From: an uncultured Flavobacteriales bacterium
GTDB lineage: Bacteria > Bacteroidota > Bacteroidia > Flavobacteriales_D > Sanyastnellaceae
Assembly (NCBI GenBank): GCA_938085425.1
Contig: CALKGQ010000011.1
Location: 186,001 to 250,000 of the forward strand
DNA: 64,000 nucleotides
Direction of reading: 5' to 3'
Part shown: piece after piece, positions 1 to 64,000 of the stretch
Layout of the letters: each line of letters begins with the position of its first letter
Position numbering within the stretch: position 1 is the first letter of the stretch
Notes under the pieces: model-generated
Databases searched by the model: none
What the model was told of the DNA's origin: nothing
The model's input: the letters and a program-made list of their open reading frames with translations, nothing else
Position numbers and translations under genes: made by a program

Positions 1-137
1 GAGAGCGCTTGGACCACCTTGCCTTGCATGCGCATGGTGTCGGCGCGGTCCAAAAGAGCCGGTGCCGCAACCAGCCCATAGGAGAGGCCCATCCACAGGC
101 CTAGGATTCCAACGAAATATGACCGCATGCGTGGCAT
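1..137 (-). CDS. N-terminal part of an unknown exported protein
   Basis: This is the first 45 codons of a minus-strand gene that runs off the left edge of the window. The start ATG is at 135-137, with a second in-frame ATG three codons later. The N-terminus begins MPRMRSYFVGILGLW, then a hydrophobic stretch ending around GLVAAPALLDR, which looks like a signal peptide or membrane anchor. Too little is visible to name a family. It follows the M28 peptidase gene on the same strand after an 88-base gap that holds no other gene, so it may belong to the same transcript. Confidence 0.5.
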   Translation of the reverse strand, partial: MPRMRSYFVGILGLWMGLSYGLVAAPALLDRADTMRMQGKVVQAL

Positions 138-225
138 GACAGCCAAGGTAACTTGAGGAACCAAGTCAAATTGGGGCGCAGAGGACAGGTTTCTGACACC
201 CCGCGGTGCATGAATGATGGAGCTG

Positions 226-1227
226 TCAGGGGGCGTAAACCACAGACAGGACGGTCGTGCCAACTTCGAGCAACGTGGCTTTGTCGATGATGCTCATGTT
301 GTCCGCGTGGGTGTGGTGGAATGGACCGTAGCCCATGGGCCTCACCTGAATGCGGTAGTCCACAATGTTGGCGCTAGGGATCCCGGCCATTTCTGAAATG
401 AAATAGTTGTCGTCAATGGTCATGGGCGTGGGGGAGGTGGAAAACCGAGCGCCAAAGCCCAAATCCTCGGCACGCTTCCACACCTTTCGCACAATGTGGG
501 GGGCATACTTCAAACTTGTCCCCTCTTGGTGAAAGGCAGCATCGGAAGCCCCGACCATGTCAAGCAAAACCCCAAACCTTGCCCTGTAGCCTGGTCGATG
601 TGGATTTTGAGCCCAGTATTGGCTTCCCAAGCACCAATCCTTGTAACCATTTTCTGTGGCTGGGAGCCATTCGGGTTTGCCGTAGTCCTCGGCATCAAAG
701 AAGATGATGTCCACGCCGACATCAGAAGGCCGCTCGCCGAGTTGACGTGCCACCTCCAACAACACCCCTACGCCTGAGGCACCATCGTTCGCGCCATCAA
801 TGGGCTCACGTGTTCGTGTGCTGTCTTTGTCGGCAAAGGGTCTGGTGTCCCAGTGGGCGAAGAGCAAGATGCGGTCGCGGGATTCGGGATGGAACGTGCC
901 CACGATGTTCTGCATGTCCAAAATGGACCCGTCGTAGGCCCTTGCGCGTCCCTCTTGTACGGTGACCTCAGCGCCATGCCGCGCCAACTCCTCCGCGAGC
1001 CAGCGGCCGCAGCGGTCGTGCTCAGGGGTGTTGGGCACTCGGGGGCCAAAATCCACCTGTTTTGCCACAAAAGCAAAGGCTGAGTCTGCGTCAAAAGAAG
1101 GACGAAGAACCTCCTTTTCCTGGGCCTCGACAGCCTGGGGCAACTCTGGAGAGGATGGGGCTTCACAACCTTGGGTCCATGCCAGGACCAAGCCAAGCGT
1201 CAATGGGAGAAACAGGCGGTCATTCAC
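226..1227 (-). CDS. M28-family lipoprotein, glutaminyl-peptide cyclotransferase-like
   Basis: Predicted zinc-dependent M28 enzyme of 333 residues, most like bacterial glutaminyl cyclases, which convert N-terminal Gln of exported proteins to pyroglutamate. A lipobox-like end to the signal peptide (AWTQGC, Cys21) suggests a lipoprotein acting in the periplasm. The metal motifs are in family order: HWDTRPF (His125, Asp127), GANDGASG (Asp148), FFDAED (Glu180) and a C-terminal PFHHTHADN. The FGPRVPNTPEH stretch near residue 60 is also typical of this group. I chose the GTG at 1225-1227, which overlaps the cysS stop by 8 bases. The longer reading would add 37 unlikely residues and a 118-base overlap. 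An aminopeptidase role is the main alternative, since M28 peptidases and cyclases share the fold. Confidence 0.8.
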   Translation of the reverse strand: MNDRLFLPLTLGLVLAWTQGCEAPSSPELPQAVEAQEKEVLRPSFDADSAFAFVAKQVDFGPRVPNTPEHDRCGRWLAEELARHGAEVTVQEGRARAYDGSILDMQNIVGTFHPESRDRILLFAHWDTRPFADKDSTRTREPIDGANDGASGVGVLLEVARQLGERPSDVGVDIIFFDAEDYGKPEWLPATENGYKDWCLGSQYWAQNPHRPGYRARFGVLLDMVGASDAAFHQEGTSLKYAPHIVRKVWKRAEDLGFGARFSTSPTPMTIDDNYFISEMAGIPSANIVDYRIQVRPMGYGPFHHTHADNMSIIDKATLLEVGTTVLSVVYAP

Positions 1228-2701
1228 GGGTCCAGGAGCTTCCGTCTTTGCTGTCTTGGATGGTGACGCCCTGGGCGGACAAAACGTCCCGGATTTTGTC
1301 GGCAGTGCCCCAGTCCTTGTTGGCCTTGGCCTCGCCACGCATGGTCACTAGCAGGTCCAGATATGCTTCTGTTTCGGCACCGCCACCCGCGGCGGCGGAT
1401 GTGACTCCTTCCGCTTGCAGGCCGAGCACGTCCCGCACAAATGCCTGGAAGGTGTTTCGAAGAACCTCCAAATCCGCGGCCGTCAAGGTGGTGAGACCTG
1501 CCGCTGCGCTGTTGATTGATTTCACGGCGTCGAACAAGGTGGCAATCAAGATGGGCGTGTTGAAGTCGTCGTTCATCGCCCCTCGACATTTTGCCGCGAA
1601 AGCCTCTGCGTCGAAAGATGTCTCGCCCTCAGAAGGCCCAAGACCTTCAAGTGTGACCATGGCCTTCTCCAGCTTGGAGAGCCCCTTTTCTGCCGCTTGG
1701 AGGGCCTCATTGCTGAAGTCTAGGGTGCTGGCATAGTGGCCCATCAGCATGAAGAAGCGAACAGTCATCGGGCTGTACCCTTGTTCCAAGAGTTTGTGGT
1801 TGCCCGTGATGAGTTCTTCGGGGGTGAATCCATTGCCCTCCGATTTGGACATTTTGCGGCCGTTCACCGTGAGCATGTTGCCATGCATCCAGTAGCGCAC
1901 CGGGCGCTCTTCTCCGTTGGCCCCAACATTTTGCGCGATTTCACACTCGTGGTGTGGGAATTTGAGGTCCATGCCTCCACCGTGGATGTCGAAGGTTTCG
2001 CCCAAATATTTGGTGCTCATGACAGAACATTCGAGGTGCCACCCTGGAAAACCCATGCCCCATGGGGAAGGCCATTGCATGAGGTGGCTCGCATCGGCGG
2101 CCTTCCAAAGGGCGAAATCAAGGGGGTCCCTCTTTTCACTTTGGCCATCGAGGTCCCGTGTGTTCGCCATGAGCTCGTCGATTTTCCGTCCAGACAATTC
2201 CCCGTAAGGATGGTCCTCACTGAATTGCCGAACACTGAAGTAGACACTGCCGTTGACTTCATAAGCATACCCGTTGCCCATGATCTTTTGGATGGACTCG
2301 ATTTGCTCCACGATGTGTCCCGTGGCGGTGGGCTCGATCGAGGGCCGCAGGATGTTGAACACGTTCATCACATCGTGGAAGTCGTTGGTGTACCGTTGCA
2401 CCACCTCCATGGGTTCGATGTTTTCAAGCCGCGCCTTCTTGCCAATTTTGTCCTCCCCATCGTCGGTGTCTCCCGTCAAATGGCCGACATCGGTGATGTT
2501 CCTCACGTAGCGCACGTTGAATCCGAGGTGCTGAAGGTAGCGGTAGACAATGTCGAAGGTCAAGAACGTGCGGACATTGCCCAAGTGCACATTGCTGTAA
2601 ACCGTCGGTCCACAGACGTACATGCCCACAAAGGGCGGATGGATCGGCTCGAAAGGCTCTTTGGTTCTTGTCAGGCTGTTGCTGATGTGCAGGGAGTCCA
2701 T
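1220..2701 (-). CDS. cysS: cysteinyl-tRNA synthetase
   Basis: Class I aminoacyl-tRNA synthetase that charges tRNA-Cys in the cytoplasm, 493 residues, a normal length. Visible motifs are [10 protein letters not shown] near the N-terminus (zinc-binding Cys), the HIGH-type box HLGN, the zinc site around LECSVMS and PHHECEIAQ, and the KMSKSEGN signature. The start chosen is the ATG at 2699-2701 (MDSLHISNS), because the 14 residues before it do not look like family sequence. Its stop overlaps the GTG start of the M28 gene, so the two are probably translationally coupled. Confidence 0.96.
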
Positions 2702-2774
2702 GGTCGTCGGTTCGTGTTCACGTGCAAAGAAAAGACCAAACAACGCATCCTGTCCGTCCGTTTGTCACACCTTC

Positions 2775-3725
2775 TCAACCATCGACAGGTGGAGAAATGC
2801 CTTCCAGAATGTGGGCCACCAACCCCTGGACATCGTGTTTTGGGCGCCAACCCCAATCCTTCTGGGCTTCCGTGTCGTCCAAGCTGTTGGGCCACGACGC
2901 TGCAATGTCTTGTCGGGCATCCGGGACGCAGTGCATGTCAAAACCAGGCACGGTCTGTTGGATGGCTCTGGCCAATTCGTCTGGGGTGAAGGAACAGCCT
3001 TGGAGGTTGTAGGACGTCCGAACACGGATGTTGTGGGCGGGTGCCTCCATCAACTCCAAGGTGCCACGCACGGCGTCCTCCATGGTCATCATGGGAAGCC
3101 GCTCATCGGGTGCCAAATAGCATTGCAGCGTGCGATCTTCCAACGCAGCTTGGAAGGCCTCCACGGCGTAGTCCGTCGTTCCTCCTCCGGGTTCAGACCG
3201 GAACCCAATCAATCCGGGGTAGCGAATGCTGCGGACATCCACCCCAAATTTGTCGTGGTAGTACTGGCACCACAATTCTCCTGACACTTTCGAAACCCCG
3301 TAGACTGTGGTGGGGCACAAGTTGGTCTCTTGCGGAGTGAGGTCTTTGGGGGCGTTGGGGCCAAACACCGCCATGGAGCTGGGCCAAAAAATGTGCTTCA
3401 CCATGCCTCTTCGCGCCGCTTCCAAGGTGTGCAGCAAGGGGTTCATGTTGAGCCCCCAAGCGGCCATGGGTGCCGACTCCCCTTTGGCAGAAAGCATGGC
3501 CACGAGCATGTACACGGTGCTGGGTTGGGTCCGCTCGATCAAGTGGTCGAGGGCATCCTTGTCCTGGGCATCGCAAAGGATGAATTCACTCGCCTCAGCT
3601 TGGGGATGTGGCACGGGCCGTATGTCCGACAGGGTGACGCGCTCGGCGCCATATTTTGCCTGCAGTGCAAGCATGAGTTCGACGCCCAATTGTCCTGCAG
3701 CGCCAACGATGAGATGATTGCTCAT
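2775..3725 (-). CDS. NAD-dependent L-threonine 3-dehydrogenase, SDR/epimerase type
   Basis: A 316-residue extended short-chain dehydrogenase. The Rossmann motif GAAGQLG is at the N-terminus and the catalytic YGVSK follows in the middle. The segment PGLIGFRSEPGGGTTDYAVE is characteristic of the epimerase-like L-threonine 3-dehydrogenases that oxidise threonine to 2-amino-3-ketobutyrate. The start is the ATG at 3723-3725, just before MSNHLIVGA. The longer open frame upstream is antisense to queA and has no family similarity. The gene is divergent from queA with 33 bases between the chosen starts. A sugar epimerase is less likely given the GGGTTDY segment. Confidence 0.87.
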   Translation of the reverse strand: MSNHLIVGAAGQLGVELMLALQAKYGAERVTLSDIRPVPHPQAEASEFILCDAQDKDALDHLIERTQPSTVYMLVAMLSAKGESAPMAAWGLNMNPLLHTLEAARRGMVKHIFWPSSMAVFGPNAPKDLTPQETNLCPTTVYGVSKVSGELWCQYYHDKFGVDVRSIRYPGLIGFRSEPGGGTTDYAVEAFQAALEDRTLQCYLAPDERLPMMTMEDAVRGTLELMEAPAHNIRVRTSYNLQGCSFTPDELARAIQQTVPGFDMHCVPDARQDIAASWPNSLDDTEAQKDWGWRPKHDVQGLVAHILEGISPPVDG

Positions 3726-3758
3726 GAAACGAAGGTAGTGCGAGGGTACCTTTGGAAG

Positions 3759-4991
3759 GTGAACGCAAACGAGTTTCAATACGATTTGCCCGACCAGGCC
3801 ATTGCCAAACATCCCGTTGAACCACGTCGCGCGGCGCGCATGTTGGTGAGGCACGTGGACGGAACGTTGGAGCATGCCACTTTTGAGTCCTTTGTACCCC
3901 AGTTGGAGCAAGCGGGTGCAGATGGTGTTTGGGCGAACGACACCAAGGTGTTGCACGCACGCATCCTTGCGACCAAAACCACCGGAGGACAATTGGAGGT
4001 GTTTCTCTTGGCCCCAATGGAGGGGCCCATGGAGCGGGTTTTGTCAAGCCGTCAACCGGTGCGTTGGAAGGCCATGGTGCGCAATGCCAAAAAGTGGTCA
4101 GATGGCCAAGCGTCGGCCGAGGGAACCCGCTGCGCGATGGCCATTTCCTTGGAGGATGTGGCAGACGATGGCACGAGGGTTGTGAAGCTGGCGTGGTCCT
4201 CCTTGGAGGGCCCGGAGGACGTTCCTGCACCCGGCACTTTTGCAGAAGCATTGGACGATTTGGGCAAAACCCCCTTGCCCCCCTACATGCGACGCGCTGC
4301 GGTGGAGGCCGACAAGGAAGACTACCAAACGGTGTTCGCCATGTCGCCTGGAAGTGTTGCCGCCCCCACAGCAGGACTTCATTACGACGACCTTTTGCTC
4401 AAGGAGATGGAGGGTGCAGGTTTGGGCTTGCAACGCTTGACGCTCCATGTTGGCGCCGGCACCTTCAAGCCGCTTGGCGAGGGAGACATCATGGCCCATG
4501 ACATGCATGCTGAACGTTGCATCGTCACCCGTGAAGCACTGACGATGATGCGCGACCAGCACAAACGGGTGGCCACAGGAACGACGAGCTTGAGGACCTT
4601 GGAAAGCCTGTTCTGGTTGGCCGCTGGCCACAAGTTGAACGGACATTGGTGGCCGAGCTTGCCCCAGAGATCGCCTTACGGAGAATTGAAGGAAGCGGTG
4701 ACCAAATGGGGTTGGACGGACCAAGAAGCGCTGGACCATCTCTTGGCCAATGCCCCTTGGGACCAGGATGGCCGGTGGTCGTTCGAGACGCAGCTCATGG
4801 TGGTGCCAGGCTACACGATCAGGATGGCTCAGGGTTTGGTGACCAATTTCCACCAACCTGGAAGCACCTTGCTTTGCTTGGTTGCGGCGTTCATTGGAGA
4901 GGATGCCTGGAAGGCCATGTACGAAGAGGCATTGGGCCAAGGGTACCGTTTCCTGAGCTACGGAGACGGAAGCCTGCTTTGGCGATCTTGA
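3759..4991 (+). CDS. queA: S-adenosylmethionine:tRNA ribosyltransferase-isomerase
   Basis: Transfers the ribosyl moiety of SAM to 7-aminomethyl-7-deazaguanine in tRNA, the penultimate step of queuosine synthesis. Recognisable family blocks are FQYDLPDQAIAKHPVEPR at the N-terminus, WANDTKVLHARI, GSVAAPTAGLHY, LHVGAGTFKPL, ATGTTSLRTLES and TNFHQPGSTLL, ending YGDGSLLW. I chose the GTG at 3759 because it places VNANEF where QueA proteins begin. An ATG at 3714 is the alternative. At 410 residues it is longer than the E. coli enzyme (356), with extra sequence mostly in the middle (about residues 80-160 and 300-330). Confidence 0.93.
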   Translation: MNANEFQYDLPDQAIAKHPVEPRRAARMLVRHVDGTLEHATFESFVPQLEQAGADGVWANDTKVLHARILATKTTGGQLEVFLLAPMEGPMERVLSSRQPVRWKAMVRNAKKWSDGQASAEGTRCAMAISLEDVADDGTRVVKLAWSSLEGPEDVPAPGTFAEALDDLGKTPLPPYMRRAAVEADKEDYQTVFAMSPGSVAAPTAGLHYDDLLLKEMEGAGLGLQRLTLHVGAGTFKPLGEGDIMAHDMHAERCIVTREALTMMRDQHKRVATGTTSLRTLESLFWLAAGHKLNGHWWPSLPQRSPYGELKEAVTKWGWTDQEALDHLLANAPWDQDGRWSFETQLMVVPGYTIRMAQGLVTNFHQPGSTLLCLVAAFIGEDAWKAMYEEALGQGYRFLSYGDGSLLWRS

Positions 4992-5004
4992 TGGCCTTCA
5001 CGCA

Positions 5005-5030
5005 CAAGCCCCGCCAAATGGCAGGGCTTG
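5005..5030. terminator. hairpin between convergent queA and ppiD
   Basis: CAAGCCC at 5005-5011 pairs with GGGCTTG at 5024-5030, and GCCA at 5013-5016 pairs with TGGC at 5019-5022, around a two-base loop with one internal mismatch. It sits in the 64-base gap between two genes that face each other, so it could end transcription from both sides. There is no clear T-run on either strand, so intrinsic termination is inferred from position and stem strength only. Confidence 0.45.
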
Positions 5031-5055
5031 CAAGTTCAATCGACGAAAGGATGGA

Positions 5056-7119
5056 TCAATTCGTCTGACGACGGTTGTCGTCAATGTCTGCTGCTTTTTG
5101 CATGGTGCTCAACACGGTGAACGGGAAGTTGGTCCTTGCCCGAGTCGCCAAAGTGCTTTGCTCCTCCAAGTACGAATCCTTTGTACCCGCTTCCTTGACG
5201 CTGACAGGAGCGATGACCCACACGCCGTCTTTGCCGACAATGGGGCTTGACATGTTGCCCACGGGAATGGAGAAGCATGCACCGGCAACCTTGGGTTCTG
5301 GACCTGCGCCGCTGCCTCGGAACGTGGGCACTTTGATGCTCACGTCACGCGCTGTCTTCACGGTCTCACCAACGGCAACGGCAATGTCGTCGAGACTGGT
5401 ACCGTCCATTTGCTGGGCGTACCAATCGCCCTTGGCTTCGTTGGTGGCACCCTCTGTCATTTCCTCCTTCACGGCTTCGAGGGTAGGCACGCCTGCCTCT
5501 GTGACGTTGTCAAGGTGGGCCACAATGTAAAAGTCGGCCGTCAAGATTGGATTGGACACTTCGCCGCGCTCACTGCGGTAGGTCCAAGCCACGATTTCGG
5601 TTGCCTCGCGGATGCCGGCAATGCTTCTTGCAGCAGGGGCAATGCCCTTGCCTTCTCCTGTGGCGTAGCCAGCCTCACTTGCGGCTTCCAGAAGAGACTC
5701 TTTGTCGGTGGCGTTGATGGCAAATTCACTGGCTTGTGCATAGGCCTCACGTGCTGTGACTGCTGAGGCATCCACGGTGCGGCTGATGTAAGCGACGCGG
5801 GCTTCTTCCACCTCTTTCCTGCGGTCGAGCACTTCGATCAGGTGCACACCGTAAGTGGTTTCCACCCAACCAATGGACCCAATGGATTCATTGAAGCAGA
5901 AGTCCTCGAAAGGTTTGACCATGCGGCCCTTGGGAAAGAAATCATAAACTCCTCCTGTGGCCTTTGACCCTGGGTCTCCGCTGAAGCGTTGCACAAGATC
6001 GTCGAAGTCGCCCCCATTGCGAAGGACCTTCTTGAGGCTGTCGGCGCGGGCGCCCAGCTCGGCCATCTCGGCCTCGTCTTTGGCATCCTTCGCCGTCAAC
6101 AAAATGTGACGGCATTTGGCCGCTTCGTCGGGAGCCATGCTGCGGTCCAAGACTTGGGCCACAATCATTTGACCGTTCTTGTTGTAGGGTCCCACAACGG
6201 TTCCCGCCGGCTCGTCGAAGAATTTGCTCTCGTTCACATCGAGTTCGACCTGTGCCAAGCGCAAGTTCCGGATGTCACTCTTGCCTCCATTCTGCTCCTG
6301 TGCAAAGGCTTCGGCGTCCGAAGCCTCTTTCCAAAGTGCAGCCACGTCTGCCATTTCTGCTTCCATGGCCGAGATGTCGTCGGCACTTGCGCCAAGTGGA
6401 ATCTTCACGTAGCTGATGTCTCGGCCTTCGGTCTGCTGGAACTTGGGATCCTCTTTGTGACGGTTGTAGTAAGCCTTGATGTCGCCCGCGGACACTTCTA
6501 CTTCCCCGTCAGGGATGTTTTTGTAAAGCTTCGCTACGTATTTCACCTCCGCTTTTTGTTCTGCGTTGATGTAGTCGTACTTCCCCTCGAGGCTGTTGGT
6601 GTACAGCGCATCGCTGAGCAAGGCGTCCATCTTTTCTTTCTTGCGCTTGGCAATGATGAGCTTCTTGTAGCTCAGCAGATTCATTTTGCCCTCATCCGTC
6701 GTGAGCATTGCGCCAAAGTTTTGCTGCCAAAAGGCCTTGTTTTCTCCATTGCTGAAGAATGCCCGACTCATGTAGGGAGAGTCCAGAGAACCAAACAACA
6801 TCTCTTGGAATTCCGCATCGGTGACGGACAGCCCCAAAGCGTCGTAGGTGTCATCCAGCAAGATGTTGGCGGTCAAATCCCCCCACACCTCGTCTTGGAG
6901 TTGGTCTCCTGAAAAACCGAGGCGACGGCGCTCGTCCACCTCCATTCGGTAGGTCAAAGCAGAGATGCTTTCGCCCCCAACACTCCCCACATCTCGGGTG
7001 GTGCCTTGCCCCATCAGGGCCAAAACGGCGTCGTAGGGGACCAAGAATCCCAACATTCCGATGCCGATAATCACGAGCAACAAGCCTTGCCTGTTGCGGA
7101 TTTGTTCAATCATAGCCAT
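5056..7119 (-). CDS. ppiD: membrane-anchored periplasmic peptidyl-prolyl isomerase/chaperone (PpiD/SurA-like)
   Basis: A 687-residue foldase for exported proteins. It has an N-terminal membrane anchor (RNRQGLLLVIIGIGMLGFLV, residues about 7-27), a SurA_N-like region, and a parvulin rotamase domain in the middle. That domain is recognisable from CRHILL, FSGDPGSKATGGVYDFFPKG and TYGVHLIEVLDR (about residues 330-430). The long C-terminal part is less conserved. The start is ATG 7117-7119 (MAMIEQIRN), with a second ATG two codons on. The 51 residues upstream in the open frame overlap the neighbouring gene and are not credible. It ends the long minus-strand envelope block, 67 bases after the CorC-like gene. 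Confidence 0.9.
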   Translation of the reverse strand: MAMIEQIRNRQGLLLVIIGIGMLGFLVPYDAVLALMGQGTTRDVGSVGGESISALTYRMEVDERRRLGFSGDQLQDEVWGDLTANILLDDTYDALGLSVTDAEFQEMLFGSLDSPYMSRAFFSNGENKAFWQQNFGAMLTTDEGKMNLLSYKKLIIAKRKKEKMDALLSDALYTNSLEGKYDYINAEQKAEVKYVAKLYKNIPDGEVEVSAGDIKAYYNRHKEDPKFQQTEGRDISYVKIPLGASADDISAMEAEMADVAALWKEASDAEAFAQEQNGGKSDIRNLRLAQVELDVNESKFFDEPAGTVVGPYNKNGQMIVAQVLDRSMAPDEAAKCRHILLTAKDAKDEAEMAELGARADSLKKVLRNGGDFDDLVQRFSGDPGSKATGGVYDFFPKGRMVKPFEDFCFNESIGSIGWVETTYGVHLIEVLDRRKEVEEARVAYISRTVDASAVTAREAYAQASEFAINATDKESLLEAASEAGYATGEGKGIAPAARSIAGIREATEIVAWTYRSERGEVSNPILTADFYIVAHLDNVTEAGVPTLEAVKEEMTEGATNEAKGDWYAQQMDGTSLDDIAVAVGETVKTARDVSIKVPTFRGSGAGPEPKVAGACFSIPVGNMSSPIVGKDGVWVIAPVSVKEAGTKDSYLEEQSTLATRARTNFPFTVLSTMQKAADIDDNRRQTN

Positions 7120-7186
7120 GGTCTCTGTCTTCTTTTGTAAGGATTGCGAAGATAACGTTTCCACGGCAACTAACCGTGGAGGAGCT

Positions 7187-8476
7187 TCAGCCTTCTTTTT
7201 TGGGGTCAAATTCCACCCAAATGATCCGGTTTTCTTGCACTTCGCGCACGACCAATGGTTGGCCATTGACATCGATGGACGTGCCAGCCTCTGGGATGTC
7301 CTCGGCGTGGTGCAAAATCAAACCGCCCAACGTGTCGTATTGCTCTCCCTCAGGCAGCCCCCAGCCGTGTTGATCATTCAGGGCCCGGACCTCTCGACGC
7401 GCGGGGATGCGCCAAGTGCCCTTCTCGGTTTGGAACTCCACGTCCTCCTCCTCTTGGTCGTGCTCGTCGTCAATTTCACCCAGCAGTTCTTCGACAATGT
7501 CCTCCATGGTCAGGATGCCTGCAGTGCCCCCGAACTCGTCCACCACGACGGCCAAATGACGTCTTCGTCTCAGAAATTGACGCAACAAGTCGTCGCCTGC
7601 CATGGGCTCTGGCACCACAAAAGTGGGGAGCAAAATTTCGGCCAATTCTCCTGGCAGTGAAAACAAGTCTTTGGCGTGAACGTACCCCACAATGTGGTCC
7701 ATGTCGCCGTCAAACACCACGAGCTTGGAATACCCTGATTCGGCAAATGCACTTTGAAGCTCGGAAATGCTGGTCCTGAGGTCCACGCCTTCGACTTCAT
7801 TGCGTGGCACCATGCTGTCTCTTGCCTGCACACTGGGCAAGTCGAGGGCATTTTGAAGGATTTGCAGTTCGTGTTCAAGCTCTTGTTCTGGCTCCATACG
7901 TCCGCTCAACCCCTTCAAAAAATGATCCAAATCCATGGCCCCCAATGTTTGGGCTTGGACCTCAATGTCCCCATCCACAAATGGGGTGAGAAGGACCTTG
8001 CTCAAGTTGGTGATCAACCAAGCTGGGAGGGAGAGCACACCAAACACCAACGCCAACGGGTAGGCCATGGCCCGCAGCCAAAAGTTGGGCGAGGCGTGAA
8101 AGAGCGACTTGGGCATGAACTCAGCCAGAACGAGGACCACTGAAGTGGTGATGCCTGTCTGCACGGCAAGGACAAGTCCAGGCTGCGCGGCATCTTGCCA
8201 TCCCGACACTTGAAACAAAGCTTGGCTGATCCATGCGCCAGATTCCATGCCGCAAATCACCAATGCGAGATTGTTGCCGACCAACATGGTGGCGATGAAC
8301 AATTGGGGCCGGTCCGCCAAGAACGCGACGACTTGGCCACGCAACGACTGCTGTGCGTCCAATTCCGTTTGCAGCCTGCTCGAGGCCACAAACGCCATCT
8401 CCATGCCTGAAAAAAAGGCGGAGGCCAGCAGCGACGCAGCCAGAATCAAAAGGGAACTCGAGGGGTCAGGATCCAT
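7187..8476 (-). CDS. CNNM/CorC-family (HlyC/CorC) membrane protein with CBS pair
   Basis: A 429-residue inner-membrane protein with an N-terminal DUF21/CNNM transmembrane domain (about residues 1-185, containing SAFFSGMEMAFVAS and VGNNLALV). Two CBS domains follow (about 200-330, with VVDEFGGTAGILTMEDIVEE), then a C-terminal CorC_HlyC domain (EGEQYDTLGGLIL). The family is linked to Mg2+/Co2+ export or cation homeostasis. It lies just before ppiD. The same minus-strand block also encodes the paralogue gldE, so a general ion role is the default for this copy. Confidence 0.87.
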   Translation of the reverse strand: MDPDPSSSLLILAASLLASAFFSGMEMAFVASSRLQTELDAQQSLRGQVVAFLADRPQLFIATMLVGNNLALVICGMESGAWISQALFQVSGWQDAAQPGLVLAVQTGITTSVVLVLAEFMPKSLFHASPNFWLRAMAYPLALVFGVLSLPAWLITNLSKVLLTPFVDGDIEVQAQTLGAMDLDHFLKGLSGRMEPEQELEHELQILQNALDLPSVQARDSMVPRNEVEGVDLRTSISELQSAFAESGYSKLVVFDGDMDHIVGYVHAKDLFSLPGELAEILLPTFVVPEPMAGDDLLRQFLRRRRHLAVVVDEFGGTAGILTMEDIVEELLGEIDDEHDQEEEDVEFQTEKGTWRIPARREVRALNDQHGWGLPEGEQYDTLGGLILHHAEDIPEAGTSIDVNGQPLVVREVQENRIIWVEFDPKKEG

Positions 8477-8515
8477 GAAAGGAGTGCAAAGATGCTTGCC
8501 AAGATACGGATTGCC

Positions 8516-8761
8516 TCATTGGGTCTTCGTGCCAGGTTGCATGCGCTTGCGGAAGATGCGCCGCACCAGGTACCAGAGCCAAGCGATGCAAGGGAACAAC
8601 CCCAAAGTGTAGCGTGGCGTGGACTCCGACCACCACATCCAAAGAACGTAGAGGGTTGTGAAGCTCGCGGCCACAAGCCAGAACCACTCGGCTGCGCGGG
8701 CGGTCTTGTATTCAAACGAAGGCTTGGCGGGAGGAGGTGTCATGAGGCAAAGGTCAGGCAT
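8516..8761 (-). CDS. small two-helix membrane protein, unknown function
   Basis: An 81-residue protein with two hydrophobic segments, roughly residues 24-43 (AEWFWLVAASFTTLYVLWM) and 52-68 (YTLGLFPCIAWLWYLV), and a basic C-terminus rich in Arg and Lys. I recognise no family. The ATG at 8759-8761 overlaps the lptC stop by 8 bases. An alternative ATG at 8741-8743 would remove the overlap and drop six residues. It lies between lptC and the CorC-like gene with tight spacing, so it is probably co-transcribed and envelope-related by context only. Confidence 0.65.
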   Translation of the reverse strand: MPDLCLMTPPPAKPSFEYKTARAAEWFWLVAASFTTLYVLWMWWSESTPRYTLGLFPCIAWLWYLVRRIFRKRMQPGTKTQ

Positions 8762-9407
8762 CGGGCCCAGCAGGCAGTGAATCTCGGTCCACAGTCAAGT
8801 CAAAGGACCCTGTAGGCGAAAGGATTTCGTAGCGTTCAAAGTGGCTGTCGGCCCGCAATCCCTTCCCTCGAAGCACGCCTTGTGCCGTATGGATCACAAC
8901 AGGCCGTTGGGTGTGCACGACATCGGAGTCGTGGGACCAAATCAAGTGCTCCGTTTCCAGCCGCTCGCCCTCTTGGTTGACAAGGACCACGTCGTCCCAT
9001 GCTTCCAATCGACCCGCTTGGTCGTCGTAGGTCCCGCGCTGGGCAGACAAGACGGCATTGTGGTCGTCGCGTGAGCCACCAATGTACAGGGTGTACCCTC
9101 CTCCCACTTGCCAAAGGGGAGAGAGCCCTTCCTCTTCAGTGCCAGGTTGTTCCTCCCATCGTTCAAGCCGCGCAGCCTCGAGGGATTGGATGATTTGGCC
9201 TTGTTCCGTGTATTCGAAGTAGCCGTCCACCACAAGCTGTGCCGGGAATCCTTCTCGGAGGGGAGGCCCATCTGAGTTGGCGCTTGGACGCTCCATCGGT
9301 TCTTGCGGTCCTTGCGAGCAGGAGGTGGCCCAAAGGCCCAGACACACAACCGCCCAAACCTGAACAGGCGGGCGGTTGCAAATCGAATGGCAAGAACGTC
9401 CGATCAC
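8754..9407 (-). CDS. lptC: LptC-like LPS export lipoprotein
   Basis: LptC bridges the inner-membrane LptBFG transporter to periplasmic LptA in LPS export. This 217-residue protein has an N-terminal hydrophobic segment ending in LGLWATSCS, a lipobox-like site typical of Bacteroidetes LptC. A repetitive beta-strand region with LptC-like phrasing follows: YFEYTEQGQIIQSLEA, YDDQAGRLEAWDDVVLVNQ, GERLETEHLIW, and GVLRGKGLRAD near the end. The start is inferred as the GTG at 9405-9407, five bases after the stop of the TPR gene. The open frame runs much further up but there overlaps the TPR gene. The call is by pattern and gene context. Confidence 0.78.
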   Translation of the reverse strand: MIGRSCHSICNRPPVQVWAVVCLGLWATSCSQGPQEPMERPSANSDGPPLREGFPAQLVVDGYFEYTEQGQIIQSLEAARLERWEEQPGTEEEGLSPLWQVGGGYTLYIGGSRDDHNAVLSAQRGTYDDQAGRLEAWDDVVLVNQEGERLETEHLIWSHDSDVVHTQRPVVIHTAQGVLRGKGLRADSHFERYEILSPTGSFDLTVDRDSLPAGPDA

Positions 9408-9412
9408 GGGAA

Positions 9413-10813
9413 TCAGCGCACACGGATGGTCGTGGTCTCCCCCGAGCAAGGACAGCCGGGTTTGTTGGGGACCGTGAACGTTCCTCCAGCCTGTTTTCCG
9501 TAAGTGAAGATGTCGTCCACCGTGGGGAATTGCTTGGCCATGTTGTTCATTTTCTTGCCGGCGAGGTCGGCAAGCTCGGCGTCGAGTTGCTTGGCCTTCG
9601 CGTAGTAGTCGGAGGCCACCCAAAATACAGAGCGGCTGCCCAAGGCGCCGTCGTTGCATGATTGTGAGCTGCCTGCGATGGCATCCCCAATGAGCATGTA
9701 GGCGTCTCCGTTGTCGCTGTCGATGGCCAGCACCTTGCGGGCATAGCTTTTCGCCGTGCTGCTGCGTCCCATTGCACTTGCAATTTGCCCCGTTTTGAGC
9801 AGGTAGGTCAGCTCCTCGGTGCACCCTTCACAGCGCGAAACGGCATCTTCCATGTAGGCGAAACTCGAGTCGAGTTGACTGGCTTTGGCAAATCCAATGC
9901 CAATGGCGTAGGCGGCGGGAGCAGAAGGCTCCACGGCATAGACCGAGGTCGCCACCGGCAAGAACAGGTTGTTGTCGGTGCATTCTTTTTTGTTGAGCAA
10001 GCGGAGCACCTTCTGTTGAAGTTCCATGTTGGCAGAATCTGCAGCAATGGCAGAGGCCAAAACAGGCACCATGTCTTCGCAATCGGCAATGGCCACGAAA
10101 ACCGTTTCGATGTTCTTCTTCGCCTTTTCATAACGCTTCAAGTCCCGGTCCTTCCCAGCCTCAGTGGCACGTGCCATGCCAGCTTCGACGTGGTCCACCA
10201 AGCTCAGGTAGTCCGTGAGCATTTGGGCACGCATGTTCGCCTGTGCCAAGGTGTCACCCTTCATCGTCCGCTTCATCGTGTAGAAGCTCGCGGTGTAGTA
10301 TTGATAAAGCGTGGTCGCCGAGGCTTCGCCTTGGAGGCAATCCAAACTCTCCTTGAACATTTCGTAAGCCGCTTGGTGCTCTGTTTTGTTGTACTTGTAA
10401 AAGTCGGCGGCCTTCCTGCCCAAGATGACACAGCGGTTGTTGGGACTGCGTTTGGTGCTGGGGTACAATTCCATGCGCTTGTCGTGCAAGTACAGCAAGC
10501 TGTCCACCAACACAGCGTGGCGGGCATCTTCTGCTTCCACAGCCTTCAACTGCTTGGCCACGAAAGTGGTGCCGTCGGCGTACAGCCCCTCACTGGCCGT
10601 TTCAGGACAAACATCGCACGCCTTCCTCCACTGGATGTAGGCTTCGTCGTAGTTTTTTTGCTTCTTGTAGGACTTGTAGACACTCAGTGCTTCTTTGCAC
10701 TTGAGTTGCTGGTCTGGCGTGTCTCCATAGCGGCTGTCGTCTTGCGCCATGCCCGACAAAGGGGCCATCAACAAGAGCGAGCAAGCGGTCAAGGCTGTGG
10801 TTAGGGCTTTCAT
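9413..10813 (-). CDS. exported tetratricopeptide-type protein
   Basis: A 466-residue exported protein with a clean signal peptide from ATG 10811-10813 (MKALTTALTACSLLL), cleavage predicted at GMA|QDD. The body is mostly helical with TPR-like repeats. One around residues 40-60 has KKQKNYDEAYIQWRKACDVCP, and another near 350-400 has ARKVLAIDSDNGDAYMLIGDA. Cys pairs recur, for example CDVCP and CEGC. No enzymatic motif is visible. It sits directly upstream of lptC in the same block and may be a periplasmic scaffold, but that is inference from fold and location. Confidence 0.8.
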   Translation of the reverse strand: MKALTTALTACSLLLMAPLSGMAQDDSRYGDTPDQQLKCKEALSVYKSYKKQKNYDEAYIQWRKACDVCPETASEGLYADGTTFVAKQLKAVEAEDARHAVLVDSLLYLHDKRMELYPSTKRSPNNRCVILGRKAADFYKYNKTEHQAAYEMFKESLDCLQGEASATTLYQYYTASFYTMKRTMKGDTLAQANMRAQMLTDYLSLVDHVEAGMARATEAGKDRDLKRYEKAKKNIETVFVAIADCEDMVPVLASAIAADSANMELQQKVLRLLNKKECTDNNLFLPVATSVYAVEPSAPAAYAIGIGFAKASQLDSSFAYMEDAVSRCEGCTEELTYLLKTGQIASAMGRSSTAKSYARKVLAIDSDNGDAYMLIGDAIAGSSQSCNDGALGSRSVFWVASDYYAKAKQLDAELADLAGKKMNNMAKQFPTVDDIFTYGKQAGGTFTVPNKPGCPCSGETTTIRVR

Positions 10814-10846
10814 GGTGTAGGTTTTCTCAATTTCAAGGTTCAAGCA

Positions 10847-12283
10847 TCAGTCGTACAACCTTGGGGTCAGCCAAAGGTTTTTCACGAAGGGCGTCAAGGT
10901 GACCCCAATGTGGACGCGCATGTTGCTTTCTGTGTGGTACGATTCCAAGTCTGTGTAGCGACGGCCAAAATCCATGCCAAAGTGAAGCTGACTTGCGCTT
11001 CGGCTCCCTTTCAACGGAGCATTGAAGCCGCAACTGGCCCTCCACTCCTGCAATTGCACCGTTGCTGCATCTCCTGCTGAGGCAAGGTCCAATGGGAGCA
11101 TGGCATGGCTGAATCCTGCCCTGTAGGTGGTGCGTGTGATTCTGCCTGGTTTTCTGCCTGGGGTCCAAACCATGGCAATGGATCGCGACCAGGCATCGGC
11201 CCAGCTTCCGTCTCCATCCATGAGGTGCCCGAGGGAGGCATTGGCATTCGACCAGGACTGTGCATGCAAGTCCACAAAGACGCCAAACCTGTTGCCACGC
11301 GAGCCATCGTATTGCAGCCCTCCGCCAAGGGTCCACTTGGACGGCACGGTCCCTTGAAGTTCGGTTTGGATGAACTCAGTGGTGTCGATGCCGGTCACCA
11401 CGCCCGAAAGCAGAACGGTCGATTCGGTCCACTTGGTGAAGTCGGTGTTCAAAGCGCGCTCAGGGCTCCATGTGGCCCCCAAACGCATCACCCAACTGCC
11501 TCTGAATTGCTTCAAGTCGTCGTACCGCGCCCGCAAAACTTGAAACGCCTCTGCCCCGAGGATGAACCCTGTGGCGCGTTGACGGGATGAGACGACCGTT
11601 CGCGCATCCCTGAAAGTGGGGTCGAGGATGTCGATCCGTGAGGTCTGCAGCGCATCCCCAAACCAATGGTCCACTTGGGCCCCGAGGTCCAACCCACGCA
11701 CACTGATTTGCACGCTGTCTTTTTGGCCAGCAGCCACCCACGACTTTTCTCTCCATCCGTGTGACAAGCCCATGTAAGCTCGGGCCAATCCCCCTTCGCC
11801 CTCGAAGGCCGTCGATACTTCCCCCAAAGCGGTGTCCGTCAGGCTCCGCTGGACCAAATAGGCTTTCGAGGTCATGGGGGTCAAGCCGAGGCTGAAGGCA
11901 GATCGGGCACGGGGTCGCTTGACCACCAGCCCAAAGTTTCCTGGGCCTCCTGTCCATGCGTTGGACGTCGCTTCCCCTTCGGACAACTGCATGCCCTGGA
12001 CATGGATGGAACCTTGAAAGGTGGGATTGCCCAAAGCAGCGGCGGAAGCCGGTTGATCGGGGTTGATGAAAACGTTGTCGGGATTGACGGAGATCAAGCC
12101 CACCGTGCTGGCGAGTCCGGGACTGAGTTGGCCTTGTGAGGTCCCCAGTCCAAACCGCGCGAAGGGGCTGAAGTCTGTTTCTTGGGCCTTGGCGTCTGTG
12201 CTCATGCCCATGCCCAACCCGACCACGACGAGTCCTGCTAGGAGGCTGGAGGCCAAAGAAAAACCGCGTTTACCGATGATCAT
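10847..12283 (-). CDS. predicted outer-membrane beta-barrel protein
   Basis: A 478-residue exported protein with a signal peptide ending DAKA|QETD. The mature part has an alternating pattern with many Gly, Ser and aromatic residues, as in FadL/OmpP1-type or PorV-like barrels. An early stretch (SVNPDNVFINPDQPASAAAL) resembles the start of barrel proteins in this phylum. The C-terminus ends LTPRLYD, without the usual terminal Phe. It follows coaX with a 14-base overlap and precedes the TPR gene by 33 bases, so it is part of one transcription unit. The ligand is unknown. Confidence 0.72.
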   Translation of the reverse strand: MIIGKRGFSLASSLLAGLVVVGLGMGMSTDAKAQETDFSPFARFGLGTSQGQLSPGLASTVGLISVNPDNVFINPDQPASAAALGNPTFQGSIHVQGMQLSEGEATSNAWTGGPGNFGLVVKRPRARSAFSLGLTPMTSKAYLVQRSLTDTALGEVSTAFEGEGGLARAYMGLSHGWREKSWVAAGQKDSVQISVRGLDLGAQVDHWFGDALQTSRIDILDPTFRDARTVVSSRQRATGFILGAEAFQVLRARYDDLKQFRGSWVMRLGATWSPERALNTDFTKWTESTVLLSGVVTGIDTTEFIQTELQGTVPSKWTLGGGLQYDGSRGNRFGVFVDLHAQSWSNANASLGHLMDGDGSWADAWSRSIAMVWTPGRKPGRITRTTYRAGFSHAMLPLDLASAGDAATVQLQEWRASCGFNAPLKGSRSASQLHFGMDFGRRYTDLESYHTESNMRVHIGVTLTPFVKNLWLTPRLYD

Positions 12284-13043
12284 GGGCGTGTTGAAACAGA
12301 GCGTGAAACCCTTTCAGGGTCAAATGAGCGTCGGCGAATTTCGGGGAGATGGTGCGGAGTTCCAAGAACTTCGCGTCTCCTCCTGCAAGGACCAACCCCA
12401 GATTTGGCATCTCTTGGCGCAAAGCCCCCCATTTCCCTGTGATTTCTGCATCCATCCCCCCAAAAACACCTGCGAGCATGGCATGTTCTGTGGAGGTTCC
12501 CATGGCGGAGGCATGGCCCAGGGGTTGTCGATCGAGAGGCACTTGGATGGAGGGCAAGGCCTTGGCATGGTCGTGCATGGCGTTCAACCGAAGCTGAGCG
12601 CCGGGAGAGATGGTCCCGCCCAAGTGCCTTCCGCCTGAGACCAAGTCCATGGTCAAACAAGTGCCAGCGTCCACCACCAGCCAATCCCCAGTGGCTTCTG
12701 CGCCAGTCACCTTTCCTTGCAGAACAGCCCATGCATTGGCCGCCCGGTCCAGGCCCAAGGAAGTGGAAGGAACCGCAGCCGTGTCGAGGGGCAGTTCATC
12801 TCCAGGGCACAGGACTTTGGCATGCGGGGCGGCCTGCAACCAAGGATCGAGGTCGCCACTTCCCGTGATGCAAATGACATCTTCAGATTCGGTTTTTGCG
12901 GACCAGATGGCCATGGCTTGAGCAGGGTCCGTTGGGATGTCCATGGCTTCGACTGAGAACGGCTCTGCCGTGGACCCGTCATTGTCGCGAAAGGCAGCCC
13001 ACTTGGCGCGGGTGTTCCCGACTTCAAGGATCCAGATGTTCAT
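12270..13043 (-). CDS. coaX: type III pantothenate kinase
   Basis: Catalyses the first step of coenzyme A synthesis, ATP-dependent phosphorylation of pantothenate. The 257-residue protein has the ASKHA-fold motifs of CoaX: WILEVGNTRAKWA at the N-terminus (phosphate 1), GLDRAANAWA in the middle, DAGTCLTMDLV (phosphate 2), and GGTISPGAQLRLNAMH. The start ATG at 13041-13043 overlaps the gldD stop in an ATGA junction, so translation is probably coupled. A GTG two codons upstream is possible but unneeded. Confidence 0.93.
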   Translation of the reverse strand: MNIWILEVGNTRAKWAAFRDNDGSTAEPFSVEAMDIPTDPAQAMAIWSAKTESEDVICITGSGDLDPWLQAAPHAKVLCPGDELPLDTAAVPSTSLGLDRAANAWAVLQGKVTGAEATGDWLVVDAGTCLTMDLVSGGRHLGGTISPGAQLRLNAMHDHAKALPSIQVPLDRQPLGHASAMGTSTEHAMLAGVFGGMDAEITGKWGALRQEMPNLGLVLAGGDAKFLELRTISPKFADAHLTLKGFHALFQHAHDHR

Positions 13044-13654
13044 GACCACCTCAAGGTTTCCATCAGTTTCCGAACGTCGGCTTCCATGCGGTCCAAGACA
13101 GGAGCAGTGCTGTCGGGATTGGGGCGGTGGTTGAAGTAGAGGGACCCACGCATGAAATGCTGGGTGCTGTCGGTGATGTAGAACTGCAATGGGGTGGCCA
13201 CAGGGCCTTCCAGAAGAAAGATCATGCCGGATTTCCCGGGAAGTTCAAAGGACTGCCTGCGGATGCCGGTGGCCGCGGATTCGTGGCCAAACACCAGCGA
13301 CTGTGAGTCCTTCATCAATTGATGAAAATCTGTCCCCACTTCTCGTTCCGTGCAGTGGATCCTTGCTTGAAAACGAGGGAACGCCAAGTTGTACCAACAT
13401 CCTTCTTGTTGTGCAGTGGGGGTCCTCAATTCAACCTTGGCGTGACGCGGCAGCCGAAACGAGGTTCCGCATGATGACGTGTAGGCAGAGGTGGCCGTGT
13501 CGGGCAAAGTGAGACGCACCTGCCCAAGAGGTTTGGGCACCATGGCGTCTTCCGGTTGTACCCACCATCCCACTGCAGCGAGCAGCGCAACCATGCCCGC
13601 CATCCATGGCCAAAGTTTTCTGTTCACCGTTGAATTTGCAGGTTGGCCCATCAT
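13040..13654 (-). CDS. gldD: gliding motility protein GldD
   Basis: GldD is needed for gliding and type IX secretion in Flavobacterium and is normally a lipoprotein. This 204-residue copy matches the family pattern: MVPKPLGQVRLTLPD after the N-terminal hydrophobic segment, then CWYNLAFPRFQARIHCT, FGHESAATGI, and TDSTQHFMRGSLYFNHRPN with DSTAPVLDRMEADVRKLMET at the end. It lies immediately after gldE with a 4-base overlap, the usual pairing. Oddly, the N-terminal hydrophobic stretch (residues about 16-32) has no Cys in a lipobox position, so it may be anchored by an uncleaved helix. Confidence 0.92.
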   Translation of the reverse strand: MMGQPANSTVNRKLWPWMAGMVALLAAVGWWVQPEDAMVPKPLGQVRLTLPDTATSAYTSSCGTSFRLPRHAKVELRTPTAQQEGCWYNLAFPRFQARIHCTEREVGTDFHQLMKDSQSLVFGHESAATGIRRQSFELPGKSGMIFLLEGPVATPLQFYITDSTQHFMRGSLYFNHRPNPDSTAPVLDRMEADVRKLMETLRWS

Positions 13655-15000
13655 GTTTGGTCTAAGGTCGAGGGGCCTCCTTCCGATGCCTCAGTGGAGG
13701 GCAGCACCACCTTGATTCGATGAATCCTGCGCGCATCGCCAGCATCTACCTGCAGCGTCGTTCCTTGAAACGAGACCGACTCTCCACGTCGAAGCATGCG
13801 GCCGGATTGCTCCACCATGAATCCGCCCAAGGTGTCGCTTTCGCCTTTGGAGGCTTCCCAAACTTCCTCGTCGAGGCCCAAAATGCGGTAAGCATCGAGC
13901 AACGGCGTCTTCGCTTCCATCAAATACGTGCGCTCGTCCAAAATGGAATGCATCACATCCTCGTCGTCGAATTCGTCGGCGATTTCTCCTACAATTTCTT
14001 CCATCACATCCTCCAAGGTGACCAAACCACTGGTCCCTCCATACTCGTCCACCACGAGTGCCAGGTGCACCTTCCGTTCTTGGAATTCTCGGAGAAGGTC
14101 ATCGATTTTCTTGCTCTCGGGAATGTACATGGGGGGACGAATGACCGCCGTCCAATCCACGTCCTCGTGGTGCAGCAGGGGAAGCAAGTCCTTGACGTGA
14201 AGCACCCCAGCAATGTTGTCAATCGACCCGTCTTGGATGGGGATTCGGCTGAACCCAGAGGCGACAATGGTGGCGCGAACATGCTTCCAAGGGTCCTCTT
14301 TGGAAAAGGAGACCATGTCCGTGCGTGGGGTCATGACTTGCTTGGCGTCCTTGGACCCAAAGCTGACAATGCCCTCCAAAATCCGCTGCTCATCAGGCGT
14401 GCGGCCGGCGTTGTCAGTCAGCTCCAAGGCCTGCTCCAGGTCTTCAACGCTTACCTCGCGGTTGGGGCTGGCCAATTGCCGGTCCATCCATCGTCCCATG
14501 CCGACGAGAGGCTGCCAAACAGGCCGGAAAATCCGTTGCAAGAACTGCAAAGGCGCCGCGGTGAATTTGGCCAAACGAACGCCAAATTTCGTGGCGTAAA
14601 TCTTGGGGACCACTTCCCCAAACAGCACCAACAAAAAGGTGACGCCGACCACGTGAACCAGGGTGCCGAGCCAAGCCGGCATCGACTGGCTGGGCAACAA
14701 GGCTTCTGCCACCACAGTGGCCATCAAAACGATGGAGATGTTGACCAAATTGTTCACCACCAAAATGGTGGCGAGCAAATTTCGAGGCCCGTCGGTCGGG
14801 TTGGGTGAGCGCATCAGGCGCAGCACCTTTTGGGCCCCAGGCGAGTCTTCTTGCTCCAACTCGTGCAGTGCCTGAGGCGACAAGTTGAAAAAGGCGACCT
14901 CTGAACCTGAAACAAGGGCAGAAACCACAAGCAAAAGCCCCACGACCACAAGGGTAGGGGCATGGTCCATCCAAGGAATGCCGACGGAAGCCGTATTCAT
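13651..15000 (-). CDS. gldE: gliding motility-associated protein GldE (CNNM/CBS membrane protein)
   Basis: A 449-residue membrane protein of the HlyC/CorC family. The N-terminal DUF21 transmembrane domain carries SALVSGSEVAFFNLSP and VVNNLVNISIV. Two CBS domains follow, with VMTPRTDMVSFS and VVDEYGGTSGLVTLEDVMEE, then a C-terminal CorC_HlyC domain with GESDTLGGFMVE. In Flavobacterium GldE works with GldD and GldB. The direct gldE-gldD neighbourhood and the ssb and mutY genes upstream are the conserved context that separates GldE from the general CorC copy at 7187-8476. Confidence 0.92.
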   Translation of the reverse strand: MNTASVGIPWMDHAPTLVVVGLLLVVSALVSGSEVAFFNLSPQALHELEQEDSPGAQKVLRLMRSPNPTDGPRNLLATILVVNNLVNISIVLMATVVAEALLPSQSMPAWLGTLVHVVGVTFLLVLFGEVVPKIYATKFGVRLAKFTAAPLQFLQRIFRPVWQPLVGMGRWMDRQLASPNREVSVEDLEQALELTDNAGRTPDEQRILEGIVSFGSKDAKQVMTPRTDMVSFSKEDPWKHVRATIVASGFSRIPIQDGSIDNIAGVLHVKDLLPLLHHEDVDWTAVIRPPMYIPESKKIDDLLREFQERKVHLALVVDEYGGTSGLVTLEDVMEEIVGEIADEFDDEDVMHSILDERTYLMEAKTPLLDAYRILGLDEEVWEASKGESDTLGGFMVEQSGRMLRRGESVSFQGTTLQVDAGDARRIHRIKVVLPSTEASEGGPSTLDQT

Positions 15001-15015
15001 TCAGGCAAGGTCCAT

Positions 15016-15531
15016 TCAGAAGGGCAAGTCGTCCGCCTGACCGGCTGTGGCTTGGGCAGCTTGGACAGGTGCCACGGCTGCGGCTGGCGTTGCGGCAGGA
15101 GTTGCGGCCGGGGCTGAAGCCGCAGCAACAGGCGCTGCCGTTGCGGCAGCGGTTTGCTTCGGCGCAGCCGCTTGGGGCTGGGCGTTGTCTCTTCCAGGTG
15201 CTGGGCCCAACAACTGCATGACGTCTGCAACCACCTCAGTAGTGTAGCGATTTGCACCCTGTTGGTCCTGCCACTGTCGGGTCTTCAATTTGCCTTCGAT
15301 GTAGACCTGCGAGCCCGTCTTGAGGTACTTGCCTGCCGTTTCTGCCAGCCCACGCCAAAGCACAACATTGTGCCATTCGGTGGTGGTGACCCGTTCTCCG
15401 GAAGCCCGGTCGGTGTAGGATTCAGAGGTGGCCATGCGCAAGGAGCACACGGCAATGCCGTTGGGGGTGTAGCGCAATTCAGGCTGTTGGCCGAGGTTGC
15501 CTACGAGGATGACTTTGTTGATGCCTGCCAT
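15016..15531 (-). CDS. ssb: single-stranded DNA-binding protein
   Basis: Binds single-stranded DNA in replication and repair. The 171-residue protein has an N-terminal OB fold ([20 protein letters not shown], then [14 protein letters not shown] and [15 protein letters not shown]), a long linker very rich in Ala, Pro and Gln (about residues 118-160), and the acidic tail DDLPF that docks partner proteins. The start is ATG 15529-15531. The nine residues upstream in the open frame overlap mutY. It lies 24 bases after mutY and 15 before gldE. Confidence 0.96.
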
Positions 15532-15554
15532 GCTTCGAAGGTACTGCTTCTCCC

Positions 15555-16622
15555 TCACTCTCTCCTTTGAAGAACAGACAGGAGTTCGTCAAACACCTTT
15601 GTCATCAACCTCGGTCTGGCCTTTTGGCCCAAAACCTCCCAACTCATCGCCGTTCCTCCAACCGATTCTGCAAAGGATTCCAAGGCCTGGATGGTGGGTG
15701 CGCGATGTCCGGTGAATTGCGCCTCGATCCTTTTGTGGGTGAGCAAATGGGTAACAGGTTCGTGCAGTTCGCCAAGCGCAGACATGGCGTCAGGCGGCGA
15801 TTCGGGAAACACCCACATGGTGGGCCATATCCCCGTGGAGGGCCGCTGCAGGGCCACCACCTGATCGCCGCAGGTGACGATGTGCCAATGCAAGTGCCAC
15901 AGGGTGGCTTTCTTTTTTTTCTTTTTGACGGGCAAGCGTTCCAAGGCCTCCGGTTGGTGGGCGGAGGAGCAGTCCGAGGCGAGTGGGCATGCTTGGCAGT
16001 TGGGGGAGCGGGGACTGCACAACAGGGCCCCGAGTTCCATCACAGCTTGGTTGTGGTCGCCGGGATGTTCTGGGTCGAGCAACGCATCTGCGAGGCGCTG
16101 GATTTCTTTTGCGCCTTCAGGTGCGTCGACGGGTTCCGACATCCCCGCCCACCTGGACAGCACGCGCTGCACGTTGCCGTCGACCGCGGCCACGGGAACA
16201 TTGAGCCCAATGGAGGCGATGGCGGCGGAGGTGTAAGGACCTACGCCGGGCAATGCAAGCCAGCCTGAATGGGTGTCGGGGAAATCTCCTGCCTCGTCAA
16301 TGGCCTTCGCAGCTTGGTGCAACAGCCGAGCCCGGCGGTAATACCCCAATCCCTCCCAAGCCTTCATGACATCGTCTTCGGACGCGGCCGCCAAATCGCC
16401 CACAGTGGGAAACAAGTCCATGAAAAGGTGCCACTTGGGGATGCCTGTCTGCACCCTAGTTTGTTGGAGCATGATTTCACTGAGCCACGTTCCATACAAG
16501 GACGGAGAAGTTCTCCACGGCAACGTTCTGGCGGCCTTGGAATACCAACGTCGAAGGGCCAAGCGTGCACTTGAAGCCCTCCGATGGAGGGACACATTTT
16601 GCAGAAAACCCTGGTCATCCAT
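15555..16622 (-). CDS. mutY: A/G-specific adenine DNA glycosylase
   Basis: Removes adenine mispaired with 8-oxoguanine. The HhH-GPD domain has [44 protein letters not shown] and the catalytic [11 protein letters not shown]. An iron-sulfur loop follows with spacing C-x6-C-x2-C-x5-C ([17 protein letters not shown]). The C-terminal domain is NUDIX-like, with [12 protein letters not shown] start at ATG 16620-16622. A further ATG at 16653-16655 would add 11 residues, and the sequence does not decide between them. It heads the minus-strand block and is divergent from the HU gene. Confidence 0.94.
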
Positions 16623-16732
16623 TTCGTTTTCAAAGGTATGGGTGTATTTTCGCACCCCCGAAAACGCGCACTCAAACGCTCGGATTCAGGGATTGAAACC
16701 TTGACAAACAACCTTCAGACCCCTCGCAAATC

Positions 16733-17023
16733 ATGACTAAGGCGGACATCGTAAGCCAAATTTCGGAGCAAACCGGAATGGAAAAAGGAGACGTTCAAGT
16801 GACGGTGGAAGCGTTCATGCGCGCCGTTCGTAGCAACTTGGAAAGTGGTGAAAACGTTTATTTGCGTGGGTTTGGAAGCTTCGTGGTGAAAACCAGAGCG
16901 GCCAAAACAGGACGGAACATTTTGGCGAAAAAGTCCATCCAGATTCCGGCACACAACATTCCTTCGTTCAAACCGAGCAAGGACTTTGTGGAGAATGTCA
17001 AACTCAACGTGAAGGTCAAGTAA
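16733..17023 (+). CDS. HU/IHF-family DNA-binding protein
   Basis: A 96-residue nucleoid protein. The dimerisation helices (MTKADIVSQISEQTG, VEAFMRAVRSNLES) lead into the beta arm motif VYLRGFGSFVVKTRAAKTGRN and the IPAHNIPSFKPSKDF segment. Full family length. It starts a plus-strand run with the TPR gene 6 bases downstream, then a tiny basic gene and rng, and is divergent from mutY. Whether it is an HU or IHF paralogue cannot be settled here. Confidence 0.95.
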   Translation: MTKADIVSQISEQTGMEKGDVQVTVEAFMRAVRSNLESGENVYLRGFGSFVVKTRAAKTGRNILAKKSIQIPAHNIPSFKPSKDFVENVKLNVKVK

Positions 17024-17029
17024 GCATTC

Positions 17030-17641
17030 ATGAAGGTCTCTCGCTCCACATGGGTTTTGGCGGCCGGCGCTTCGGTGTTGGTGGCAGGCATCCTTCTGAT
17101 GCCTCGCACCCCTGCCTCTGCGGAGCAAGTCCATGACCATGACCATGTGGCCCTCGAAGACATTGGCACCGACCCCGTCGACCTCGCTGTGGCCAAGGTC
17201 AATGGGGAAAACCCGATGACAGGCATTCTTGAGTTGCGGGAAATGGCCGACGCCACCCCGCCCAACATGGATGCGGTGCTTTGGTTGGGGCGTTTTTCCG
17301 TGCAGAGCGGTCAGCTCGAAAAGGCGCGTGAGCGTTTTGAGCAGGTCATTGCCGCGGCCCCCGATCGGGTGGAAGCCTACTGGGAGCGGGCCATGTTGGA
17401 CATGGAGGAAGGCTTCTTGGAAGATGCCGTGCAAGGGTTTGACCTTTGCATCTCTGCAGACGAATTGTATGTGAATGGACGATTTTTCAAGGCCCGATGT
17501 CTCGAGGCCATGGACCAAGGTGCACTCGCATTGACTGAATACAAATCCTACCTTCCCGTGGCGCCGGACACTGCCGTGGCCCGCAGCGTGGAAGGCATTA
17601 TCGAACGGCTTGAATCTGAGCTTTCAGGTTCCGGCAATTAA
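17030..17641 (+). CDS. TPR-repeat protein with N-terminal anchor
   Basis: A 203-residue protein with an N-terminal hydrophobic segment (STWVLAAGASVLVAGILLM, about 6-24), either a signal peptide cleaved near SA|EQVHD or an anchor. A His/Asp-rich patch (HDHDH) follows. Two to three TPR-like helix pairs come next, with LWLGRFSVQSGQLEKARERF and AYWERAMLDMEEGFLEDAVQ as the clearest. The gene lies between HU and the small basic protein before rng. No catalytic motif is visible, so it is probably a periplasm-facing scaffold. Confidence 0.82.
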   Translation: MKVSRSTWVLAAGASVLVAGILLMPRTPASAEQVHDHDHVALEDIGTDPVDLAVAKVNGENPMTGILELREMADATPPNMDAVLWLGRFSVQSGQLEKARERFEQVIAAAPDRVEAYWERAMLDMEEGFLEDAVQGFDLCISADELYVNGRFFKARCLEAMDQGALALTEYKSYLPVAPDTAVARSVEGIIERLESELSGSGN

Positions 17642-17652
17642 ACCACCATATC

Positions 17653-17742
17653 ATGCCAAGCGGAAAAAAACGCAAGCGTCACAAGATGGCGACGCACAAG
17701 CGGAAGAAGCGTCTTCGCAAAAACCGTCACAAGAAGAAGTAA
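17653..17742 (+). CDS. 29-residue, extremely basic conserved small protein
   Basis: An ATG-to-TAA frame of 29 residues beginning MPSGKKRKRHKMATHKRKK and ending NRHKKK. About two thirds of the residues are Lys, Arg or His and there is no acidic residue. From memory, a nearly identical tiny protein is common in Bacteroidetes next to an RNase E/G gene, which argues for a real gene rather than chance. The composition suggests it binds RNA, most plausibly as a small ribosome-associated protein, but that is inference. It starts 11 bases after the TPR stop. Confidence 0.78.
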   Translation: MPSGKKRKRHKMATHKRKKRLRKNRHKKK

Positions 17743-17797
17743 TGAGCGTGGTGCGTGGCTGGCCTTGTGCCAGACCCGTGCTGCGTGACTTCATGTG

Positions 17798-19351
17798 ATG
17801 GACGCGGAACTCGTCATCAACTCGACGCCAGCTGGCGTCGACATTGCCCTTCTCGAAGACGGTCAGCTCGTAGAGCTGCACCGAGATCGGGGAGATGTGC
17901 AATACGCCGTGGGCGACATTTATGTCGGTCGCGTCAGAAAAGTCATGCCCAATTTGAATGCGGGGTTTGTGGACGTTGGACATGGGAAGGATGCTTTCCT
18001 TCACCATTCCGATTTGGGTCCACAATTCCAAACGCAGCAGATTTGGGTCAAACGTGTCATGTCGGGCAAGCAGCCGACCTCTGACATCAGTCAATTCAAG
18101 AGAGAGGCAGACATTGACCGCAAGGGAAAGATGAAGGACTATGTGTCCGCATCTCAACTCGTGTTGGTTCAAGTTGCCAAAGAGCCCATCAGCACCAAGG
18201 GTCCGCGTCTGACCGCTGAGGTCAGCTTGCCAGGTCGATACCTGGTGCTCGTGCCCTTCAGCGACAAAGTGAGCCTTTCTTCTAGGATCAAGGGAGACAA
18301 AGAACGGACGCGTTTGCGCCGTTTGATGCAGAGCATCCAGCCTCCGGGTTTTGGCATCATCGTGCGAACGGTGGCTGAAAACAAAGGATCGGCAGATTTG
18401 CACAGCGACTTGTCCGACCTGGTCGACCGTTGGAAAAAGCTCTACGACAACCTCAAAAATGGGAAGCCAGGCAAGAGAGTGTTGGGGGAGGTGAACAAGG
18501 TGAGTGTGGTGCTGCGCGACGTCATGTCGTCGGACTGCAAAGCCATCCATGTCAACGATCCCCGTGTGGCGGATGAAGTGAAGGAATTCGTGGCCAACAT
18601 CAAGGCCGGGGATGACAGCATGGTGAAAATCAGCCGTGCCAAAGACCTGTTCAACGCCATGTCCCTTCACCGACAAATCAAGGCAGCCTTTGGCCGTCAG
18701 GTGAATTTGCGCAGTGGTTCGTATTTGATTGTGGAGCAAACCGAGGCCATGCACGTCATCGACGTGAACAGCGGTGGCCGCAAGAAAGGAGCTTCAAGCC
18801 AAGAAGAAAATGCCCTGATCACCAATTTGGATGTGGTCAACGAGATTGCCCGTGTGCTCCGCTTGCGGGACATGGGGGGCATCATCGCCATCGATTTCAT
18901 CGACATGGCCAAGCGTGAGCACAACAAGCAGCTCACCGACGCCTTGCGTGCTGCCATGAAGAATGACAAGGCCAAGCACAACATTGCTGTGCCAAGTCGC
19001 TTTGGGGTGGTGGAGTTGACCCGTCAGCGCGTTCGGGATGTCGCCCAAGTTTCTGCCACCGATGCGTGCCCAGCTTGCAACGGAACGGGAAAAGTGGAGG
19101 CCAGCATCTTGATCACCGACCGGATCGATTCAGCCCTCAAATACCTTGCAGAGGGAGAAAACCGGAAGCGCATGACCCTCATGACGCATCCAATCCTGGA
19201 GGCCTACATCACCAAGGGGTGGTGGAAGTCCATCCGCAAGGAATGGGAGAAATCCTTGGGAATCAAATTGTCCATCGAGTCCAACTCCAACTTGGAGATT
19301 CTGGAATACCACGTCTACAACGCCTTGGGCGAAGACGTGACGCCCGACTGA
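17798..19351 (+). CDS. rng: ribonuclease E/G
   Basis: Single-strand endoribonuclease for rRNA maturation and mRNA decay, 517 residues, close to RNase G length. The S1 RNA-binding domain is N-terminal (VGDIYVGRVRKVMPNLNAGF, GKDAFLHHSDL). The catalytic domain carries the two Asp-bearing motifs MHVIDVNSGG and IIAIDFIDM. The zinc-link Cys pair is CPACNGTGK near residue 427. The start is ATG 17798-17800, preceded directly by an in-frame GTG. No long C-terminal scaffold is present, so it resembles RNase G more than RNase E. Confidence 0.94.
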   Translation: MDAELVINSTPAGVDIALLEDGQLVELHRDRGDVQYAVGDIYVGRVRKVMPNLNAGFVDVGHGKDAFLHHSDLGPQFQTQQIWVKRVMSGKQPTSDISQFKREADIDRKGKMKDYVSASQLVLVQVAKEPISTKGPRLTAEVSLPGRYLVLVPFSDKVSLSSRIKGDKERTRLRRLMQSIQPPGFGIIVRTVAENKGSADLHSDLSDLVDRWKKLYDNLKNGKPGKRVLGEVNKVSVVLRDVMSSDCKAIHVNDPRVADEVKEFVANIKAGDDSMVKISRAKDLFNAMSLHRQIKAAFGRQVNLRSGSYLIVEQTEAMHVIDVNSGGRKKGASSQEENALITNLDVVNEIARVLRLRDMGGIIAIDFIDMAKREHNKQLTDALRAAMKNDKAKHNIAVPSRFGVVELTRQRVRDVAQVSATDACPACNGTGKVEASILITDRIDSALKYLAEGENRKRMTLMTHPILEAYITKGWWKSIRKEWEKSLGIKLSIESNSNLEILEYHVYNALGEDVTPD

Positions 19352-19357
19352 CAACAT

Positions 19358-19387
19358 CCCGTCTCTCGCTTATGAGCGAGGGGCGGG
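19358..19387. terminator. hairpin between convergent rng and HD hydrolase genes
   Basis: CCCGTCTCTCGC at 19358-19369 pairs with GCGAGGGGCGGG at 19376-19387, giving a 12-pair stem with a few G-U wobbles and a six-base loop. It spans the gap between two genes that face each other and overlaps the last codons of the HD gene. There is no T-run, so termination is inferred from stem and position only. Confidence 0.45.
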
Positions 19388-20614
19388 TTGCAGTTCTTTG
19401 GGGTAACACAAAAAGCTTTTTTCGACAGGTTTGCTCAGCAATTGCAAGCTGAGGTGGTCGTTCGCTTCCGCAAAGTCGCGGACCGTGCCATCCTTGTACA
19501 GGACCAAAATTCCTCGCGGAACGTAGGCTTTGTTGTCGATCCGGGCATTGCTCACCAGGAAAGAGGCTTCTTCCTTGGAAAGCCCAAAGTATTGGGAGGT
19601 GGCCTGCACACGCTCTTCGACCTCGGCCTCTCCAAAGGGCTCGGGCCTCAATTCGATGCGGAACAACCCGCGGTCCAGCAATCGGGCGCTTAACATGGCC
19701 AAGACCCGATCGTCGTGGTGCCGCCAGGCCTTCATCGCCACAAAGATGTCGCTGTCGTCCAATTCACAGAACCGCTCCAGGACTTCAGGGTCGGCCAAAA
19801 ACTTCGCCCGGTCTAGGTCGTCGTGGAGGAAGAGGGAAAGTGCGGGCGATGCAAAGACCGGCTCGCCTTTTCGGGCGAGGTACTTGGCCCGCCTCAACAC
19901 CAACATGAGCATGTGTTCGGCACTCAAAACGGTTCGGTGCAGGTAGACTTGCCAGTACATGAGGCGTCGGGCCACCACGAATTTTTCGATAGAGTAGATG
20001 GCCTTTTCTTCCACGACCAGCTGGCCGTCGACCACGTCGAGCATTTTCAAGATCCGCTCGCTGCCGACCTTGCCCTCCGTGACCCCGCTGTAGAAACTGT
20101 CCCTGGCGAGGTAATCCAAACGGTCCATGTCCAATTGGCTGCTGACCAGTTGGTGCAGAAATGCTTTGGGGTGGTGGTCGTTGAAGATTTCTATCGCCAT
20201 GTCAAGGGCGCCTCCAAACTCTTCGTTCAAGCGACCCATGATGAGCGCGCTCACATCTTCGTGATGCACGCCTTGGACGATGCTGTGCTCGAGGGCGTGG
20301 CTGAAGGGTCCATGGCCTACGTCGTGGAGCAAGATGGCCAGGCATGCGCCTTCCGCTTCTTCCTCCGTGATGGCCACCCCTTTGTTGCGCAGGCTGTCAA
20401 TGGCCTCTTGCATGAGGTGCATGCAGCCAACGGCGTGGTGAAAACGGTTGTGGACGGCGCCTGGATAGACCAAATGCGACAGCCCAAGTTGGGAGATGCG
20501 CCTCAACCGCTGCATGAACCGGTGGTCCATGAGGTCCAAGGCGCGCTCGTGGCGGAGGGTGACGAACCCGTAGACCGGGTCGTTCAGAATTTTGTGGCGG
20601 TTCACCTTGCTCAT
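19370..20614 (-). CDS. HD-domain phosphohydrolase (dNTPase-like)
   Basis: A 414-residue HD-superfamily protein related to dGTP triphosphohydrolases and SAMHD1-like enzymes. Metal ligands are visible in VHNRFHHAVGCMHL (His near residue 60) and ILLHDVGHGPFSHALEH (HD pair near residue 97), with a third Asp in SSQLDMDRLDYLARDS (about 167-173). The opening NDPVYGFV is typical of this subgroup. It is probably a cytoplasmic nucleotide hydrolase; the substrate cannot be read from the sequence. It is divergent from porX. Confidence 0.87.
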   Translation of the reverse strand: MSKVNRHKILNDPVYGFVTLRHERALDLMDHRFMQRLRRISQLGLSHLVYPGAVHNRFHHAVGCMHLMQEAIDSLRNKGVAITEEEAEGACLAILLHDVGHGPFSHALEHSIVQGVHHEDVSALIMGRLNEEFGGALDMAIEIFNDHHPKAFLHQLVSSQLDMDRLDYLARDSFYSGVTEGKVGSERILKMLDVVDGQLVVEEKAIYSIEKFVVARRLMYWQVYLHRTVLSAEHMLMLVLRRAKYLARKGEPVFASPALSLFLHDDLDRAKFLADPEVLERFCELDDSDIFVAMKAWRHHDDRVLAMLSARLLDRGLFRIELRPEPFGEAEVEERVQATSQYFGLSKEEASFLVSNARIDNKAYVPRGILVLYKDGTVRDFAEANDHLSLQLLSKPVEKSFLCYPKELQPAPRS

Positions 20615-20710
20615 GTGGATACGAAGTCGGGCGTCTCGACGTTACTTTGTCGCAAGATACGTGTGCCGCCAACGCCTGCGGTGCCCGGATTTGCACGAAA
20701 GCAAACTATC

Positions 20711-22273
20711 ATGGGACGACCACACATTCTTTGGGCAGACGACGAAATCGACTTGTTGAAGCCGCACATCATGTTTTTGGAGGAAAAGGGATACGATGTG
20801 ACCGGGGTCAACAGCGGGGTGGAAGCCCTCGAAGAGGTAGAAGCCCACTCGTTTGATGTGGTTTTTTTGGACGAAAACATGCCCGGCATCCACGGCATTG
20901 AAACCCTGCAAAGGATCAAGGACAAACGGCCAGAGCTGCCTGTCATCATGATCACCAAAAGCGAGGAAGAGCACATCATGGAGGAGGCCATTGGCTCCAA
21001 AATCAGCGACTACCTCATCAAGCCAGTCAACCCCCATCAGATCTTGCTGGCCGTCAAGAAGACATTGGACAACCGCCGTTTGCAAGGGGAGCAGGCCCAA
21101 TCGACCTACATGCGGGAGTTTCGCGAACTCGCCATGAAGCTCGGCGGCAGGCTCAACGCAGACGAATGGACAGAGATTTACAAGCGATTGTGCCACTGGC
21201 ATGCCGAGCTTGGGGGTTCGGGGGACAGTGGCATGCTGGAGATTTTGGAAAACCAGCATGCCGAGGCGAACCAGCAATTTGCCAGGTTCGTGGAGGCGCA
21301 TTACGAGCATTGGATGACGGGCCTCGAACAGGCGCCCATGATGTCCCACCAGCTCTTGCCTGAATGGCTGCCCGAGGCGGTCAAAGGGGCAGAAGGCCGA
21401 CCGGTGTTTCTGGTGGTCATTGACAATTTGCGTTGGGACCAATGGCGCACCATTGCGCCATCCTTGGGGACGGATTGGACCGTGAAGGAGGAGAAGTCCT
21501 ACTTCAGCATTTTGCCCACGGCCACCCAGTATGCCAGAAACGCCCTTTTTGCCGGAATGACCCCGGGGGACATTGCCAGGGTCATGCCAAAGCTTTGGAT
21601 TGGGGAGCATGAACAAGGGTCCAAGAATGCCCACGAAGAGGCCTTGCAAAAGGCGTTGTTTGACCGGTTGGGCATCGCGGGGAAAACCTCCTACCACAAG
21701 ATCACCAACTTGCAAGCAGGCAAGCGGTTGGCAGACAAATTCCACGAATTGAAGGGCCAGCAAATCACCACGGTGGTGTACAATTTTGTCGACATGCTGA
21801 GCCATGCACGCTCCGAGATGGACATGATCAAGGAGCTCGCGGACGACGAAGCGGCCTACCGCAGTTTGACCTTGTCTTGGTTTGCCCACAGTCCGTTGAA
21901 GGACATGATGGACGCCATGGCCCAAATGGGCGGCCGCATGATCCTCACCACAGACCATGGCACCATGCGCGTGGACCATCCCGTGGAGGTCCGTGGGGAC
22001 AGGGAAACCAACAGCAATCTCCGTTACAAGGTGGGGCGCAATCTGGGCTATGACCCTGAAGAGGTCATGGAGGTGCGGCACCCCGAGCGTGTGGGCTTGC
22101 CCAAGCCCAATGTTTCGAGCAGCTACATCTTTGCCAAGACCCGCGATTTCTTGGTCTACCCCAACAATGCAGCGAAGTACACGAAGACGTTCCGGGACAC
22201 CTTCCAGCACGGCGGGGTGAGCATGGAGGAGGTGATCATCCCATGGGTGGTTTTGGACCCCAAAGGCGCTTGA
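20711..22273 (+). CDS. porX: T9SS regulator PorX (response regulator with PglZ domain)
   Basis: A 520-residue fused protein. The receiver domain spans residues 1-120, with the acidic pocket WADDE, phospho-acceptor Asp54 in VVFLDENMPG, and ISDYLIKPVNP carrying the conserved Lys. A helical linker leads to a PglZ/alkaline-phosphatase-type domain with VVIDNLRWDQW and the metal-binding TDHGTMRVDHPVEV. PorX with sensor PorY regulates type IX secretion genes in Porphyromonas. The start is ATG 20711, where family similarity begins; the long open frame upstream is antisense to the HD gene. tsaE follows after a single base. Confidence 0.95.
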   Translation: MGRPHILWADDEIDLLKPHIMFLEEKGYDVTGVNSGVEALEEVEAHSFDVVFLDENMPGIHGIETLQRIKDKRPELPVIMITKSEEEHIMEEAIGSKISDYLIKPVNPHQILLAVKKTLDNRRLQGEQAQSTYMREFRELAMKLGGRLNADEWTEIYKRLCHWHAELGGSGDSGMLEILENQHAEANQQFARFVEAHYEHWMTGLEQAPMMSHQLLPEWLPEAVKGAEGRPVFLVVIDNLRWDQWRTIAPSLGTDWTVKEEKSYFSILPTATQYARNALFAGMTPGDIARVMPKLWIGEHEQGSKNAHEEALQKALFDRLGIAGKTSYHKITNLQAGKRLADKFHELKGQQITTVVYNFVDMLSHARSEMDMIKELADDEAAYRSLTLSWFAHSPLKDMMDAMAQMGGRMILTTDHGTMRVDHPVEVRGDRETNSNLRYKVGRNLGYDPEEVMEVRHPERVGLPKPNVSSSYIFAKTRDFLVYPNNAAKYTKTFRDTFQHGGVSMEEVIIPWVVLDPKGA

Positions 22274-22274
22274 C

Positions 22275-22724
22275 ATGGGGGCGATGACCACGGTGCATGC
22301 TTGGGACGATTTCTCTTTGGAGGCGTTGCCTGGTTTGGCCCAACAGATGGCCGAGGCTTTGCCCATGACTGGCGTGGTCGCCGTCCACGGCCCCATGGGG
22401 GCGGGCAAAACCACATTGATCCGTGCCCTCCTTCAGGCTTGGGAGGTGGAGGAGCATGCGGCCAGTCCCACGTTTGGGCTGGTCCATCACCACCACGTGA
22501 CAAGAAATGGAAGGTCCACAGAAGTCAGGCACATGGATTTGTACCGCCTCGCCGACGAGGAGGAGGCGGAGCGTTCAGGCATCGCGGACATGCTGCACGA
22601 CCCCGTGCTGACCCTTGTGGAATGGCCGGAACGCATCCCAGGCCTGATGCCCGACGACGCATGGATGGTGCGCTTGGTTCCTGTGGACGGAGGCGGCCGG
22701 TCGTGCATTTTGTCGCACCTGTAA
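22275..22724 (+). CDS. tsaE: tRNA threonylcarbamoyladenosine ATPase TsaE
   Basis: A 149-residue P-loop protein that assists TsaB and TsaD in making t6A at position 37 of ANN-decoding tRNAs. It has the Walker A GPMGAGKTTLIRAL, the SPTFGLVHHH segment, MDLYRLADEEEAE, and LVEWPERIPGLMP near the C-terminus, all typical of the family. The start ATG at 22275 is one base from the porX stop. A second ATG three codons later is possible. Confidence 0.93.
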   Translation: MGAMTTVHAWDDFSLEALPGLAQQMAEALPMTGVVAVHGPMGAGKTTLIRALLQAWEVEEHAASPTFGLVHHHHVTRNGRSTEVRHMDLYRLADEEEAERSGIADMLHDPVLTLVEWPERIPGLMPDDAWMVRLVPVDGGGRSCILSHL

Positions 22725-22760
22725 GAGGGATTCAACGCGGGTTGGCTATTTTGGGCCTCC

Positions 22761-23978
22761 ATGGACCCAGGACGCAAAGCCATCAAAGCGCTCGCCCGTG
22801 AGGCGTCGCTTCTCCCCCAAGAAGAGTTGCTCGAAGCCAAACGCGACCAAGCAGAACTCACCATCGGGATTCCCGCTGAGACGAGCTTTCAAGAAAAGCG
22901 CGTGGCGTTGGTGCCTGAAGCTGTGGCGCTCCTTGTGGCCCACGGCCACCAGGTTTTGGTGGAAACCCAAGCCGGAGCAGACGCCCAATTCAGCGACAAC
23001 GACTACAGTGAATCGGGGGCGCGGATTGTGTACGACCGTCGACAGGTGTTCCAAGCCAACATCGTGTTGAAGGTTGAACCGCCCTCCTTGGAGGAAGTGG
23101 AGTTGATGGGGGTGCGTCAAACCTTGATTTCAGCCTTGCAACTGAGCGTTCAAAATGAAGGGTTGTTGGAGGCGCTTTCCGCCAAGAAAACCACGGCCAT
23201 TGCATGGGACTTTGTCCAAAATGAAAACGGCATCCAGCCTTTGGTGCGCGCCATGGGCGAGATCGCGGGCAACACCGCCATCCTCTTGGCAGGAGAGCTC
23301 ATGGCCAGTGTTTCCGGCCAGGGCACCATGCTCGGAGGCGTCAGTGGCGTGAGGCCCAGTGAAGTGGTCATTTTGGGGGCAGGCACGGTGGGGGAGTATG
23401 CCACGCGTTCAGCCCTTGGGCTGGGGGCGAGTGTGAAGGTGTTTGACAACAGCGTGCACCGCTTGATTCGGCTGCAAAACTCGGTGGGGCAGCGTCTTTG
23501 GACTTCCACCTTGCAGCCTTCCGTGTTGGAAGAGGCCCTCCAAACAGCGGATGTTGCCATTGGTGCCGTCCGTGGGACGGGTCCTCGGGCCCCGATGTTG
23601 GTCAGTGAACCCATGGTCGCCGGCATGCGAGAGCGCTCCATCATCGTGGACGTAAGCATCGACCGGGGCGGGGTGTTCGAGACGTCCCGTCTGACCAGCC
23701 ATGAACGGCCCACCTTCCTCGAATGTGGTGTGATCCACTACTGCGTGCCCAACATTCCGTCCAGGGTCTCCAGAACGGCCAGCAAGGCCTTGAGCAACAT
23801 TTTTGCACCCATGCTCCTTGGGGTGGCGGCTGAGGGAGGCGTGGTGCCAGCCATCAAGGACCACAGCTTGATTTCCACCGGAGTGTACATGTTCAACGGC
23901 ACATTGACCCACCAAGACATTGCTGGGGAGCGGGGACTGCCGTGGAAGCCACTGGACCTTTTGTCAGCTGCGCTTTGA
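22761..23978 (+). CDS. alanine dehydrogenase-like NAD(P)-binding oxidoreductase
   Basis: A 405-residue member of the AlaDH/PNT family. The N-terminal catalytic domain has TIGIPAETSFQEKRVALVPEAV and the GHQVLVETQAGA motif. The NAD-binding Rossmann motif is VVILGAGTVGEYATRSALGLGASV. The C-terminal part has SIDRGGVFETSR and VIHYCVPNIPS, which fit alanine dehydrogenase. From memory, an AlaDH-like gene after porX and tsaE is a common arrangement in Bacteroidetes. A leading stretch of about 30 residues precedes the family start, so the true start could be a later codon. The substrate is probably L-alanine/pyruvate. Confidence 0.84.
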   Translation: MDPGRKAIKALAREASLLPQEELLEAKRDQAELTIGIPAETSFQEKRVALVPEAVALLVAHGHQVLVETQAGADAQFSDNDYSESGARIVYDRRQVFQANIVLKVEPPSLEEVELMGVRQTLISALQLSVQNEGLLEALSAKKTTAIAWDFVQNENGIQPLVRAMGEIAGNTAILLAGELMASVSGQGTMLGGVSGVRPSEVVILGAGTVGEYATRSALGLGASVKVFDNSVHRLIRLQNSVGQRLWTSTLQPSVLEEALQTADVAIGAVRGTGPRAPMLVSEPMVAGMRERSIIVDVSIDRGGVFETSRLTSHERPTFLECGVIHYCVPNIPSRVSRTASKALSNIFAPMLLGVAAEGGVVPAIKDHSLISTGVYMFNGTLTHQDIAGERGLPWKPLDLLSAAL

Positions 23979-24028
23979 GCGCCGGCCACTCCATCAGATC
24001 AGCTTTTGGGACAAGGCGATTTGCCTTG

Positions 24029-24418
24029 ATGTCGACGCTGTTGATGGTGTCTTGGACCCTGTGCGCCCAGCAGGGAATGTTGATGAAGGCACGAGGAAAT
24101 TACAAAGTGGAGTACATGGGCGAAACGTGTCGCCCAGGAAGGGCTGCCGTTCAATTTTGCTTCGACTGTCCCGACGCGAGGGAACATTTTGAGAAGGCCA
24201 AAAAGCTTCGGATTTGGAATGTGGTGTGGTCCCAAGTGAGCGTGGGGGAGGTGGCCTTGGGGACAATCCAATGGGATGAAAACGCCACCCGTGCAGCGCT
24301 GAATTCCGCGTTTGGTGGTTGGCTATTGAGCTACGTGGGGCGGCGTGAGCGACGGATTCAAGCCGAGATCCGGGAAGGCATCGACGACTTCAACCGATGC
24401 CAGTATTTGCGGTACTGA
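24029..24418 (+). CDS. small exported protein, unknown
   Basis: A 129-residue protein starting MSTLLMVSWTLCAQ, a short signal peptide with predicted cleavage CA|QQG. The mature part is 110-odd residues with Cys residues (ETCRPG, FCFDCPDAREHF) and many Arg. I do not recognise a family. An upstream in-frame ATG at 23942 would overlap the AlaDH-like gene and hide the signal peptide, so the start at 24029 is preferred. It lies 50 bases after that gene and is convergent with mutS. Confidence 0.6.
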   Translation: MSTLLMVSWTLCAQQGMLMKARGNYKVEYMGETCRPGRAAVQFCFDCPDAREHFEKAKKLRIWNVVWSQVSVGEVALGTIQWDENATRAALNSAFGGWLLSYVGRRERRIQAEIREGIDDFNRCQYLRY

Positions 24419-24442
24419 GTGCCTTTTGATGCCTTGGGGCAA

Positions 24443-27079
24443 TCAAGGCTTGGACTTGGTCCCTGTGAGGGTCGACTTGATGTCGTGAAGCTTCATCAAC
24501 GCTTGCATGGGCGTCAAGTGGTCGATGTCGACCTCCAGGATTTGGTCACGAATGGATTCGAGGGCAGGATCGTCGAGCTGGAAAAAGCTCATTTGCAGGC
24601 CCGCTTCCTCAGGTGCGATGTGGCGTGTGGCAGGAGCATGACTTTGGGGCTCCGAGGACGCTTGAGAGGCTTCGCCCCGTGCTGATTCAAGCACCTTGAG
24701 AACTTCCTCTGCACGACGGATCAAAGGCCGTGGCATCCCCGCCAATTGGGCCACATGGATGCCAAAACTGTGGTTGGAACCTCCCGGCGCCAATTTGCGC
24801 AGGAACACGATTTTCCCTTTCAATTCCTTGACGCTGACATTGACGTTGACGATCCTTGGAAAGCGGTCGCTCATGTCGTTCAATTCATGGTAGTGCGTGG
24901 CGAACAGGGTCAGTGGCCTTAGGTCCTGGGCCTGGTGAAGGTGTTCGGCGATGGCCCAAGCAATGCTCACCCCGTCGTAGGTGCTTGTCCCCCTTCCGAT
25001 TTCATCGAGCAAAACCAAACTCCTAGCCGTCAAATTGTTGAGGATGGCCGCCGTTTCATTCATCTCCACCATGAAGGTGGACTCTCCGCTGCTGATGTTG
25101 TCAGAGGCTCCCACCCGTGTGAAGATTCGATCCAAAATGCCCAGGTCCGCATGCTTCGCGGGAACAAACGATCCAGACTGCGCCATCAAGGAGATCAATG
25201 CAGTTTGCCGAAGCAGCGCACTTTTTCCAGACATGTTGGGTCCAGTCACCATCAAAATTTGTCGGGTCTCCGGGTCGAGTTGCACGTCGTTGGCGACGTA
25301 CGTTTCGCCCACGGGAAGTTGACGTTCAATGACCGGGTGCCGGCCCTCTGAAATGCTCAACCCAAGTTCGGCGTGCATCCTGGGCCTGGTGTAGCCGAGG
25401 TCCCCAGCCGTTTCAGCGTGGGAGGCCAGCATGTCCATGGTGCCCATGGCCCTTGCATTCGCCATGAGAGGCTTCAATTCAGCCACACATGCGGCCACGA
25501 GGGCAGCAAATGCCGAGGCTTCCAAGCTTTGGGCCTGCTCCTTGGCCGTCAAGATTTGGGTCTCGAGTTCCTTCAACTCCTCCGTGATGTAGCGCTCGGC
25601 TTGCGTCAGGGTTTGCTTGCGGATCCACTCAGAAGGCACCTTGTCCTTGTGCGCATTCCTCACCTCGAGGTAGTAGCCAAAGACGTTGTTGAAGGCAATC
25701 TTCAGTCCAGAAATCCCAGTGGCTTGGGCCTCCCGGTCCCTTATGGCGTCGAGGGCTTCTTGGCTGTGAAAGGCCAAGCGTCGGACTTCGTCCAAGGCGG
25801 CATCGACCCCTTCTGCAATGACCTCGCCCTTGCCGATGGCGACAGCGGGCTCGGCCACAAGGTCGCGCTCGAGTCGGTCCAGAAGCGTGCCGCAAGGATG
25901 CAGGTCTTCGAGGTAGGGAAGCAAGGCCGCTTCTCCTGCCGTGGCATCTGCCACGGCCTGCACGGCGTGGAGTCCACGGCGCACATGCCCCATTTCGCGG
26001 GGATGAATGCGTCCTGAACTGGCCTTGGTGGTCAGCCGTTCGAGGTCGCCCACGGTCTTCAGTATGGTGCGCAGCTCATGGCGCAAGGCCACCTCCTCGG
26101 CGAGTCGGTCCACTGCCGCGTGGCGCCCTTCGATCGCCGCCATGTCGGTCAATGGCGCGACGAGTGCGCGCCTCAATGCCCGCCCACCCATGGGGGTGCA
26201 CGTGCGGTCGAGTACTTCTACGAGCGACGTGCCATCGGGGTGGTTGGGGTGCAGGATTTCGAGGTTGCGGACCGTGAATTTGTCGAGCCACATGCCCTCT
26301 TGGGCACGAAGCCTACGGATTCCTTGAATGTGGGTGGTCTCTCGGTGGTGGGTGAAGTCCAAGTAATGGAGCACCGCACCAGCTGCAATGGTTGCAAGGG
26401 GTGCATCTTCCAAGCCAAACCCCTTCAGCGTCCCCGTCCCAAATTGCTTGGCGATCCATTCTTCTGCATACGCCTTTGTGAACACCCAATCCTCGAGGGT
26501 GGTGCGTGGAACGTCGTCGCCAAACAACGCACGGACATCGCCCTCGTGCCGTCGGTCGAGCAGCCACTCTTTGGGTTCCAAACTCCGGAGGATGCGGTCG
26601 ATCCACCGTGCATCTCCTTCAGCAGCCTGGAATTCACCGGTGCTCAAATCGAGCAGTGCGAGTCCCACGCCTTTGGGGGTCCAGTGCAGAGAAGCCACGA
26701 AGTGGTTGACCTTGCTTTCAAGCACATGGTCGTGCGTGACCAGTCCTGGGGTGACCAACTCGGTCACGCCCCTTTTGACCAAACCCTTGGCTTGCTTGGG
26801 GTCTTCCAGTTGGTCGCACACCGCCACCTTGAGTCCCGATTTTACCAGTTTGGGCAGGTAGGTGTCGAGGCTGTGGTGGGGGAAGCCGGCAAGTTCGATT
26901 TCGGAGGCGCTTCCGTTTCCCCGCTTGGTCAGCACGATGTCCAGCACCTTGGCCGCGGCAATGGCATCGGACCCAAAAGTCTCGTAGAAGTCCCCGACAC
27001 GGAAGAGCAAGACGGTGTCCGGATGCTTGGCCTTGATCCGGTTGTATTGCTTCATCAATGGGGTTTCCTTGCCCGCCAC
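24443..27079 (-). CDS. mutS: DNA mismatch repair protein MutS
   Basis: An 878-residue mismatch sensor. The N-terminal mismatch-binding domain has the Phe-x-Glu motif in FRVGDFYETFGSDA. The ATPase has Walker A VTGPNMSGKSALLRQ and Walker B SLVLLDEIGRGTSTYDG, with FATHYHELN after it. The GTG at 27077-27079 is taken as start because the in-frame ATG eight codons later would remove KETPL, which in family members precedes MKQYN. It is convergent with the small exported gene at 24 kb. The upstream gap of 133 bases shows no gene. Confidence 0.95.
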   Translation of the reverse strand: MAGKETPLMKQYNRIKAKHPDTVLLFRVGDFYETFGSDAIAAAKVLDIVLTKRGNGSASEIELAGFPHHSLDTYLPKLVKSGLKVAVCDQLEDPKQAKGLVKRGVTELVTPGLVTHDHVLESKVNHFVASLHWTPKGVGLALLDLSTGEFQAAEGDARWIDRILRSLEPKEWLLDRRHEGDVRALFGDDVPRTTLEDWVFTKAYAEEWIAKQFGTGTLKGFGLEDAPLATIAAGAVLHYLDFTHHRETTHIQGIRRLRAQEGMWLDKFTVRNLEILHPNHPDGTSLVEVLDRTCTPMGGRALRRALVAPLTDMAAIEGRHAAVDRLAEEVALRHELRTILKTVGDLERLTTKASSGRIHPREMGHVRRGLHAVQAVADATAGEAALLPYLEDLHPCGTLLDRLERDLVAEPAVAIGKGEVIAEGVDAALDEVRRLAFHSQEALDAIRDREAQATGISGLKIAFNNVFGYYLEVRNAHKDKVPSEWIRKQTLTQAERYITEELKELETQILTAKEQAQSLEASAFAALVAACVAELKPLMANARAMGTMDMLASHAETAGDLGYTRPRMHAELGLSISEGRHPVIERQLPVGETYVANDVQLDPETRQILMVTGPNMSGKSALLRQTALISLMAQSGSFVPAKHADLGILDRIFTRVGASDNISSGESTFMVEMNETAAILNNLTARSLVLLDEIGRGTSTYDGVSIAWAIAEHLHQAQDLRPLTLFATHYHELNDMSDRFPRIVNVNVSVKELKGKIVFLRKLAPGGSNHSFGIHVAQLAGMPRPLIRRAEEVLKVLESARGEASQASSEPQSHAPATRHIAPEEAGLQMSFFQLDDPALESIRDQILEVDIDHLTPMQALMKLHDIKSTLTGTKSKP

Positions 27080-27212
27080 GGTGCCGATGTTTTTGGGTTC
27101 AAGGGTGACGCAGAAGGGGCCACCTCGGCCTCCTAAAGTAGCGTGGTCGTGCGCGGTTCGACGTGGATTTCCCTTTCCCTTTATTCACAAGGGGTCCACA
27201 CCTGTGGATCCT

Positions 27213-27647
27213 TCAAAAAGCCACTGCGGGACCTTGCACCACTGGCCTTCCTTCTTCTTGCCATCCGGCCATGCCATCTTCCAAGTTGTACACCTCTTGG
27301 TGGCCCATGGCGCGAAGCTCTTTTGCCGTCAATTCACTTCTGCCGCCTCCTGCACAATAGACCAAGACGGGACGGTCCTTCGGGATCCGCTGCATGCATC
27401 CATCAAAATCCTCGTCGCCCCAATAGTCCTTGTGGGACGCCCCGTCAAGATGTCCCTCCGCCCACTCTTCTGGGGTCCGAACATCCAAAAGCAATGGGTT
27501 GTCCAGGGACTGCATCAACCCCTCGAATTCCGCGACGGTGACATCTTTCAAAACCGAGGCATCGGCGGGCGACCCTTCCTTGGCGGGCACACCGCATTGG
27601 GCGAGGACCAGCAGGAGCATTCCTCCCCAGAACCGGCGGAGCGTCAT
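27213..27647 (-). CDS. rhodanese-domain lipoprotein
   Basis: A 144-residue lipoprotein: the signal peptide [19 protein letters not shown] has a lipobox-like end at Cys18. The single rhodanese domain has [19 protein letters not shown] and the active-site loop VYCAGGGRS, whose Cys would carry the persulfide. [12 protein letters not shown] closes the domain. The loop length suggests a sulfurtransferase rather than an arsenate reductase-type phosphatase. The start overlaps the clpX stop by 4 bases. Confidence 0.85.
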
Positions 27648-28942
27648 GAGGCCTTGGCCTTGTTCTTCGGGCTTGCCTTTGGGCTTGCTTTTGCCTTTGC
27701 CTTTGGTGCTTGGGCCAATTCTTCAGCGTGGGCCGCGTACTGGGCATCGATTTGGCCTTGGGCATAAGCGGCCGTCACCTCCAATTTCTTGGTCTGGGAT
27801 CCGGGCAGGTCAAACATGGCATTGCGAAGGATGACTTCGCATATGCCGCGCAGGCCCCTTGCGCCCAGTTTGCGCTCCATGGCGTGCTTCACCACCAAGT
27901 CAAGGGCGTCTGCCTTGAAGGAGAGGGCAATGTCATCCATGGCGAACAGTTTGATGTACTGGCGCACCAGGGCGTTTTTGGGTTCGGTGAGGATGCGTCT
28001 CAAGGCGTCTCTTTTCAATGGCCTCAAGGCCGTCAAAACGGGAAAACGTCCAATGAGCTCTGGGATGAGGCCAAAGTCTTTCAGATCCGACGGATCCACA
28101 TACGCCAAGGCCTCGCTTTCTTCGACCACCTGACCTGCCGTGGCATAGCCAATGGTGCTTTTGCGCAGCCTCCGCGCCACGATCTTTTCCATCCCTGAAA
28201 AGGCGCCACCGCAGATGAAGAGGATGTTCGTCGTATTCACCGTGATGAGCTTCTGCTCAGGGTGCTTGCGCCCGCCTTGAGGTGGCACCTGGACATCGGT
28301 GCCCTCGAGCAGTTTCAGCAAGGCTTGTTGCACACCCTCTCCGCTGACATCGCGTGTGATGGAGGGGTTGTCGCTTTTTCGGGCAATTTTGTCGATTTCA
28401 TCGATGAAGACAATGCCGCGTTCGGCCGCATCGACGTCGAAGTCCGCGGACTGCAAGAGCCTGGAAAGGACACTTTCCACGTCTTCTCCGACGTAGCCGG
28501 CCTCGGTGAGCACTGTCGCATCGGCGATGCAGAACGGGACGTCCAGCATCCTCGCGATGGTCTTGGCCAGTAGGGTTTTTCCAGTCCCTGTTTCCCCCAC
28601 CAAAATAACGTTGCTTTTGTCGAGTTCAACCTCGTTTGCGTCCTCCTTGGGCGCGTGCGTGAGCCTCTTGTAGTGGTTGTACACCGCGACACTCAACGTC
28701 CGTTTTGCCGCCTCTTGACCAATGACGAAATCGTCGAGGTAGGTCTTGATTTCAGCAGGTCGGCGCAAGGTGAAGTCCAGAGCTGTGGCGTCGCCCCCTT
28801 TGGCAGAGGATTCCTCTAGGACAATGGCCTCGGCTTGCTCGACGCAACGGTTGCAAATGTGTCCGGTGGCTCCGGCAATGAGGATGTCTACTTCGTCCTT
28901 TCGTCGGCCGCAAAAGGAGCATAGAATGTCTTGTTCGGACAT
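27644..28942 (-). CDS. clpX: ATP-dependent Clp protease ATP-binding subunit ClpX
   Basis: AAA+ unfoldase that feeds ClpP. The N-terminal zinc-binding domain has Cys8, Cys11, Cys30 and Cys33 (CSFCGRR, ICNRCV). The ATPase has Walker [16 protein letters not shown], Walker [15 protein letters not shown], and sensor motifs including PELIGRFPV. The ClpP-docking loop reads TIGYATAG, an IGY variant of the usual IGF. The last 30 or so residues form a Lys/Ala/Ser/Pro-rich tail that looks low complexity and is unusual for the family. It follows clpP on the same strand. Confidence 0.95.
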
Positions 28943-28982
28943 GGAATGTCGTTCAAATGTGAGCCAACGAAATTACTTAGAA

Positions 28983-29675
28983 TCAGGTCGTGCGGACCAA
29001 AACTTCGTCAATCATTCCGTATTCCTTCGCCTCTTCGGCGATCATCCAATAGTCCCGGTCGCTGTCGCCCCAGACTTTGTCGTAGGTCTGGCCGCTGTGG
29101 GTGGCGATGATGTCGTAGAGCTCTTTCTTGAGCTTTTGGATCTCACGCGCAGTGATTTCAATGTCGGATGCTTGGCCACGTGCGCCGCCAAGGGGTTGGT
29201 GGATCATGACACGGCTGTGCTTCAATCCTGTGCGCTTGCCTGCGGCGCCACCACAGAGAAGCACCGCACCCATCGATGCCGCCATGCCAGTGCAGATGGT
29301 GGCCACGTCGGGACGGATGTACTGCATGGTGTCGTAAATGCCCAATCCGGCGTACACGCTTCCTCCTGGCGAGTTGATGTAGATCTGGATGTCCTTGCCG
29401 GGGTCGGTGGATTCCAAAAAGAGCAATTGCGCTTGGATGATGTTCGCGATGTAATCGTCCACGCCTGTGCCCAAAAAGATGATCCGGTCGGCCATCAAAC
29501 GCGAGAAGACATCCACCTCCCGAAAGGGCATGGGCCGTTCTTCAATCACAGTTCGGGTCATGCTGTCTGGTCCGGCAATGGGCCCGTGCGTCTTGGAGAT
29601 GTAATCCTCAACGGTGTGGCTGCTCATGCCGCGATCGTGGACGGCGTACTTCAGGAATTCTTTGCGGTTGTTCAT
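28983..29675 (-). CDS. clpP: ATP-dependent Clp protease proteolytic subunit ClpP
   Basis: Serine peptidase subunit of ClpXP. The catalytic triad is Ser134 in TGMAASMGA, His159 in VMIHQPLGG and Asp208 in DSDRDYWM. At 230 residues it has an N-terminal extension of about 35 residues before the family body ([14 protein letters not shown]). The start ATG at 29673-29675 ([10 protein letters not shown]) is chosen because the 15 residues upstream are not family-like. The tig-clpP-clpX order on one strand is the classical arrangement. Confidence 0.96.
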
Positions 29676-29762
29676 GGTGCTGTTCTGTGGGACCAAATTA
29701 CGTCCCACGCACCCGATCATCGGACCTCGAAAACGAGGTTGTTCACAACCGTTGGGGTAGAA

Positions 29763-31118
29763 TCAACGGACTTCAGCGGCCAGCTTTCCAAACTCGTCAA
29801 AGCTCACCAGCTTCTCGGAGATTGAGACCCTGGTCTTGAGGTCATCGACCACTTTACGCTCGACCAAAACATCGGCGATCCGGCGGCGTTCTTTTTCGTC
29901 GGTGAGGACATTCTTGGCCACGTTCCCGAGGGTTTCTTCATCCATGGGCATGCCGTACTGTGCATACTGTGCGCCGACCATGCGTTTGGCCTCTCCTTCG
30001 AGTTCTTCAGAAGACACCTGCAGATCGATTTTCTCTGCCACGGTCTGCTGAAGGATTTGCCAGCGCAGGGACTCGGCATAGCTGGGGTACTCCTCCTCCA
30101 CCTGCTCAGGCGTGAGGGGCTTCTCGTTGGTCAACATGATCCAACGCTTGAGGAAGGCATCGGGGAGCTCGACCTTCATTTTCTCGATCAAGTCCACCAC
30201 AAACCGGCGTCGGAACACCCATTCTGCATCGCGGTCAAAGTGGCCGTCGAGGTCCTCTGCCACCTTCTCGCGGAAGGCTTTTTCGTCGGTGACGACGCCC
30301 ACTCCATACACCTTGTCGAACAGCGAGGCATTGACTTCATGTGGCTCGAGGCGCTTCACCTCTTTCACAGTGAAGCGGAAGGTCCCTTTCAGACCGTGCA
30401 CCTGTTCGTGGGTGATGCCCAACATGCGCTCGAGGTCGTCATGTCCACGGCTCACTTTGTGCGGATCAACGTCCACGGCAGAGCCCGGCTGCAAGCCCAG
30501 CAAAGACTTGGCTGTTTTTTTGTCCTCGACAAACTCAAGGCTGATGGTGCTGTCGCTGGTGATGCCATCTTCCAGCAATTCCCCTGAAGCATCCAACTGG
30601 GCAAAGTGTCCCACGAGCATGTCGTTCGCTTCGCTCTTGTCGGGGTCGGACATTTTTCCGTGGCGCCGCTGCAAATCGGTGACTTGCCTTTGGATCGCTT
30701 CCTTGTCCACCTTGATCTTGTGACGGGTGAATTTGGCGCGTCGTCCAAACTCCAGGCTCAGCTCAGGGGCCAGCCCCAACTCATAGTGGAAGGTGAACGT
30801 GCCTGGATTGTTCCAGTCTCCATCGTCCTCTTTGTTCTCGCTGGGAATGGGGTTGCCCAACACATTGAGCTTGTTTTCCTGGATGTGCTTTTGAAGGAGC
30901 TCACTCAACATCTGGTTGAGTTCTTCCGCCAGGACAGATTGGCCGTATTGACGGCGCACCAGAGGCATGGGGACCTTGCCTTTTCTGAATCCAGGCATGG
31001 TGGTTTGCTGTTGGTGTCGCTTCAAGGCCCTGTCCACGCGAGGCGTGTAGTCTTCTTGGGCGAGGGTGATGGCCAACTCAACACGGAGATTGTCCAGGGA
31101 GGTTTGGGCGATGTTCAT
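29763..31118 (-). CDS. tig: trigger factor chaperone
   Basis: A 451-residue ribosome-bound chaperone for nascent chains. The N-terminal ribosome-binding domain begins MNIAQTSLDNLRVEL and carries the signature PGFRKGKVPMPLVRRQYG. A middle PPIase-like domain and a long C-terminal helical domain follow (DVLVERKVVDDLKTRV near the end). The start ATG at 31116-31118 is where family sequence begins. The reading frame further upstream is inside the tRNA-Leu region. It heads tig-clpP-clpX and probably shares the promoter of tRNA-Leu. Confidence 0.94.
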   Translation of the reverse strand: MNIAQTSLDNLRVELAITLAQEDYTPRVDRALKRHQQQTTMPGFRKGKVPMPLVRRQYGQSVLAEELNQMLSELLQKHIQENKLNVLGNPIPSENKEDDGDWNNPGTFTFHYELGLAPELSLEFGRRAKFTRHKIKVDKEAIQRQVTDLQRRHGKMSDPDKSEANDMLVGHFAQLDASGELLEDGITSDSTISLEFVEDKKTAKSLLGLQPGSAVDVDPHKVSRGHDDLERMLGITHEQVHGLKGTFRFTVKEVKRLEPHEVNASLFDKVYGVGVVTDEKAFREKVAEDLDGHFDRDAEWVFRRRFVVDLIEKMKVELPDAFLKRWIMLTNEKPLTPEQVEEEYPSYAESLRWQILQQTVAEKIDLQVSSEELEGEAKRMVGAQYAQYGMPMDEETLGNVAKNVLTDEKERRRIADVLVERKVVDDLKTRVSISEKLVSFDEFGKLAAEVR

Positions 31119-31153
31119 TGCGGAATCAGGTTGCCGGTTTTTCCTCGAAGAAG

Positions 31154-31233
<80 letters not shown>

Positions 31234-31248
31234 TCCCTTCGAGGGCCG

Positions 31249-31278
31249 CAAAGATACAAGGATTTTCTCGGAGGTCAA
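31249..31278 (-). promoter_or_regulatory. Bacteroidetes-type promoter for tRNA-Leu (and probably tig)
   Basis: On the minus strand a -33 TTG (31276-31278) is followed after 19 bases by TATCTTTG (31249-31256), an exact match to the TAnnTTTG -7 element used by the primary sigma factor of Bacteroidetes. Transcription would start near 31242, about 9 bases before the 5' end of tRNA-Leu. It is the clearest promoter in the window. Confidence 0.75.
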
Positions 31279-31340
31279 CCCCCGACATGCATCCATTGAT
31301 TTGCGGGCGAATAAGCCTTCATCCGTTGCTCTTTCGCAGC

Positions 31341-32282
31341 ATGGTTTGGAGGTCAAACACCTGGCCCAGGCAATGGGCAATGCTGGCGGTGCCCATGCTC
31401 TTCGTCCTCTTTCATGGGGAGGTGCTGGCCCAGGAGGAGTCCCTGGATGGCCCCCGGGAACAGCCCGAGTTGGGCGGCGAATGGACAGGAGGTTTTCCTG
31501 TGTCGGGAACCCCGTGGGGCCAACTCTGTGCGTCGATGTGGGGATCGGGAATCTCAGGTCGACCTTGGTGTGAATGGCACCTGGGTGGGGCTTGGGAGGG
31601 TTGGGCTGCGTGGCAGGTCTTGGGGTTGCAAGGAGGCATGGCGGGAAGGGCGGGTGCAGGGGGGCGTTGGGAAGGGGTGGGCAAACTGAGCCGAGAGGTG
31701 TGGCCAGACCTGAATGAAAAGCGTTGGGCCGGTCATTTGGCTTGCCGGTGGACCGAGGAGGGACCCCGGGGCCGATGGGCGCTGACGCTTGCCATGGGCT
31801 CTGTGCCATTGGGAGGCGGACGGGTGTCCCAAGACGGGGTGTTCAGGGCCACTGCTCCTTACAGTTGGCAGATGTCTTGGTCGCCACCAGAGGAAGGTGC
31901 ATTGGTGGGGATGCCGTCGTTTGTTTGGTCCAGGGGAGGAGAGTGGAGCGTTCAATGGAGCCCTGTTCGCTTTTGGCAAAAGGAGCTCAGGCTGTGGCGA
32001 CAGGGTCCCAGCGAACTGTGGATTCAGATCGCAGGTCCGCAATGGGCCATGCAAGTGGCATGGTGGATGAAGCTGCCCAGCTGGCAAAGACCGACGGGGG
32101 CGCACAGAACGCTTTCCAAAACGACGGTGCAGGTGCCGGGTGCATTGCCGGGAAGGCGCTGGCACCGCCTAGGATGTGGAATGGGCCGCGGTGGAGCCGC
32201 TGGATCATGGCAGTGGGGTTGGCGATGGGGAAGCACAACGGAATCCGACCAAGCAGCGTCCACCCATTCCGCCGCGCAATGA
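31341..32282 (+). CDS. exported Trp-rich protein, likely outer-membrane
   Basis: A 313-residue exported protein with signal peptide MVWRSNTWPRQWAM plus LAVPMLFVLFHG and predicted cleavage VLA|QEE. The mature part is strikingly rich in Trp and Gly with an alternating pattern that suggests beta strands, such as WALTLAMGSVPLGGGRV and GGEWSVQWSPVRFW. I recognise no family. Its stop overlaps the next start in an ATGA junction, so the two are co-translated. The upstream region holds the promoter of tRNA-Leu on the other strand. Confidence 0.68.
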   Translation: MVWRSNTWPRQWAMLAVPMLFVLFHGEVLAQEESLDGPREQPELGGEWTGGFPVSGTPWGQLCASMWGSGISGRPWCEWHLGGAWEGWAAWQVLGLQGGMAGRAGAGGRWEGVGKLSREVWPDLNEKRWAGHLACRWTEEGPRGRWALTLAMGSVPLGGGRVSQDGVFRATAPYSWQMSWSPPEEGALVGMPSFVWSRGGEWSVQWSPVRFWQKELRLWRQGPSELWIQIAGPQWAMQVAWWMKLPSWQRPTGAHRTLSKTTVQVPGALPGRRWHRLGCGMGRGGAAGSWQWGWRWGSTTESDQAASTHSAAQ

Positions 32283-33802
32283 ATGGGCATCATGTGGTGC
32301 TGGGTCTAGGGATGGTTTGGTTGTTCACCTGCTCCGCCCCGAATTGGGCCCAAAGCGAAGGTTGGACCCAAGAGCTGCCGGAGTTTTTTTCGGCCCACCC
32401 GGAGCTGGTTTGGGGCCTGCAAAGGGCATCGGAAATGGGCGAATGCACCAGTCGATGTGCCGCGCTTGTCATGGCACATGTGCGTCGTCAAGGCCCACCG
32501 TGGTCCGTGGAAGAGGCCCATTTGGTGGAAGGACTGACCCCGTTGGAGCATAGCTGGCTGGCCCAAGCCCCTTGGTGGCGTGCAGCAGCAATGGACAGGG
32601 TCCGCCGGGCCTCACAACCCACGCCTTCTTGGCGCTCCACCCTGGCAACCACCCTTGCACGGACCGACCAAGACGTGTGGACGATGGTGCCGGCATGGCG
32701 GGTCACGGCCCCGCACGTGATGGCGCAGGTGGTTCGCTCCTCCAAGTTGCAGGCCAGCGGGGCGGTCCATGGTGGAAAAGGGGGGGTGCAGTGGGTGCTG
32801 GGTAACCATCGTTTGGGATGGGGCCAGGGTTTGACCATCCCTCGCAACGACCCCTTTGGCCAACCATGGTTTTTAGGGGCCTCCGAGGTGATGTTGCATG
32901 CTGCGCCATGGCCATTGCGCGCGCCTCAGGGAACAGGAACTTTTCGCGGTGTTGCCGCGGAATTGGGGGGAAGTCGTTTTCATATGGGCTGTTCCAAAGG
33001 GCAGGACCACACGTCGTTGATGCTTGGTTTCGCCAAGACCAAGGACCGGCGTTGGGGGGCCTCTTTGCACCAAGCCCCTGAGGTCTTGAAATATGGACTG
33101 GACGGCTCGGGTGAGCTTGGAGCTTGGAGCCACCAATGGGCGGTGGCGGCAGTCAAAAGTTCGGGCCAAACTTCCTGGAGTCGCCGCGCTTCCATGCGTC
33201 GTGCTTGGGGCAATGGTGCAGTTGTCCAATGCGCCCATGAAGCCTTTGGGTCCTCAGGATGGCGTGCCTATGAAAGAGAGACCAAGTGCCATTGGGCATC
33301 CACCCACGGCCCTCAAGGCCTGCGCCTTCAATGGCGCTTGTCCCTTCAAAACGGGGGCTCTCCCGAAGTCAGGACCCGCGTCGTCCCGTCCAAGACATCG
33401 CCTTGGACTTGGGACCTCCGCCTCGACGAGGGCATCTCCACGTTCACGGGGACATGGCACGATGGGCATTGGCGGTTGTCTTGGATGGTCACGCCTTGGC
33501 AGGGCACCCGTGGACAAGGGCGGGCTGTGACTTGGCAATCGGGTTGGCAGCAAGGCCAATGGCGCGTGGGGGCGATGGCGATGGACGGTGAAGGATCGCC
33601 TGTGACTGGTTACGTGTCCATCGCTTGGCTCGAATCGCGGCGCTGGGTTAGATTGCCAGAAGATGGCGCCCGGCTGAGCCTTTGGTTTGAACAAAAGACC
33701 AACAGATTGGGAAGAAAGGGGAGCTGGTCGGGCCATTTGTTTTGGTCACCTTCTCAACAGGAGACCTTTCGTTGTGGGCTTCGCTGGTCATGGGAAGCGT
33801 GA
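32279..33802 (+). CDS. exported helix-hairpin-helix/outer-membrane-type protein (tentative)
   Basis: A 507-residue exported protein with predicted cleavage at NWA|QSE. After the signal peptide, a helical part around residues 55-95 (AALVMAHVRRQGPPWSVEEA) resembles the helix-hairpin-helix repeats found in a Bacteroidetes family that fuses HhH repeats to a beta-barrel-like domain. The segment VLGNHRLGWGQGLTIP near residue 180 recalls the GDYxLxFGQGL motif of that family. The rest is Trp- and Gly-rich, like the upstream partner. The ATG overlaps the upstream stop. The family assignment is from memory of motifs, so it is tentative. Confidence 0.62.
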   Translation: MNGHHVVLGLGMVWLFTCSAPNWAQSEGWTQELPEFFSAHPELVWGLQRASEMGECTSRCAALVMAHVRRQGPPWSVEEAHLVEGLTPLEHSWLAQAPWWRAAAMDRVRRASQPTPSWRSTLATTLARTDQDVWTMVPAWRVTAPHVMAQVVRSSKLQASGAVHGGKGGVQWVLGNHRLGWGQGLTIPRNDPFGQPWFLGASEVMLHAAPWPLRAPQGTGTFRGVAAELGGSRFHMGCSKGQDHTSLMLGFAKTKDRRWGASLHQAPEVLKYGLDGSGELGAWSHQWAVAAVKSSGQTSWSRRASMRRAWGNGAVVQCAHEAFGSSGWRAYERETKCHWASTHGPQGLRLQWRLSLQNGGSPEVRTRVVPSKTSPWTWDLRLDEGISTFTGTWHDGHWRLSWMVTPWQGTRGQGRAVTWQSGWQQGQWRVGAMAMDGEGSPVTGYVSIAWLESRRWVRLPEDGARLSLWFEQKTNRLGRKGSWSGHLFWSPSQQETFRCGLRWSWEA

Positions 33803-33859
33803 CCTCGTGGAGTATCTTGTCCCCGGCAGAACCTGAATCTGCCCAACAAGAACATCAGC

Positions 33860-34426
33860 ATGGCGAACACCAGTGACATCAAAAACGGCATGGTCCTCAA
33901 CCACAACAACGGCTTGTGGCAAATCGTGGAGTTTCTCCATGTGAAGCCGGGAAAAGGGGCGGCATTTGTCCGGACCAAACTCAAGAACATCGAGACGGGA
34001 AAGGTGGTGGACAACACCTTCAATGCAGGCCACAAAATCGACCCTGTTCGGATTGAGACCCGGGAGCACACCTTTTTGTACAACGACGACGAAGGGTACC
34101 ACTTCATGAACACGGAGTCCTACGAGCAAATCCGTTTGGAGAAGCACCTCATTGGGGCACCGCAGTTTTTGAAGGATGGATTGAATTGTTTGGTGGTTTT
34201 TCACGCAGACGAGGAGCGGCCCATCAACTGCGACCTGCCCAGCCATGTGGAGCTGGAAATCACCTACACGGAGCCGGGGGTCAAAGGAGACACCGCGACC
34301 AACTCTTTGAAACCGGCCACGGTGGACACAGGGGCCGAGGTTCGTGTTCCTCTGTTCATCAACCAAGGCGACTGGATCAAAGTAGACACGAGAACAGGTG
34401 AGTATTCTGAGCGAATCAAAAAGTAA
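33860..34426 (+). CDS. efp: elongation factor P
   Basis: A 188-residue factor that relieves ribosome stalling at polyproline. The KOW-like N-terminal domain has the loop VKPGKGAAF with Lys32 at the usual modification position. The two OB domains follow, with the C-terminal motif TGEYSERIK. The modification enzyme cannot be read from this gene, and no EpmA or arginine-specific EarP partner is nearby. It is 57 bases from the preceding stop and 16 bases from the phosphatase start. Confidence 0.96.
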   Translation: MANTSDIKNGMVLNHNNGLWQIVEFLHVKPGKGAAFVRTKLKNIETGKVVDNTFNAGHKIDPVRIETREHTFLYNDDEGYHFMNTESYEQIRLEKHLIGAPQFLKDGLNCLVVFHADEERPINCDLPSHVELEITYTEPGVKGDTATNSLKPATVDTGAEVRVPLFINQGDWIKVDTRTGEYSERIKK

Positions 34427-34442
34427 GCCTGTTCCGCACGCC

Positions 34443-35687
34443 ATGACCAACCCCAAGGAACGGAGATTGAAGGAGAAGCTCGAATTGCGGGACTTCAAAT
34501 TGAACGCGCTCCTCGAGGTCACAAGGGCGGTGAATGCAGAGACCTCTGAAGAAGAGTTGATGCAGGGCTATGTGAACGCCTTGAAGGAAAATTTGGGCAT
34601 CGACCGCTTGGTCCTGTATGCGGCCGACTTGGACGGCAAACATTGGAAATTGTTGGTGTCCGCGGGGACGGATGGAGGATGGCCTGCATCGCGTCCGGCT
34701 TCTTTCTTTGAGGCCTTGGACCTCGACAACATCGGCCTCGCTGGAGCCCTTGGCGGGGATGAACATCCCTCTGACGTAGTGGTGCCTGTGCGCCAAAACG
34801 AGGAGGCCATCGCGTTGGTCTTGGCAGGCGACACTTCCGATTCAGACCGAGGGGTCAGTCCTGTGGTCAAGCACTTGAATTTTTTGGTCACCTTGACCAA
34901 CATCTTGGTGGTGGCGCGGCGCAACCGGCACATGGTGTCCCGGAACTTGAAACAAGAGGCGTTGAGAAGGGAGCTCGAACTCGCAGGGGAGATGCAAGCC
35001 ATGCTGCTGCCGAGTTCTTGGGACCATGTGGAATTGGATGTGGCAGGGTACTATCAACCGCATACTGAGGTGGGCGGAGATTACTACGATGCCTTTGCCA
35101 CAGACCATGGGAAGACGGTCATGTGCATGGCCGATGTGAGCGGCAAGGGAATGAGTGCGGCACTTTTGATGAGCAACTTCCAGGCCCAGGTTCGCGCGTT
35201 GTTTCAGGCAGAGACAGGCTCTTTGGAAGACACGCTCCGAAGGTTGAACCGCCGGGTCATGGACATCGCCCAAGGAGAGAAATACGTCACCTTCTTTGTG
35301 GCTGTCCTTGATGAATCGGCAAGGCAATTGACCTACGTGAATTGCGGACACAACCCGCCGTTGTTTGTGCATCCCCAAGGCCAATCGGAGTTGTTGGGAC
35401 TGGGTTGCGTAGGGCTTGGTATGTTCCGCGACATCCCTTCGATGAATGTGGGCACGGTGGAGGTGTCCAAGGGGGCCTTGTTGTGCTGTTACACCGACGG
35501 ACTCGTGGAACAAGAAAACCGGCAGGAAGTCCCTTTTGGCACCGATCGGTTGCTGGGGCTGTTGGCCCATCACCAGGGCCAAACGCTCGATGCCGTGCAC
35601 CGCGCCATTGTGGCCTCTTTGGACGCCTTCAGGGACGACACTCCTCCGTTGGACGACACGGCCATGCTGAGCTGTCGGTTCAAGTGA
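34443..35687 (+). CDS. GAF-like sensor fused to SpoIIE/PP2C-type phosphatase
   Basis: A 414-residue regulator. An N-terminal coiled coil and GAF-like region (about 1-180, with ELMQGYVNALKENLGIDRLVL) leads to an RsbU/SpoIIE-type phosphatase domain. That domain has AGEMQAMLLPSSW, EVGGDYYDAF with the metal Asp, CMADVSGKGMSAALLMSNFQ, and VNCGHNPPLFV. Such proteins dephosphorylate anti-sigma-factor antagonists. No partner switch genes are beside it. The start is ATG 34443 (MTNPKERRLK). Its 3' end overlaps by 8 bases the 3' end of the O-antigen-ligase-like gene on the other strand. Confidence 0.86.
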   Translation: MTNPKERRLKEKLELRDFKLNALLEVTRAVNAETSEEELMQGYVNALKENLGIDRLVLYAADLDGKHWKLLVSAGTDGGWPASRPASFFEALDLDNIGLAGALGGDEHPSDVVVPVRQNEEAIALVLAGDTSDSDRGVSPVVKHLNFLVTLTNILVVARRNRHMVSRNLKQEALRRELELAGEMQAMLLPSSWDHVELDVAGYYQPHTEVGGDYYDAFATDHGKTVMCMADVSGKGMSAALLMSNFQAQVRALFQAETGSLEDTLRRLNRRVMDIAQGEKYVTFFVAVLDESARQLTYVNCGHNPPLFVHPQGQSELLGLGCVGLGMFRDIPSMNVGTVEVSKGALLCCYTDGLVEQENRQEVPFGTDRLLGLLAHHQGQTLDAVHRAIVASLDAFRDDTPPLDDTAMLSCRFK

Positions 35688-37122
35688 GCTGAGGCCGTTC
35701 TTGGTCGCCCTTGGCCCCAAGGTCGAGCACCACGAGCAAGGCCAAGAACCCCCAAAATGGTGCACTTGCCTTGTCGGTGTCGAGGTAGTTGTTCAGCACG
35801 CCATGCACGAAGTAGGTGATGAGTCCCAAAAAGAGTCCCATGGCCAACCTTTTCTTCTCTGGATCGTGCAAGGTTCGTTGAAGCTTGAAGCCCAAATGGC
35901 AGGTTGCCAAAAGCAGCGCAAGGACCCCTGCCAGTCCCAACACCCCCTGTTCAGCCAACGGTCCGAGGTATTCGCTGTGGGCATTCCCCAGATCGGCATT
36001 GTTGGTGCTGATGACGGTGCGCAGGTCCGAGGTTTGGAAAGGGGCGTACTCAAACTGGTAGGTCCCAGGCCCCCAGCCCCAAAGGGGACGCTCCTGGAAC
36101 ATGGCCCAAGCGCAGGACCAACGGTTGAGCCGTTCGAGATTAGAAGCATCGCTGGACACGTTGGAAATGCTTTCCACATGCTGGGCCAAATCGTCTGACG
36201 AGTCCTGTTTGTTCCGCTCGAGTTGGATGACCAATGCATCCCAGCTCAAGCCCACCACCATCAACCCCACAAGGCCTGTGGCCAAGAGGGTTTTGAACCT
36301 TGCCCCAAGGGCCATGAGGACCCACAGGGCGCCAGCCACGGCGAGGCTGACCCATGCCGCTCGGGTGAAGGAAAATACGGTGCCCAACACGAGCCATCCG
36401 ACCCCCATGGCCCACAAGACCCTGGACAAGGAGGATTGTTGGCTGCGCCATGCCATGGCCAAAGACGGAGGGATCATCATGGCCAGAACGGCCCCATAGG
36501 AGGTGTGGTCCTTGAAAAATGGCTTCATGACCCAGTGTCCGGCAGCCTTCTCGAACCCATACCCTGCATGCCGGATCATCGTGTACAAGATCACCACGGA
36601 CAAGGGCACCAAGAGCAGGCCCAAAAACCGGGCATGGCTGCGGTCACTGTCCCGGAACCAGGTGGCCAAAAGCACGTAGAATGACACCACAAACCAGCCC
36701 CGGGCCACCCAAGCTTTCAACGACACAATGGGGTGGCTGCTTGGCAAAATGGTGAGCCCCATCCACAAGAATCCCAGGCCAATCACCCATGTCACAGGAT
36801 GTTGCAAAAGGTCACGGTCTGGGGCCTCGCCTGAAAGCCACCGTGCCACAAACAACAAAAGCAGGGCGAACAACATGGGTTCGGTGGGCATGTACCATCC
36901 AATGGAGGTCAGGCCAAACTCACTCAGATTGACTGACAATGGCACCAAGAAGAGCACCACCGACAGGTACCCATCCATGCGGGCAAACGCCATCCAAACC
37001 ACCGCCAAAACCAGGGGCAGTGCAAGGACATGCGGCACGTCCAACCACCAGCCTGCGAGGGCGATGGCCGTCATGAGGATGCCGCCCGCCCAACCTGCTT
37101 GCGCTGTGGTCCAAGGAGACAA
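35680..37122 (-). CDS. O-antigen ligase-family (Wzy/WaaL-like) membrane protein
   Basis: A 480-residue protein with about ten to twelve hydrophobic segments. A large loop in the second half contains ALFQERP-like family sequence: RLNRWSCAWAMFQERPLWGWGPGTY, followed by HSEYLGPLAEQGVLGLAGV, the diagnostic motif of O-antigen ligases and polymerases. Function is either ligation of glycan to lipid A core or glycan polymerisation. It follows the Wzz-like gene by 12 bases on the same strand, which supports surface polysaccharide assembly. Mature role remains open. Confidence 0.82.
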   Translation of the reverse strand: MSPWTTAQAGWAGGILMTAIALAGWWLDVPHVLALPLVLAVVWMAFARMDGYLSVVLFLVPLSVNLSEFGLTSIGWYMPTEPMLFALLLLFVARWLSGEAPDRDLLQHPVTWVIGLGFLWMGLTILPSSHPIVSLKAWVARGWFVVSFYVLLATWFRDSDRSHARFLGLLLVPLSVVILYTMIRHAGYGFEKAAGHWVMKPFFKDHTSYGAVLAMMIPPSLAMAWRSQQSSLSRVLWAMGVGWLVLGTVFSFTRAAWVSLAVAGALWVLMALGARFKTLLATGLVGLMVVGLSWDALVIQLERNKQDSSDDLAQHVESISNVSSDASNLERLNRWSCAWAMFQERPLWGWGPGTYQFEYAPFQTSDLRTVISTNNADLGNAHSEYLGPLAEQGVLGLAGVLALLLATCHLGFKLQRTLHDPEKKRLAMGLFLGLITYFVHGVLNNYLDTDKASAPFWGFLALLVVLDLGAKGDQERPQLT

Positions 37123-37134
37123 TTCGGGGGTGGT

Positions 37135-38139
37135 TTACGCGTTGGGGGTCTGCGCGCGTTGCAGCGTTTCCCAGGCCAGCATGGCCAGGAACGAGGCCCC
37201 AACGGCGATGACTGCGGTCATCACCACGATGAGCCACCTCACAGGTTTGGACTTCTTGTCGGCCGCAGAGGCATAGTCCACCACGAAGCTCGACGGAAGT
37301 TGCGTCTCAGCATCTACACGCATCAACTCCACGCGCTTTTTCAACAGGGATTGTTGCTCGTAGGCCCCTTCCAAAAACGCCGAGAGGTTGTTGTACCCAT
37401 TCGCCAGCCCCGCGATCTTTTGCAAATCGGATTGCATCGTTCGGGCTGCGCTCTTGTTGCCGGACGCCAGCGCCATGCCATACTGCGCGGTCAACCCTTC
37501 GACTTGGGCCTCGAAATCGTAGATGCCCATGCTGTGCAAAGTGGCCAAGCTGTCCTCTGCCTCCGCGATTTGCTGGGAGGTTTTTTTCAAGGTGTTGATG
37601 GCCAAGTTGAAGGCTTCTCTGGCGCGTTCGTTGCGCATTTGGTTGGAGACACTGTCCACCAAAAACGCCATGTCGTTCGCCATGTCCCTCGCCATGTTGG
37701 GGTCGGTGTCCAACACTTCCACCTTGATGGAACCAAACCGGGTCAGGCTCGCGCTGACGTTGCTGTTGTACGTCTTCGCCATGTCTGTTTTGGCGCCGGC
37801 TTCAGCATGGTCCAAATCGTAATGGGTGTACAAATCGTACTTCGTGATGATGCGGTTGCGGATGCGGTGAGAGTTGAGGATCTGGAGCAAGCGCTCAGCG
37901 TCCTCGGTTTCACCGTAAGCGAGGAGGTCGTTCTTTTTGGTCTCTTCAAAAAACTGCTCCCCAATGCTGTGCTGGGATGTGGCAAACATCACCACGGTGC
38001 TCTGGTAGTATTCATCGAGCAAAAAGGAGACCCCGCTGGCGGCCACGGCAGAGAGAAAGCCAATGGCCATCAAGGTTTTGAAATTGCGGGAAAGGAACAC
38101 CAACAAGTGGGTGGATTCCATGGGACGGGGAGAGGACAT
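37135..38139 (-). CDS. Wzz-type chain-length determinant-like protein
   Basis: A 334-residue protein with an N-terminal transmembrane helix (TLMAIGFLSAVAASGVSFLL, about 23-42), a long periplasmic part rich in coiled coil, and a C-terminal transmembrane helix (WLIVVMTAVIAVGASFLAML, about 302-321). This two-helix topology is that of Wzz/polysaccharide co-polymerases. There is no tyrosine-kinase domain, so it is a stand-alone Wzz. It is co-oriented with the O-antigen-ligase-like gene and divergent from the glycosyltransferase. Confidence 0.84.
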   Translation of the reverse strand: MSSPRPMESTHLLVFLSRNFKTLMAIGFLSAVAASGVSFLLDEYYQSTVVMFATSQHSIGEQFFEETKKNDLLAYGETEDAERLLQILNSHRIRNRIITKYDLYTHYDLDHAEAGAKTDMAKTYNSNVSASLTRFGSIKVEVLDTDPNMARDMANDMAFLVDSVSNQMRNERAREAFNLAINTLKKTSQQIAEAEDSLATLHSMGIYDFEAQVEGLTAQYGMALASGNKSAARTMQSDLQKIAGLANGYNNLSAFLEGAYEQQSLLKKRVELMRVDAETQLPSSFVVDYASAADKKSKPVRWLIVVMTAVIAVGASFLAMLAWETLQRAQTPNA

Positions 38140-38202
38140 GTGTTAGAAGTTTGGTCGTGAACCACCGCGAAGGTAATGGGCGGAGGCGGTACCTTTGAGG
38201 GA

Positions 38203-39354
38203 ATGGCGCGCATTGCCTTGAACGGTCGGTTGTTGGTCCCAGGGAAGCTTGAGGGCATTGGGAAATTCACGTTGCGCTGTCTCCAAGAATTGGTGCGTCT
38301 GCGTCCCCACGATGAATTCCTCCTGTTGGTGGACCGACCGAACGATGAGCTGTTCCATTTGGGTCCCAACGTCGAGGTGCGGCGGATTCGTATCCCTGGC
38401 CGTCGACCATGGCTTTTGAAGTGGTGGTTTGGGGCTGCGATGCGGCGGGTGCTAAAGCAATGGAAGGCAGAGGCCTTTGTTTCCTTGGAAGGGCCATTGG
38501 TGTCGGGAATGCCGGAAGATTTCCCTCAGCTTTCTGTCATCCATGACTTGAATTTTGAGCATCATCCCGAATGGATCCCAGCTGCTTGGGCCTCGTATTA
38601 CCAAACCGAATTCAGATCCTGTGCCCATCGTGCCCATGTCCTTTGCACGGTGTCGGAATTCAGCCGCGACGACCTCGTTGCCCAATACGGCCGCCCCAAA
38701 GAGGACATACGCCTCGTCCCCAATGCGGCAGACGATGCATTTCAACCCTTGGATGAGGCTGGACAGCACGCCGCACGAACGCGCTTTGCGGAAGGAAAGA
38801 AGTATTGGGTGTACATCGGGTCCTTTCACCCAAGGAAAAACCTTCAAGGTCTTCTGTCGGCCTTTCAAACCTACGTGGATGCAGGAGGCAGTTGGGACTT
38901 GGTGTTGGTGGGCGAAGCCATGTGGCAGACGCCAGAGTGGCCCCAAGCACTCCTCGCCACGAACAGAGTGCACACGACGGGCCGCTTGGATGAAGTTCCC
39001 CTCGCCCAAGCCTTGGGCGGCGCATCGGGGATGGTCTTCGTCCCTTGGTTCGAGGGGTTTGGGATTCCCTTGGTCGAGGCCATGGCTGCCGGCGTTCCCG
39101 TGGTGGCCTCCCACGTGACGTCCCTGCCTGAAGTCGGAGGGGATGCGGTTTGTGCATGGGTGGATCCTGGCAACCCCGTGGCCATCTCTGAGGCCATGTT
39201 GCACGTCGAGGCCCAACCTAAAATGCAGGCGGAACATGTGGCCAAGGGCTTGGTCCGTGCCAAGGCATTCTCATGGCGAGAAAGCGGTCAAAAGCTTGAT
39301 GCAGCGGTCGACGATCTTCTTCAACCTTCACGGCATGCCCAAGACGTTGCTTGA
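38203..39354 (+). CDS. glycosyltransferase, family GT4-like
   Basis: A 383-residue GT-B-type transferase. The N-terminal domain has MARIALNGRLLVPGKLEGI, the linker has YIGSFHPRKNLQGLLSAF, and the C-terminal sugar-nucleotide site has PWFEGFGIPLVEAMAAGVPV followed by SLPEVGGDA. The two Glu in the EGFGIPLVE segment fit the E-x7-E motif of GT4. The start is ATG 38203, nine codons after the open frame begins. It overlaps rnhB by 20 bases and neighbours the Wzz gene, so it likely makes a surface glycan; acceptor unknown. Confidence 0.88.
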   Translation: MARIALNGRLLVPGKLEGIGKFTLRCLQELVRLRPHDEFLLLVDRPNDELFHLGPNVEVRRIRIPGRRPWLLKWWFGAAMRRVLKQWKAEAFVSLEGPLVSGMPEDFPQLSVIHDLNFEHHPEWIPAAWASYYQTEFRSCAHRAHVLCTVSEFSRDDLVAQYGRPKEDIRLVPNAADDAFQPLDEAGQHAARTRFAEGKKYWVYIGSFHPRKNLQGLLSAFQTYVDAGGSWDLVLVGEAMWQTPEWPQALLATNRVHTTGRLDEVPLAQALGGASGMVFVPWFEGFGIPLVEAMAAGVPVVASHVTSLPEVGGDAVCAWVDPGNPVAISEAMLHVEAQPKMQAEHVAKGLVRAKAFSWRESGQKLDAAVDDLLQPSRHAQDVA

Positions 39355-39958
39355 TCAAGTGGTCCGGGGCCGGGTGGAAGCCGGATGCGATGAGGCGGGG
39401 CGGGGCTGCTTGGCCGGTCCTGTTGTGGCGGCTGCCGTGGTTCTGACTCCTGAGGTTGCCCGGTCGTTGCCATTGAACGACAGCAAGCAATTGACCGCAA
39501 AGCAGCGCGATGCATTGCGTTTGGAAATTGAACAGCTTGCAGTTTCCTGGGCCGTGGCTTTTGTGTCTCCAGAAGACATCGACCGAATGAACATCTTGCA
39601 GGCCTCTTTTGAGGCCATGCGGCGCGCCGTCCGCGGTTTGGCGGGCATGCCTGACCACATGCTGATCGACGGCAACCGCTTTGTGACGGCCCCTGATCTT
39701 CCTCCATTCACATGCTTTGTCAAGGGCGATGCGAAAATTGCTTCGATCGCGGCGGCGAGCATTTTGGCCAAAACCCATCGGGACACCTACATGCTGGAGG
39801 CGGCGAAGACGTACGGCGACTATGGCTGGAAAACCAACATGGGCTACCCGACGGTGGCCCACCGAAAGGCACTGGTAGCGCACGGTCCCACACCCTTGCA
39901 CAGGAGTTCGTTCAAATGGGCTCCGCCTGAATTGTCCTTGTTTGAGGACCCCTCTTGA
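39335..39958 (+). CDS. rnhB: ribonuclease HII
   Basis: Removes ribonucleotides from RNA-DNA hybrids. The 207-residue protein has AGCDEAGRGCLAGPVVAAAV with the DEAGRG motif (two acidic ligands), LNDSKQL, LIDGN with an Asp, and KGDAKIASIAAASILAK with the last acidic ligand. C-terminal GYPTVAHRKAL matches the family. The start ATG at 39335 lies within the last codons of the glycosyltransferase. The longer open frame upstream is inside the previous gene and rejected. Confidence 0.96.
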   Translation: MPKTLLDQVVRGRVEAGCDEAGRGCLAGPVVAAAVVLTPEVARSLPLNDSKQLTAKQRDALRLEIEQLAVSWAVAFVSPEDIDRMNILQASFEAMRRAVRGLAGMPDHMLIDGNRFVTAPDLPPFTCFVKGDAKIASIAAASILAKTHRDTYMLEAAKTYGDYGWKTNMGYPTVAHRKALVAHGPTPLHRSSFKWAPPELSLFEDPS

Positions 39959-40080
39959 TGCGGTCCAGATGTGAATGGAACGTTAAGGTTGGAAAGTCGG
40001 CTCAAAATCCTGCCGAAGATTGTGGGAATTCGTCGAGGAGAACGTAATTTCACACGACCAAATCCATTAATCCTTAGACG

Positions 40081-43000
40081 ATGCGTTATTCCATTTGGAT
40101 GCTTTCCGTGCTCTTGTTTGCGGCGGCATCAGGCCTGCAGGCCCAGTGTGACAACTTGTTTTTCTCTGAAGCTGCAGAAGGCAGTTCCAACAACAAGTAC
40201 CTCGAGATTTACAACCCGACTTCCGCGGCCATTGACCTCAGTGGTTACGCCTACCCTAGCGTAAGCAACGCTCCGGACAACGGGCCAGGCAACTACGACT
40301 TCTGGAACAACTTCGCAGAAGGCGCAACCATTGAGGCGGGTGGAGTTTACATCATCGCCCATCCTTCTTCGGATGCCAGCATCTTGGCTGTGGCGAACGA
40401 GACTTTCACTTTCCTGTCCAACGGAGACGATGGGTTCATGATTGTGCAAGGTGACGAAGCTTCCTACGTGCAAATTGACGCAGTGGGCGATTGGAACGGC
40501 GATCCCGGTTCCGGTTGGGAAGTGGCTGGCGTTGCGGATGGCACCAAGGACCACACCATTGTGCGGAAGTCCTCTGTGCAAAGTGGAAACGCAGGCGATT
40601 GGATCACCAGTGCAGGAACGAATGTGGACGACAGCGAGTGGATTGTCTTGGACCAAAACGACTGGACCAACTTGGGCATTCACACTTTCGATGGCTGTGG
40701 GGCTGCGGTGGAAGGATGCACCAACCCCAACGCGACCAACTACAACATGGACGCAACACAAGACGATGGGTCTTGCCTTTTCGACAACGCTTGCAATGTG
40801 GACGGTGTCGTTGTGGAAGCATCGAGCTTTCAGTATGTGCCTGCCGACTTGAGCATTGAAGCTGGGACCACTGTGGTGTGGTCCAACCTCGGCGGAACCC
40901 ACGACGTGAATGGAGACATCGACTCTCAAACGTCCATGTCCTTTGGCAACCCTGAGTCGTTCTACATCGCTCCTGTCTCAGGTGCTGCAGGTGGAGTTTG
41001 CATTGGATCTTTCACGTTCAACACCCCTGGGGTGTATGCGTACGACTGCTCCATTGGCTCTCACGCAGCTTTGGGCATGGTGGCCACCATCACGGTGGGC
41101 ACAGGAGGTTGCACCAGTGCCGCCGCCCCCAACTACAACCCGTCCGCAGATTTTGACGATGGCTCTTGCATTGAGGTGAGCACCACTTCCATTGCAGACA
41201 TCCAATTGGGCCAGGAGACGGGTGTCTTCACAGATAGCGTGGTCGTCACCTCTGGTGTGGTCACAGGTGTGTTTGGCAGCAATGTCAGCATCCAAGACGG
41301 CCAAGGCGCTTACAGCGGAATGTGGCTCAACGGTCCTGATGTTCCGGTGGCCGTGGGGGACCAGATCGAGGTGACAGGAGCTGTTGCAGAGTTCTTCGAC
41401 AAAACCCAAATCTCAAACCCAGCGGTGGTGATTTCAAGCCAAGGCAACAGCTTGCCAGTGGCAGAGGTGTTGGCCACGGCCGACCTTGCTGCGGAAGCGT
41501 GGGAAGGTGTCTTGGTGCAGACCACGGGTGTGGTGACCTCGACTTCCCTCGGATTTGGCGAGTGGTCGTTGTCAGACGGTTCTGGCGACGCCGTTGCCGA
41601 CGATGCAGCCTACGATGCGATTGGCGGTGAACTGGCGGCAGTGGGCAATGAATTGCAATTGTCTGGGGTGCTTGACTTCTCCTTTGGAGCCTTCAAGGTT
41701 CAGCCTCGTGATGTGACCGATGTGTTGCTCTTCGGATGCAGCACTGAAGGCGCGGCCAACTTCAATCCCTTGGCCACGATCGACGACGGAAGTTGTGTGT
41801 TTGAGGGAGGCGAGTGTGGTCTGTTCTTCTCAGAAATGGCAGAAGGAAGCTCCAACAACAAGTACATCGAGTTGTACAACCCGACCCAGAGCACCATCTT
41901 CCTCAGTGAATACACCCTTGGCAACTGCAGCAATGGATGTGATGTCACAGGTGAATTTGACTTTTTGACGTTCAACTTCCCTTCAGGTGCTGTGGTGGAG
42001 GCAGGTTCGACCTACATCATTGCACATCCCACAGCGGATTCCTTGATTTTGGCTTCGGCAGACATGACCTACACCTTCTTGAGCAATGGCGATGATGCCT
42101 ACGGCCTTTTGGACATCACTGGCGACGCACCTGTTTTGGTGGATGTCTTTGGTTCCTTGGGTGCTGATCCAGGCTCTGGTTTTGCGGTGGCTGGAGTGTT
42201 GAACGCCACCCAAGATGGTACCATCGTTCGCAAGTCTGGCGTCAGCCAAGGCAACGGAGGAGATTGGGCCACGAGTGCGGGCAGCAATGAGATTGATTCC
42301 GAGTGGATCATCAACCCTTCCAACGATTGGACCAACTTGGGCATTCACACGTTCACGGGCGCATGCGCCACCGACAACGGCGGTTGCACCGACTCAGGTG
42401 CAGTCAACTACGACCCCAACGCCACAGAAGATGATGGTTCTTGCATCTTCGTTCCCACCCTGTCCATCCAGGACATCCACGCAGGAGCCTTCAGCGGCTC
42501 GGTGGTGACCTCTGGTTTGGTCACAGGTGTCTACGGTCCCAGTGGTTCCTTGTCTGGTCAGCCCTCCTACTCCATCCAAGATGGCAGTGGGGCATTCTCC
42601 GGCATTTGGGTCATTGGAGACGGTGTGGCTGTGGGAGACTTGGTTTCTGTCGCCGGTACCGTGAATGAGGTGTTTGGCTTGCGTCAAATCTTGTCGGCAG
42701 TTCCGACGATTCAGTCTTCGGGCAATGCCCTTCCAGCTGCAGAGGCATTGACGACTTCTGGCATCAACGACGAGCAATGGGAGAGTGTTTTGGTCACCAT
42801 GACCGGATCCGTCACGGACATCAACGCAACCTTCGGGGAGTGGCTCTTGGATGATGGTTCTGGAAACGGCATGGCTGCGAGCCTCGGCTATGAGGCCGTA
42901 GATGACAGCATCGAGGTCGACGGCATGAACATGGCTGTGGTGGAGCTTGGCGCAAACTATCGCGTGAGCGGAGCCAACTTCTTCGCCTTTGGCAATTGGA

Positions 43001-44082
43001 AGCTGTGTCCCAATGCGTCCACAGATGTTGTGCGCATCGGTTGCACCGATCCATCTTTTGCCAATTACGATGCCTTGGCGTCGGAAGACGACGGGTCATG
43101 CTCCAGCGTGGAAGGTTGCACTGACGAAGGTGCGGACAACTACGATCCCACAGCGACCATCGACGATGGCACGTGTGTGATTGTCGGATGCACTGACGTG
43201 ACGGCATTGAACTACAACGAAAACACCACACAGGAAGACAACAGCACTTGCTACTTCACCCTTCCTTCCGTCATCATCAACGAAGTGCACTACAACCCAT
43301 GCACGGCTCAGGGCGATGATTTTGATTTCGAGTTTGTGGAGCTTTTGAACATCGACGATGTGGCTGCTGATCTCTCCGGATACCAGTTCTACAACGAATC
43401 TGGAGGCTTGTTGCAATTGTCGCTCGTGTTCCCTGAGGGCACGACCTTGGCGGCGGGTGAATTCATGGTGCTTGCTGTCTCTGAGGCGGGAGCGTCCACT
43501 TATGATGGCAATGGTTACCAGGTGTTCCAAATGACTGCGGGCAACTTCAGCAACAGTGGCGAGGCATTGAGCCTGCAAGATGCCTTTGGCAATGTTGTCA
43601 ACGCCATCGACTACAACGATGCAGCACCGTGGCCTTTTGAGGCGATGGGCATTTTGGGCAACAATTTCATTGAAACACCTGATGGTGGTTGTGCTTCTTT
43701 GGAATACACTCCTGAAATCCTTGCCCTGTACTTGGACACCCCAACAGGGAATGGCAATGACCTCGGCGGCAATTGGCAAGCCTCTTGGGTGGACAATGGC
43801 ACTCCTGGAGCGGCCAACTCTTCTGCCTTTGGCTGCAACAATCCACAGGCTTGCAACTTCAATGCCAATGCGATCCTTGGTGATGAGACCCAGTGCACCT
43901 TTGATTGCACGGGTTGCACCTATGCTGGTGCGGACAACTTCACGGCAGGTGCTACAGTTGACGACGGTTCATGTGAATTCTCGTTGACCAATCCATGTCC
44001 TACGGACTTGAATGGCGACGGTTCCACGACCACAGCTGACTTGTTGGTGTTCTTGGTGGACTTTGGCAACACTTGCCTCTGA
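40081..44082 (+). CDS. large secreted modular protein with lamin-tail, cupredoxin and OB-like domains
   Basis: A 1333-residue exported protein, signal peptide cleaved at LQA|QCD. Domain order by eye: lamin-tail domain 1 (about 20-210), a type 1 copper domain (about 236-345), OB-like domain 1 (about 365-560), lamin-tail domain 2 (about 580-760), OB-like domain 2 (about 795-990), lamin-tail domain 3 (about 1060-1250) and a C-terminal dockerin/EF-hand-like motif (PTDLNGDGSTTTADLLVF). Copper ligands are His274, Cys323, His328 and Met333. Nine Cys-bounded repeats separate the domains. It is followed by a strong terminator. Secreted enzyme, adhesin or matrix protein cannot be separated here; no catalytic site is evident. 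No clear type IX CTD is visible. Confidence 0.87.
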   Translation: MRYSIWMLSVLLFAAASGLQAQCDNLFFSEAAEGSSNNKYLEIYNPTSAAIDLSGYAYPSVSNAPDNGPGNYDFWNNFAEGATIEAGGVYIIAHPSSDASILAVANETFTFLSNGDDGFMIVQGDEASYVQIDAVGDWNGDPGSGWEVAGVADGTKDHTIVRKSSVQSGNAGDWITSAGTNVDDSEWIVLDQNDWTNLGIHTFDGCGAAVEGCTNPNATNYNMDATQDDGSCLFDNACNVDGVVVEASSFQYVPADLSIEAGTTVVWSNLGGTHDVNGDIDSQTSMSFGNPESFYIAPVSGAAGGVCIGSFTFNTPGVYAYDCSIGSHAALGMVATITVGTGGCTSAAAPNYNPSADFDDGSCIEVSTTSIADIQLGQETGVFTDSVVVTSGVVTGVFGSNVSIQDGQGAYSGMWLNGPDVPVAVGDQIEVTGAVAEFFDKTQISNPAVVISSQGNSLPVAEVLATADLAAEAWEGVLVQTTGVVTSTSLGFGEWSLSDGSGDAVADDAAYDAIGGELAAVGNELQLSGVLDFSFGAFKVQPRDVTDVLLFGCSTEGAANFNPLATIDDGSCVFEGGECGLFFSEMAEGSSNNKYIELYNPTQSTIFLSEYTLGNCSNGCDVTGEFDFLTFNFPSGAVVEAGSTYIIAHPTADSLILASADMTYTFLSNGDDAYGLLDITGDAPVLVDVFGSLGADPGSGFAVAGVLNATQDGTIVRKSGVSQGNGGDWATSAGSNEIDSEWIINPSNDWTNLGIHTFTGACATDNGGCTDSGAVNYDPNATEDDGSCIFVPTLSIQDIHAGAFSGSVVTSGLVTGVYGPSGSLSGQPSYSIQDGSGAFSGIWVIGDGVAVGDLVSVAGTVNEVFGLRQILSAVPTIQSSGNALPAAEALTTSGINDEQWESVLVTMTGSVTDINATFGEWLLDDGSGNGMAASLGYEAVDDSIEVDGMNMAVVELGANYRVSGANFFAFGNWKLCPNASTDVVRIGCTDPSFANYDALASEDDGSCSSVEGCTDEGADNYDPTATIDDGTCVIVGCTDVTALNYNENTTQEDNSTCYFTLPSVIINEVHYNPCTAQGDDFDFEFVELLNIDDVAADLSGYQFYNESGGLLQLSLVFPEGTTLAAGEFMVLAVSEAGASTYDGNGYQVFQMTAGNFSNSGEALSLQDAFGNVVNAIDYNDAAPWPFEAMGILGNNFIETPDGGCASLEYTPEILALYLDTPTGNGNDLGGNWQASWVDNGTPGAANSSAFGCNNPQACNFNANAILGDETQCTFDCTGCTYAGADNFTAGATVDDGSCEFSLTNPCPTDLNGDGSTTTADLLVFLVDFGNTCL
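40714..43974 (+). repeat. nine copies of a Cys-bounded DDGSC repeat
   Basis: A 21-22-residue unit, roughly G-C-T-x3-A-x-N-Y-x2-x-A-T-x-D-D-G-S-C, occurs nine times inside the modular secreted protein. Positions are 40714-40776, 41107-41169, 41734-41796, 42382-42444, 43039-43101, 43114-43176, 43186-43251, 43831-43896 and 43912-43974. Each begins with Gly-Cys and ends with Cys, so one disulfide per unit is likely. The acidic DD/ED end is reminiscent of Ca2+-binding thrombospondin type 3-like sequence. Units 7 and 8 are one residue longer and more diverged. Confidence 0.9.
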
Positions 44083-44110
44083 GCCAAACCTGATTCAACA
44101 TTCCTTGAAG

Positions 44111-44139
44111 AAAGGGGCGCCCGTGGCGCCCCTTTTTTT
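44111..44139 (+). terminator. strong intrinsic terminator
   Basis: GGGGCGCC (44114-44121) pairs perfectly with GGCGCCCC (44125-44132) around a CGT loop and is followed by seven T. It lies 30 bases after the stop of the modular secreted protein, whose transcript it should end. The preceding AAA could serve weakly in the other direction for the lipoprotein gene at 44179, which faces it. Confidence 0.9.
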
Positions 44140-44178
44140 GTGGGCCAAAATGCTGCGGGATGAAAGAAGAGGAAGGCC

Positions 44179-44667
44179 TCAAGGGACGGCGAGCGCTGGA
44201 GTCGTGACCGTATTGGAGGGTTGGAGATCGCGGTCCCAAAGTGTCCACTGGAAGCGAACGGAATCGGATGTGGTACCTGCGAGGTACCATGAGGTCAAGG
44301 ACAGGGCAATCGTACCTTCGAGCGCGGGGCTGGACCCTGTGGGTTCCGCCACGGGGACCCGGTAGGCGTAAGGCACCAAGAGAGGAGGCGTCACCCATTC
44401 TTCGTCATCCCATTGTTGGTAGACCCCTATGAGATTGTGGTGGTGCGGGCAGGTGGCGCAAAAGGGGGGCAAAGTATCGCCTTGAGACAGCCCCACATTC
44501 CCGTCGCCATCCGTGAATCCGAGTGTCATGGTGGCCATCCCGTTGTCCATCGCTTCGAAGGACTCAAAGGAAAGCGTGGGTTCGTCGGGGAACATGGGGT
44601 CTGGCAAACATCCACATAGGAGGAGGCAAGCTCCCCAACCCATCCAATGCGTGCCTCGAACATCCAT
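44179..44667 (-). CDS. lipoprotein of unknown function
   Basis: A 162-residue protein with signal peptide MDVRGTHWMGWGACLLLCGC and a lipobox at LLCGC. The mature part has DEPTLSFESFEAMDNGMATM, TDGDGNVGLSQGDTLPPFC, and several paired His (CPHHHN), suggesting a small beta-sandwich. I do not recognise a named family. It stands alone on the minus strand, convergent with the modular secreted protein and divergent from the LuxE-like gene with 26 bases between starts. Confidence 0.7.
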   Translation of the reverse strand: MDVRGTHWMGWGACLLLCGCLPDPMFPDEPTLSFESFEAMDNGMATMTLGFTDGDGNVGLSQGDTLPPFCATCPHHHNLIGVYQQWDDEEWVTPPLLVPYAYRVPVAEPTGSSPALEGTIALSLTSWYLAGTTSDSVRFQWTLWDRDLQPSNTVTTPALAVP

Positions 44668-44693
44668 AGGGCAAAACTACCGAACTTGTGGCC

Positions 44694-45770
44694 ATGTCTC
44701 ATGCCTTCAACGATTGGAACACAGATGCCGAGCTTGGCGAGGTGCGTGCCGATGTTGGAGCTTGGATGGCCGGCACCAAAGAGGGGACCTTCGAAGAGGT
44801 GGCATTGGCCTTGTTTCGTTGGCAGGCATCCAACAACCAGGTGTACCGTCTTTTTTTGGAAGCCATGGGCACCGATGTCGGTGGAATCGAGCGGGTGGAC
44901 GACATTCCTTGCTTGCCAGTCGAGATGTTCAAGCACCACCGGGTCCAAAGCGGCGAGTGGACTGCCCATCACGCCTTTAAGAGTTCAGGCACCACGGGAC
45001 AAAGGCAGCGATCGACGCATTGGCTTGACCCTGAGGGGTTGACGTGGTACCGAGATGTGGCAAGCCGAGCTTGGTCTCAGATTTGGGGGAGTGAGGTGAA
45101 AGACCACCAATGGTTGGGCTTGCTTCCTGGCTATGTGGGCAGGGAAGATGCGTCTTTGTTGACCATGGTGCATGGCTTCTGCGATGCATCTGGTCATGCC
45201 ACCTCTCGCATGTTCATGGACGACCACGTGGCATTGAACAGGCAGCTTCTTGCATGGTTCAGCACCACACATTCTCTGACACTTGTCCTCTTTGGGGTCA
45301 CGTGGGCCATCCTTGATTGGTTGGAGGGTCCCGATGCGCCTGACCATGATTGGTCCCAAAGCCTTCGTTGGAAGGAAGTGATTTTGGTGGAAACGGGAGG
45401 GATGAAAGGCCGGGACGAAGAGCCCATACGGGAAGAGGTGCACGCCCGCATTCGAAAGGCGCTGCCTTGGATTCGGATCTCTTCCGAATACGGAATGACA
45501 GAGATGCTTTCGCAGGCGTATGCCTTGGACGGTCAGCAACACGTTTTCCCATTTTGGTCCCACGCCATGGTGCGGGACCCTAGAGATCCTTTGGCCAGTC
45601 AGCCAGCGGGAAGGTCGGGCAGGTTGGATGTGGTGGACCTTGCCAATGTGCACAGCTGTGCTTTTTTGGCCACATCCGATTTGGCGAGGAAGTGCGATGC
45701 CGGGCTGGCTTTGCTGGGGCGTTGCGACAACGCAGAGGCAAGGGGTTGCAGCCTTTTGACCTTGGGTTGA
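44694..45770 (+). CDS. LuxE-like acyl-protein synthetase family protein
   Basis: A 358-residue adenylate-forming-like protein. The central P-loop-type segment KSSGTTGQRQRSTHW and the downstream SSEYGMTEMLSQAYA match the acyl-protein synthetase (LuxE) family, which activates and carries acyl groups. The family is found in many Bacteroidetes without any luciferase genes. The neighbours are a lipoprotein and a PiT-like permease, so the natural acyl substrate cannot be inferred. The start is ATG 44694 (MSHAFNDWNTD). Confidence 0.8.
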   Translation: MSHAFNDWNTDAELGEVRADVGAWMAGTKEGTFEEVALALFRWQASNNQVYRLFLEAMGTDVGGIERVDDIPCLPVEMFKHHRVQSGEWTAHHAFKSSGTTGQRQRSTHWLDPEGLTWYRDVASRAWSQIWGSEVKDHQWLGLLPGYVGREDASLLTMVHGFCDASGHATSRMFMDDHVALNRQLLAWFSTTHSLTLVLFGVTWAILDWLEGPDAPDHDWSQSLRWKEVILVETGGMKGRDEEPIREEVHARIRKALPWIRISSEYGMTEMLSQAYALDGQQHVFPFWSHAMVRDPRDPLASQPAGRSGRLDVVDLANVHSCAFLATSDLARKCDAGLALLGRCDNAEARGCSLLTLG

Positions 45771-45858
45771 ATCGAGGGGGGCCAAGACCTCGAAAGAAGC
45801 TGCTTGAATCGTGTCTTTTTGCTGGCCCCGGCAGACGACTGTTAATATTGGCGTAACA

Positions 45859-45886
45859 TTGAAACTGCGGAATGCCGTCTAATTTG
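45859..45886 (+). promoter_or_regulatory. possible promoter for the PiT-like gene
   Basis: TTG at 45859-45861 is followed by 18 bases and then TAATTTG at 45880-45886, close to the TTG / TAnnTTTG pattern of Bacteroidetes but one base short between TA and TTTG. The start codon at 45939 lies about 50 bases downstream. The rest of the 168-base gap after the LuxE-like gene shows nothing else. Confidence 0.35.
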
Positions 45887-45938
45887 CGCCTCTCATTGCT
45901 GTCGTCTCTTGGGACCACGCAGCCAAAATGACATCGAA

Positions 45939-46979
45939 ATGGTTGAGTTGTATACGCTGGTGGGATTTTGTTTGGCAGGCTTTTCTGTCATTGCCAATGA
46001 CAGTGTCCAAACACTGGGCACCTGGATTGCTTCCAATCGTGACAATTTCAAATGGACCACCTTGTGGGCTGCGGCTTCCACAGTGTTGGTGGCCACCCTC
46101 GTGTATGGGTGGGTTTCCTCTGGAAATGGGGACATATCCTTCGGACGATTGGCCAAGATTCCTTACGCTGAGCCCCAGTGGTACCATGCTTTGGCACCCC
46201 TGGCACTCGTGTTGTTGACCCGCAAGGGCATCCCAGTGTCCACCTCTTTTTTGGTGCTCTCAGCCTTTGCCAGCACCTTCGTGCTGGAGAAGATGCTCAT
46301 GAAGAGCATCATGGGCTACGGCTTGGCAGCTGTCGTGGCGTACGTTCTGTGGTTGGGGATTTCCCGTTTGGTCAATGAAAAAGACGACGTCAACGAGGAG
46401 TCCAAAAAGTTCTGGCGTGTGTTCCAGTGGTGCTCCACGGGGTTTTTGTGGTTCATGTGGCTGTCTCATGACGTGGCCAACATTGCGGTGTTTTTGCCCC
46501 GTGAATTGTCGCTTTTGCAGCTGATCATTGTGATTGCTTTTTTCGTCACAGGGTTGGGGTACATCTTCTACCGCCGCGGAGGCAAGATCCAAGACATTGT
46601 CCTGGACAAGCAAAGCACGAAGTATGTGCGGTCTGCCACGCTGATTGACTTGGTGTATGCCTTTTTGCTTCTCTACTTCAAGCAGATGAACAACATCCCC
46701 ATGTCGACGACTTGGGTGTTTGTGGGATTGCTTTGTGGACGTGAATTGGCCTTGAATACTGGCTTGACCAAAAAGGGAAATCTGAAAACGATTTTCCCCA
46801 TTGTGGCCAAGGACTTCTTGAAATTGATTGCCGGCTTGCTTGTCAGCGTGTCCATCGTCTTGGCCATTCACATGGGGCAAGATTCGAATGCAGAGGAGGA
46901 TACTGCCCCTGAGTCCATAGAAGTGGTGTCAAGTCCAGCAGGAGGGGCGGATGCACAATTGCCGGAGACAGAGGACTGA
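45939..46979 (+). CDS. PiT-type (inorganic phosphate transporter-like) membrane protein
   Basis: A 346-residue protein with about nine hydrophobic segments. Motifs resemble those of PiT permeases: IANDSVQTLGT near the N-terminus (compare GANDVANAFGT), HDVANIAVFLPR in the middle, and NNIPMSTTWVFVGLLCGRE near the C-terminus (compare STTH). A conserved charged loop (LVNEKDDVNEESKKFWR) lies between. Sequence is divergent, so the transported ion is not certain. The start is ATG 45939 (MVELYTLVGFC). It ends 12 bases from tyrS, which faces it. Confidence 0.74.
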   Translation: MVELYTLVGFCLAGFSVIANDSVQTLGTWIASNRDNFKWTTLWAAASTVLVATLVYGWVSSGNGDISFGRLAKIPYAEPQWYHALAPLALVLLTRKGIPVSTSFLVLSAFASTFVLEKMLMKSIMGYGLAAVVAYVLWLGISRLVNEKDDVNEESKKFWRVFQWCSTGFLWFMWLSHDVANIAVFLPRELSLLQLIIVIAFFVTGLGYIFYRRGGKIQDIVLDKQSTKYVRSATLIDLVYAFLLLYFKQMNNIPMSTTWVFVGLLCGRELALNTGLTKKGNLKTIFPIVAKDFLKLIAGLLVSVSIVLAIHMGQDSNAEEDTAPESIEVVSSPAGGADAQLPETED

Positions 46980-46991
46980 CCTCCGAAGCCG

Positions 46992-48269
46992 TCAGTCGGC
47001 CAGGCGAATCAGGTAAAAGTTTTTCTTTCCCCGCTGAACGAGGATGAGGCTTTCGCCCACGAGGTCTTCTGAAGTGATGGTTTTGCTGCCGTCCACCTTC
47101 GCCTTGTTCACGCTGACACTGCCTTCTTTCAGTGCCCTACGGGCTTCTCCGTTGCTCGCCAAAAACGGCGTTTCTCCCCCGGCGAGTACATCCACAATGC
47201 CCATGCCTTGGTGGAGTTCGTCTCGGCCCAGAACCCGCTGAGGCACCCCTTCAAAGACCGACAGGATTTCCTTTTCTGGGAGGGCACGCAAGTCGTCCTC
47301 TGAGGTTTTGCCAAAAAGCAAACGGCTTGCAGCCACAGCAGTGTCGAGGTCAGCTTGTCCATGGATGCGGCGCGTAACATCCTCTGCCAAGGCCTTCTGA
47401 AGGGCCCGGGCGCCAGGATTTTCAGCGTGCGATGCTTCGATGGCTTCGATGTCTTCTCGGGGAAGCAGGGTGAAGATTCTGAGGTACCGCGCCGCATCTG
47501 CATCGGCGGCATTGATCCAGTACTGGTAGAATTTGTAGGCAGAGGTGCGGTTCTTGTCGAGCCAAACATTGCCTCCCTCGCTCTTGCCAAACTTCGATCC
47601 GTCGGATTTGGTGATGAGGGGTGCGGTGATGGCAAAAGCCTGTCCATTGCCCTTTTTTCGAATCAACTCCGTTCCAGTGACCATGTTGCCCCACTGGTCG
47701 CTCCCACCCATTTGGACCTTCACATTGTGCTCTTTCCACAAGTGGTAAAAGTCATGACCCTGGACGAGTTGGTAGGTGAACTCGGTGAAGCTCATTCCCG
47801 ACTCCAGGCGGTTTTTCACACTGTCCTTGGACATCATGTAGTTGACCGTGATGTGTTTGCCCACGTCACGGATAAAATCCAAAAACGAAATGTCTTTGAA
47901 CCAGTCGTAATTGTTGACCACCACAGCGGCGTTCTCTCCTGAGAAGTCCAAGAATCGTTCGAGTTGGGCCTTTTGACCTGACAGGTTGTGCTGAAGCACT
48001 TCTGCATCCAAGAATTGTCGTTCCGCGGTCTTCCCGCTTGGATCACCGACCATGCCGGTGGCTCCTCCTACAAGGACAACAGGTGTGTGCCCCGCTTTTT
48101 GCCAATGGACGAGCAGCATGATGGGCACCAAGTTGCCAATGTGCAAGCTGTCCGCTGTGGGGTCAAATCCCACGTAGGCTTTGACACGCTCTTGGTCCAT
48201 CAAGGCTTCTGTGCCGGGCATGATGTCGTGCAACAACCCCCGCCATTTCAAATCTTCAATCAGCGACAT
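46992..48269 (-). CDS. tyrS: tyrosyl-tRNA synthetase
   Basis: A 425-residue class I synthetase for tRNA-Tyr. The N-terminal catalytic domain has YVGFDPTADSLHIGNLVP with the HIGH-type box, VGGATGMVGDPSGK, and the KMSKS-type SKFGKSEGGNVW. A C-terminal S4 RNA-binding domain ends the protein (ARRALKEGSVSVNKAKVDG). The start is ATG 48267-48269 (MSLIEDLKWRG). Convergent with the PiT-like gene and 19 bases after murF on the same strand. Confidence 0.96.
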   Translation of the reverse strand: MSLIEDLKWRGLLHDIMPGTEALMDQERVKAYVGFDPTADSLHIGNLVPIMLLVHWQKAGHTPVVLVGGATGMVGDPSGKTAERQFLDAEVLQHNLSGQKAQLERFLDFSGENAAVVVNNYDWFKDISFLDFIRDVGKHITVNYMMSKDSVKNRLESGMSFTEFTYQLVQGHDFYHLWKEHNVKVQMGGSDQWGNMVTGTELIRKKGNGQAFAITAPLITKSDGSKFGKSEGGNVWLDKNRTSAYKFYQYWINAADADAARYLRIFTLLPREDIEAIEASHAENPGARALQKALAEDVTRRIHGQADLDTAVAASRLLFGKTSEDDLRALPEKEILSVFEGVPQRVLGRDELHQGMGIVDVLAGGETPFLASNGEARRALKEGSVSVNKAKVDGSKTITSEDLVGESLILVQRGKKNFYLIRLAD

Positions 48270-48288
48270 GTGGGCAAAGATAAGGGGG

Positions 48289-49593
48289 TCACAGGTATGG
48301 CAGGATGCGTTCCAGCCTTGCACTTCTGCTTCCTTTCACCAGAACTTGTCGCGCCCTCATAGGGTGGTCTTTCAAGTGTTCTTTCAGGGCGTCAAAATCT
48401 GAAAAATGACTCCATGAGGGGTTTGGTCTCTCTTGGAAGGAGGCCTTGAAGCCGTCTCCGATTGTCACGAGTTCGATGCCCAATCCCAGCACGTTGTCAG
48501 CTGCCTCTGCATGTGCTTTGGCACTTGCTGTCCCGAGTTCCCCCATCTCGCCGAGAACCACCACGGGGGAGGCATGGCCTCGGGCATGGAAGGAAGCAAC
48601 GGCATGCGACACACTGGTGGGGTTGGCATTGTAGGCATCTAGGACCACTTGGTTGTGCTCCGTGTCCATCCATTGTGACCTGTGGTTGGATGCATGGTAA
48701 GCCGTCAAGGCCTCTTGGGCGTCGGAAGCCTTCACTTCAAATGCCTGGCCGATGGTGTGGGCGGCCACCACATTGGGCAAGTTGTAATCTCCCTCGAGGT
48801 GCACTTGAAAGGCCTCTCCGTTCGGCCCCTTGATTTGGCCACCAGCCTCTGAGGAGATTGGGGAGGTCCAAGTCCAAAGAGGCGTGTTCACGCGGATGGT
48901 GTTGGTCAACTCAGATGCCGCCCGGATGGTCTTGGCATCGCCATGTTGGACAAAGGCTTGTCCTTTGTGGCGATTCAAGTGGTCAAAAAGTTCTTTTTTG
49001 CCAAGAAACACGCCCTCTTCTCCTCCAAAACCCTCCAAGTGTGCACGGCCGATGTTGGTGATGTACCCATGGGTGGGCAAGGCAATGTCCGCGAGGCATT
49101 CGATTTCGCCGCGGTGGTTGGCGCCCATTTCGACGATCACAAAGCCAGGTTGTGCCGGTGCGCGAAGGAGGGTCAGCGGTACCCCAATGTGGTTGTTCAA
49201 ATTCCCTTGGGTGGCGTGGACGTCGAATCGGCGTGCAAGCACATCGCGCAGGAGTTCCTTGGTGGTGGTCTTTCCATTGCTTCCGGTCAGAGCGAGCACT
49301 GGGCATTTCCACTCCTGTCGAACCACCCTGGCAAGCTCTTGCATGGCATTCAGGACATCGTTGACGACAGTGGTCCTTGGATGTCCTTCCCACATCCCAT
49401 CCTCTGTGACGACGTGCTGGGCACCGAGTTCCAAAGCCTGTGCGACGAAATCATTCGCATCAAAGCGCGGTCCCTTGAGCGCCCAAAACATTTGCCCATT
49501 CAAGTTGTCCCGGGTGTCGATGGACGTCCCAATGCATGCGCGATGCGCTTCACGCAGTTGCAGCATGGCGGGAGAAAGGCAGGAATCAGTCAT
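48289..49593 (-). CDS. murF: UDP-N-acetylmuramoyl-tripeptide--D-alanyl-D-alanine ligase
   Basis: Adds D-Ala-D-Ala to the UDP-MurNAc tripeptide, the last cytoplasmic step of the peptidoglycan stem peptide. The 434-residue protein has Walker A ALTGSNGKTTTKELL, the carbamylated-Lys region after VEMGANHRGEIECLADIA, and DAYNANPTSVSHAVASFH near the C-terminal domain. Full length for the family. It is separated from gldJ by a terminator-like hairpin and followed by tyrS after 19 bases. Confidence 0.96.
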   Translation of the reverse strand: MTDSCLSPAMLQLREAHRACIGTSIDTRDNLNGQMFWALKGPRFDANDFVAQALELGAQHVVTEDGMWEGHPRTTVVNDVLNAMQELARVVRQEWKCPVLALTGSNGKTTTKELLRDVLARRFDVHATQGNLNNHIGVPLTLLRAPAQPGFVIVEMGANHRGEIECLADIALPTHGYITNIGRAHLEGFGGEEGVFLGKKELFDHLNRHKGQAFVQHGDAKTIRAASELTNTIRVNTPLWTWTSPISSEAGGQIKGPNGEAFQVHLEGDYNLPNVVAAHTIGQAFEVKASDAQEALTAYHASNHRSQWMDTEHNQVVLDAYNANPTSVSHAVASFHARGHASPVVVLGEMGELGTASAKAHAEAADNVLGLGIELVTIGDGFKASFQERPNPSWSHFSDFDALKEHLKDHPMRARQVLVKGSRSARLERILPYL

Positions 49594-49612
49594 GGCGGGA
49601 GTTGGGGCAAAG

Positions 49613-49643
49613 AAAAACCCCGCAGCTCAGCTGCAGGGTTTTT
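49613..49643. terminator. bidirectional terminator between murF and gldJ
   Basis: AAAAACCC at 49613-49620 and AGGGTTTTT at 49635-49643 flank a stem of GCAG and CTGC (around CTCAG), giving a symmetric hairpin with A-run on one side and T-run on the other. In minus-strand orientation it lies downstream of gldJ and just before the murF start, so it would end the gldJ transcript. Confidence 0.75.
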
Positions 49644-49694
49644 GTGATCCAAGTTGTTGACCACCGTTTGGGGGTAGCCAAGCGCGTCCAATGA

Positions 49695-51449
49695 TTACTG
49701 GCCCGCGAATGGCACCGGCGTGCCCAATCGATCCATGGCGCAGCGGAAGCCGATGCTGGCGGAACTTTGGCGCTCGTCCATGTAGCGTCGTGTTCCTGGA
49801 ATAAGGTAATAGGCCCTGTCATCCCAACCACCGCCCTTGTAGACGCGGCTGCGGTTGCTGATCAAGGTGGAACCTCCAAAGTTGTACACGCGCTTGTCTT
49901 GCATGACGTCTTCGTCCTTGCTCTGGGCGGCAAAATCAAAGGAGCTGTTCCGATCGCCATCGAGGTAGTCAACATTGTCTGCCACCCTGTAGTTGGTGCG
50001 GTTGAGGTTTTCCTCTAGGCTTTCTTTTCTCTTTTGCATTTCCCCAGGCAGGGCATCGATGTTGTTGCTGAAGCCCTTGCGCAAATCGGCGGCTGCGAGT
50101 GCGTCGCTGTCGACGATCAGGTCCATGGCGTCTTGCATCAAAGTTTGTGCTTCCTCAAAGCGCTGGGCCGCAAGACGTTCTTTCGCGTCGCTCACTTTTT
50201 GGTTCAGGTTGCCGATCAAATCGGTGTCTTCAGGGGTCAAGGCCTGTACGGTGTTGCCCTGCGTTTCGTATTCCTGGAGGAATGTCTTGACACCGTCGAT
50301 GTCGTAGACCACATAGTCGTACTTGTCCACAGGATTGCCTTCGGCATCGAGCCTCTTGGTCTCGTAGACATTGCCACGGAAGGGTCTGAATTCATTGTTG
50401 TCCTGGATGGACAAAGGACGATATACGTCCATGACCCACTCGCTCACATTGCCTGCCATGTTGTAGAGCCCGTAGTCGTTGGGTGCGTATTGGTAGACGT
50501 TCACGGTGATGTCTCCAAAATCATCCAAAGCACCGGCCACACCCATGTAGTCACCATTTCCCTTGACGAAGTTGGCATTGATGGAGCCGTACCCACCTTT
50601 GCGGCTGTCTCCATTCCGGACGAAGTGACCGTTCCAAGGGTAGGTCTTGCGTTCAGCCACAAGCTCGCCTAGGCTGTTTCCGATGAGGCCCAAAGCTGCG
50701 TACTCCCACTCAGCCTCAGTTGGGAGGCGATAATTGGGCAAGAGCACACCATCTTCCACTTTGACATCGCGGAATTCGCTGTTCAAGCCGTAGCTCGGCA
50801 GGCCTTCTCTCAAGCGCTCGCCCTGGTACTGACCGGACAAATAAGTTTCTGTGGTGAAATGTTCTTCATCGATTTGGGCATCAGGGTTGTGCAACAGCAG
50901 TCCTTCCCGCACCAAAATTCCCTCGTTCACTCGGTCGGAACGCCACTTGCAAAAGTCGGTGGCTTGCAACCAGCTCACTCCCACAACGGGGTAGTCCCGG
51001 TAGGAGGGGTGGCGCAAGTAGTAATTGACAATGGGTTCATTGTAGGCCAGCTTGTTCCTCCAAGCGGCGGTGTCTGGCAACGCACGTTCCACGATTTCTG
51101 GGTACGATGATCCGTAGATGCGCTGCAGCCAATTGACGTATTCGAGGTAGAAGTGGTTGGTCACTTCCGTCTCATCCATGTAGAAGGATGAAATGGTCGT
51201 GCGCCTTGGGATGTTGTCCCATGCGTACGTCAAGTCGTCGTCCACTTGCCCCATGGTGAAGGTGCCGCCTTCCACGAAGATGAGTCCCGGTCCCGTTTCT
51301 TGTTCAAAGTAGGCCGTGCGCTCAAACCCACCGTTGGATTCGAAGTTGTATGCCCAACCTGTTGCGCCAGAGCGCTCGTAGTAGCAGCCGTTCAGCGTCA
51401 TCAAGCCAATGGCGACACTGAGCAAGCCCAGAATGTGCTTTTGCGTCAT
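49695..51449 (-). CDS. gldJ: gliding motility lipoprotein GldJ
   Basis: A 584-residue lipoprotein required for gliding and type IX secretion in Flavobacterium. The lipobox is LMTLNGC with Cys22. The formylglycine-generating-enzyme-like (sulfatase-modifying) fold is recognisable from VEGGTFTMGQ, MDETEVTNHFYLEYVNW, GVSWLQATDFCKWR, RLPTEAEWEYAALG and GNVSEWVMDVYRP, with SNRSRVYKGGGWDDRAYYL and SIGFRCAM at the C-terminus. A helical insert of roughly 110 residues around 395-500 is typical of GldJ. The start is ATG 51447-51449. It follows the porP/sprF gene by 53 bases and ends before a terminator. Confidence 0.95.
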   Translation of the reverse strand: MTQKHILGLLSVAIGLMTLNGCYYERSGATGWAYNFESNGGFERTAYFEQETGPGLIFVEGGTFTMGQVDDDLTYAWDNIPRRTTISSFYMDETEVTNHFYLEYVNWLQRIYGSSYPEIVERALPDTAAWRNKLAYNEPIVNYYLRHPSYRDYPVVGVSWLQATDFCKWRSDRVNEGILVREGLLLHNPDAQIDEEHFTTETYLSGQYQGERLREGLPSYGLNSEFRDVKVEDGVLLPNYRLPTEAEWEYAALGLIGNSLGELVAERKTYPWNGHFVRNGDSRKGGYGSINANFVKGNGDYMGVAGALDDFGDITVNVYQYAPNDYGLYNMAGNVSEWVMDVYRPLSIQDNNEFRPFRGNVYETKRLDAEGNPVDKYDYVVYDIDGVKTFLQEYETQGNTVQALTPEDTDLIGNLNQKVSDAKERLAAQRFEEAQTLMQDAMDLIVDSDALAAADLRKGFSNNIDALPGEMQKRKESLEENLNRTNYRVADNVDYLDGDRNSSFDFAAQSKDEDVMQDKRVYNFGGSTLISNRSRVYKGGGWDDRAYYLIPGTRRYMDERQSSASIGFRCAMDRLGTPVPFAGQ

Positions 51450-51502
51450 GAGAGGTGCAGTTTCAATTTTCAGGTTTCGTAGTGCAGGATGTGATGTCAG
51501 AC

Positions 51503-52498
51503 TCAGAAGGTGGGGCAAGCCACGGTGCGGAATTTGGATCGCTGTGGCGAAGCAAATTTCATGCTCAAGCTGAGCTCGTGGGCACCACCTGTTGCAGGGG
51601 TGAGATCTGAAATCGTGATGTCGTAGCTGTAGCCAAAGCGCATGAGGCCTGTCTCCACCCCCAGCAACACAATCAATGCGTCACGGGTGTCTTCCGAGAA
51701 GAAACCGCGGTGCCAGATGCCCCCTACCAGAGGACCCTTGCTCACATAGACGCCGAGGTTCAACTGTTGAAATTCGCCCTGAACCCGGTAGAGTACGTTG
51801 GGAGAGATCCAGGCTTCAACTCCTTTCACAGAGCGTTGAAGTGGGAGCTTCGCGCCACCATGGGCAGTGATTTTCATGGGCAATCGACTCACTCCCACGA
51901 CCAAGCTTTCGTTGGGCTCGTTCAGATGAGATGCCGCAGCACCGACGTAAAATTTCTCGGTGAAGGCCAGTAGACCTGCTCCAAAATCAACTTTTTTGAC
52001 GGTCTCTCCGCGCGGGGTGTCAGCTGTTTCGTAGATGAAGCCCCGGCGTGGGTCGATCATGTCCCCAAAGGTCAAGTTGCTCCAGTCCAAAGCCTTTTGG
52101 AAGTAGCTCGCCTCGAGTGCAGCCCGCAAAGAAAGCTTGCGTGTGATGGCTTGTTGGTAGGAGTATGCACCTGTGATCCTCGTGGTGTTGAGGGTGCTTT
52201 GGCCAGCTTGGTCGTGCATGACACTCAACCCCAAACCTCCTTGGATGGAATTGAACTGTTGGTCATAGCTGACCGCTTGGGTCACAAACGCACCACTCAT
52301 TGAAGGCCATTGGTTCCGATGCGACATGACGACGCGTGGCCCCCGTGCAGTTCCAGCAAAAGCTGGATTCAGCAACATGGGGTTGGAGTAGAATTGCGAG
52401 AATTCAGGGTCCTGGGCATGAGCCTTCTGAGGGGAAATCCCCACAAAAAGAACAGATGTCAAGGCTGCAAGGGCAAGGCAGGAGATGAATTTCGTCAT
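51503..52498 (-). CDS. PorP/SprF-family type IX secretion outer-membrane protein
   Basis: A 331-residue protein, signal peptide cleaved at AHA|QDPE. It opens with the diagnostic DPEFSQFYSNPMLLNPAFAGT of PorP/SprF-type proteins, then SHRNQWPSM and a beta-barrel pattern, with FGYSYDITISDLTPATGGAHELSL close to the C-terminus. The family is associated with SprB-like adhesin secretion or with the PorE complex. The gene lies just upstream of gldJ and divergent from porU. Exact partner is unclear, as Bacteroidetes encode many paralogues. Confidence 0.93.
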   Translation of the reverse strand: MTKFISCLALAALTSVLFVGISPQKAHAQDPEFSQFYSNPMLLNPAFAGTARGPRVVMSHRNQWPSMSGAFVTQAVSYDQQFNSIQGGLGLSVMHDQAGQSTLNTTRITGAYSYQQAITRKLSLRAALEASYFQKALDWSNLTFGDMIDPRRGFIYETADTPRGETVKKVDFGAGLLAFTEKFYVGAAASHLNEPNESLVVGVSRLPMKITAHGGAKLPLQRSVKGVEAWISPNVLYRVQGEFQQLNLGVYVSKGPLVGGIWHRGFFSEDTRDALIVLLGVETGLMRFGYSYDITISDLTPATGGAHELSLSMKFASPQRSKFRTVACPTF

Positions 52499-52521
52499 GA
52501 TCGGAGTCGCTGTTGAACCCA

Positions 52522-52555
52522 CAAGAATACGAAAAAATACCGAGTATTGGGCCAA
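52522..52555 (-). promoter_or_regulatory. possible promoter for porP/sprF-gldJ
   Basis: On the minus strand TTG (52553-52555) is followed after 23 bases by TATTCTTG (52522-52529), a near match to TAnnTTTG. The start codon of porP/sprF lies about 24 bases below. The spacing is at the upper limit, so this is a weak call. The intergenic space is 187 bases and also must hold the promoter for porU on the other strand, which I could not identify. Confidence 0.35.
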
Positions 52556-52685
52556 AAGAACCCGCCCAAGCTCCCAAAAAGGGAAGCCATTCTGAGGCCT
52601 CACGGGGACTGGGCAATATGCCCCACCTTTGTGCGTAGGTATGTCAATGGCTGTCTTCAATTTCCCTTGGAATGCTTCCACGAAA

Positions 52686-55600
52686 ATGCGCGTGATGTGC
52701 TCAGTCTCTAACGCGCCCTCCGGAAGGTTGTTCACATCACAACGTGTGCGGCGCCGGTCATGGTATGGCAGCGCCCTCTTTTTCTTGTGCTTTATGCTGT
52801 GTTTGGGTTGGAGTCCCGTCAACTGTTGGGGCCAGGAAGATGTCGTGGAACTGCATGTGAATTGGGGGGAGTCAGACTGGTCATCCTTGCTCGACCAACC
52901 GTCCAAAACCCCATTGTGGCGTTTGGTTTCTCCGCTTGATTCCCTTTGGAACGGGGTGGAGGTCCTCGACGAAAGGTTGACATGGGAGCCATGCGCTGGC
53001 GAATGCCTTGAACATTTGAATTCTCAAGTCCGAAAGGCGATGGCATCACCATGGCTTTGGAGCGTTCAACAGGCAAATGGCCACGCCCGCTTGGTGGGCG
53101 AAGGGGGGGCGTTGAGGAAGTCCGATGCGGGATGGGAACGTTTGGTCGCTCTGGATGCCACATTGGGGGCTTCCCCGGCACCATCGTCACGCGTGGTCAG
53201 GGATTGGCCCACTTCAAGTGCAAGATCATCTGGAACTTGGGTGGCGTTTGCGACCACAGAAGAGGGGGTGCACTGCATGGGGTACGACCAGCTTTTGGAA
53301 GTCGGATTGCAGCCTGAGGATTTGACCCCCAGCTCGCTTCGTTTGTTTGGACAGGGTGGGGGGGTGTTGCCCTTTGAAAACGATGCAGACCGGCCATTGG
53401 ACATGCCGCAACAGCGGGTGGTTTTCCGCGGATTGGACGACGGAAGTTTTGATCCCGGGGACGAAGTGTGCTGGTACGCCCGCGCCCACGAGCGGTGGGA
53501 GTGGGAGGCATCCGACGGGTGGTCCCACCAGGCCCCTTTTTGGGGAGACACCGCCAAGTGGTACCTCCGCATTGATGCGGATGACACCATTCCACTGGTA
53601 TCCATCACGGCGGCGGCGCCCTATGACGGCGCGATAGACGACACGCGCATTGCCCATTTGGCCTACGGGGTCGAGGAACGGCACGACGAGAACTTGATCC
53701 GATCGGGCCGGAATTGGTTTGGCACAAGGCTCTCCTCTTTGGGGGCCAACACCAAGTCCTGGAACATCAGCATCCCGGGCGCCATTGCCGGCCAAGAGGC
53801 CACCATTGAGTTTGCGGCCGCAATGCGCACCACGGGGTCTGGATCTGGATCGGAGTTGGTGTACGCTTGGGAAGGTGAGACCCTGTCCCTGACGGACAAC
53901 TTGCTTTCACCCTCCTCTCTTGCGTTTGCAGGCTACCGAAGTGGAGCCATGACTGCGCAATTGACGCAACCTGGTTTGCAGGTCCTGGCCACCCTCAACC
54001 CTGGCACCGACGACAGCAATGCGTGGATGGATTACCTGGCCTACCAAGTCCCTCAATCGCTGGTCTTTTCAGGAGGCCAAATGGCGATCAATGGCCTGCC
54101 AGTGGATGGCGACGGGAACAGCGTGGAAGGCGCCCAATACTTGCTTGGCGGCAGCCCGCCTCCCGACGCGGTTTGGGATGTGACCGACCCCCTCGATGTT
54201 CATGAGTTGCCCTTGGAGGATTTGGATGGCGCCTTGTCGTGGTCATCCTCTGCATCGGAGGTTCGCCGTTTTTGGGCCTTTCGATGGAGTGCTGCCAAGC
54301 GTCCGATGCCTCTTGGACCGGTTCCCAATGTGAATTTGCATGCCTTGGGTGAAGTGGACTACGTGGTGGTGACCGTTCCTTCTTTGGCGGCGCCTGCCGA
54401 CTCTTTGGCCTCGCTGCATGCGGCGCTCGGCCGTCGTGTCGCCGTGGTGCAGCAACAAGCCGTCTTTGATGCTTTTAGTTCGGGGGTCGCCGATCCCACA
54501 GCCATCAAAATGCTGATGATGATGTTGCGGGACCGTGCTTTGGCCAGTGATGGGGCATTGGAGGCCCCCAAGTACCTCCTGCTCATGGGCGATGCCTCTT
54601 ATGACAACAGGAACCTTCAGGGCAATGGGGATCTCGTGGTGGGCCACTATTCCCAAGAATCTCTTTTGACGACCACGAGTTACATCTCTGACGATTACTT
54701 CGCATTGACGGCAGAGGGCCAAGGCGAGCGGCCCGAAGACCTCCTTCAACTCGGCGTGGGCAGAATTCCAGCGCAAGACGAAGATGCGGCGTGGGCGGTG
54801 GTGGAGAAGGTGGCCACTTACCTCGGGTTCGACGAAACCAATGCCGATGCAGCCTCTTGCTTGGACCCCAACGGTACGAGCAGCTTTGGGCCTTGGCGCA
54901 ACAGGATTCTGTTCGTGTCAGACGACCAAGACGGCAACAACCAAGACGGGCATCGCTACATGGACAACAGCGAGGAGCACAGCAAAGCCATCCAACAGCA
55001 GCATCCGGAATACGATATTTTGAAGGTGTACCCTGATGCTTACGTGCAAACGAACACCCCTGGAGGAGAGCGTTATGCCGATGCCTCGGAGGAAATTGGC
55101 CGCCGCGTGGATGAAGGGGCGTTGATTGTGAACTACATCGGGCACGGTGGAGAGCGTGGCTGGGCACACGAGCGCATCTTGAACATGGAGACCATTCAAT
55201 CATGGACCAACCTGCGTCGCTTGCCCATCTTCATGACGGCGACATGCGAGTTATTTCGCTACGACGACCCAGAAATCTACTCGGCTGGCGAGGCCATTTT
55301 GTTCAACCCCAAGGGCGGGGCTGCCGCCCTTCTGACCACCACCCGAACGGTTTACAGTGCGGGGAATCAGCAAGTCAACCGTGCCTTTTTTGAGACGGCA
55401 CTGGACAGTGACCAAGGGCAGCGATGCCTTGGCGACATTTACCGCGACACGAAAAATTCAGAGGCCATCCTTGCCCACACGAACAGCCGAAATTTCAGCT
55501 TGATGGGGGATCCAGGGTTGGAGGTTGCTTATCCCAAACATCGGGTGTTTCTCACCGACATCCCAGACACTCTGAAGTCATTGGATTTGGTCACGATCCG

Positions 55601-56600
55601 TGGATATGTAGGGACTGAGTCAGGGGACACATTGACGGGGTTTGATGGAGCTCTGGTGCCGACTGTGTTCGACAAACGAGCGACGGTCACCACGTTGGAC
55701 AACGACGCTTCTGAAGGACCTTTTGTCTACGAGGTGTTCCAGAACATCCTGCACAAGGGGCTTGCCTCCGTGGAAGCGGGGGTGTTTGAATTCAGGTTCA
55801 TTGTGCCAAGGGACATCGATTACACCTTTGGAACGGGGCGCATCAGTTGTTACGCACTCGGAGTCGGCACCGATGCGCATGGGCGTTCCGAGGATTTCGT
55901 CATTGGTGGGACCTCTGAAAACCCGTTGATGGACGACGACGGTCCTGTGGTGGAGCTGTTCATCAATGACACGCTCTTCAAGGATGGAGACCTCGTGCAT
56001 GAAGATCCATGGTTGTTCGCCCGAATTTTTGACGAGAGCGGCATCAACACGTCAGGTGTGGGCATCGGGCATGATGCCAAGGCGATCTTGGATGGGAATG
56101 CAAGTGCGCCTTACGTGCTCAATGAATACTTCGTGTCGGATTTGGACACCTACCAGCGTGGCTCCATCCGCTTCCCTTTTCAAAACTTGGAAGAAGGGAC
56201 CCACCAGTTGTCCTTCAAGGTTTGGGATGTGGCCAACAACAGTTCAAGTGCCGAAACCCATTTCGTGGTGGCTTCTTCCCTTGAGGTGGCTTTGCTCGAA
56301 GTGCTGGCCTATCCCAACCCTGCGGTGGAGCAAGTGACGTTCCGCATGGCGGGCAACCAAGCGTGTCGGCCAGCCAACGTGCGACTTGACATTTTTGACA
56401 TTCGTGGAGGAAGGGTGCACACAGAGACGTTTGAAGGGGAGGTGCTGGGCTTTCGAGACGACGTCATGACTTGGGATTTGAAACCTTCTTCGGGACAAAG
56501 CGTACCCCCTGGTGTGTATGTGTTCCGTGTGACATGGGAGAATGAAATTGGCCAATCTGCACAATACGCAGACAAATTGGTCGTTCTTCGACCCCAATGA
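52686..56600 (+). CDS. porU: type IX secretion sortase PorU
   Basis: A 1304-residue exported C25 (gingipain-type) peptidase that removes the CTD from type IX cargo and attaches it to the surface. Catalytic candidates are His820 in NYIGHGGERGW and Cys854 in FMTATCELF. The long N-terminal region is typical of PorU, and the C-terminus (EVLAYPNPAVEQVTF, PPGVYVFRVTW) resembles a type IX sorting domain, which PorU itself carries. Signal peptide cleavage is at CWG|QED. The start is uncertain: ATG 52686, ATG 52695 or GTG 52746, the last giving the shortest signal peptide. Divergent from porP/sprF. Confidence 0.94.
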   Translation: MRVMCSVSNAPSGRLFTSQRVRRRSWYGSALFFLCFMLCLGWSPVNCWGQEDVVELHVNWGESDWSSLLDQPSKTPLWRLVSPLDSLWNGVEVLDERLTWEPCAGECLEHLNSQVRKAMASPWLWSVQQANGHARLVGEGGALRKSDAGWERLVALDATLGASPAPSSRVVRDWPTSSARSSGTWVAFATTEEGVHCMGYDQLLEVGLQPEDLTPSSLRLFGQGGGVLPFENDADRPLDMPQQRVVFRGLDDGSFDPGDEVCWYARAHERWEWEASDGWSHQAPFWGDTAKWYLRIDADDTIPLVSITAAAPYDGAIDDTRIAHLAYGVEERHDENLIRSGRNWFGTRLSSLGANTKSWNISIPGAIAGQEATIEFAAAMRTTGSGSGSELVYAWEGETLSLTDNLLSPSSLAFAGYRSGAMTAQLTQPGLQVLATLNPGTDDSNAWMDYLAYQVPQSLVFSGGQMAINGLPVDGDGNSVEGAQYLLGGSPPPDAVWDVTDPLDVHELPLEDLDGALSWSSSASEVRRFWAFRWSAAKRPMPLGPVPNVNLHALGEVDYVVVTVPSLAAPADSLASLHAALGRRVAVVQQQAVFDAFSSGVADPTAIKMLMMMLRDRALASDGALEAPKYLLLMGDASYDNRNLQGNGDLVVGHYSQESLLTTTSYISDDYFALTAEGQGERPEDLLQLGVGRIPAQDEDAAWAVVEKVATYLGFDETNADAASCLDPNGTSSFGPWRNRILFVSDDQDGNNQDGHRYMDNSEEHSKAIQQQHPEYDILKVYPDAYVQTNTPGGERYADASEEIGRRVDEGALIVNYIGHGGERGWAHERILNMETIQSWTNLRRLPIFMTATCELFRYDDPEIYSAGEAILFNPKGGAAALLTTTRTVYSAGNQQVNRAFFETALDSDQGQRCLGDIYRDTKNSEAILAHTNSRNFSLMGDPGLEVAYPKHRVFLTDIPDTLKSLDLVTIRGYVGTESGDTLTGFDGALVPTVFDKRATVTTLDNDASEGPFVYEVFQNILHKGLASVEAGVFEFRFIVPRDIDYTFGTGRISCYALGVGTDAHGRSEDFVIGGTSENPLMDDDGPVVELFINDTLFKDGDLVHEDPWLFARIFDESGINTSGVGIGHDAKAILDGNASAPYVLNEYFVSDLDTYQRGSIRFPFQNLEEGTHQLSFKVWDVANNSSSAETHFVVASSLEVALLEVLAYPNPAVEQVTFRMAGNQACRPANVRLDIFDIRGGRVHTETFEGEVLGFRDDVMTWDLKPSSGQSVPPGVYVFRVTWENEIGQSAQYADKLVVLRPQ

Positions 56601-56636
56601 TGCGCCTTTCACTTGATTAACTTTGGCAATTCTACG

Positions 56637-57899
56637 ATGAAGCAAATCTTCCACATTTCTTTCCTTGGCCTGACGGTTGCGGCGATGTTGACCTCTGCCA
56701 CACCTGTTTGGGGCCAAATCGAAGAAGACCCTACACAGCTGCTGCAGCTGAACACAATCACCACGGCGGTGCCTTTCTTGATGATTGCCCCTGACTCGCG
56801 ATCTGGGGCCATGGGAGACGTCGGTGTGGCTTTGTCCCCCGATGCGAACAGCATGCATTGGAATCCGGCCAAAATGGCCTTTTCCGAGAACGAGGTGGAA
56901 ATGAGCATGAGTTACGCGCCATGGCTAAGGGCCCTTGTGGACGACATGAACCTTGCCTATGTCAGCTCCGTTCGCAGGCTCAACAAGAGGCAGGCGTACG
57001 GCGTTGCATTGCGCTACTTCAGCCTGGGCAACATTACTTTCACAGATGAAGTGGGGACGACCATCCGAGATTTTCAGCCTGCTGAGCTGAGCCTGGACGG
57101 AGGGTTCTCTCAAAAGTTTTCCGACAAATTCAGCGGAGGGTTTTCTGCACGTTTCATCCACAGCAACCTAACGGGCGGCACATCGGTGCAAGGTGCGGAC
57201 AGCCGTCCGGGCATCTCAGTGGCAGCCGACTTGAGCATGTATTATGTGAACGACGAGGCTGATTGGGGAAGCAAGGACGGCATCTTCAGCTTGGGGATGA
57301 ACATGAGCAACCTCGGGGCAAAGATGTCCTACACCGAGACGACTGCCCGGGACTTCATTCCGAGCAATTTGAGGTTGGGTGCTGCGTATGAAACCATCCT
57401 GGACGATTACAACAGCCTGACCTTCGCCTTGGACGCGAACAAGCTCTTGGTCCCAACACAACCTGTCTACGACTTTGACGAGAATGGGGCCCAGTACATT
57501 TTCAGCGGAAGAGACCCAAACGTGGGAGTGGCCACAGGCATTGTCCAGAGTTTTTACGATGCACCGGGCATCGTGGTGGAACCCACCAATGGAGACGACC
57601 CTTACATTTTGGAGGGCAGCCGTTGGAAAGAGGAGCTGCGTGAAGTCAACCTTGGCGTGGGCATGGAATACAATTTTGCCGATGTGTTTGCCTTCAGGTC
57701 TGGCTATTTCTACGAGCACTTTAGCAAAGGCAACCGGCAATTCATCACATTGGGTGCAGGGGTCAAATACACGGTTTTCACTGTGGATTTAAGCTACTTG
57801 ATCAGCACCACACAGCAAAATCCACTGGCCAATACGCTACGCTTCTCGTTGCGTTTGCAGTTTTCGGATTTGGCCGAGTTTGCCCAAGACAAGGAATGA
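56637..57899 (+). CDS. porV: type IX secretion outer-membrane protein PorV
   Basis: A 420-residue protein with signal peptide [18 protein letters not shown] and predicted cleavage VWG|QIEE. The early segment [30 protein letters not shown] is typical of PorV/LptO, FadL-like barrels that carry cargo from the translocon to PorU. A barrel pattern follows and ends [18 protein letters not shown]. The ATG at 56637 is 36 bases after the porU stop, and a TAACTTTG motif at 56618-56625 in the gap matches the -7 consensus but leaves an almost absent leader. Its stop overlaps ispF. Confidence 0.94.
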
Positions 57900-58390
57900 G
57901 CCTTCGCATTGGATACGGTTACGACGTGCACCAGCTTGCGGAAGGCGAGGACTTGGTGATTGGGGGTCTAACGGTCCCCCATGAAAAGGGATCCGTGGGC
58001 CACAGCGATGCAGACGTCCTCTTGCATGTCATTTGCGACGCGCTGCTGGGTGCTTTGGCCCTCGGAGACATTGGCACCCACTTCCCCGACACCGACATGG
58101 CCTTCAAAGGCATTGACAGCAAGGTGCTGCTCAAGCGCACTTGGGATCTGGTCCAAAGCCATGGGTGGACCCTCTCCAACATGGACACGACCGTTTGCTT
58201 GCAGAGGCCCAAGTTGAAGCCACACATTCCTCAGATGCGCAAGTGCATTGCCGAGGTGATGGAGGTGGAAATGGGGCGCATTGGGATCAAGGCCACCACA
58301 ACAGAAAAATTGGGGTTTGTGGGCACGGAGGAAGGTGTTTCAGCCCACGCCGTCGTGCTTCTGGAGCCACTTGCGTCGACTTCAGCCTAA
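57896..58390 (+). CDS. ispF: 2-C-methyl-D-erythritol 2,4-cyclodiphosphate synthase
   Basis: MEP-pathway isoprenoid enzyme, 164 residues. Metal ligands are in GYGYDVHQL (Asp and His), and [22 protein letters not shown] carries a further His. [11 protein letters not shown] is the conserved C-terminal block. The ATGA junction with porV suggests coupled translation. porU-porV-ispF is a known neighbourhood in Bacteroidetes, though the enzyme has no evident role in secretion. Its 3' end overlaps the DUF4956 gene on the other strand by 9 bases. Confidence 0.96.
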
Positions 58391-59014
58391 GGGCTCTTCG
58401 AAGTGGTCGGGCTCCTTGTCCCCCGAGAAGTGAATTTTCAAATTGGCCGTGTCTCTCAGCAGGTCCACTTTTCCGATTTCCAAATGCACAATGCTGACGC
58501 CAGTGCGTCGCTCGAGGTCGGCGATGAGTTCTTTCCTCTTGCCTTCTTGCAGAAGATCAATGCGGTCGTACACGACCATTTTGGTGGCGAGATGTTCCAC
58601 AAACCAAAGACGTTCCAGCACAAAGCTCAAGGCCCAAATCAGGACATTGGCCAGTACAATCTCCACCCAAGAAGCTGCCACGGGTGCAAGGGCATTGATG
58701 ACCGCAAGGGCAATGACAATGAACAAATAGGTCATTTCCCGTATCGGGATGGCATTGGTGCGGTACCTGATGATGCCGAAGATGGCAAAGAGCCCCAATG
58801 CGAAGGCGAGGTCAATTTCCACTCCAGCCAACAGGCGACACAGCAAAAATACTGCGGTGGAAACCAGCATGAAGGTGAAGACGAAGTCGCGTCTCTTCGC
58901 GGCCATATGGTAGATCAACCGCACCACCACCACGGCGGACAAAAGGTTCAACCCAAACAGGAGCAAGAGTCCCATCCAACCGGAATCGAAAAGTGAAAGT
59001 TCAAGGGAAATCAT
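58382..59014 (-). CDS. DUF4956-family membrane protein
   Basis: A 210-residue protein with four hydrophobic segments in the first 145 residues ([67 protein letters not shown]) and a cytoplasmic C-terminus ([20 protein letters not shown]). The motif [26 protein letters not shown] is the family core. DUF4956 proteins are frequently found beside VTC-domain polyphosphate polymerases, as here, where the VTC gene overlaps its start by 4 bases. Its molecular role is not established. Confidence 0.86.
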
Positions 59015-59844
59015 TGAAGGATGGATTCGTGTTCTGATTGTGGGGTGCTGGCGGCAAGTTCCGCACGTTGGATGTCACGCAAAGTCTTGCGGTACGCGCC
59101 TGGCGCAAGGTCGTCGCAAACGGACATCCTTCCCAAGATGTATTTCGAGATTCTCAAGGCCCTGCCAAGCGGTCCGCGTCGACCAGGTTTGGCGCGGAAC
59201 GACTGAATCAAATCACCTTGATGGTTCAGCTTTCGTTGCTTCCATTCCACCACGGCCAAATGCGGTGTGGGGGAGGTCCACAAGGGGGTTTTCAGATGTT
59301 TGCGCGGATCTGAAAATTGAAGATTCTGGTCGAAGGTGATTCGGTCACCACGGTCCAAGTTGACCAGGGTGAACCGGTCAAACCGACTTTGCAATGATGG
59401 GGTCAGTTCATCCGTGACATTGCCGAGATGCTCCCGCAGAAACAGAATCTCTCCTTCCGTCAAGGGAGCATTCCAAGGGAGATCAGAGCTTCTGGCCATT
59501 CGTTTTTTCGCAGTCTTCCCGTACACGTCGCGGAGCTTGACTTCGAGGAAAGCCACCTTTGAATTTTGGTACTGTCGGATACGAACTTTGAAGCGTTTGG
59601 TCCTGCCTCTCAAATGTTCCGTCAGACACTCGTTGCCCTTGGTGTCGAAATACAAGTTGTTGTAGCGGATCAGATGATCTTGCTCCACTTGGAGCACGTG
59701 GTGTTCTGTCAAATCAGCGAGGACCTCCGGCAACCAATCGGTTGGGGCCAGGAATTTTGAATCATAGCGGTCCATCAAGGCCACGGATTCGATGGCTTGA
59801 AGTCCCACAGCGGGACGGTTGGAGAGCAATGAGGAAATCGACAT
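59011..59844 (-). CDS. VTC-domain protein, candidate polyphosphate polymerase
   Basis: A 277-residue protein of the VTC/CYTH-like tunnel superfamily. Basic residues lining the tunnel are visible in MDRYDSKFLAP, TKRFKVRIRQY, VAFLEVKLRD and VVEWKQRKLN, and the C-terminal SKYILGRMS closes the fold. Members make inorganic polyphosphate from ATP or bind it. The start ATG at 59842-59844 (MSISSLLSNRPA) begins the family sequence. It is paired with the DUF4956 gene, and divergent from the pyruvate dehydrogenase genes. Confidence 0.86.
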   Translation of the reverse strand: MSISSLLSNRPAVGLQAIESVALMDRYDSKFLAPTDWLPEVLADLTEHHVLQVEQDHLIRYNNLYFDTKGNECLTEHLRGRTKRFKVRIRQYQNSKVAFLEVKLRDVYGKTAKKRMARSSDLPWNAPLTEGEILFLREHLGNVTDELTPSLQSRFDRFTLVNLDRGDRITFDQNLQFSDPRKHLKTPLWTSPTPHLAVVEWKQRKLNHQGDLIQSFRAKPGRRGPLGRALRISKYILGRMSVCDDLAPGAYRKTLRDIQRAELAASTPQSEHESILQ

Positions 59845-59972
59845 GCAGCAGGTGGCGCAAGATACGGACGATTGGTTGGAGTACCTGTTGGACACGTGGC
59901 TCAAGTCGTGTACAAATGACACGAATAAACCTCCTTGGACGACAAAAAGATTGCTGTTCCGTGGGAGCATCC

Positions 59973-59999
59973 TTGGCATAGGGTGGAATGCTATATTTG
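59973..59999 (+). promoter_or_regulatory. Bacteroidetes-type promoter for pdhA
   Basis: TTG at 59973-59975 and TATATTTG at 59992-59999 match the TTG / TAnnTTTG elements with 16 bases between, slightly short. Transcription would start near 60006, leaving a short leader before the ATG at 60018. It sits at the pdhA end of the 173-base divergent gap with the VTC gene. The rest of that gap shows nothing else. Confidence 0.5.
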
Positions 60000-60017
60000 A
60001 GCGTTAATCCCATCTCG

Positions 60018-61088
60018 ATGGCCACTTCTCAACCTACTGCCGCGTCAGCGCCGAAAAAGCCTGCAAAAGCGAGCCGAAAGCGAACCGACAAAAAGTCCAG
60101 TTTGCCTCATTCTTCCGAAACCTACAACCGTTGGTTCCGCGAAATGTACCTCATGCGAAAGTTCGAGGAACGCTGCGGCCAGCTCTACATCCAGCAAAAG
60201 TTTGGCGGGTTTTGCCACTTGTACATTGGACAAGAAGCGCTGCTTTCTGGCATGAAGGAGGCCATTCGTCCCACGGACAATGTCATCACGGCCTACCGCG
60301 ACCACGCCCATCCGCTTGTGTTGGGCACTGACCCGAAGTTTGTAATGGCCGAGTTGTACGGCAAAAAGACGGGAACGTCCAAGGGCAAAGGAGGCTCCAT
60401 GCACATGTTTGACAAAGAGCGCAACCTCTTTGGTGGGCATGGCATTGTAGGCGGCCAAATCGGCTTGGGGGCGGGCATCGCCTTTGCGGACAAGTACCGC
60501 AAGGAAGACCATGTCACCGTCTGCTTCATGGGAGACGGTGCGGCGCGTCAAGGCATGCTTCACGAGACCTTCAACATGGCGATGACGTGGAAACTTCCAG
60601 TCATTTTCATCATTGAAAACAACAAATATGCCATGGGAACCTCGGTGGAGCGCACCTCCAATGTGACCGACCTCGAGACCTTGGGCGCGAGCTACAAGAT
60701 GCCATCTGCCACGGTGGACGGCATGAGCCCCGAAGCGGTTTGTGCGGCAATCGCAGAAGCTGCCAAACGCGGCCGAAAGGGAGAAGGTCCTACGTTGTTG
60801 GACATTCAGACCTACCGCTACAAGGGCCACAGCATGAGCGATCCGCAGAAATACCGCACCAAGGATGAATTGGCGACCTATGTGGAGCGCGACCCCATCA
60901 CCCACGTGCGCACAGTCCTTTTGGACAACAAGTGGGCGACGGAAGAAGAGTTGAAGGAGGCGGAGAAAGGCATCAAGGCACAGGTCGAAGAGGCCATCAA
61001 GTTTGCGGAAGAGAGTCCGCTTCCAGACCCCTCGGAATTGTACGAGGATGTCTACGTTCAATCTGACTATCCATTTGTGAAAGACTGA
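60018..61088 (+). CDS. pdhA: pyruvate dehydrogenase E1 component, alpha subunit
   Basis: A 356-residue thiamine-diphosphate-dependent decarboxylase subunit. It has a Lys/Ala-rich leader of about 35 residues, then the core with MYLMRKFEERCGQLYIQQK, the motif FMGDGAARQGMLHETFNMAM that binds Mg-ThDP, and RYKGHSMSDPQKYRT with the phosphorylation-loop-type serine. The beta subunit is not beside it. It is followed by the E2 gene after 4 bases. The start is ATG 60018 (MATSQPTAAS). Confidence 0.95.
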   Translation: MATSQPTAASAPKKPAKASRKRTDKKSSLPHSSETYNRWFREMYLMRKFEERCGQLYIQQKFGGFCHLYIGQEALLSGMKEAIRPTDNVITAYRDHAHPLVLGTDPKFVMAELYGKKTGTSKGKGGSMHMFDKERNLFGGHGIVGGQIGLGAGIAFADKYRKEDHVTVCFMGDGAARQGMLHETFNMAMTWKLPVIFIIENNKYAMGTSVERTSNVTDLETLGASYKMPSATVDGMSPEAVCAAIAEAAKRGRKGEGPTLLDIQTYRYKGHSMSDPQKYRTKDELATYVERDPITHVRTVLLDNKWATEEELKEAEKGIKAQVEEAIKFAEESPLPDPSELYEDVYVQSDYPFVKD

Positions 61089-61092
61089 CCTC

Positions 61093-62349
61093 ATGGCTGA
61101 AATCATCCGCATGCCCAAACTCAGCGACACCATGACCGAAGGAGTCGTGGCTGAGTGGCACAAAAAAGTTGGGGACGTGGTCGAAAACGGCGAATTGCTC
61201 GCCGAGATCGAGACGGACAAAGCGACCATGGAATTTGAGTCGTTTCAAGACGGTGTTTTGCTCCACATTGGGGTGGACAAAGGTGGAACCGCACCTGTGG
61301 ACAGTGTGCTTTGCATTGTTGGGGAAAAAGGAGAGGACTTTGCAGAATTGTTGGCGGCCTCTGCGTCGCCAGAGCCAGAGTCATCGCCTGAACCCGCCCC
61401 TGCTGCCGCACCTACCCCCGCTCCGGCTCCGGCTCCTGCCCCCGTGGCGGCTTCCGCACCGAGCCCTGCCCCGGCAGTCCCCGCGGCAGTCCCCGCGCCT
61501 GCGCCCATGTCCAATGCAAGGGTCAAGGCCTCTCCGCTTGCCAAAAAGCTTGCAGAGGACCGCGGCTTGAGCCTGGGCCTCATTCCTGGTTCAGGGGAGG
61601 GAGGGCGCATTGTGAAGCGAGACGTCGAGGCATTCGTGGGGGGAGGGTCTTCTGCCGCCAATGCCGTGGAACGCTTTACGGAGGTTGGGGTAAGCCAAAT
61701 GCGCAAGACCATTGCGCGTCGTTTGGCAGAGAGCAAATTCACCGCCCCCCACTTTTACCTCAGCCTGACCATGGACATGGACGCCGCGATGACGGCCCGC
61801 AAAGCATTGAACGACCGCGGCCCGCACCGCGTGAGCTTCAACGACATGGTCGTGAAGGCTGTGGCCATGGCCTTGAAGAACCACCCGGCGGTGAACAGCA
61901 GCTGGCTTGAAGACCGCATTCGGTACAACGAACACGTTCACATCGGTGTGGCTGTGGCGGTCGAAGACGGCCTGCTCGTGCCCGTCGTCCGCCATGCCAA
62001 TGCAAAATCCTTTGCCGAAATCGGTGTGGAGGTGCGCGAATTTGCCCAAAAAGCCAAAGACAAGAAGCTCCAACCCAGCGACTGGGAGGGGAACACCTTC
62101 ACCATTTCCAATTTGGGGATGTTTGGCATCGAAGACTTCACCGCGATCATCAATCCGCCAGACGCATGCATTTTGGCCATTGGAGGCATCCAGAGTGTGC
62201 CCGTCGTCCGTGACGGCGCCGTGGTGCCAGGACACACCATGAAAGTCACCCTGAGCTGCGACCATCGGGTCGTGGACGGCGCGACTGGTGCGGCCTTTTT
62301 GAATGAGGTCAAACAGAACTTGGAGAATCCAGTGTTGATGTTGGCCTGA
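61093..62349 (+). CDS. pdhC: pyruvate dehydrogenase E2 component (dihydrolipoamide acetyltransferase)
   Basis: A 418-residue acetyltransferase. A single lipoyl domain (about 1-80, with lipoyl-Lys in EIETDKATMEFESF) is followed by a long Ala/Pro-rich linker. A peripheral-subunit-binding domain (ASPLAKKLAEDRGLSLGLIP) and the catalytic domain come next, the latter ending with the active-site motif SCDHRVVDGATGAAF. Only one lipoyl domain is present. Its pairing with pdhA makes pyruvate rather than 2-oxoglutarate the likely substrate, but the branched-chain or oxoglutarate form cannot be excluded from motifs alone. Confidence 0.93.
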   Translation: MAEIIRMPKLSDTMTEGVVAEWHKKVGDVVENGELLAEIETDKATMEFESFQDGVLLHIGVDKGGTAPVDSVLCIVGEKGEDFAELLAASASPEPESSPEPAPAAAPTPAPAPAPAPVAASAPSPAPAVPAAVPAPAPMSNARVKASPLAKKLAEDRGLSLGLIPGSGEGGRIVKRDVEAFVGGGSSAANAVERFTEVGVSQMRKTIARRLAESKFTAPHFYLSLTMDMDAAMTARKALNDRGPHRVSFNDMVVKAVAMALKNHPAVNSSWLEDRIRYNEHVHIGVAVAVEDGLLVPVVRHANAKSFAEIGVEVREFAQKAKDKKLQPSDWEGNTFTISNLGMFGIEDFTAIINPPDACILAIGGIQSVPVVRDGAVVPGHTMKVTLSCDHRVVDGATGAAFLNEVKQNLENPVLMLA

Positions 62350-62379
62350 GAAGCGCCTCGGGTGTAGCTTGCCACAACC

Positions 62380-64000
62380 ATGGCTGACGTTCGCCCTTCG
62401 ACTCCCATAGAATTTTTGAAAGGCGTCGGACCCAAACGGTCCGACGCGCTTGTTTCTGAGCTTGGGTTGCACACTTGCATGGACTTGCTCCTGCACCTGC
62501 CCTTTCGGTACGAAGACAGAAGTCAATTTCACCGCATCGTGGACATTGAAAGCGAGCACGTGGCCGTCCAGATCCAAGGGGTGATCACCCAGGCGAATGA
62601 ATTTCGAGGGGGCAAAGGCTCCAGGTTGGTGGCCGTGTTTGACGACGGTGAGGCAACCATTGAGTTGCAGTGGTTTCGGGGAGCCCAATGGATCCTGCGC
62701 AACTTGCCTGTCCAAAAACAAGTGGTCATCTATGGCAAGCCCAAGATGTACAAGGGGAAATGGAGCTTGGCCCATCCAGAAGTGGAGCTGTTGTCACAGT
62801 TTGAAACGCGCCAAGGGGGAGGCCTGCAACCCGTCTACCCCAGTACTGAGAAATTGTCGAGGCAGGGATTGAACAGCCAAGGGTTGGCCAAGCTCATCCG
62901 AAATGTTGCTTCCGAAGTGTCAGGAGTCTTGACGGAAACGCTGCCCGCACGCGTGCTCAAGGAGATGCATCTGGTCGACAGGGCGGCTGCTTTCCGACAT
63001 GTGCATCAGCCAGCCACCGCGCAAGAAGCGGATGCGGCCATGACCCGGCTCCGTTTTGAAGAGTTGTTTCTCCTGCAAATGACCTTGCTCCAACACAAGA
63101 AGAAAGTGACACAGGACCTTCCTGGCGTTCGTTTTTCAGAAGTTGGGGAGGCCTTCCATACGTTTTATGACACCCAACTTCCTTTTGAATTGACGGAAGC
63201 CCAAAAGAGGGTGCTGCGCGAGATCCGAGCAGATTTGAACACAGGTTGGCACATGAACCGCCTGCTGCAAGGCGATGTAGGCAGTGGCAAAACCGTGGTG
63301 GCCCTTCTCACGGCATTGCTGGCGAAAGACAATGGGTACCAAGCGGCCATCATGGCGCCGACTGAAATTTTGGCGCAGCAGCATTTGGAGGGCCTTCGGG
63401 AATTGTTGGGGGACATGCCGGTCAGGGTGGAGTTGCTGACCGGTTCTGTCAAAGGCTCCGCGCGTGCCACCTTGCTGGAAGACCTCGAATCCGGCGCCAT
63501 TGACATTTTGGTGGGAACCCATGCGTTGATTGAGCCCAAGGTGATCTTTGCACGTTTGGGTCTTGCCGTCATTGACGAGCAGCATCGCTTTGGTGTGGCG
63601 CAACGGGCAAAACTTTGGAAAAAGGCCAAAGTCGCCCCGCACATCCTGGTCATGACCGCGACCCCCATCCCTCGAACCTTGGCCATGACGGCCTATGGCG
63701 ATTTGGACACGAGCGTGTTGGACGAGCTGCCTCCAGGGAGGAAACCGATTCAAACGGTCCACCGCACCGATGCCTCACGGCTCAAAGTCTTTCAATTTTT
63801 GGAGGACCAAATCGCCGAAGGCCGTCAAATTTATTTGGTCTATCCCCTCATCGAGGAAAGCGCCACACTCGACCACAAGGACCTGATGGATGGTTACGAG
63901 AGCATCGTTCGTCGCTTCCCCGTCCCCAACTACCAAGTGGCCATTGTCCATGGGCGAATGAAGGCGGACGACAAGGCTTGGGAGATGGAGCGCTTCGCCA
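62380..64000 (+). CDS. recG: ATP-dependent DNA helicase RecG (5' part)
   Basis: 540 codons of a gene that runs off the right edge. It starts MADVRPSTPIEFLKGVGPKR, followed by the wedge OB fold (LHLPFRYEDRS, RGGKGSRLVAVFDDGE). The helicase domain has Walker A LLQGDVGSGKTVVALL, DEQHRFGVAQRAK (the DEQH motif) and VMTATPIPRTLAMTAYGDLD. It remodels stalled replication forks and Holliday junctions. The missing part is the rest of the second helicase lobe and the C-terminal domain. Confidence 0.94.
   Translation, partial: MADVRPSTPIEFLKGVGPKRSDALVSELGLHTCMDLLLHLPFRYEDRSQFHRIVDIESEHVAVQIQGVITQANEFRGGKGSRLVAVFDDGEATIELQWFRGAQWILRNLPVQKQVVIYGKPKMYKGKWSLAHPEVELLSQFETRQGGGLQPVYPSTEKLSRQGLNSQGLAKLIRNVASEVSGVLTETLPARVLKEMHLVDRAAAFRHVHQPATAQEADAAMTRLRFEELFLLQMTLLQHKKKVTQDLPGVRFSEVGEAFHTFYDTQLPFELTEAQKRVLREIRADLNTGWHMNRLLQGDVGSGKTVVALLTALLAKDNGYQAAIMAPTEILAQQHLEGLRELLGDMPVRVELLTGSVKGSARATLLEDLESGAIDILVGTHALIEPKVIFARLGLAVIDEQHRFGVAQRAKLWKKAKVAPHILVMTATPIPRTLAMTAYGDLDTSVLDELPPGRKPIQTVHRTDASRLKVFQFLEDQIAEGRQIYLVYPLIEESATLDHKDLMDGYESIVRRFPVPNYQVAIVHGRMKADDKAWEMERFA

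What the first reader, a model, noticed from the sequence alone, without database searches (positions are those of the whole stretch)
17653..17742. 29-residue basic protein next to rng
The sequence is almost entirely Lys, Arg and His and lies between a TPR gene and RNase E/G. It is too short for normal gene callers. My recollection is that it recurs in Bacteroidetes in the same place, which suggests a small ribosomal or RNA-binding protein.
Basis: partly seen in the sequence, partly recalled or inferred. Interest (0 to 1): 0.6.

Follow-up and report, generated by a model that had tools for sequence, protein, structure and literature searches.

The report
Ribosomal protein bS22, tiny gene
The tiny, very basic gene is real and encodes a known ribosomal protein, bS22, of the small ribosome subunit; it is widespread in this bacterial phylum and easily missed because it is so short.

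Summary
Window 17653-17742 (+) is a real gene. Its 29-residue product (20 of 29 residues are Lys/Arg/His) is the small-subunit ribosomal protein bS22. It aligns end to end with bS22-type chains in solved ribosomes: 9i5v (1.6e-10), the Flavobacterium johnsoniae ribosome 7jil (5.5e-10) and 8fmw (9.9e-6). It is found in 288 of 296 sampled genomes of the phylum. Codon differences across 52 relatives are 625 synonymous to 71 non-synonymous. Outside the class bS22 is often still beside HU (33 of 48) but never beside rng (0 of 48).

The likely mechanism, taken from published homologues, is a bent helix inserted among 16S helices h2/h27/h44/h45 that also touches 23S rRNA. The protein is already known. 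Small extras are the class-specific HU-(TPR)-bS22-rng cassette and three species of one genus in which bS22 has disappeared from an otherwise intact locus.

The parts
17653..17742 (+). bS22 gene (29 aa, ATG to TAA), 30S ribosomal protein S22
   Evidence: phmmer to 9i5v_10, 7jil_5 and 8fmw_V over the full length or nearly so; profile of 18 homologues to the same chains; 288 of 296 phylum genomes
17798..19351 (+). rng, RNase G/E family ribonuclease, 55 nt downstream of bS22; conserved partner within the class
   Evidence: PF10150 and TIGR00757; adjacency counts
17030..17641 (+). TPR-repeat protein, 11 nt upstream of bS22
   Evidence: PF14559; similar protein found upstream in 34 of 52 named loci that hold bS22
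16733..17023 (+). HU/IHF-family DNA-binding protein, first gene of the cassette
   Evidence: PF00216 E 8.9e-29; HU found upstream in 50 of 52 named loci and 33 of 48 out-of-class loci

Best explanation
The gene encodes ribosomal protein bS22, a structural part of the 30S subunit. The 29-residue, strongly basic peptide folds as a bent helix buried in a 16S rRNA pocket formed by h2, h27, h44 and h45 below the decoding centre, and also contacts 23S rRNA (H67 or H68) as a small inter-subunit contact. It most likely stabilises the upper part of h44 and the neck of the 30S. Shown here: the coding nature, the identity by sequence, the conservation and the gene order. Inferred from published homologues: the binding site and the contacts. 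Inferred more weakly: any effect on initiation without Shine-Dalgarno sequences, and joint expression with rng.
For: Full-length matches to chains named bS22/S22 in solved ribosomes, confirmed with a profile. Match in 288 of 296 phylum genomes, including 73 of 73 in-class genomes (hand count from the table). Strong purifying selection. Invariant columns M1, K6, K11, H15-K19, R22, R25-K27 across 18 divergent members. Papers: PMC10618245 (passages) describes Borrelia bS22 in the h2/h27/h44/h45 pocket touching H68, closer to F. johnsoniae bS22 than to the mycobacterial one; PMC10085706 (passages) describes C. acnes bS22 between h27, h44 and h45 with contact to H67; PMC9976891 (one passage) identifies 7jil as the F. 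johnsoniae ribosome.
Against: There is no Pfam or NCBIfam match for this protein, and Pfam COX24_C does not ring in this genome. The PDB sequence of 7jil_5 carries two depositor names across its five entries (30S S22 and 50S L38); I could not inspect coordinates, so its place on the 30S rests on the passages. Six nearly complete genomes of two genera lack the gene, so it is not indispensable everywhere.
Confidence: 0.96

Rival explanations
1. A basic RNA-binding or nucleoid peptide that is not a ribosomal subunit, for example an accessory factor of RNase G or of HU, given the neighbours.
For: In the class it lies upstream of rng and, nearly always, downstream of HU in the loci examined.
Against: Full-length homologues with two or three substitutions in 29 residues are deposited as chains of ribosomes; outside the class the gene is not next to rng.
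Confidence: 0.03
2. A chance open frame made by a purine-rich stretch in the spacer before rng.
For: Short length; no family model matches.
Against: 625 synonymous to 71 non-synonymous codon differences in 52 relatives; 288 of 296 genomes hold it.
Confidence: 0.005

Closest known systems
bS22 of the Flavobacterium johnsoniae ribosome (PDB 7jil chain 5)
   Same: Same first 11 residues, full-length alignment at 5.5e-10, same phylum
   Different: Three substitutions in the aligned 29 residues (alignment) and one extra C-terminal residue
AURKAIP1/COX24 domain-containing protein of PDB 9i5v/9i5x (organism not looked up)
   Same: Full-length alignment at 1.6e-10
   Different: Two substitutions in 29 residues and one extra C-terminal residue
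bS22 of Borrelia burgdorferi (PDB 8fmw chain V)
   Same: Aligned over residues 1-28 at 9.9e-6; 61% Lys/Arg and h2/h27/h44/h45 pocket per passages of PMC10618245
   Different: Other phylum, GUG start, gene bb0822
Mycobacterial/Cutibacterium bS22, mitochondrial mS38 (AURKAIP1/Cox24), eukaryotic eL41
   Same: Published as occupying the same pocket (passages)
   Different: Sequence only distantly similar: mycobacterial and mitochondrial chains did not come up in the PDB searches; C. acnes bS22 is 37% identical to F. johnsoniae bS22 per PMC10085706

Membership tests
bS22 (30S ribosomal protein S22) | Full-length sequence similarity to a bS22 chain in a solved bacterial ribosome | tested here: met
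   9i5v_10, 7jil_5, 8fmw_V
bS22 (30S ribosomal protein S22) | About 28-35 residues, highly basic, single-copy, widespread in the lineage | tested here: met
   29 aa, 20 K/R/H; 288 of 296 genomes, one match in all but two of these (G209, G212)
bS22 (30S ribosomal protein S22) | Occupies the 16S h27/h44/h45 pocket in the 30S subunit | not testable with these tools
   Inferred from homologues (passages of PMC10618245 and PMC10085706)
Pfam COX24_C (PF08213; mS38/AURKAIP1 C-terminal domain) | Match to the Pfam model over its cut-off | tested here: not met
   No match for P0001 or in the own genome; 5 of 18 divergent homologues match weakly, best E 0.0025, so the link is through relatives only
Rne/Rng neighbour within the class | Directly upstream of rng on the same strand | tested here: met
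   Window; 12 of 12 in-class unnamed loci, 52 of 55 named rng-anchored loci with upstream sequence; 0 of 48 out-of-class loci

The most novel reading that the evidence does not exclude
In this class bS22 came to lie in one transcription unit with RNase G, out of an older HU-bS22 setting, so that the peptide which sits on the 16S helices h2/h44/h45 is made together with a nuclease that trims rRNA precursors. bS22 would then be an assembly-coupled protein whose supply is tied to 16S maturation. The lineages that lost bS22 from an intact locus would show what the ribosome must change to do without it.
Probability: 0.12. Interest if true: 0.45.

Novelty: already known. Interest (0 to 1): 0.2.

Why it matters
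It confirms that a very short gene, easily left out of annotation, is an almost universal ribosomal component in this phylum. It gives a clear neighbourhood rule (between HU/TPR and rng in the class) by which it can be found. The few lineages that lost it are natural test cases for what bS22 does.

Tried and rejected
Pfam and NCBIfam scans of the peptide alone gave nothing. Pfam COX24_C did not ring in the own genome, although it rang in 3 of 14 control genomes, in one of them over the cut-off. Five of 18 divergent homologues match it weakly, so I do not file the window protein under that Pfam model.

A first codon comparison used ten relatives that I had chosen after seeing that their peptides were identical, so its zero non-synonymous count was built in. 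I replaced it with all 52 named loci that hold bS22. That null counts single-base changes equally and ignores codon usage and the relatedness of the loci.

The eight genomes without a match were searched again with the single sequence (no positive control) and with a profile, in which two positive controls rang and the eight stayed empty. Two of them (G248, G295; 310 and 450 contigs) may simply be incomplete. G227, G274 and G286 keep the flanking genes and HU without bS22 between them, as judged against L138 and L139. G147, G195 and G199 keep an HU gene, and no bS22-like frame follows within 500 nt.

Promoter and terminator scans of 16600-19500 gave no promoter-like site and no more terminator-like sites than shuffles; the promoter type of this phylum is not covered by the scan. 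No structure prediction was run: a 29-residue helix folded alone would say nothing about its rRNA pocket.

Literature: no paper held both 'bS22' and 'RNase G', none held '9I5V', and none held 'AURKAIP1 COX24 domain-containing' with 'bacteri'.

Full report
WHAT IS THERE. Bases 17653-17742 (+) hold an ATG-to-TAA frame for MPSGKKRKRHKMATHKRKKRLRKNRHKKK. Twenty of 29 residues are K, R or H; among 975 ORFs of 20 aa or more in the window the next most basic has 44%. It lies in a same-strand run: HU-family protein 16733-17023, TPR protein 17030-17641, this gene, and an Rne/Rng ribonuclease 17798-19351, with gaps of 6, 11 and 55 nt. The own genome (G000) has one copy.

IDENTITY. phmmer against the PDB gives three distinct sequences, all full length or nearly so: 9i5v_10, 'AURKAIP1/COX24 domain-containing protein' (1.6e-10); 7jil_5, '30S ribosomal protein S22 | 50S ribosomal protein L38' (5.5e-10); and 8fmw_V, '30S ribosomal protein bS22' (9.9e-6). 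A profile of 18 divergent homologues (A1) finds the same three and nothing else. The second name on the 7jil sequence comes from the depositors. Passages of PMC10618245 treat F. johnsoniae bS22 (30S pocket) and bL38 (50S) as two different proteins, so I read 'L38' on this sequence as a label from another entry; I could not check coordinates. 7jil is the F. johnsoniae ribosome according to a passage of PMC9976891.

IT IS CODING AND CONSERVED. A search of 296 phylum genomes finds it in 288, in 139 of 140 genera, in one copy in all but two of those genomes (G209, G212); the second match in G212 is an 18-residue piece at a contig end. All 73 genomes labelled own, same family, same order or same class have it (my count from the table). 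Against the 52 named loci that hold it, codon differences from the window copy total 625 synonymous and 71 non-synonymous, and 20 of 52 peptides are identical over the 29 residues. Single-base changes of the sequence would give 50 synonymous to 190 non-synonymous and 12 stops. The loci are related to each other, so these are not independent events.

GENE ORDER. I used the rng protein as the anchor, so that the choice of loci did not depend on bS22, and fetched 59 named loci. Four of these start at or inside rng (L057, L094, L099, L108). Of the 55 with upstream sequence, 52 have bS22 upstream on the same strand, with 17 to 317 nt to rng; the three without are L101 (Bacteroidetes MAG), L102 (Rhodothermaceae MAG) and L104 (Ignavibacteria MAG). 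HU is upstream in 50 of the 52 (L059 is cut short; L100 is, from its name and recall, a reduced symbiont) and a TPR protein similar to the window's in 34. These 12 were not a random draw: ten were best matches and two were picked as divergent. Of 49 out-of-class loci, 48 hold the full peptide (L136 is a contig-end piece); none has rng within reach (loci end about 1.5 kb away or at the contig end), and 33 have HU upstream, two of the others having almost no upstream sequence. So the HU-bS22 neighbourhood reaches beyond the class, while bS22-rng was seen only within it. In L004 the order HU, a protein that by eye has a zinc ribbon and TPR-like repeats, then bS22 is seen outside the class.

START REGION. 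A four-base piece of a Shine-Dalgarno motif lies within 20 nt before bS22 in 0 of 12 in-class and 0 of 52 rng-anchored loci, but in 31 of 48 out-of-class loci. This agrees with the known loss of Shine-Dalgarno use in Bacteroidia (start of the abstract of PMC9976891, seen in the listing).

HOW IT WORKS. From passages of PMC10618245 and PMC10085706: bS22 is a bent helix in a pocket of 16S helices h2, h27, h44 and h45 and touches 23S H68 (Borrelia) or H67 (C. acnes), forming an added inter-subunit contact. Passages of PMC6582356 report that loss of the mitochondrial counterpart mS38 hampers mitoribosome formation and initiation on COX mRNAs, and raise the possibility that bS22 helps leaderless initiation. 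Passages of PMC6133939 place mycobacterial bS22 near the decoding centre. I take the structural role as most likely and the role in initiation as an open idea. PMC10085706 also reports that free C. acnes bS22 inhibits growth of other bacteria in disk tests; nothing here bears on that for this protein.

LOSSES. Eight of 296 genomes lack a match; all lie outside the class. With the profile they stay empty while two control genomes ring. Three (G227, G274, G286) belong to genus g77, other members of which (G081, G151, G250) have bS22 after HU. In the three, the HU gene is 91-95% identical to that of L138, and the genes on both sides align, but no bS22 frame lies between. Three more (G147, G195, G199; genus g97) keep an HU gene without a bS22-like frame in the next 500 nt. 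The other two (G248, G295) are fragmented assemblies.

VERDICT. What I did not find in the listings and passages seen is a description of the class-specific neighbourhood with rng or of the losses, but most subscription papers are not held.

Noticed in passing
L143, L144, L145 (G274, G286, G227) against L138-L140 (G081, G250, G151): In three species of one genus bS22 is missing from an otherwise syntenic locus (HU kept, genes on both sides kept), while sister species have it: apparent secondary loss.
   Followed up: partly
L146, L147, L148 (G147, G199, G195): All three sampled genomes of genus g97 lack a detectable bS22, although an HU gene followed by a frame that by eye is a zinc-ribbon-type protein is present.
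   Followed up: partly
20 nt upstream of bS22 in the loci: Shine-Dalgarno-like 4-mers before bS22 in 31 of 48 out-of-class loci and in none of 64 in-class or rng-anchored loci (12 unnamed, 52 named).
   Followed up: partly
window 13651-16655 (-): Frames that look, from recall only, like a CBS-domain/GldE-type protein, single-strand binding protein and MutY-type glycosylase lie upstream on the other strand.
   Followed up: no
window 19370-20614 (-) and the long frame ending at 22273 (+): From recall only: an HD-domain phosphohydrolase-like frame, and a frame whose later part looks like a PorX-type response regulator.
   Followed up: no

Follow-up and report, generated by a model that had tools for sequence, protein, structure and literature searches.

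Type 1 copper sites are tuned for electron transfer, and cupredoxins such as auracyanin and rusticyanin work as small electron carriers rather than as modules of giant chains; cupredoxin-like folds without a metal also exist. In several of the small proteins four residues separate the ligand cysteine from the second histidine, and four more the histidine from the next ligand: Cys138, His143 and Met148 in rusticyanin, positions 171, 176 and 181 in sulfocyanin, 122, 127 and 132 in auracyanin, and 79, 84 and 89 in cucumber basic protein (PMC517927, ligand table). Lamin-tail and OB-type domains occur together in the extracellular nuclease ExeM, where the lamin-tail domain is dispensable for degradation of extracellular DNA and the nuclease activity requires the OB-type region (PMC6085458). 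In the open-licence literature we found no paper on a cupredoxin or plastocyanin in combination with either fasciclin or type IX secretion.

An open reading frame of the window (the whole 64,000-nucleotide stretch of DNA analysed), at 40081–44082 on the forward strand, starts with ATG and encodes a predicted secreted chain of 1333 residues that contains domains of all these kinds. Pfam finds three lamin-tail (LTD) domains and one Copper-bind domain, and the reading frame and domain architecture described in the first-pass annotation are right. The two OB-like domains that it listed are OB in nature but not in number, as each region is a tandem pair and there are four folds. It overlooked nine two-cysteine repeats and a C-terminal tag. 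The features, all on the forward strand, are:

40081–44082, +, whole gene, predicted secreted modular protein (open reading frame; orthologues with matching architecture)
40081–40146, +, signal peptide, residues 1–22 (predicted from the hydrophobic N-terminal sequence MRYSIWMLSVLLFAAASGLQAQ)
40147–40698, +, lamin-tail domain 1, residues 23–206 (PF00932)
40714–40776, +, two-cysteine repeat 1, residues 212–232 (sequence)
40786–41106, +, cupredoxin domain, residues 236–342 (PF00127, PDB profile, model, Z 13.4)
40900–40902, +, His274 codon, copper ligand by alignment (51/51)
41047–41049, +, Cys323 codon, copper ligand by alignment (51/51)
41062–41064, +, His328 codon, copper ligand by alignment (51/51)
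41077–41079, +, Met333 codon, axial copper ligand by alignment (51/51)
41107–41169, +, two-cysteine repeat 2, residues 343–363 (sequence)
41176–41730, +, tandem OB folds 1 and 2, residues 366–550 (model; OB-fold chains 6pqh_D and 4joi_C; ExeM/NucH profile)
41734–41796, +, two-cysteine repeat 3, residues 552–572 (sequence)
41809–42366, +, lamin-tail domain 2, residues 577–762 (PF00932)
42382–42444, +, two-cysteine repeat 4, residues 768–788 (sequence)
42448–43038, +, tandem OB folds 3 and 4, residues 790–986, fold 4 with low model confidence (model, ExeM/NucH profile)
43039–43251, +, two-cysteine repeats 5–7, residues 987–1057 (987–1007, 1012–1032 and 1036–1057; sequence)
43258–43830, +, lamin-tail domain 3, residues 1060–1250 (PF00932, best stretch 1062–1179; lamin A/C 3gef)
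43831–43974, +, two-cysteine repeats 8–9, residues 1251–1298 (1251–1272 and 1278–1298; sequence)
43990–44079, +, C-terminal dockerin-like (single EF-hand-like) tag with flanking cysteines, residues 1304–1333 (tag census)

The repeats are each 21–22 residues long, have the form GC...NY...DDGSC and separate the domains, and the chain terminates in the tag CPTDLNGDGSTTTADLLVFLVDFGNTCL.

The cupredoxin domain matches PF00127 Copper-bind over residues 244–339 (32.6 bits, cut-off 21.2), and it falls well short of the plastocyanin equivalog TIGR02656 (25.4 bits, cut-off 87.85). An AlphaFold model of residues 205–560, built on an alignment of 36 sequences, is confident, with pLDDT averaging 88 overall and about 95 over the cupredoxin part. 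The cupredoxin fold, which had been set beforehand as a test, is adopted by this model, which superposes on plastocyanin 1pcs with a Z of 13.4 (1.6 Å over 88 residues); the top Foldseek match is auracyanin 1qhq, at about 22% sequence identity. Compared with the PDB, a profile built from 56 related cupredoxin domains recovers plastocyanins, amicyanins, pseudoazurins and nitrite reductases, and the ligands line up. The copper ligands proposed from the sequence, His274, Cys323, His328 and Met333, are at exactly the positions given, and all four align to the plastocyanin ligands; this alignment and the close superposition, rather than distances, suggest that they are clustered in the fold. The Cys-x4-His-x4-Met spacing had been taken as unusual, but rusticyanin, sulfocyanin, auracyanin and cucumber basic protein all have it, and its novelty was dropped because of that ligand table (PMC517927). 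It is present in 109 of the 113 cupredoxin domains of this type that we collected; in three relatives that are more distant the second histidine is gone, replaced by Asn in L135 and L137 and by Gln in L121.

All four ligands are retained in 51 of 51 rows of the orthologue alignment, as are Cys238 and Cys307. Among 56 diverse cupredoxins of this type the latter two are both present in 43 and both absent in 13, never one alone, a pattern that indicates a disulphide. Invariant columns make up 36% of the cupredoxin and 6–28% of the other longer domains, and the cupredoxin is 65% identical in the group whose first lamin-tail domain is only 25% identical. Its dN is among the lowest, at 0.10–0.11 versus 0.17–0.19 for the whole chain; because dS already approaches saturation between the window gene and its closest relatives, dN/dS ratios are not quoted. 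Conservation of the architecture and the copper site shows that they are real, and the strict retention of the ligands suggests that copper has a real job outside the cell.

The three lamin-tail domains match PF00932 above the curated cut-off (E 4.8e-39 for the protein), and the third also matches human lamin A/C 3gef (E 4.8e-7), which places it in the lamin Ig-type fold. The OB pairs on their own are not recognised by Pfam, apart from one weak RraA-like match (E 0.09) that we ignored, and the only NCBIfam signal in these regions is the OB portion of the ExeM/NucH profile. However, the confidently modelled residues 366–550 form two OB folds. Model residues 163–252 align to the Asn-tRNA ligase chain 6pqh_D, in its N-terminal OB domain (Z 12.6, 2.1 Å, 87 residues), and model residues 252–356 to the Stn1-Ten1 complex chain 4joi_C (Z 12.5, 2.9 Å, 95 residues). 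The second OB region is homologous to the first, hence the count of four folds, not two; a model of residues 765–1333 has low confidence (pLDDT 63) and was used only for lamin and OB matches.

Of 114 genomes of the bacterial family, 81 contain relatives of the domain, as do 80 named loci, almost all of which come from Flavobacteriales or Bacteroidetes metagenome-assembled genomes (MAGs). Fifty-two proteins of marine Flavobacteriales MAGs join the cupredoxin to lamin-tail and OB domains (two of these are copies of the window's own gene and some are partial at locus ends). The modules run in the order lamin-tail, repeat, cupredoxin, repeat, OB pair, repeat, lamin-tail, repeat, OB pair, repeats, lamin-tail, repeats and tag, with one orthologue group having an additional OB pair behind the cupredoxin. 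These proteins are encoded at a single locus with a conserved gene order: Wzz-like, glycosyltransferase, RNase HII, the giant gene, lipoprotein, LuxE-like and TyrS (the names Wzz, lipoprotein and TyrS were assigned by reading the sequence and not by a scan). No oxidase, reductase or copper-handling (transport or resistance) genes were seen among the neighbours inspected. We note that a PHO4-like gene lies within the window and that Na/Pi cotransporters adjoin two of the orthologues.

Giant proteins that lack the cupredoxin are informative. In five genera (g4, g5, g15, g16 and g17) the locus by the RNase HII and lipoprotein genes encodes such a giant, composed of lamin-tail, OB, repeat and tag; g10 also has one, although those neighbours are absent from the stretch read. 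A Pfam scan of one sister-genus giant (L178) finds no cupredoxin. In a tree built from the C-terminal half common to both kinds of protein, a single branch with 100/100 support splits the proteins with the cupredoxin from those without, and every bootstrap tree requires one change in its presence, which in an unrooted tree may be either gain or loss. The copper domain is most likely a module specific to one clade, gained (or lost) once on a surface scaffold that is older, and it is dispensable for the scaffold, as the sister genera do without it in this protein. Gain is the simpler reading because the cupredoxin module is mobile: elsewhere in these bacteria it precedes either fasciclin repeats with a type IX sorting domain or, on its own, the two-cysteine repeats.

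The type A sorting domain (TIGR04183) is absent from this gene, although the genome has 54 matches to it, 46 of them above the cut-off, and part of the translocon protein SprA is encoded where one contig ends. The tag lies 0–5 residues from the C-terminus in 45 of 57 rows, which correspond to 44 open frames after removal of a double entry; this census was drawn from matches and fetched sequence stretches of the genome, and a few of the 44 have weak scores. The cellulosome dockerin PF00404, which has two EF-type repeats, has no match in this gene, where there is one repeat only. No cohesin profile match was found in the genome, a result that would also be expected of a cohesin diverged beyond the profile's reach, and a cellulosome-like system was dropped as no cohesin was found. 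A tentative and rather doubtful proposal is that the dockerin-like tag serves, beside the type A domain, as a signal for sorting or anchoring that has gone unrecognised, and that through it type 1 copper is displayed on the long acidic scaffold for extracellular electron transfer.

The best explanation for these observations, to which we assign a probability of about one half, is that a secreted, vertically inherited lamin-tail/OB scaffold took up one plastocyanin-type cupredoxin and so displays redox copper outside the cell. The signal peptide would export the chain, and the tag would hold it at the cell surface with one copper ion displayed outside the cell. The site could then cycle between Cu(I) and Cu(II), trading electrons with a partner in the envelope or matrix, while the lamin-tail and OB modules may act as spacers and make protein or glycan contacts, with linkers stapled by disulphides. 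Points against this explanation are the missing canonical type IX sorting domain, the lack of oxidase, reductase or copper-handling genes among the neighbours inspected, and the sister genera whose giants do without the cupredoxin. At the surface the cupredoxin probably serves in electron transfer or copper binding, and a redox role for the copper site in a matrix or adhesion protein, as the first-pass annotation had raised, is possible.

It seems unlikely that the cupredoxin instead captures or buffers copper at the surface, for protection or acquisition in seawater, and takes no part in electron transfer. The intact ligand set agrees with such capture, as do the lack of an adjacent redox partner gene among the neighbours inspected and the fusion of the cupredoxin to several distinct surface proteins, which fits a generic metal-binding module; however, one copper per 1333-residue chain would be a poor store, the neighbourhood shows none of the copper transport or resistance genes, and type 1 sites are suited to electron transfer. 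A copper-free module with a structural or adhesive role, like other beta-sandwich modules of surface proteins, is quite improbable, given that the four ligands are invariant throughout this architecture and that the cupredoxin is the most conserved of the longer domains; metal-less folds of this type and the three relatives without the second histidine are nonetheless what would be expected of it.

The resemblance to ExeM raises a further reading, in which the protein is a DNA-binding or nuclease accessory protein whose lamin-tail and OB domains hold extracellular DNA and nearby phosphate transporters import the product. The NCBIfam ExeM and ExeM/NucH profiles do match the lamin-tail and OB parts, the OB models resemble the single-strand DNA binders Ten1 and Teb1, and the phosphate genes noted above are close by. 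However, the matches are to N-terminal parts of the profiles, ending at positions 182 of 884 and 113 of 546 and scoring 84.6 and 51.9 bits against cut-offs of 1300 and 300, and Pfam finds no exonuclease-endonuclease-phosphatase catalytic domain. The entire gene order, including TyrS and RNase HII, is conserved, and the phosphate genes therefore need not be functionally linked. The whole chain is also strongly acidic (14 K+R versus 176 D+E), and in each orthologue that was checked the four OB folds are acidic too (7–11 versus 39–49). Unless calcium forms a bridge, the protein is thus unlikely to bind DNA or another polyanion, and a protein or a glycan is the more likely contact. We consider this reading very improbable.

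The finding gains its weight from the evidence that the copper site joined (or left) an old scaffold only once and was kept without exception in its clade. The sister genera provide a natural experiment, in which one scaffold at one locus either carries a strictly conserved copper site or lacks it, and the role of extracellular copper in these marine Flavobacteriales becomes testable. The tag on some 44 proteins may in addition indicate an undescribed sorting or anchoring route.

Each of the modules is known, and the combination is unusual. The first-pass annotation knew of no described protein with this architecture, and we likewise found no description of the exact combination, but the pairing of a copper domain with adhesion-type modules is not confined to this protein, as it recurs with fasciclin. 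The domain shares its fold and its His/Cys/His/Met ligand set with plastocyanin and other small cupredoxins (PF00127), but it has Cys-x4-His-x4-Met where plastocyanin has Cys-x2-His-x4-Met, an added Cys238–Cys307 pair, and a position embedded in a 1333-residue chain. It shares with auracyanin and rusticyanin the Cys-x4-His-x4-fourth-ligand spacing (PMC517927), although those are small electron carriers and here it is a module of a giant chain. The ExeM/NucH nucleases are likewise secreted chains with a signal peptide, lamin-tail and OB-type domains (PMC6085458), whereas this protein lacks a nuclease domain and has three lamin-tail domains, four OB folds, a copper domain and, where they have a GG-C-terminal membrane anchor, a dockerin-like tag. 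The cupredoxin-fasciclin-type IX proteins contain the same cupredoxin subfamily (48% identity to the one in this genome), but theirs is combined with fasciclin repeats and a type A sorting domain rather than with lamin-tail and OB domains and a dockerin-like tag. The giants of the sister genera have the same locus, lamin-tail and OB domains, two-cysteine repeats and tag, and differ in lacking the copper domain.

Many open reading frames across the genome carry the dockerin-like tag that ends the main lamin-tail/OB protein, and these occurrences are as follows.

Window 43990-44079 (+): dockerin-like tag at the C-terminus of the main gene; tags elsewhere in the genome are at L012-L029 and L142-L173 (stretches carrying the tag).

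A genome-wide census of the 2.07-Mb genome identified approximately 44 open frames in which the tag lies no more than five residues from the C-terminal end, with the consensus C..DLNGDGxVxxxDLLxxLxxFGxxC, and frequently as a tandem pair. Type IX sorting domains of type A number 46-54 in the same genome, in which there is no cohesin match. The tag is possibly a sorting or anchoring signal that is so far undescribed.

A second recurrent element is the two-cysteine repeat GCTDPxAxNYxPxAxxDDGSC, which is present in the main gene (window 40714-43974) and in about 20 further proteins of the genome, scattered among secreted proteins with a maximum of 17 per chain. Pfam scans of the main protein and of a cupredoxin-less relative matched no family to these repeats above its cut-off.

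Near the main gene there is a PHO4-like phosphate transport gene (window 45909-46979; the match is under the Pfam cut-off), and at two orthologous loci a Na/Pi cotransporter is immediately downstream (L061 9393-11057 and L085 10102-11802). A further large open frame (window 52629-56600; 1323 aa) has a weak C-terminal type IX sorting-domain match (E 0.009).

The cupredoxin-less giant gene of sister genera is present twice, side by side, in one genome (L181 6631-14691; 1698 and 898 aa). Relatives are also on contigs labelled Rhodopirellula, Chryseobacterium gleum and Neomarinimicrobiota (L065, L092 and L117); the L065 label, at least, is probably a binning error, because its domain is 87% identical to the window's cupredoxin domain.

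In the genome's second cupredoxin protein (L004 335-2608) the cupredoxin is joined to three fasciclin domains, and a type IX sorting domain is also present. In the cupredoxin-fasciclin proteins at L135, L137 and L121, Asn or Gln replaces the second histidine ligand (the counterpart of His328); these are natural cases in which the copper site may have been lost or changed.
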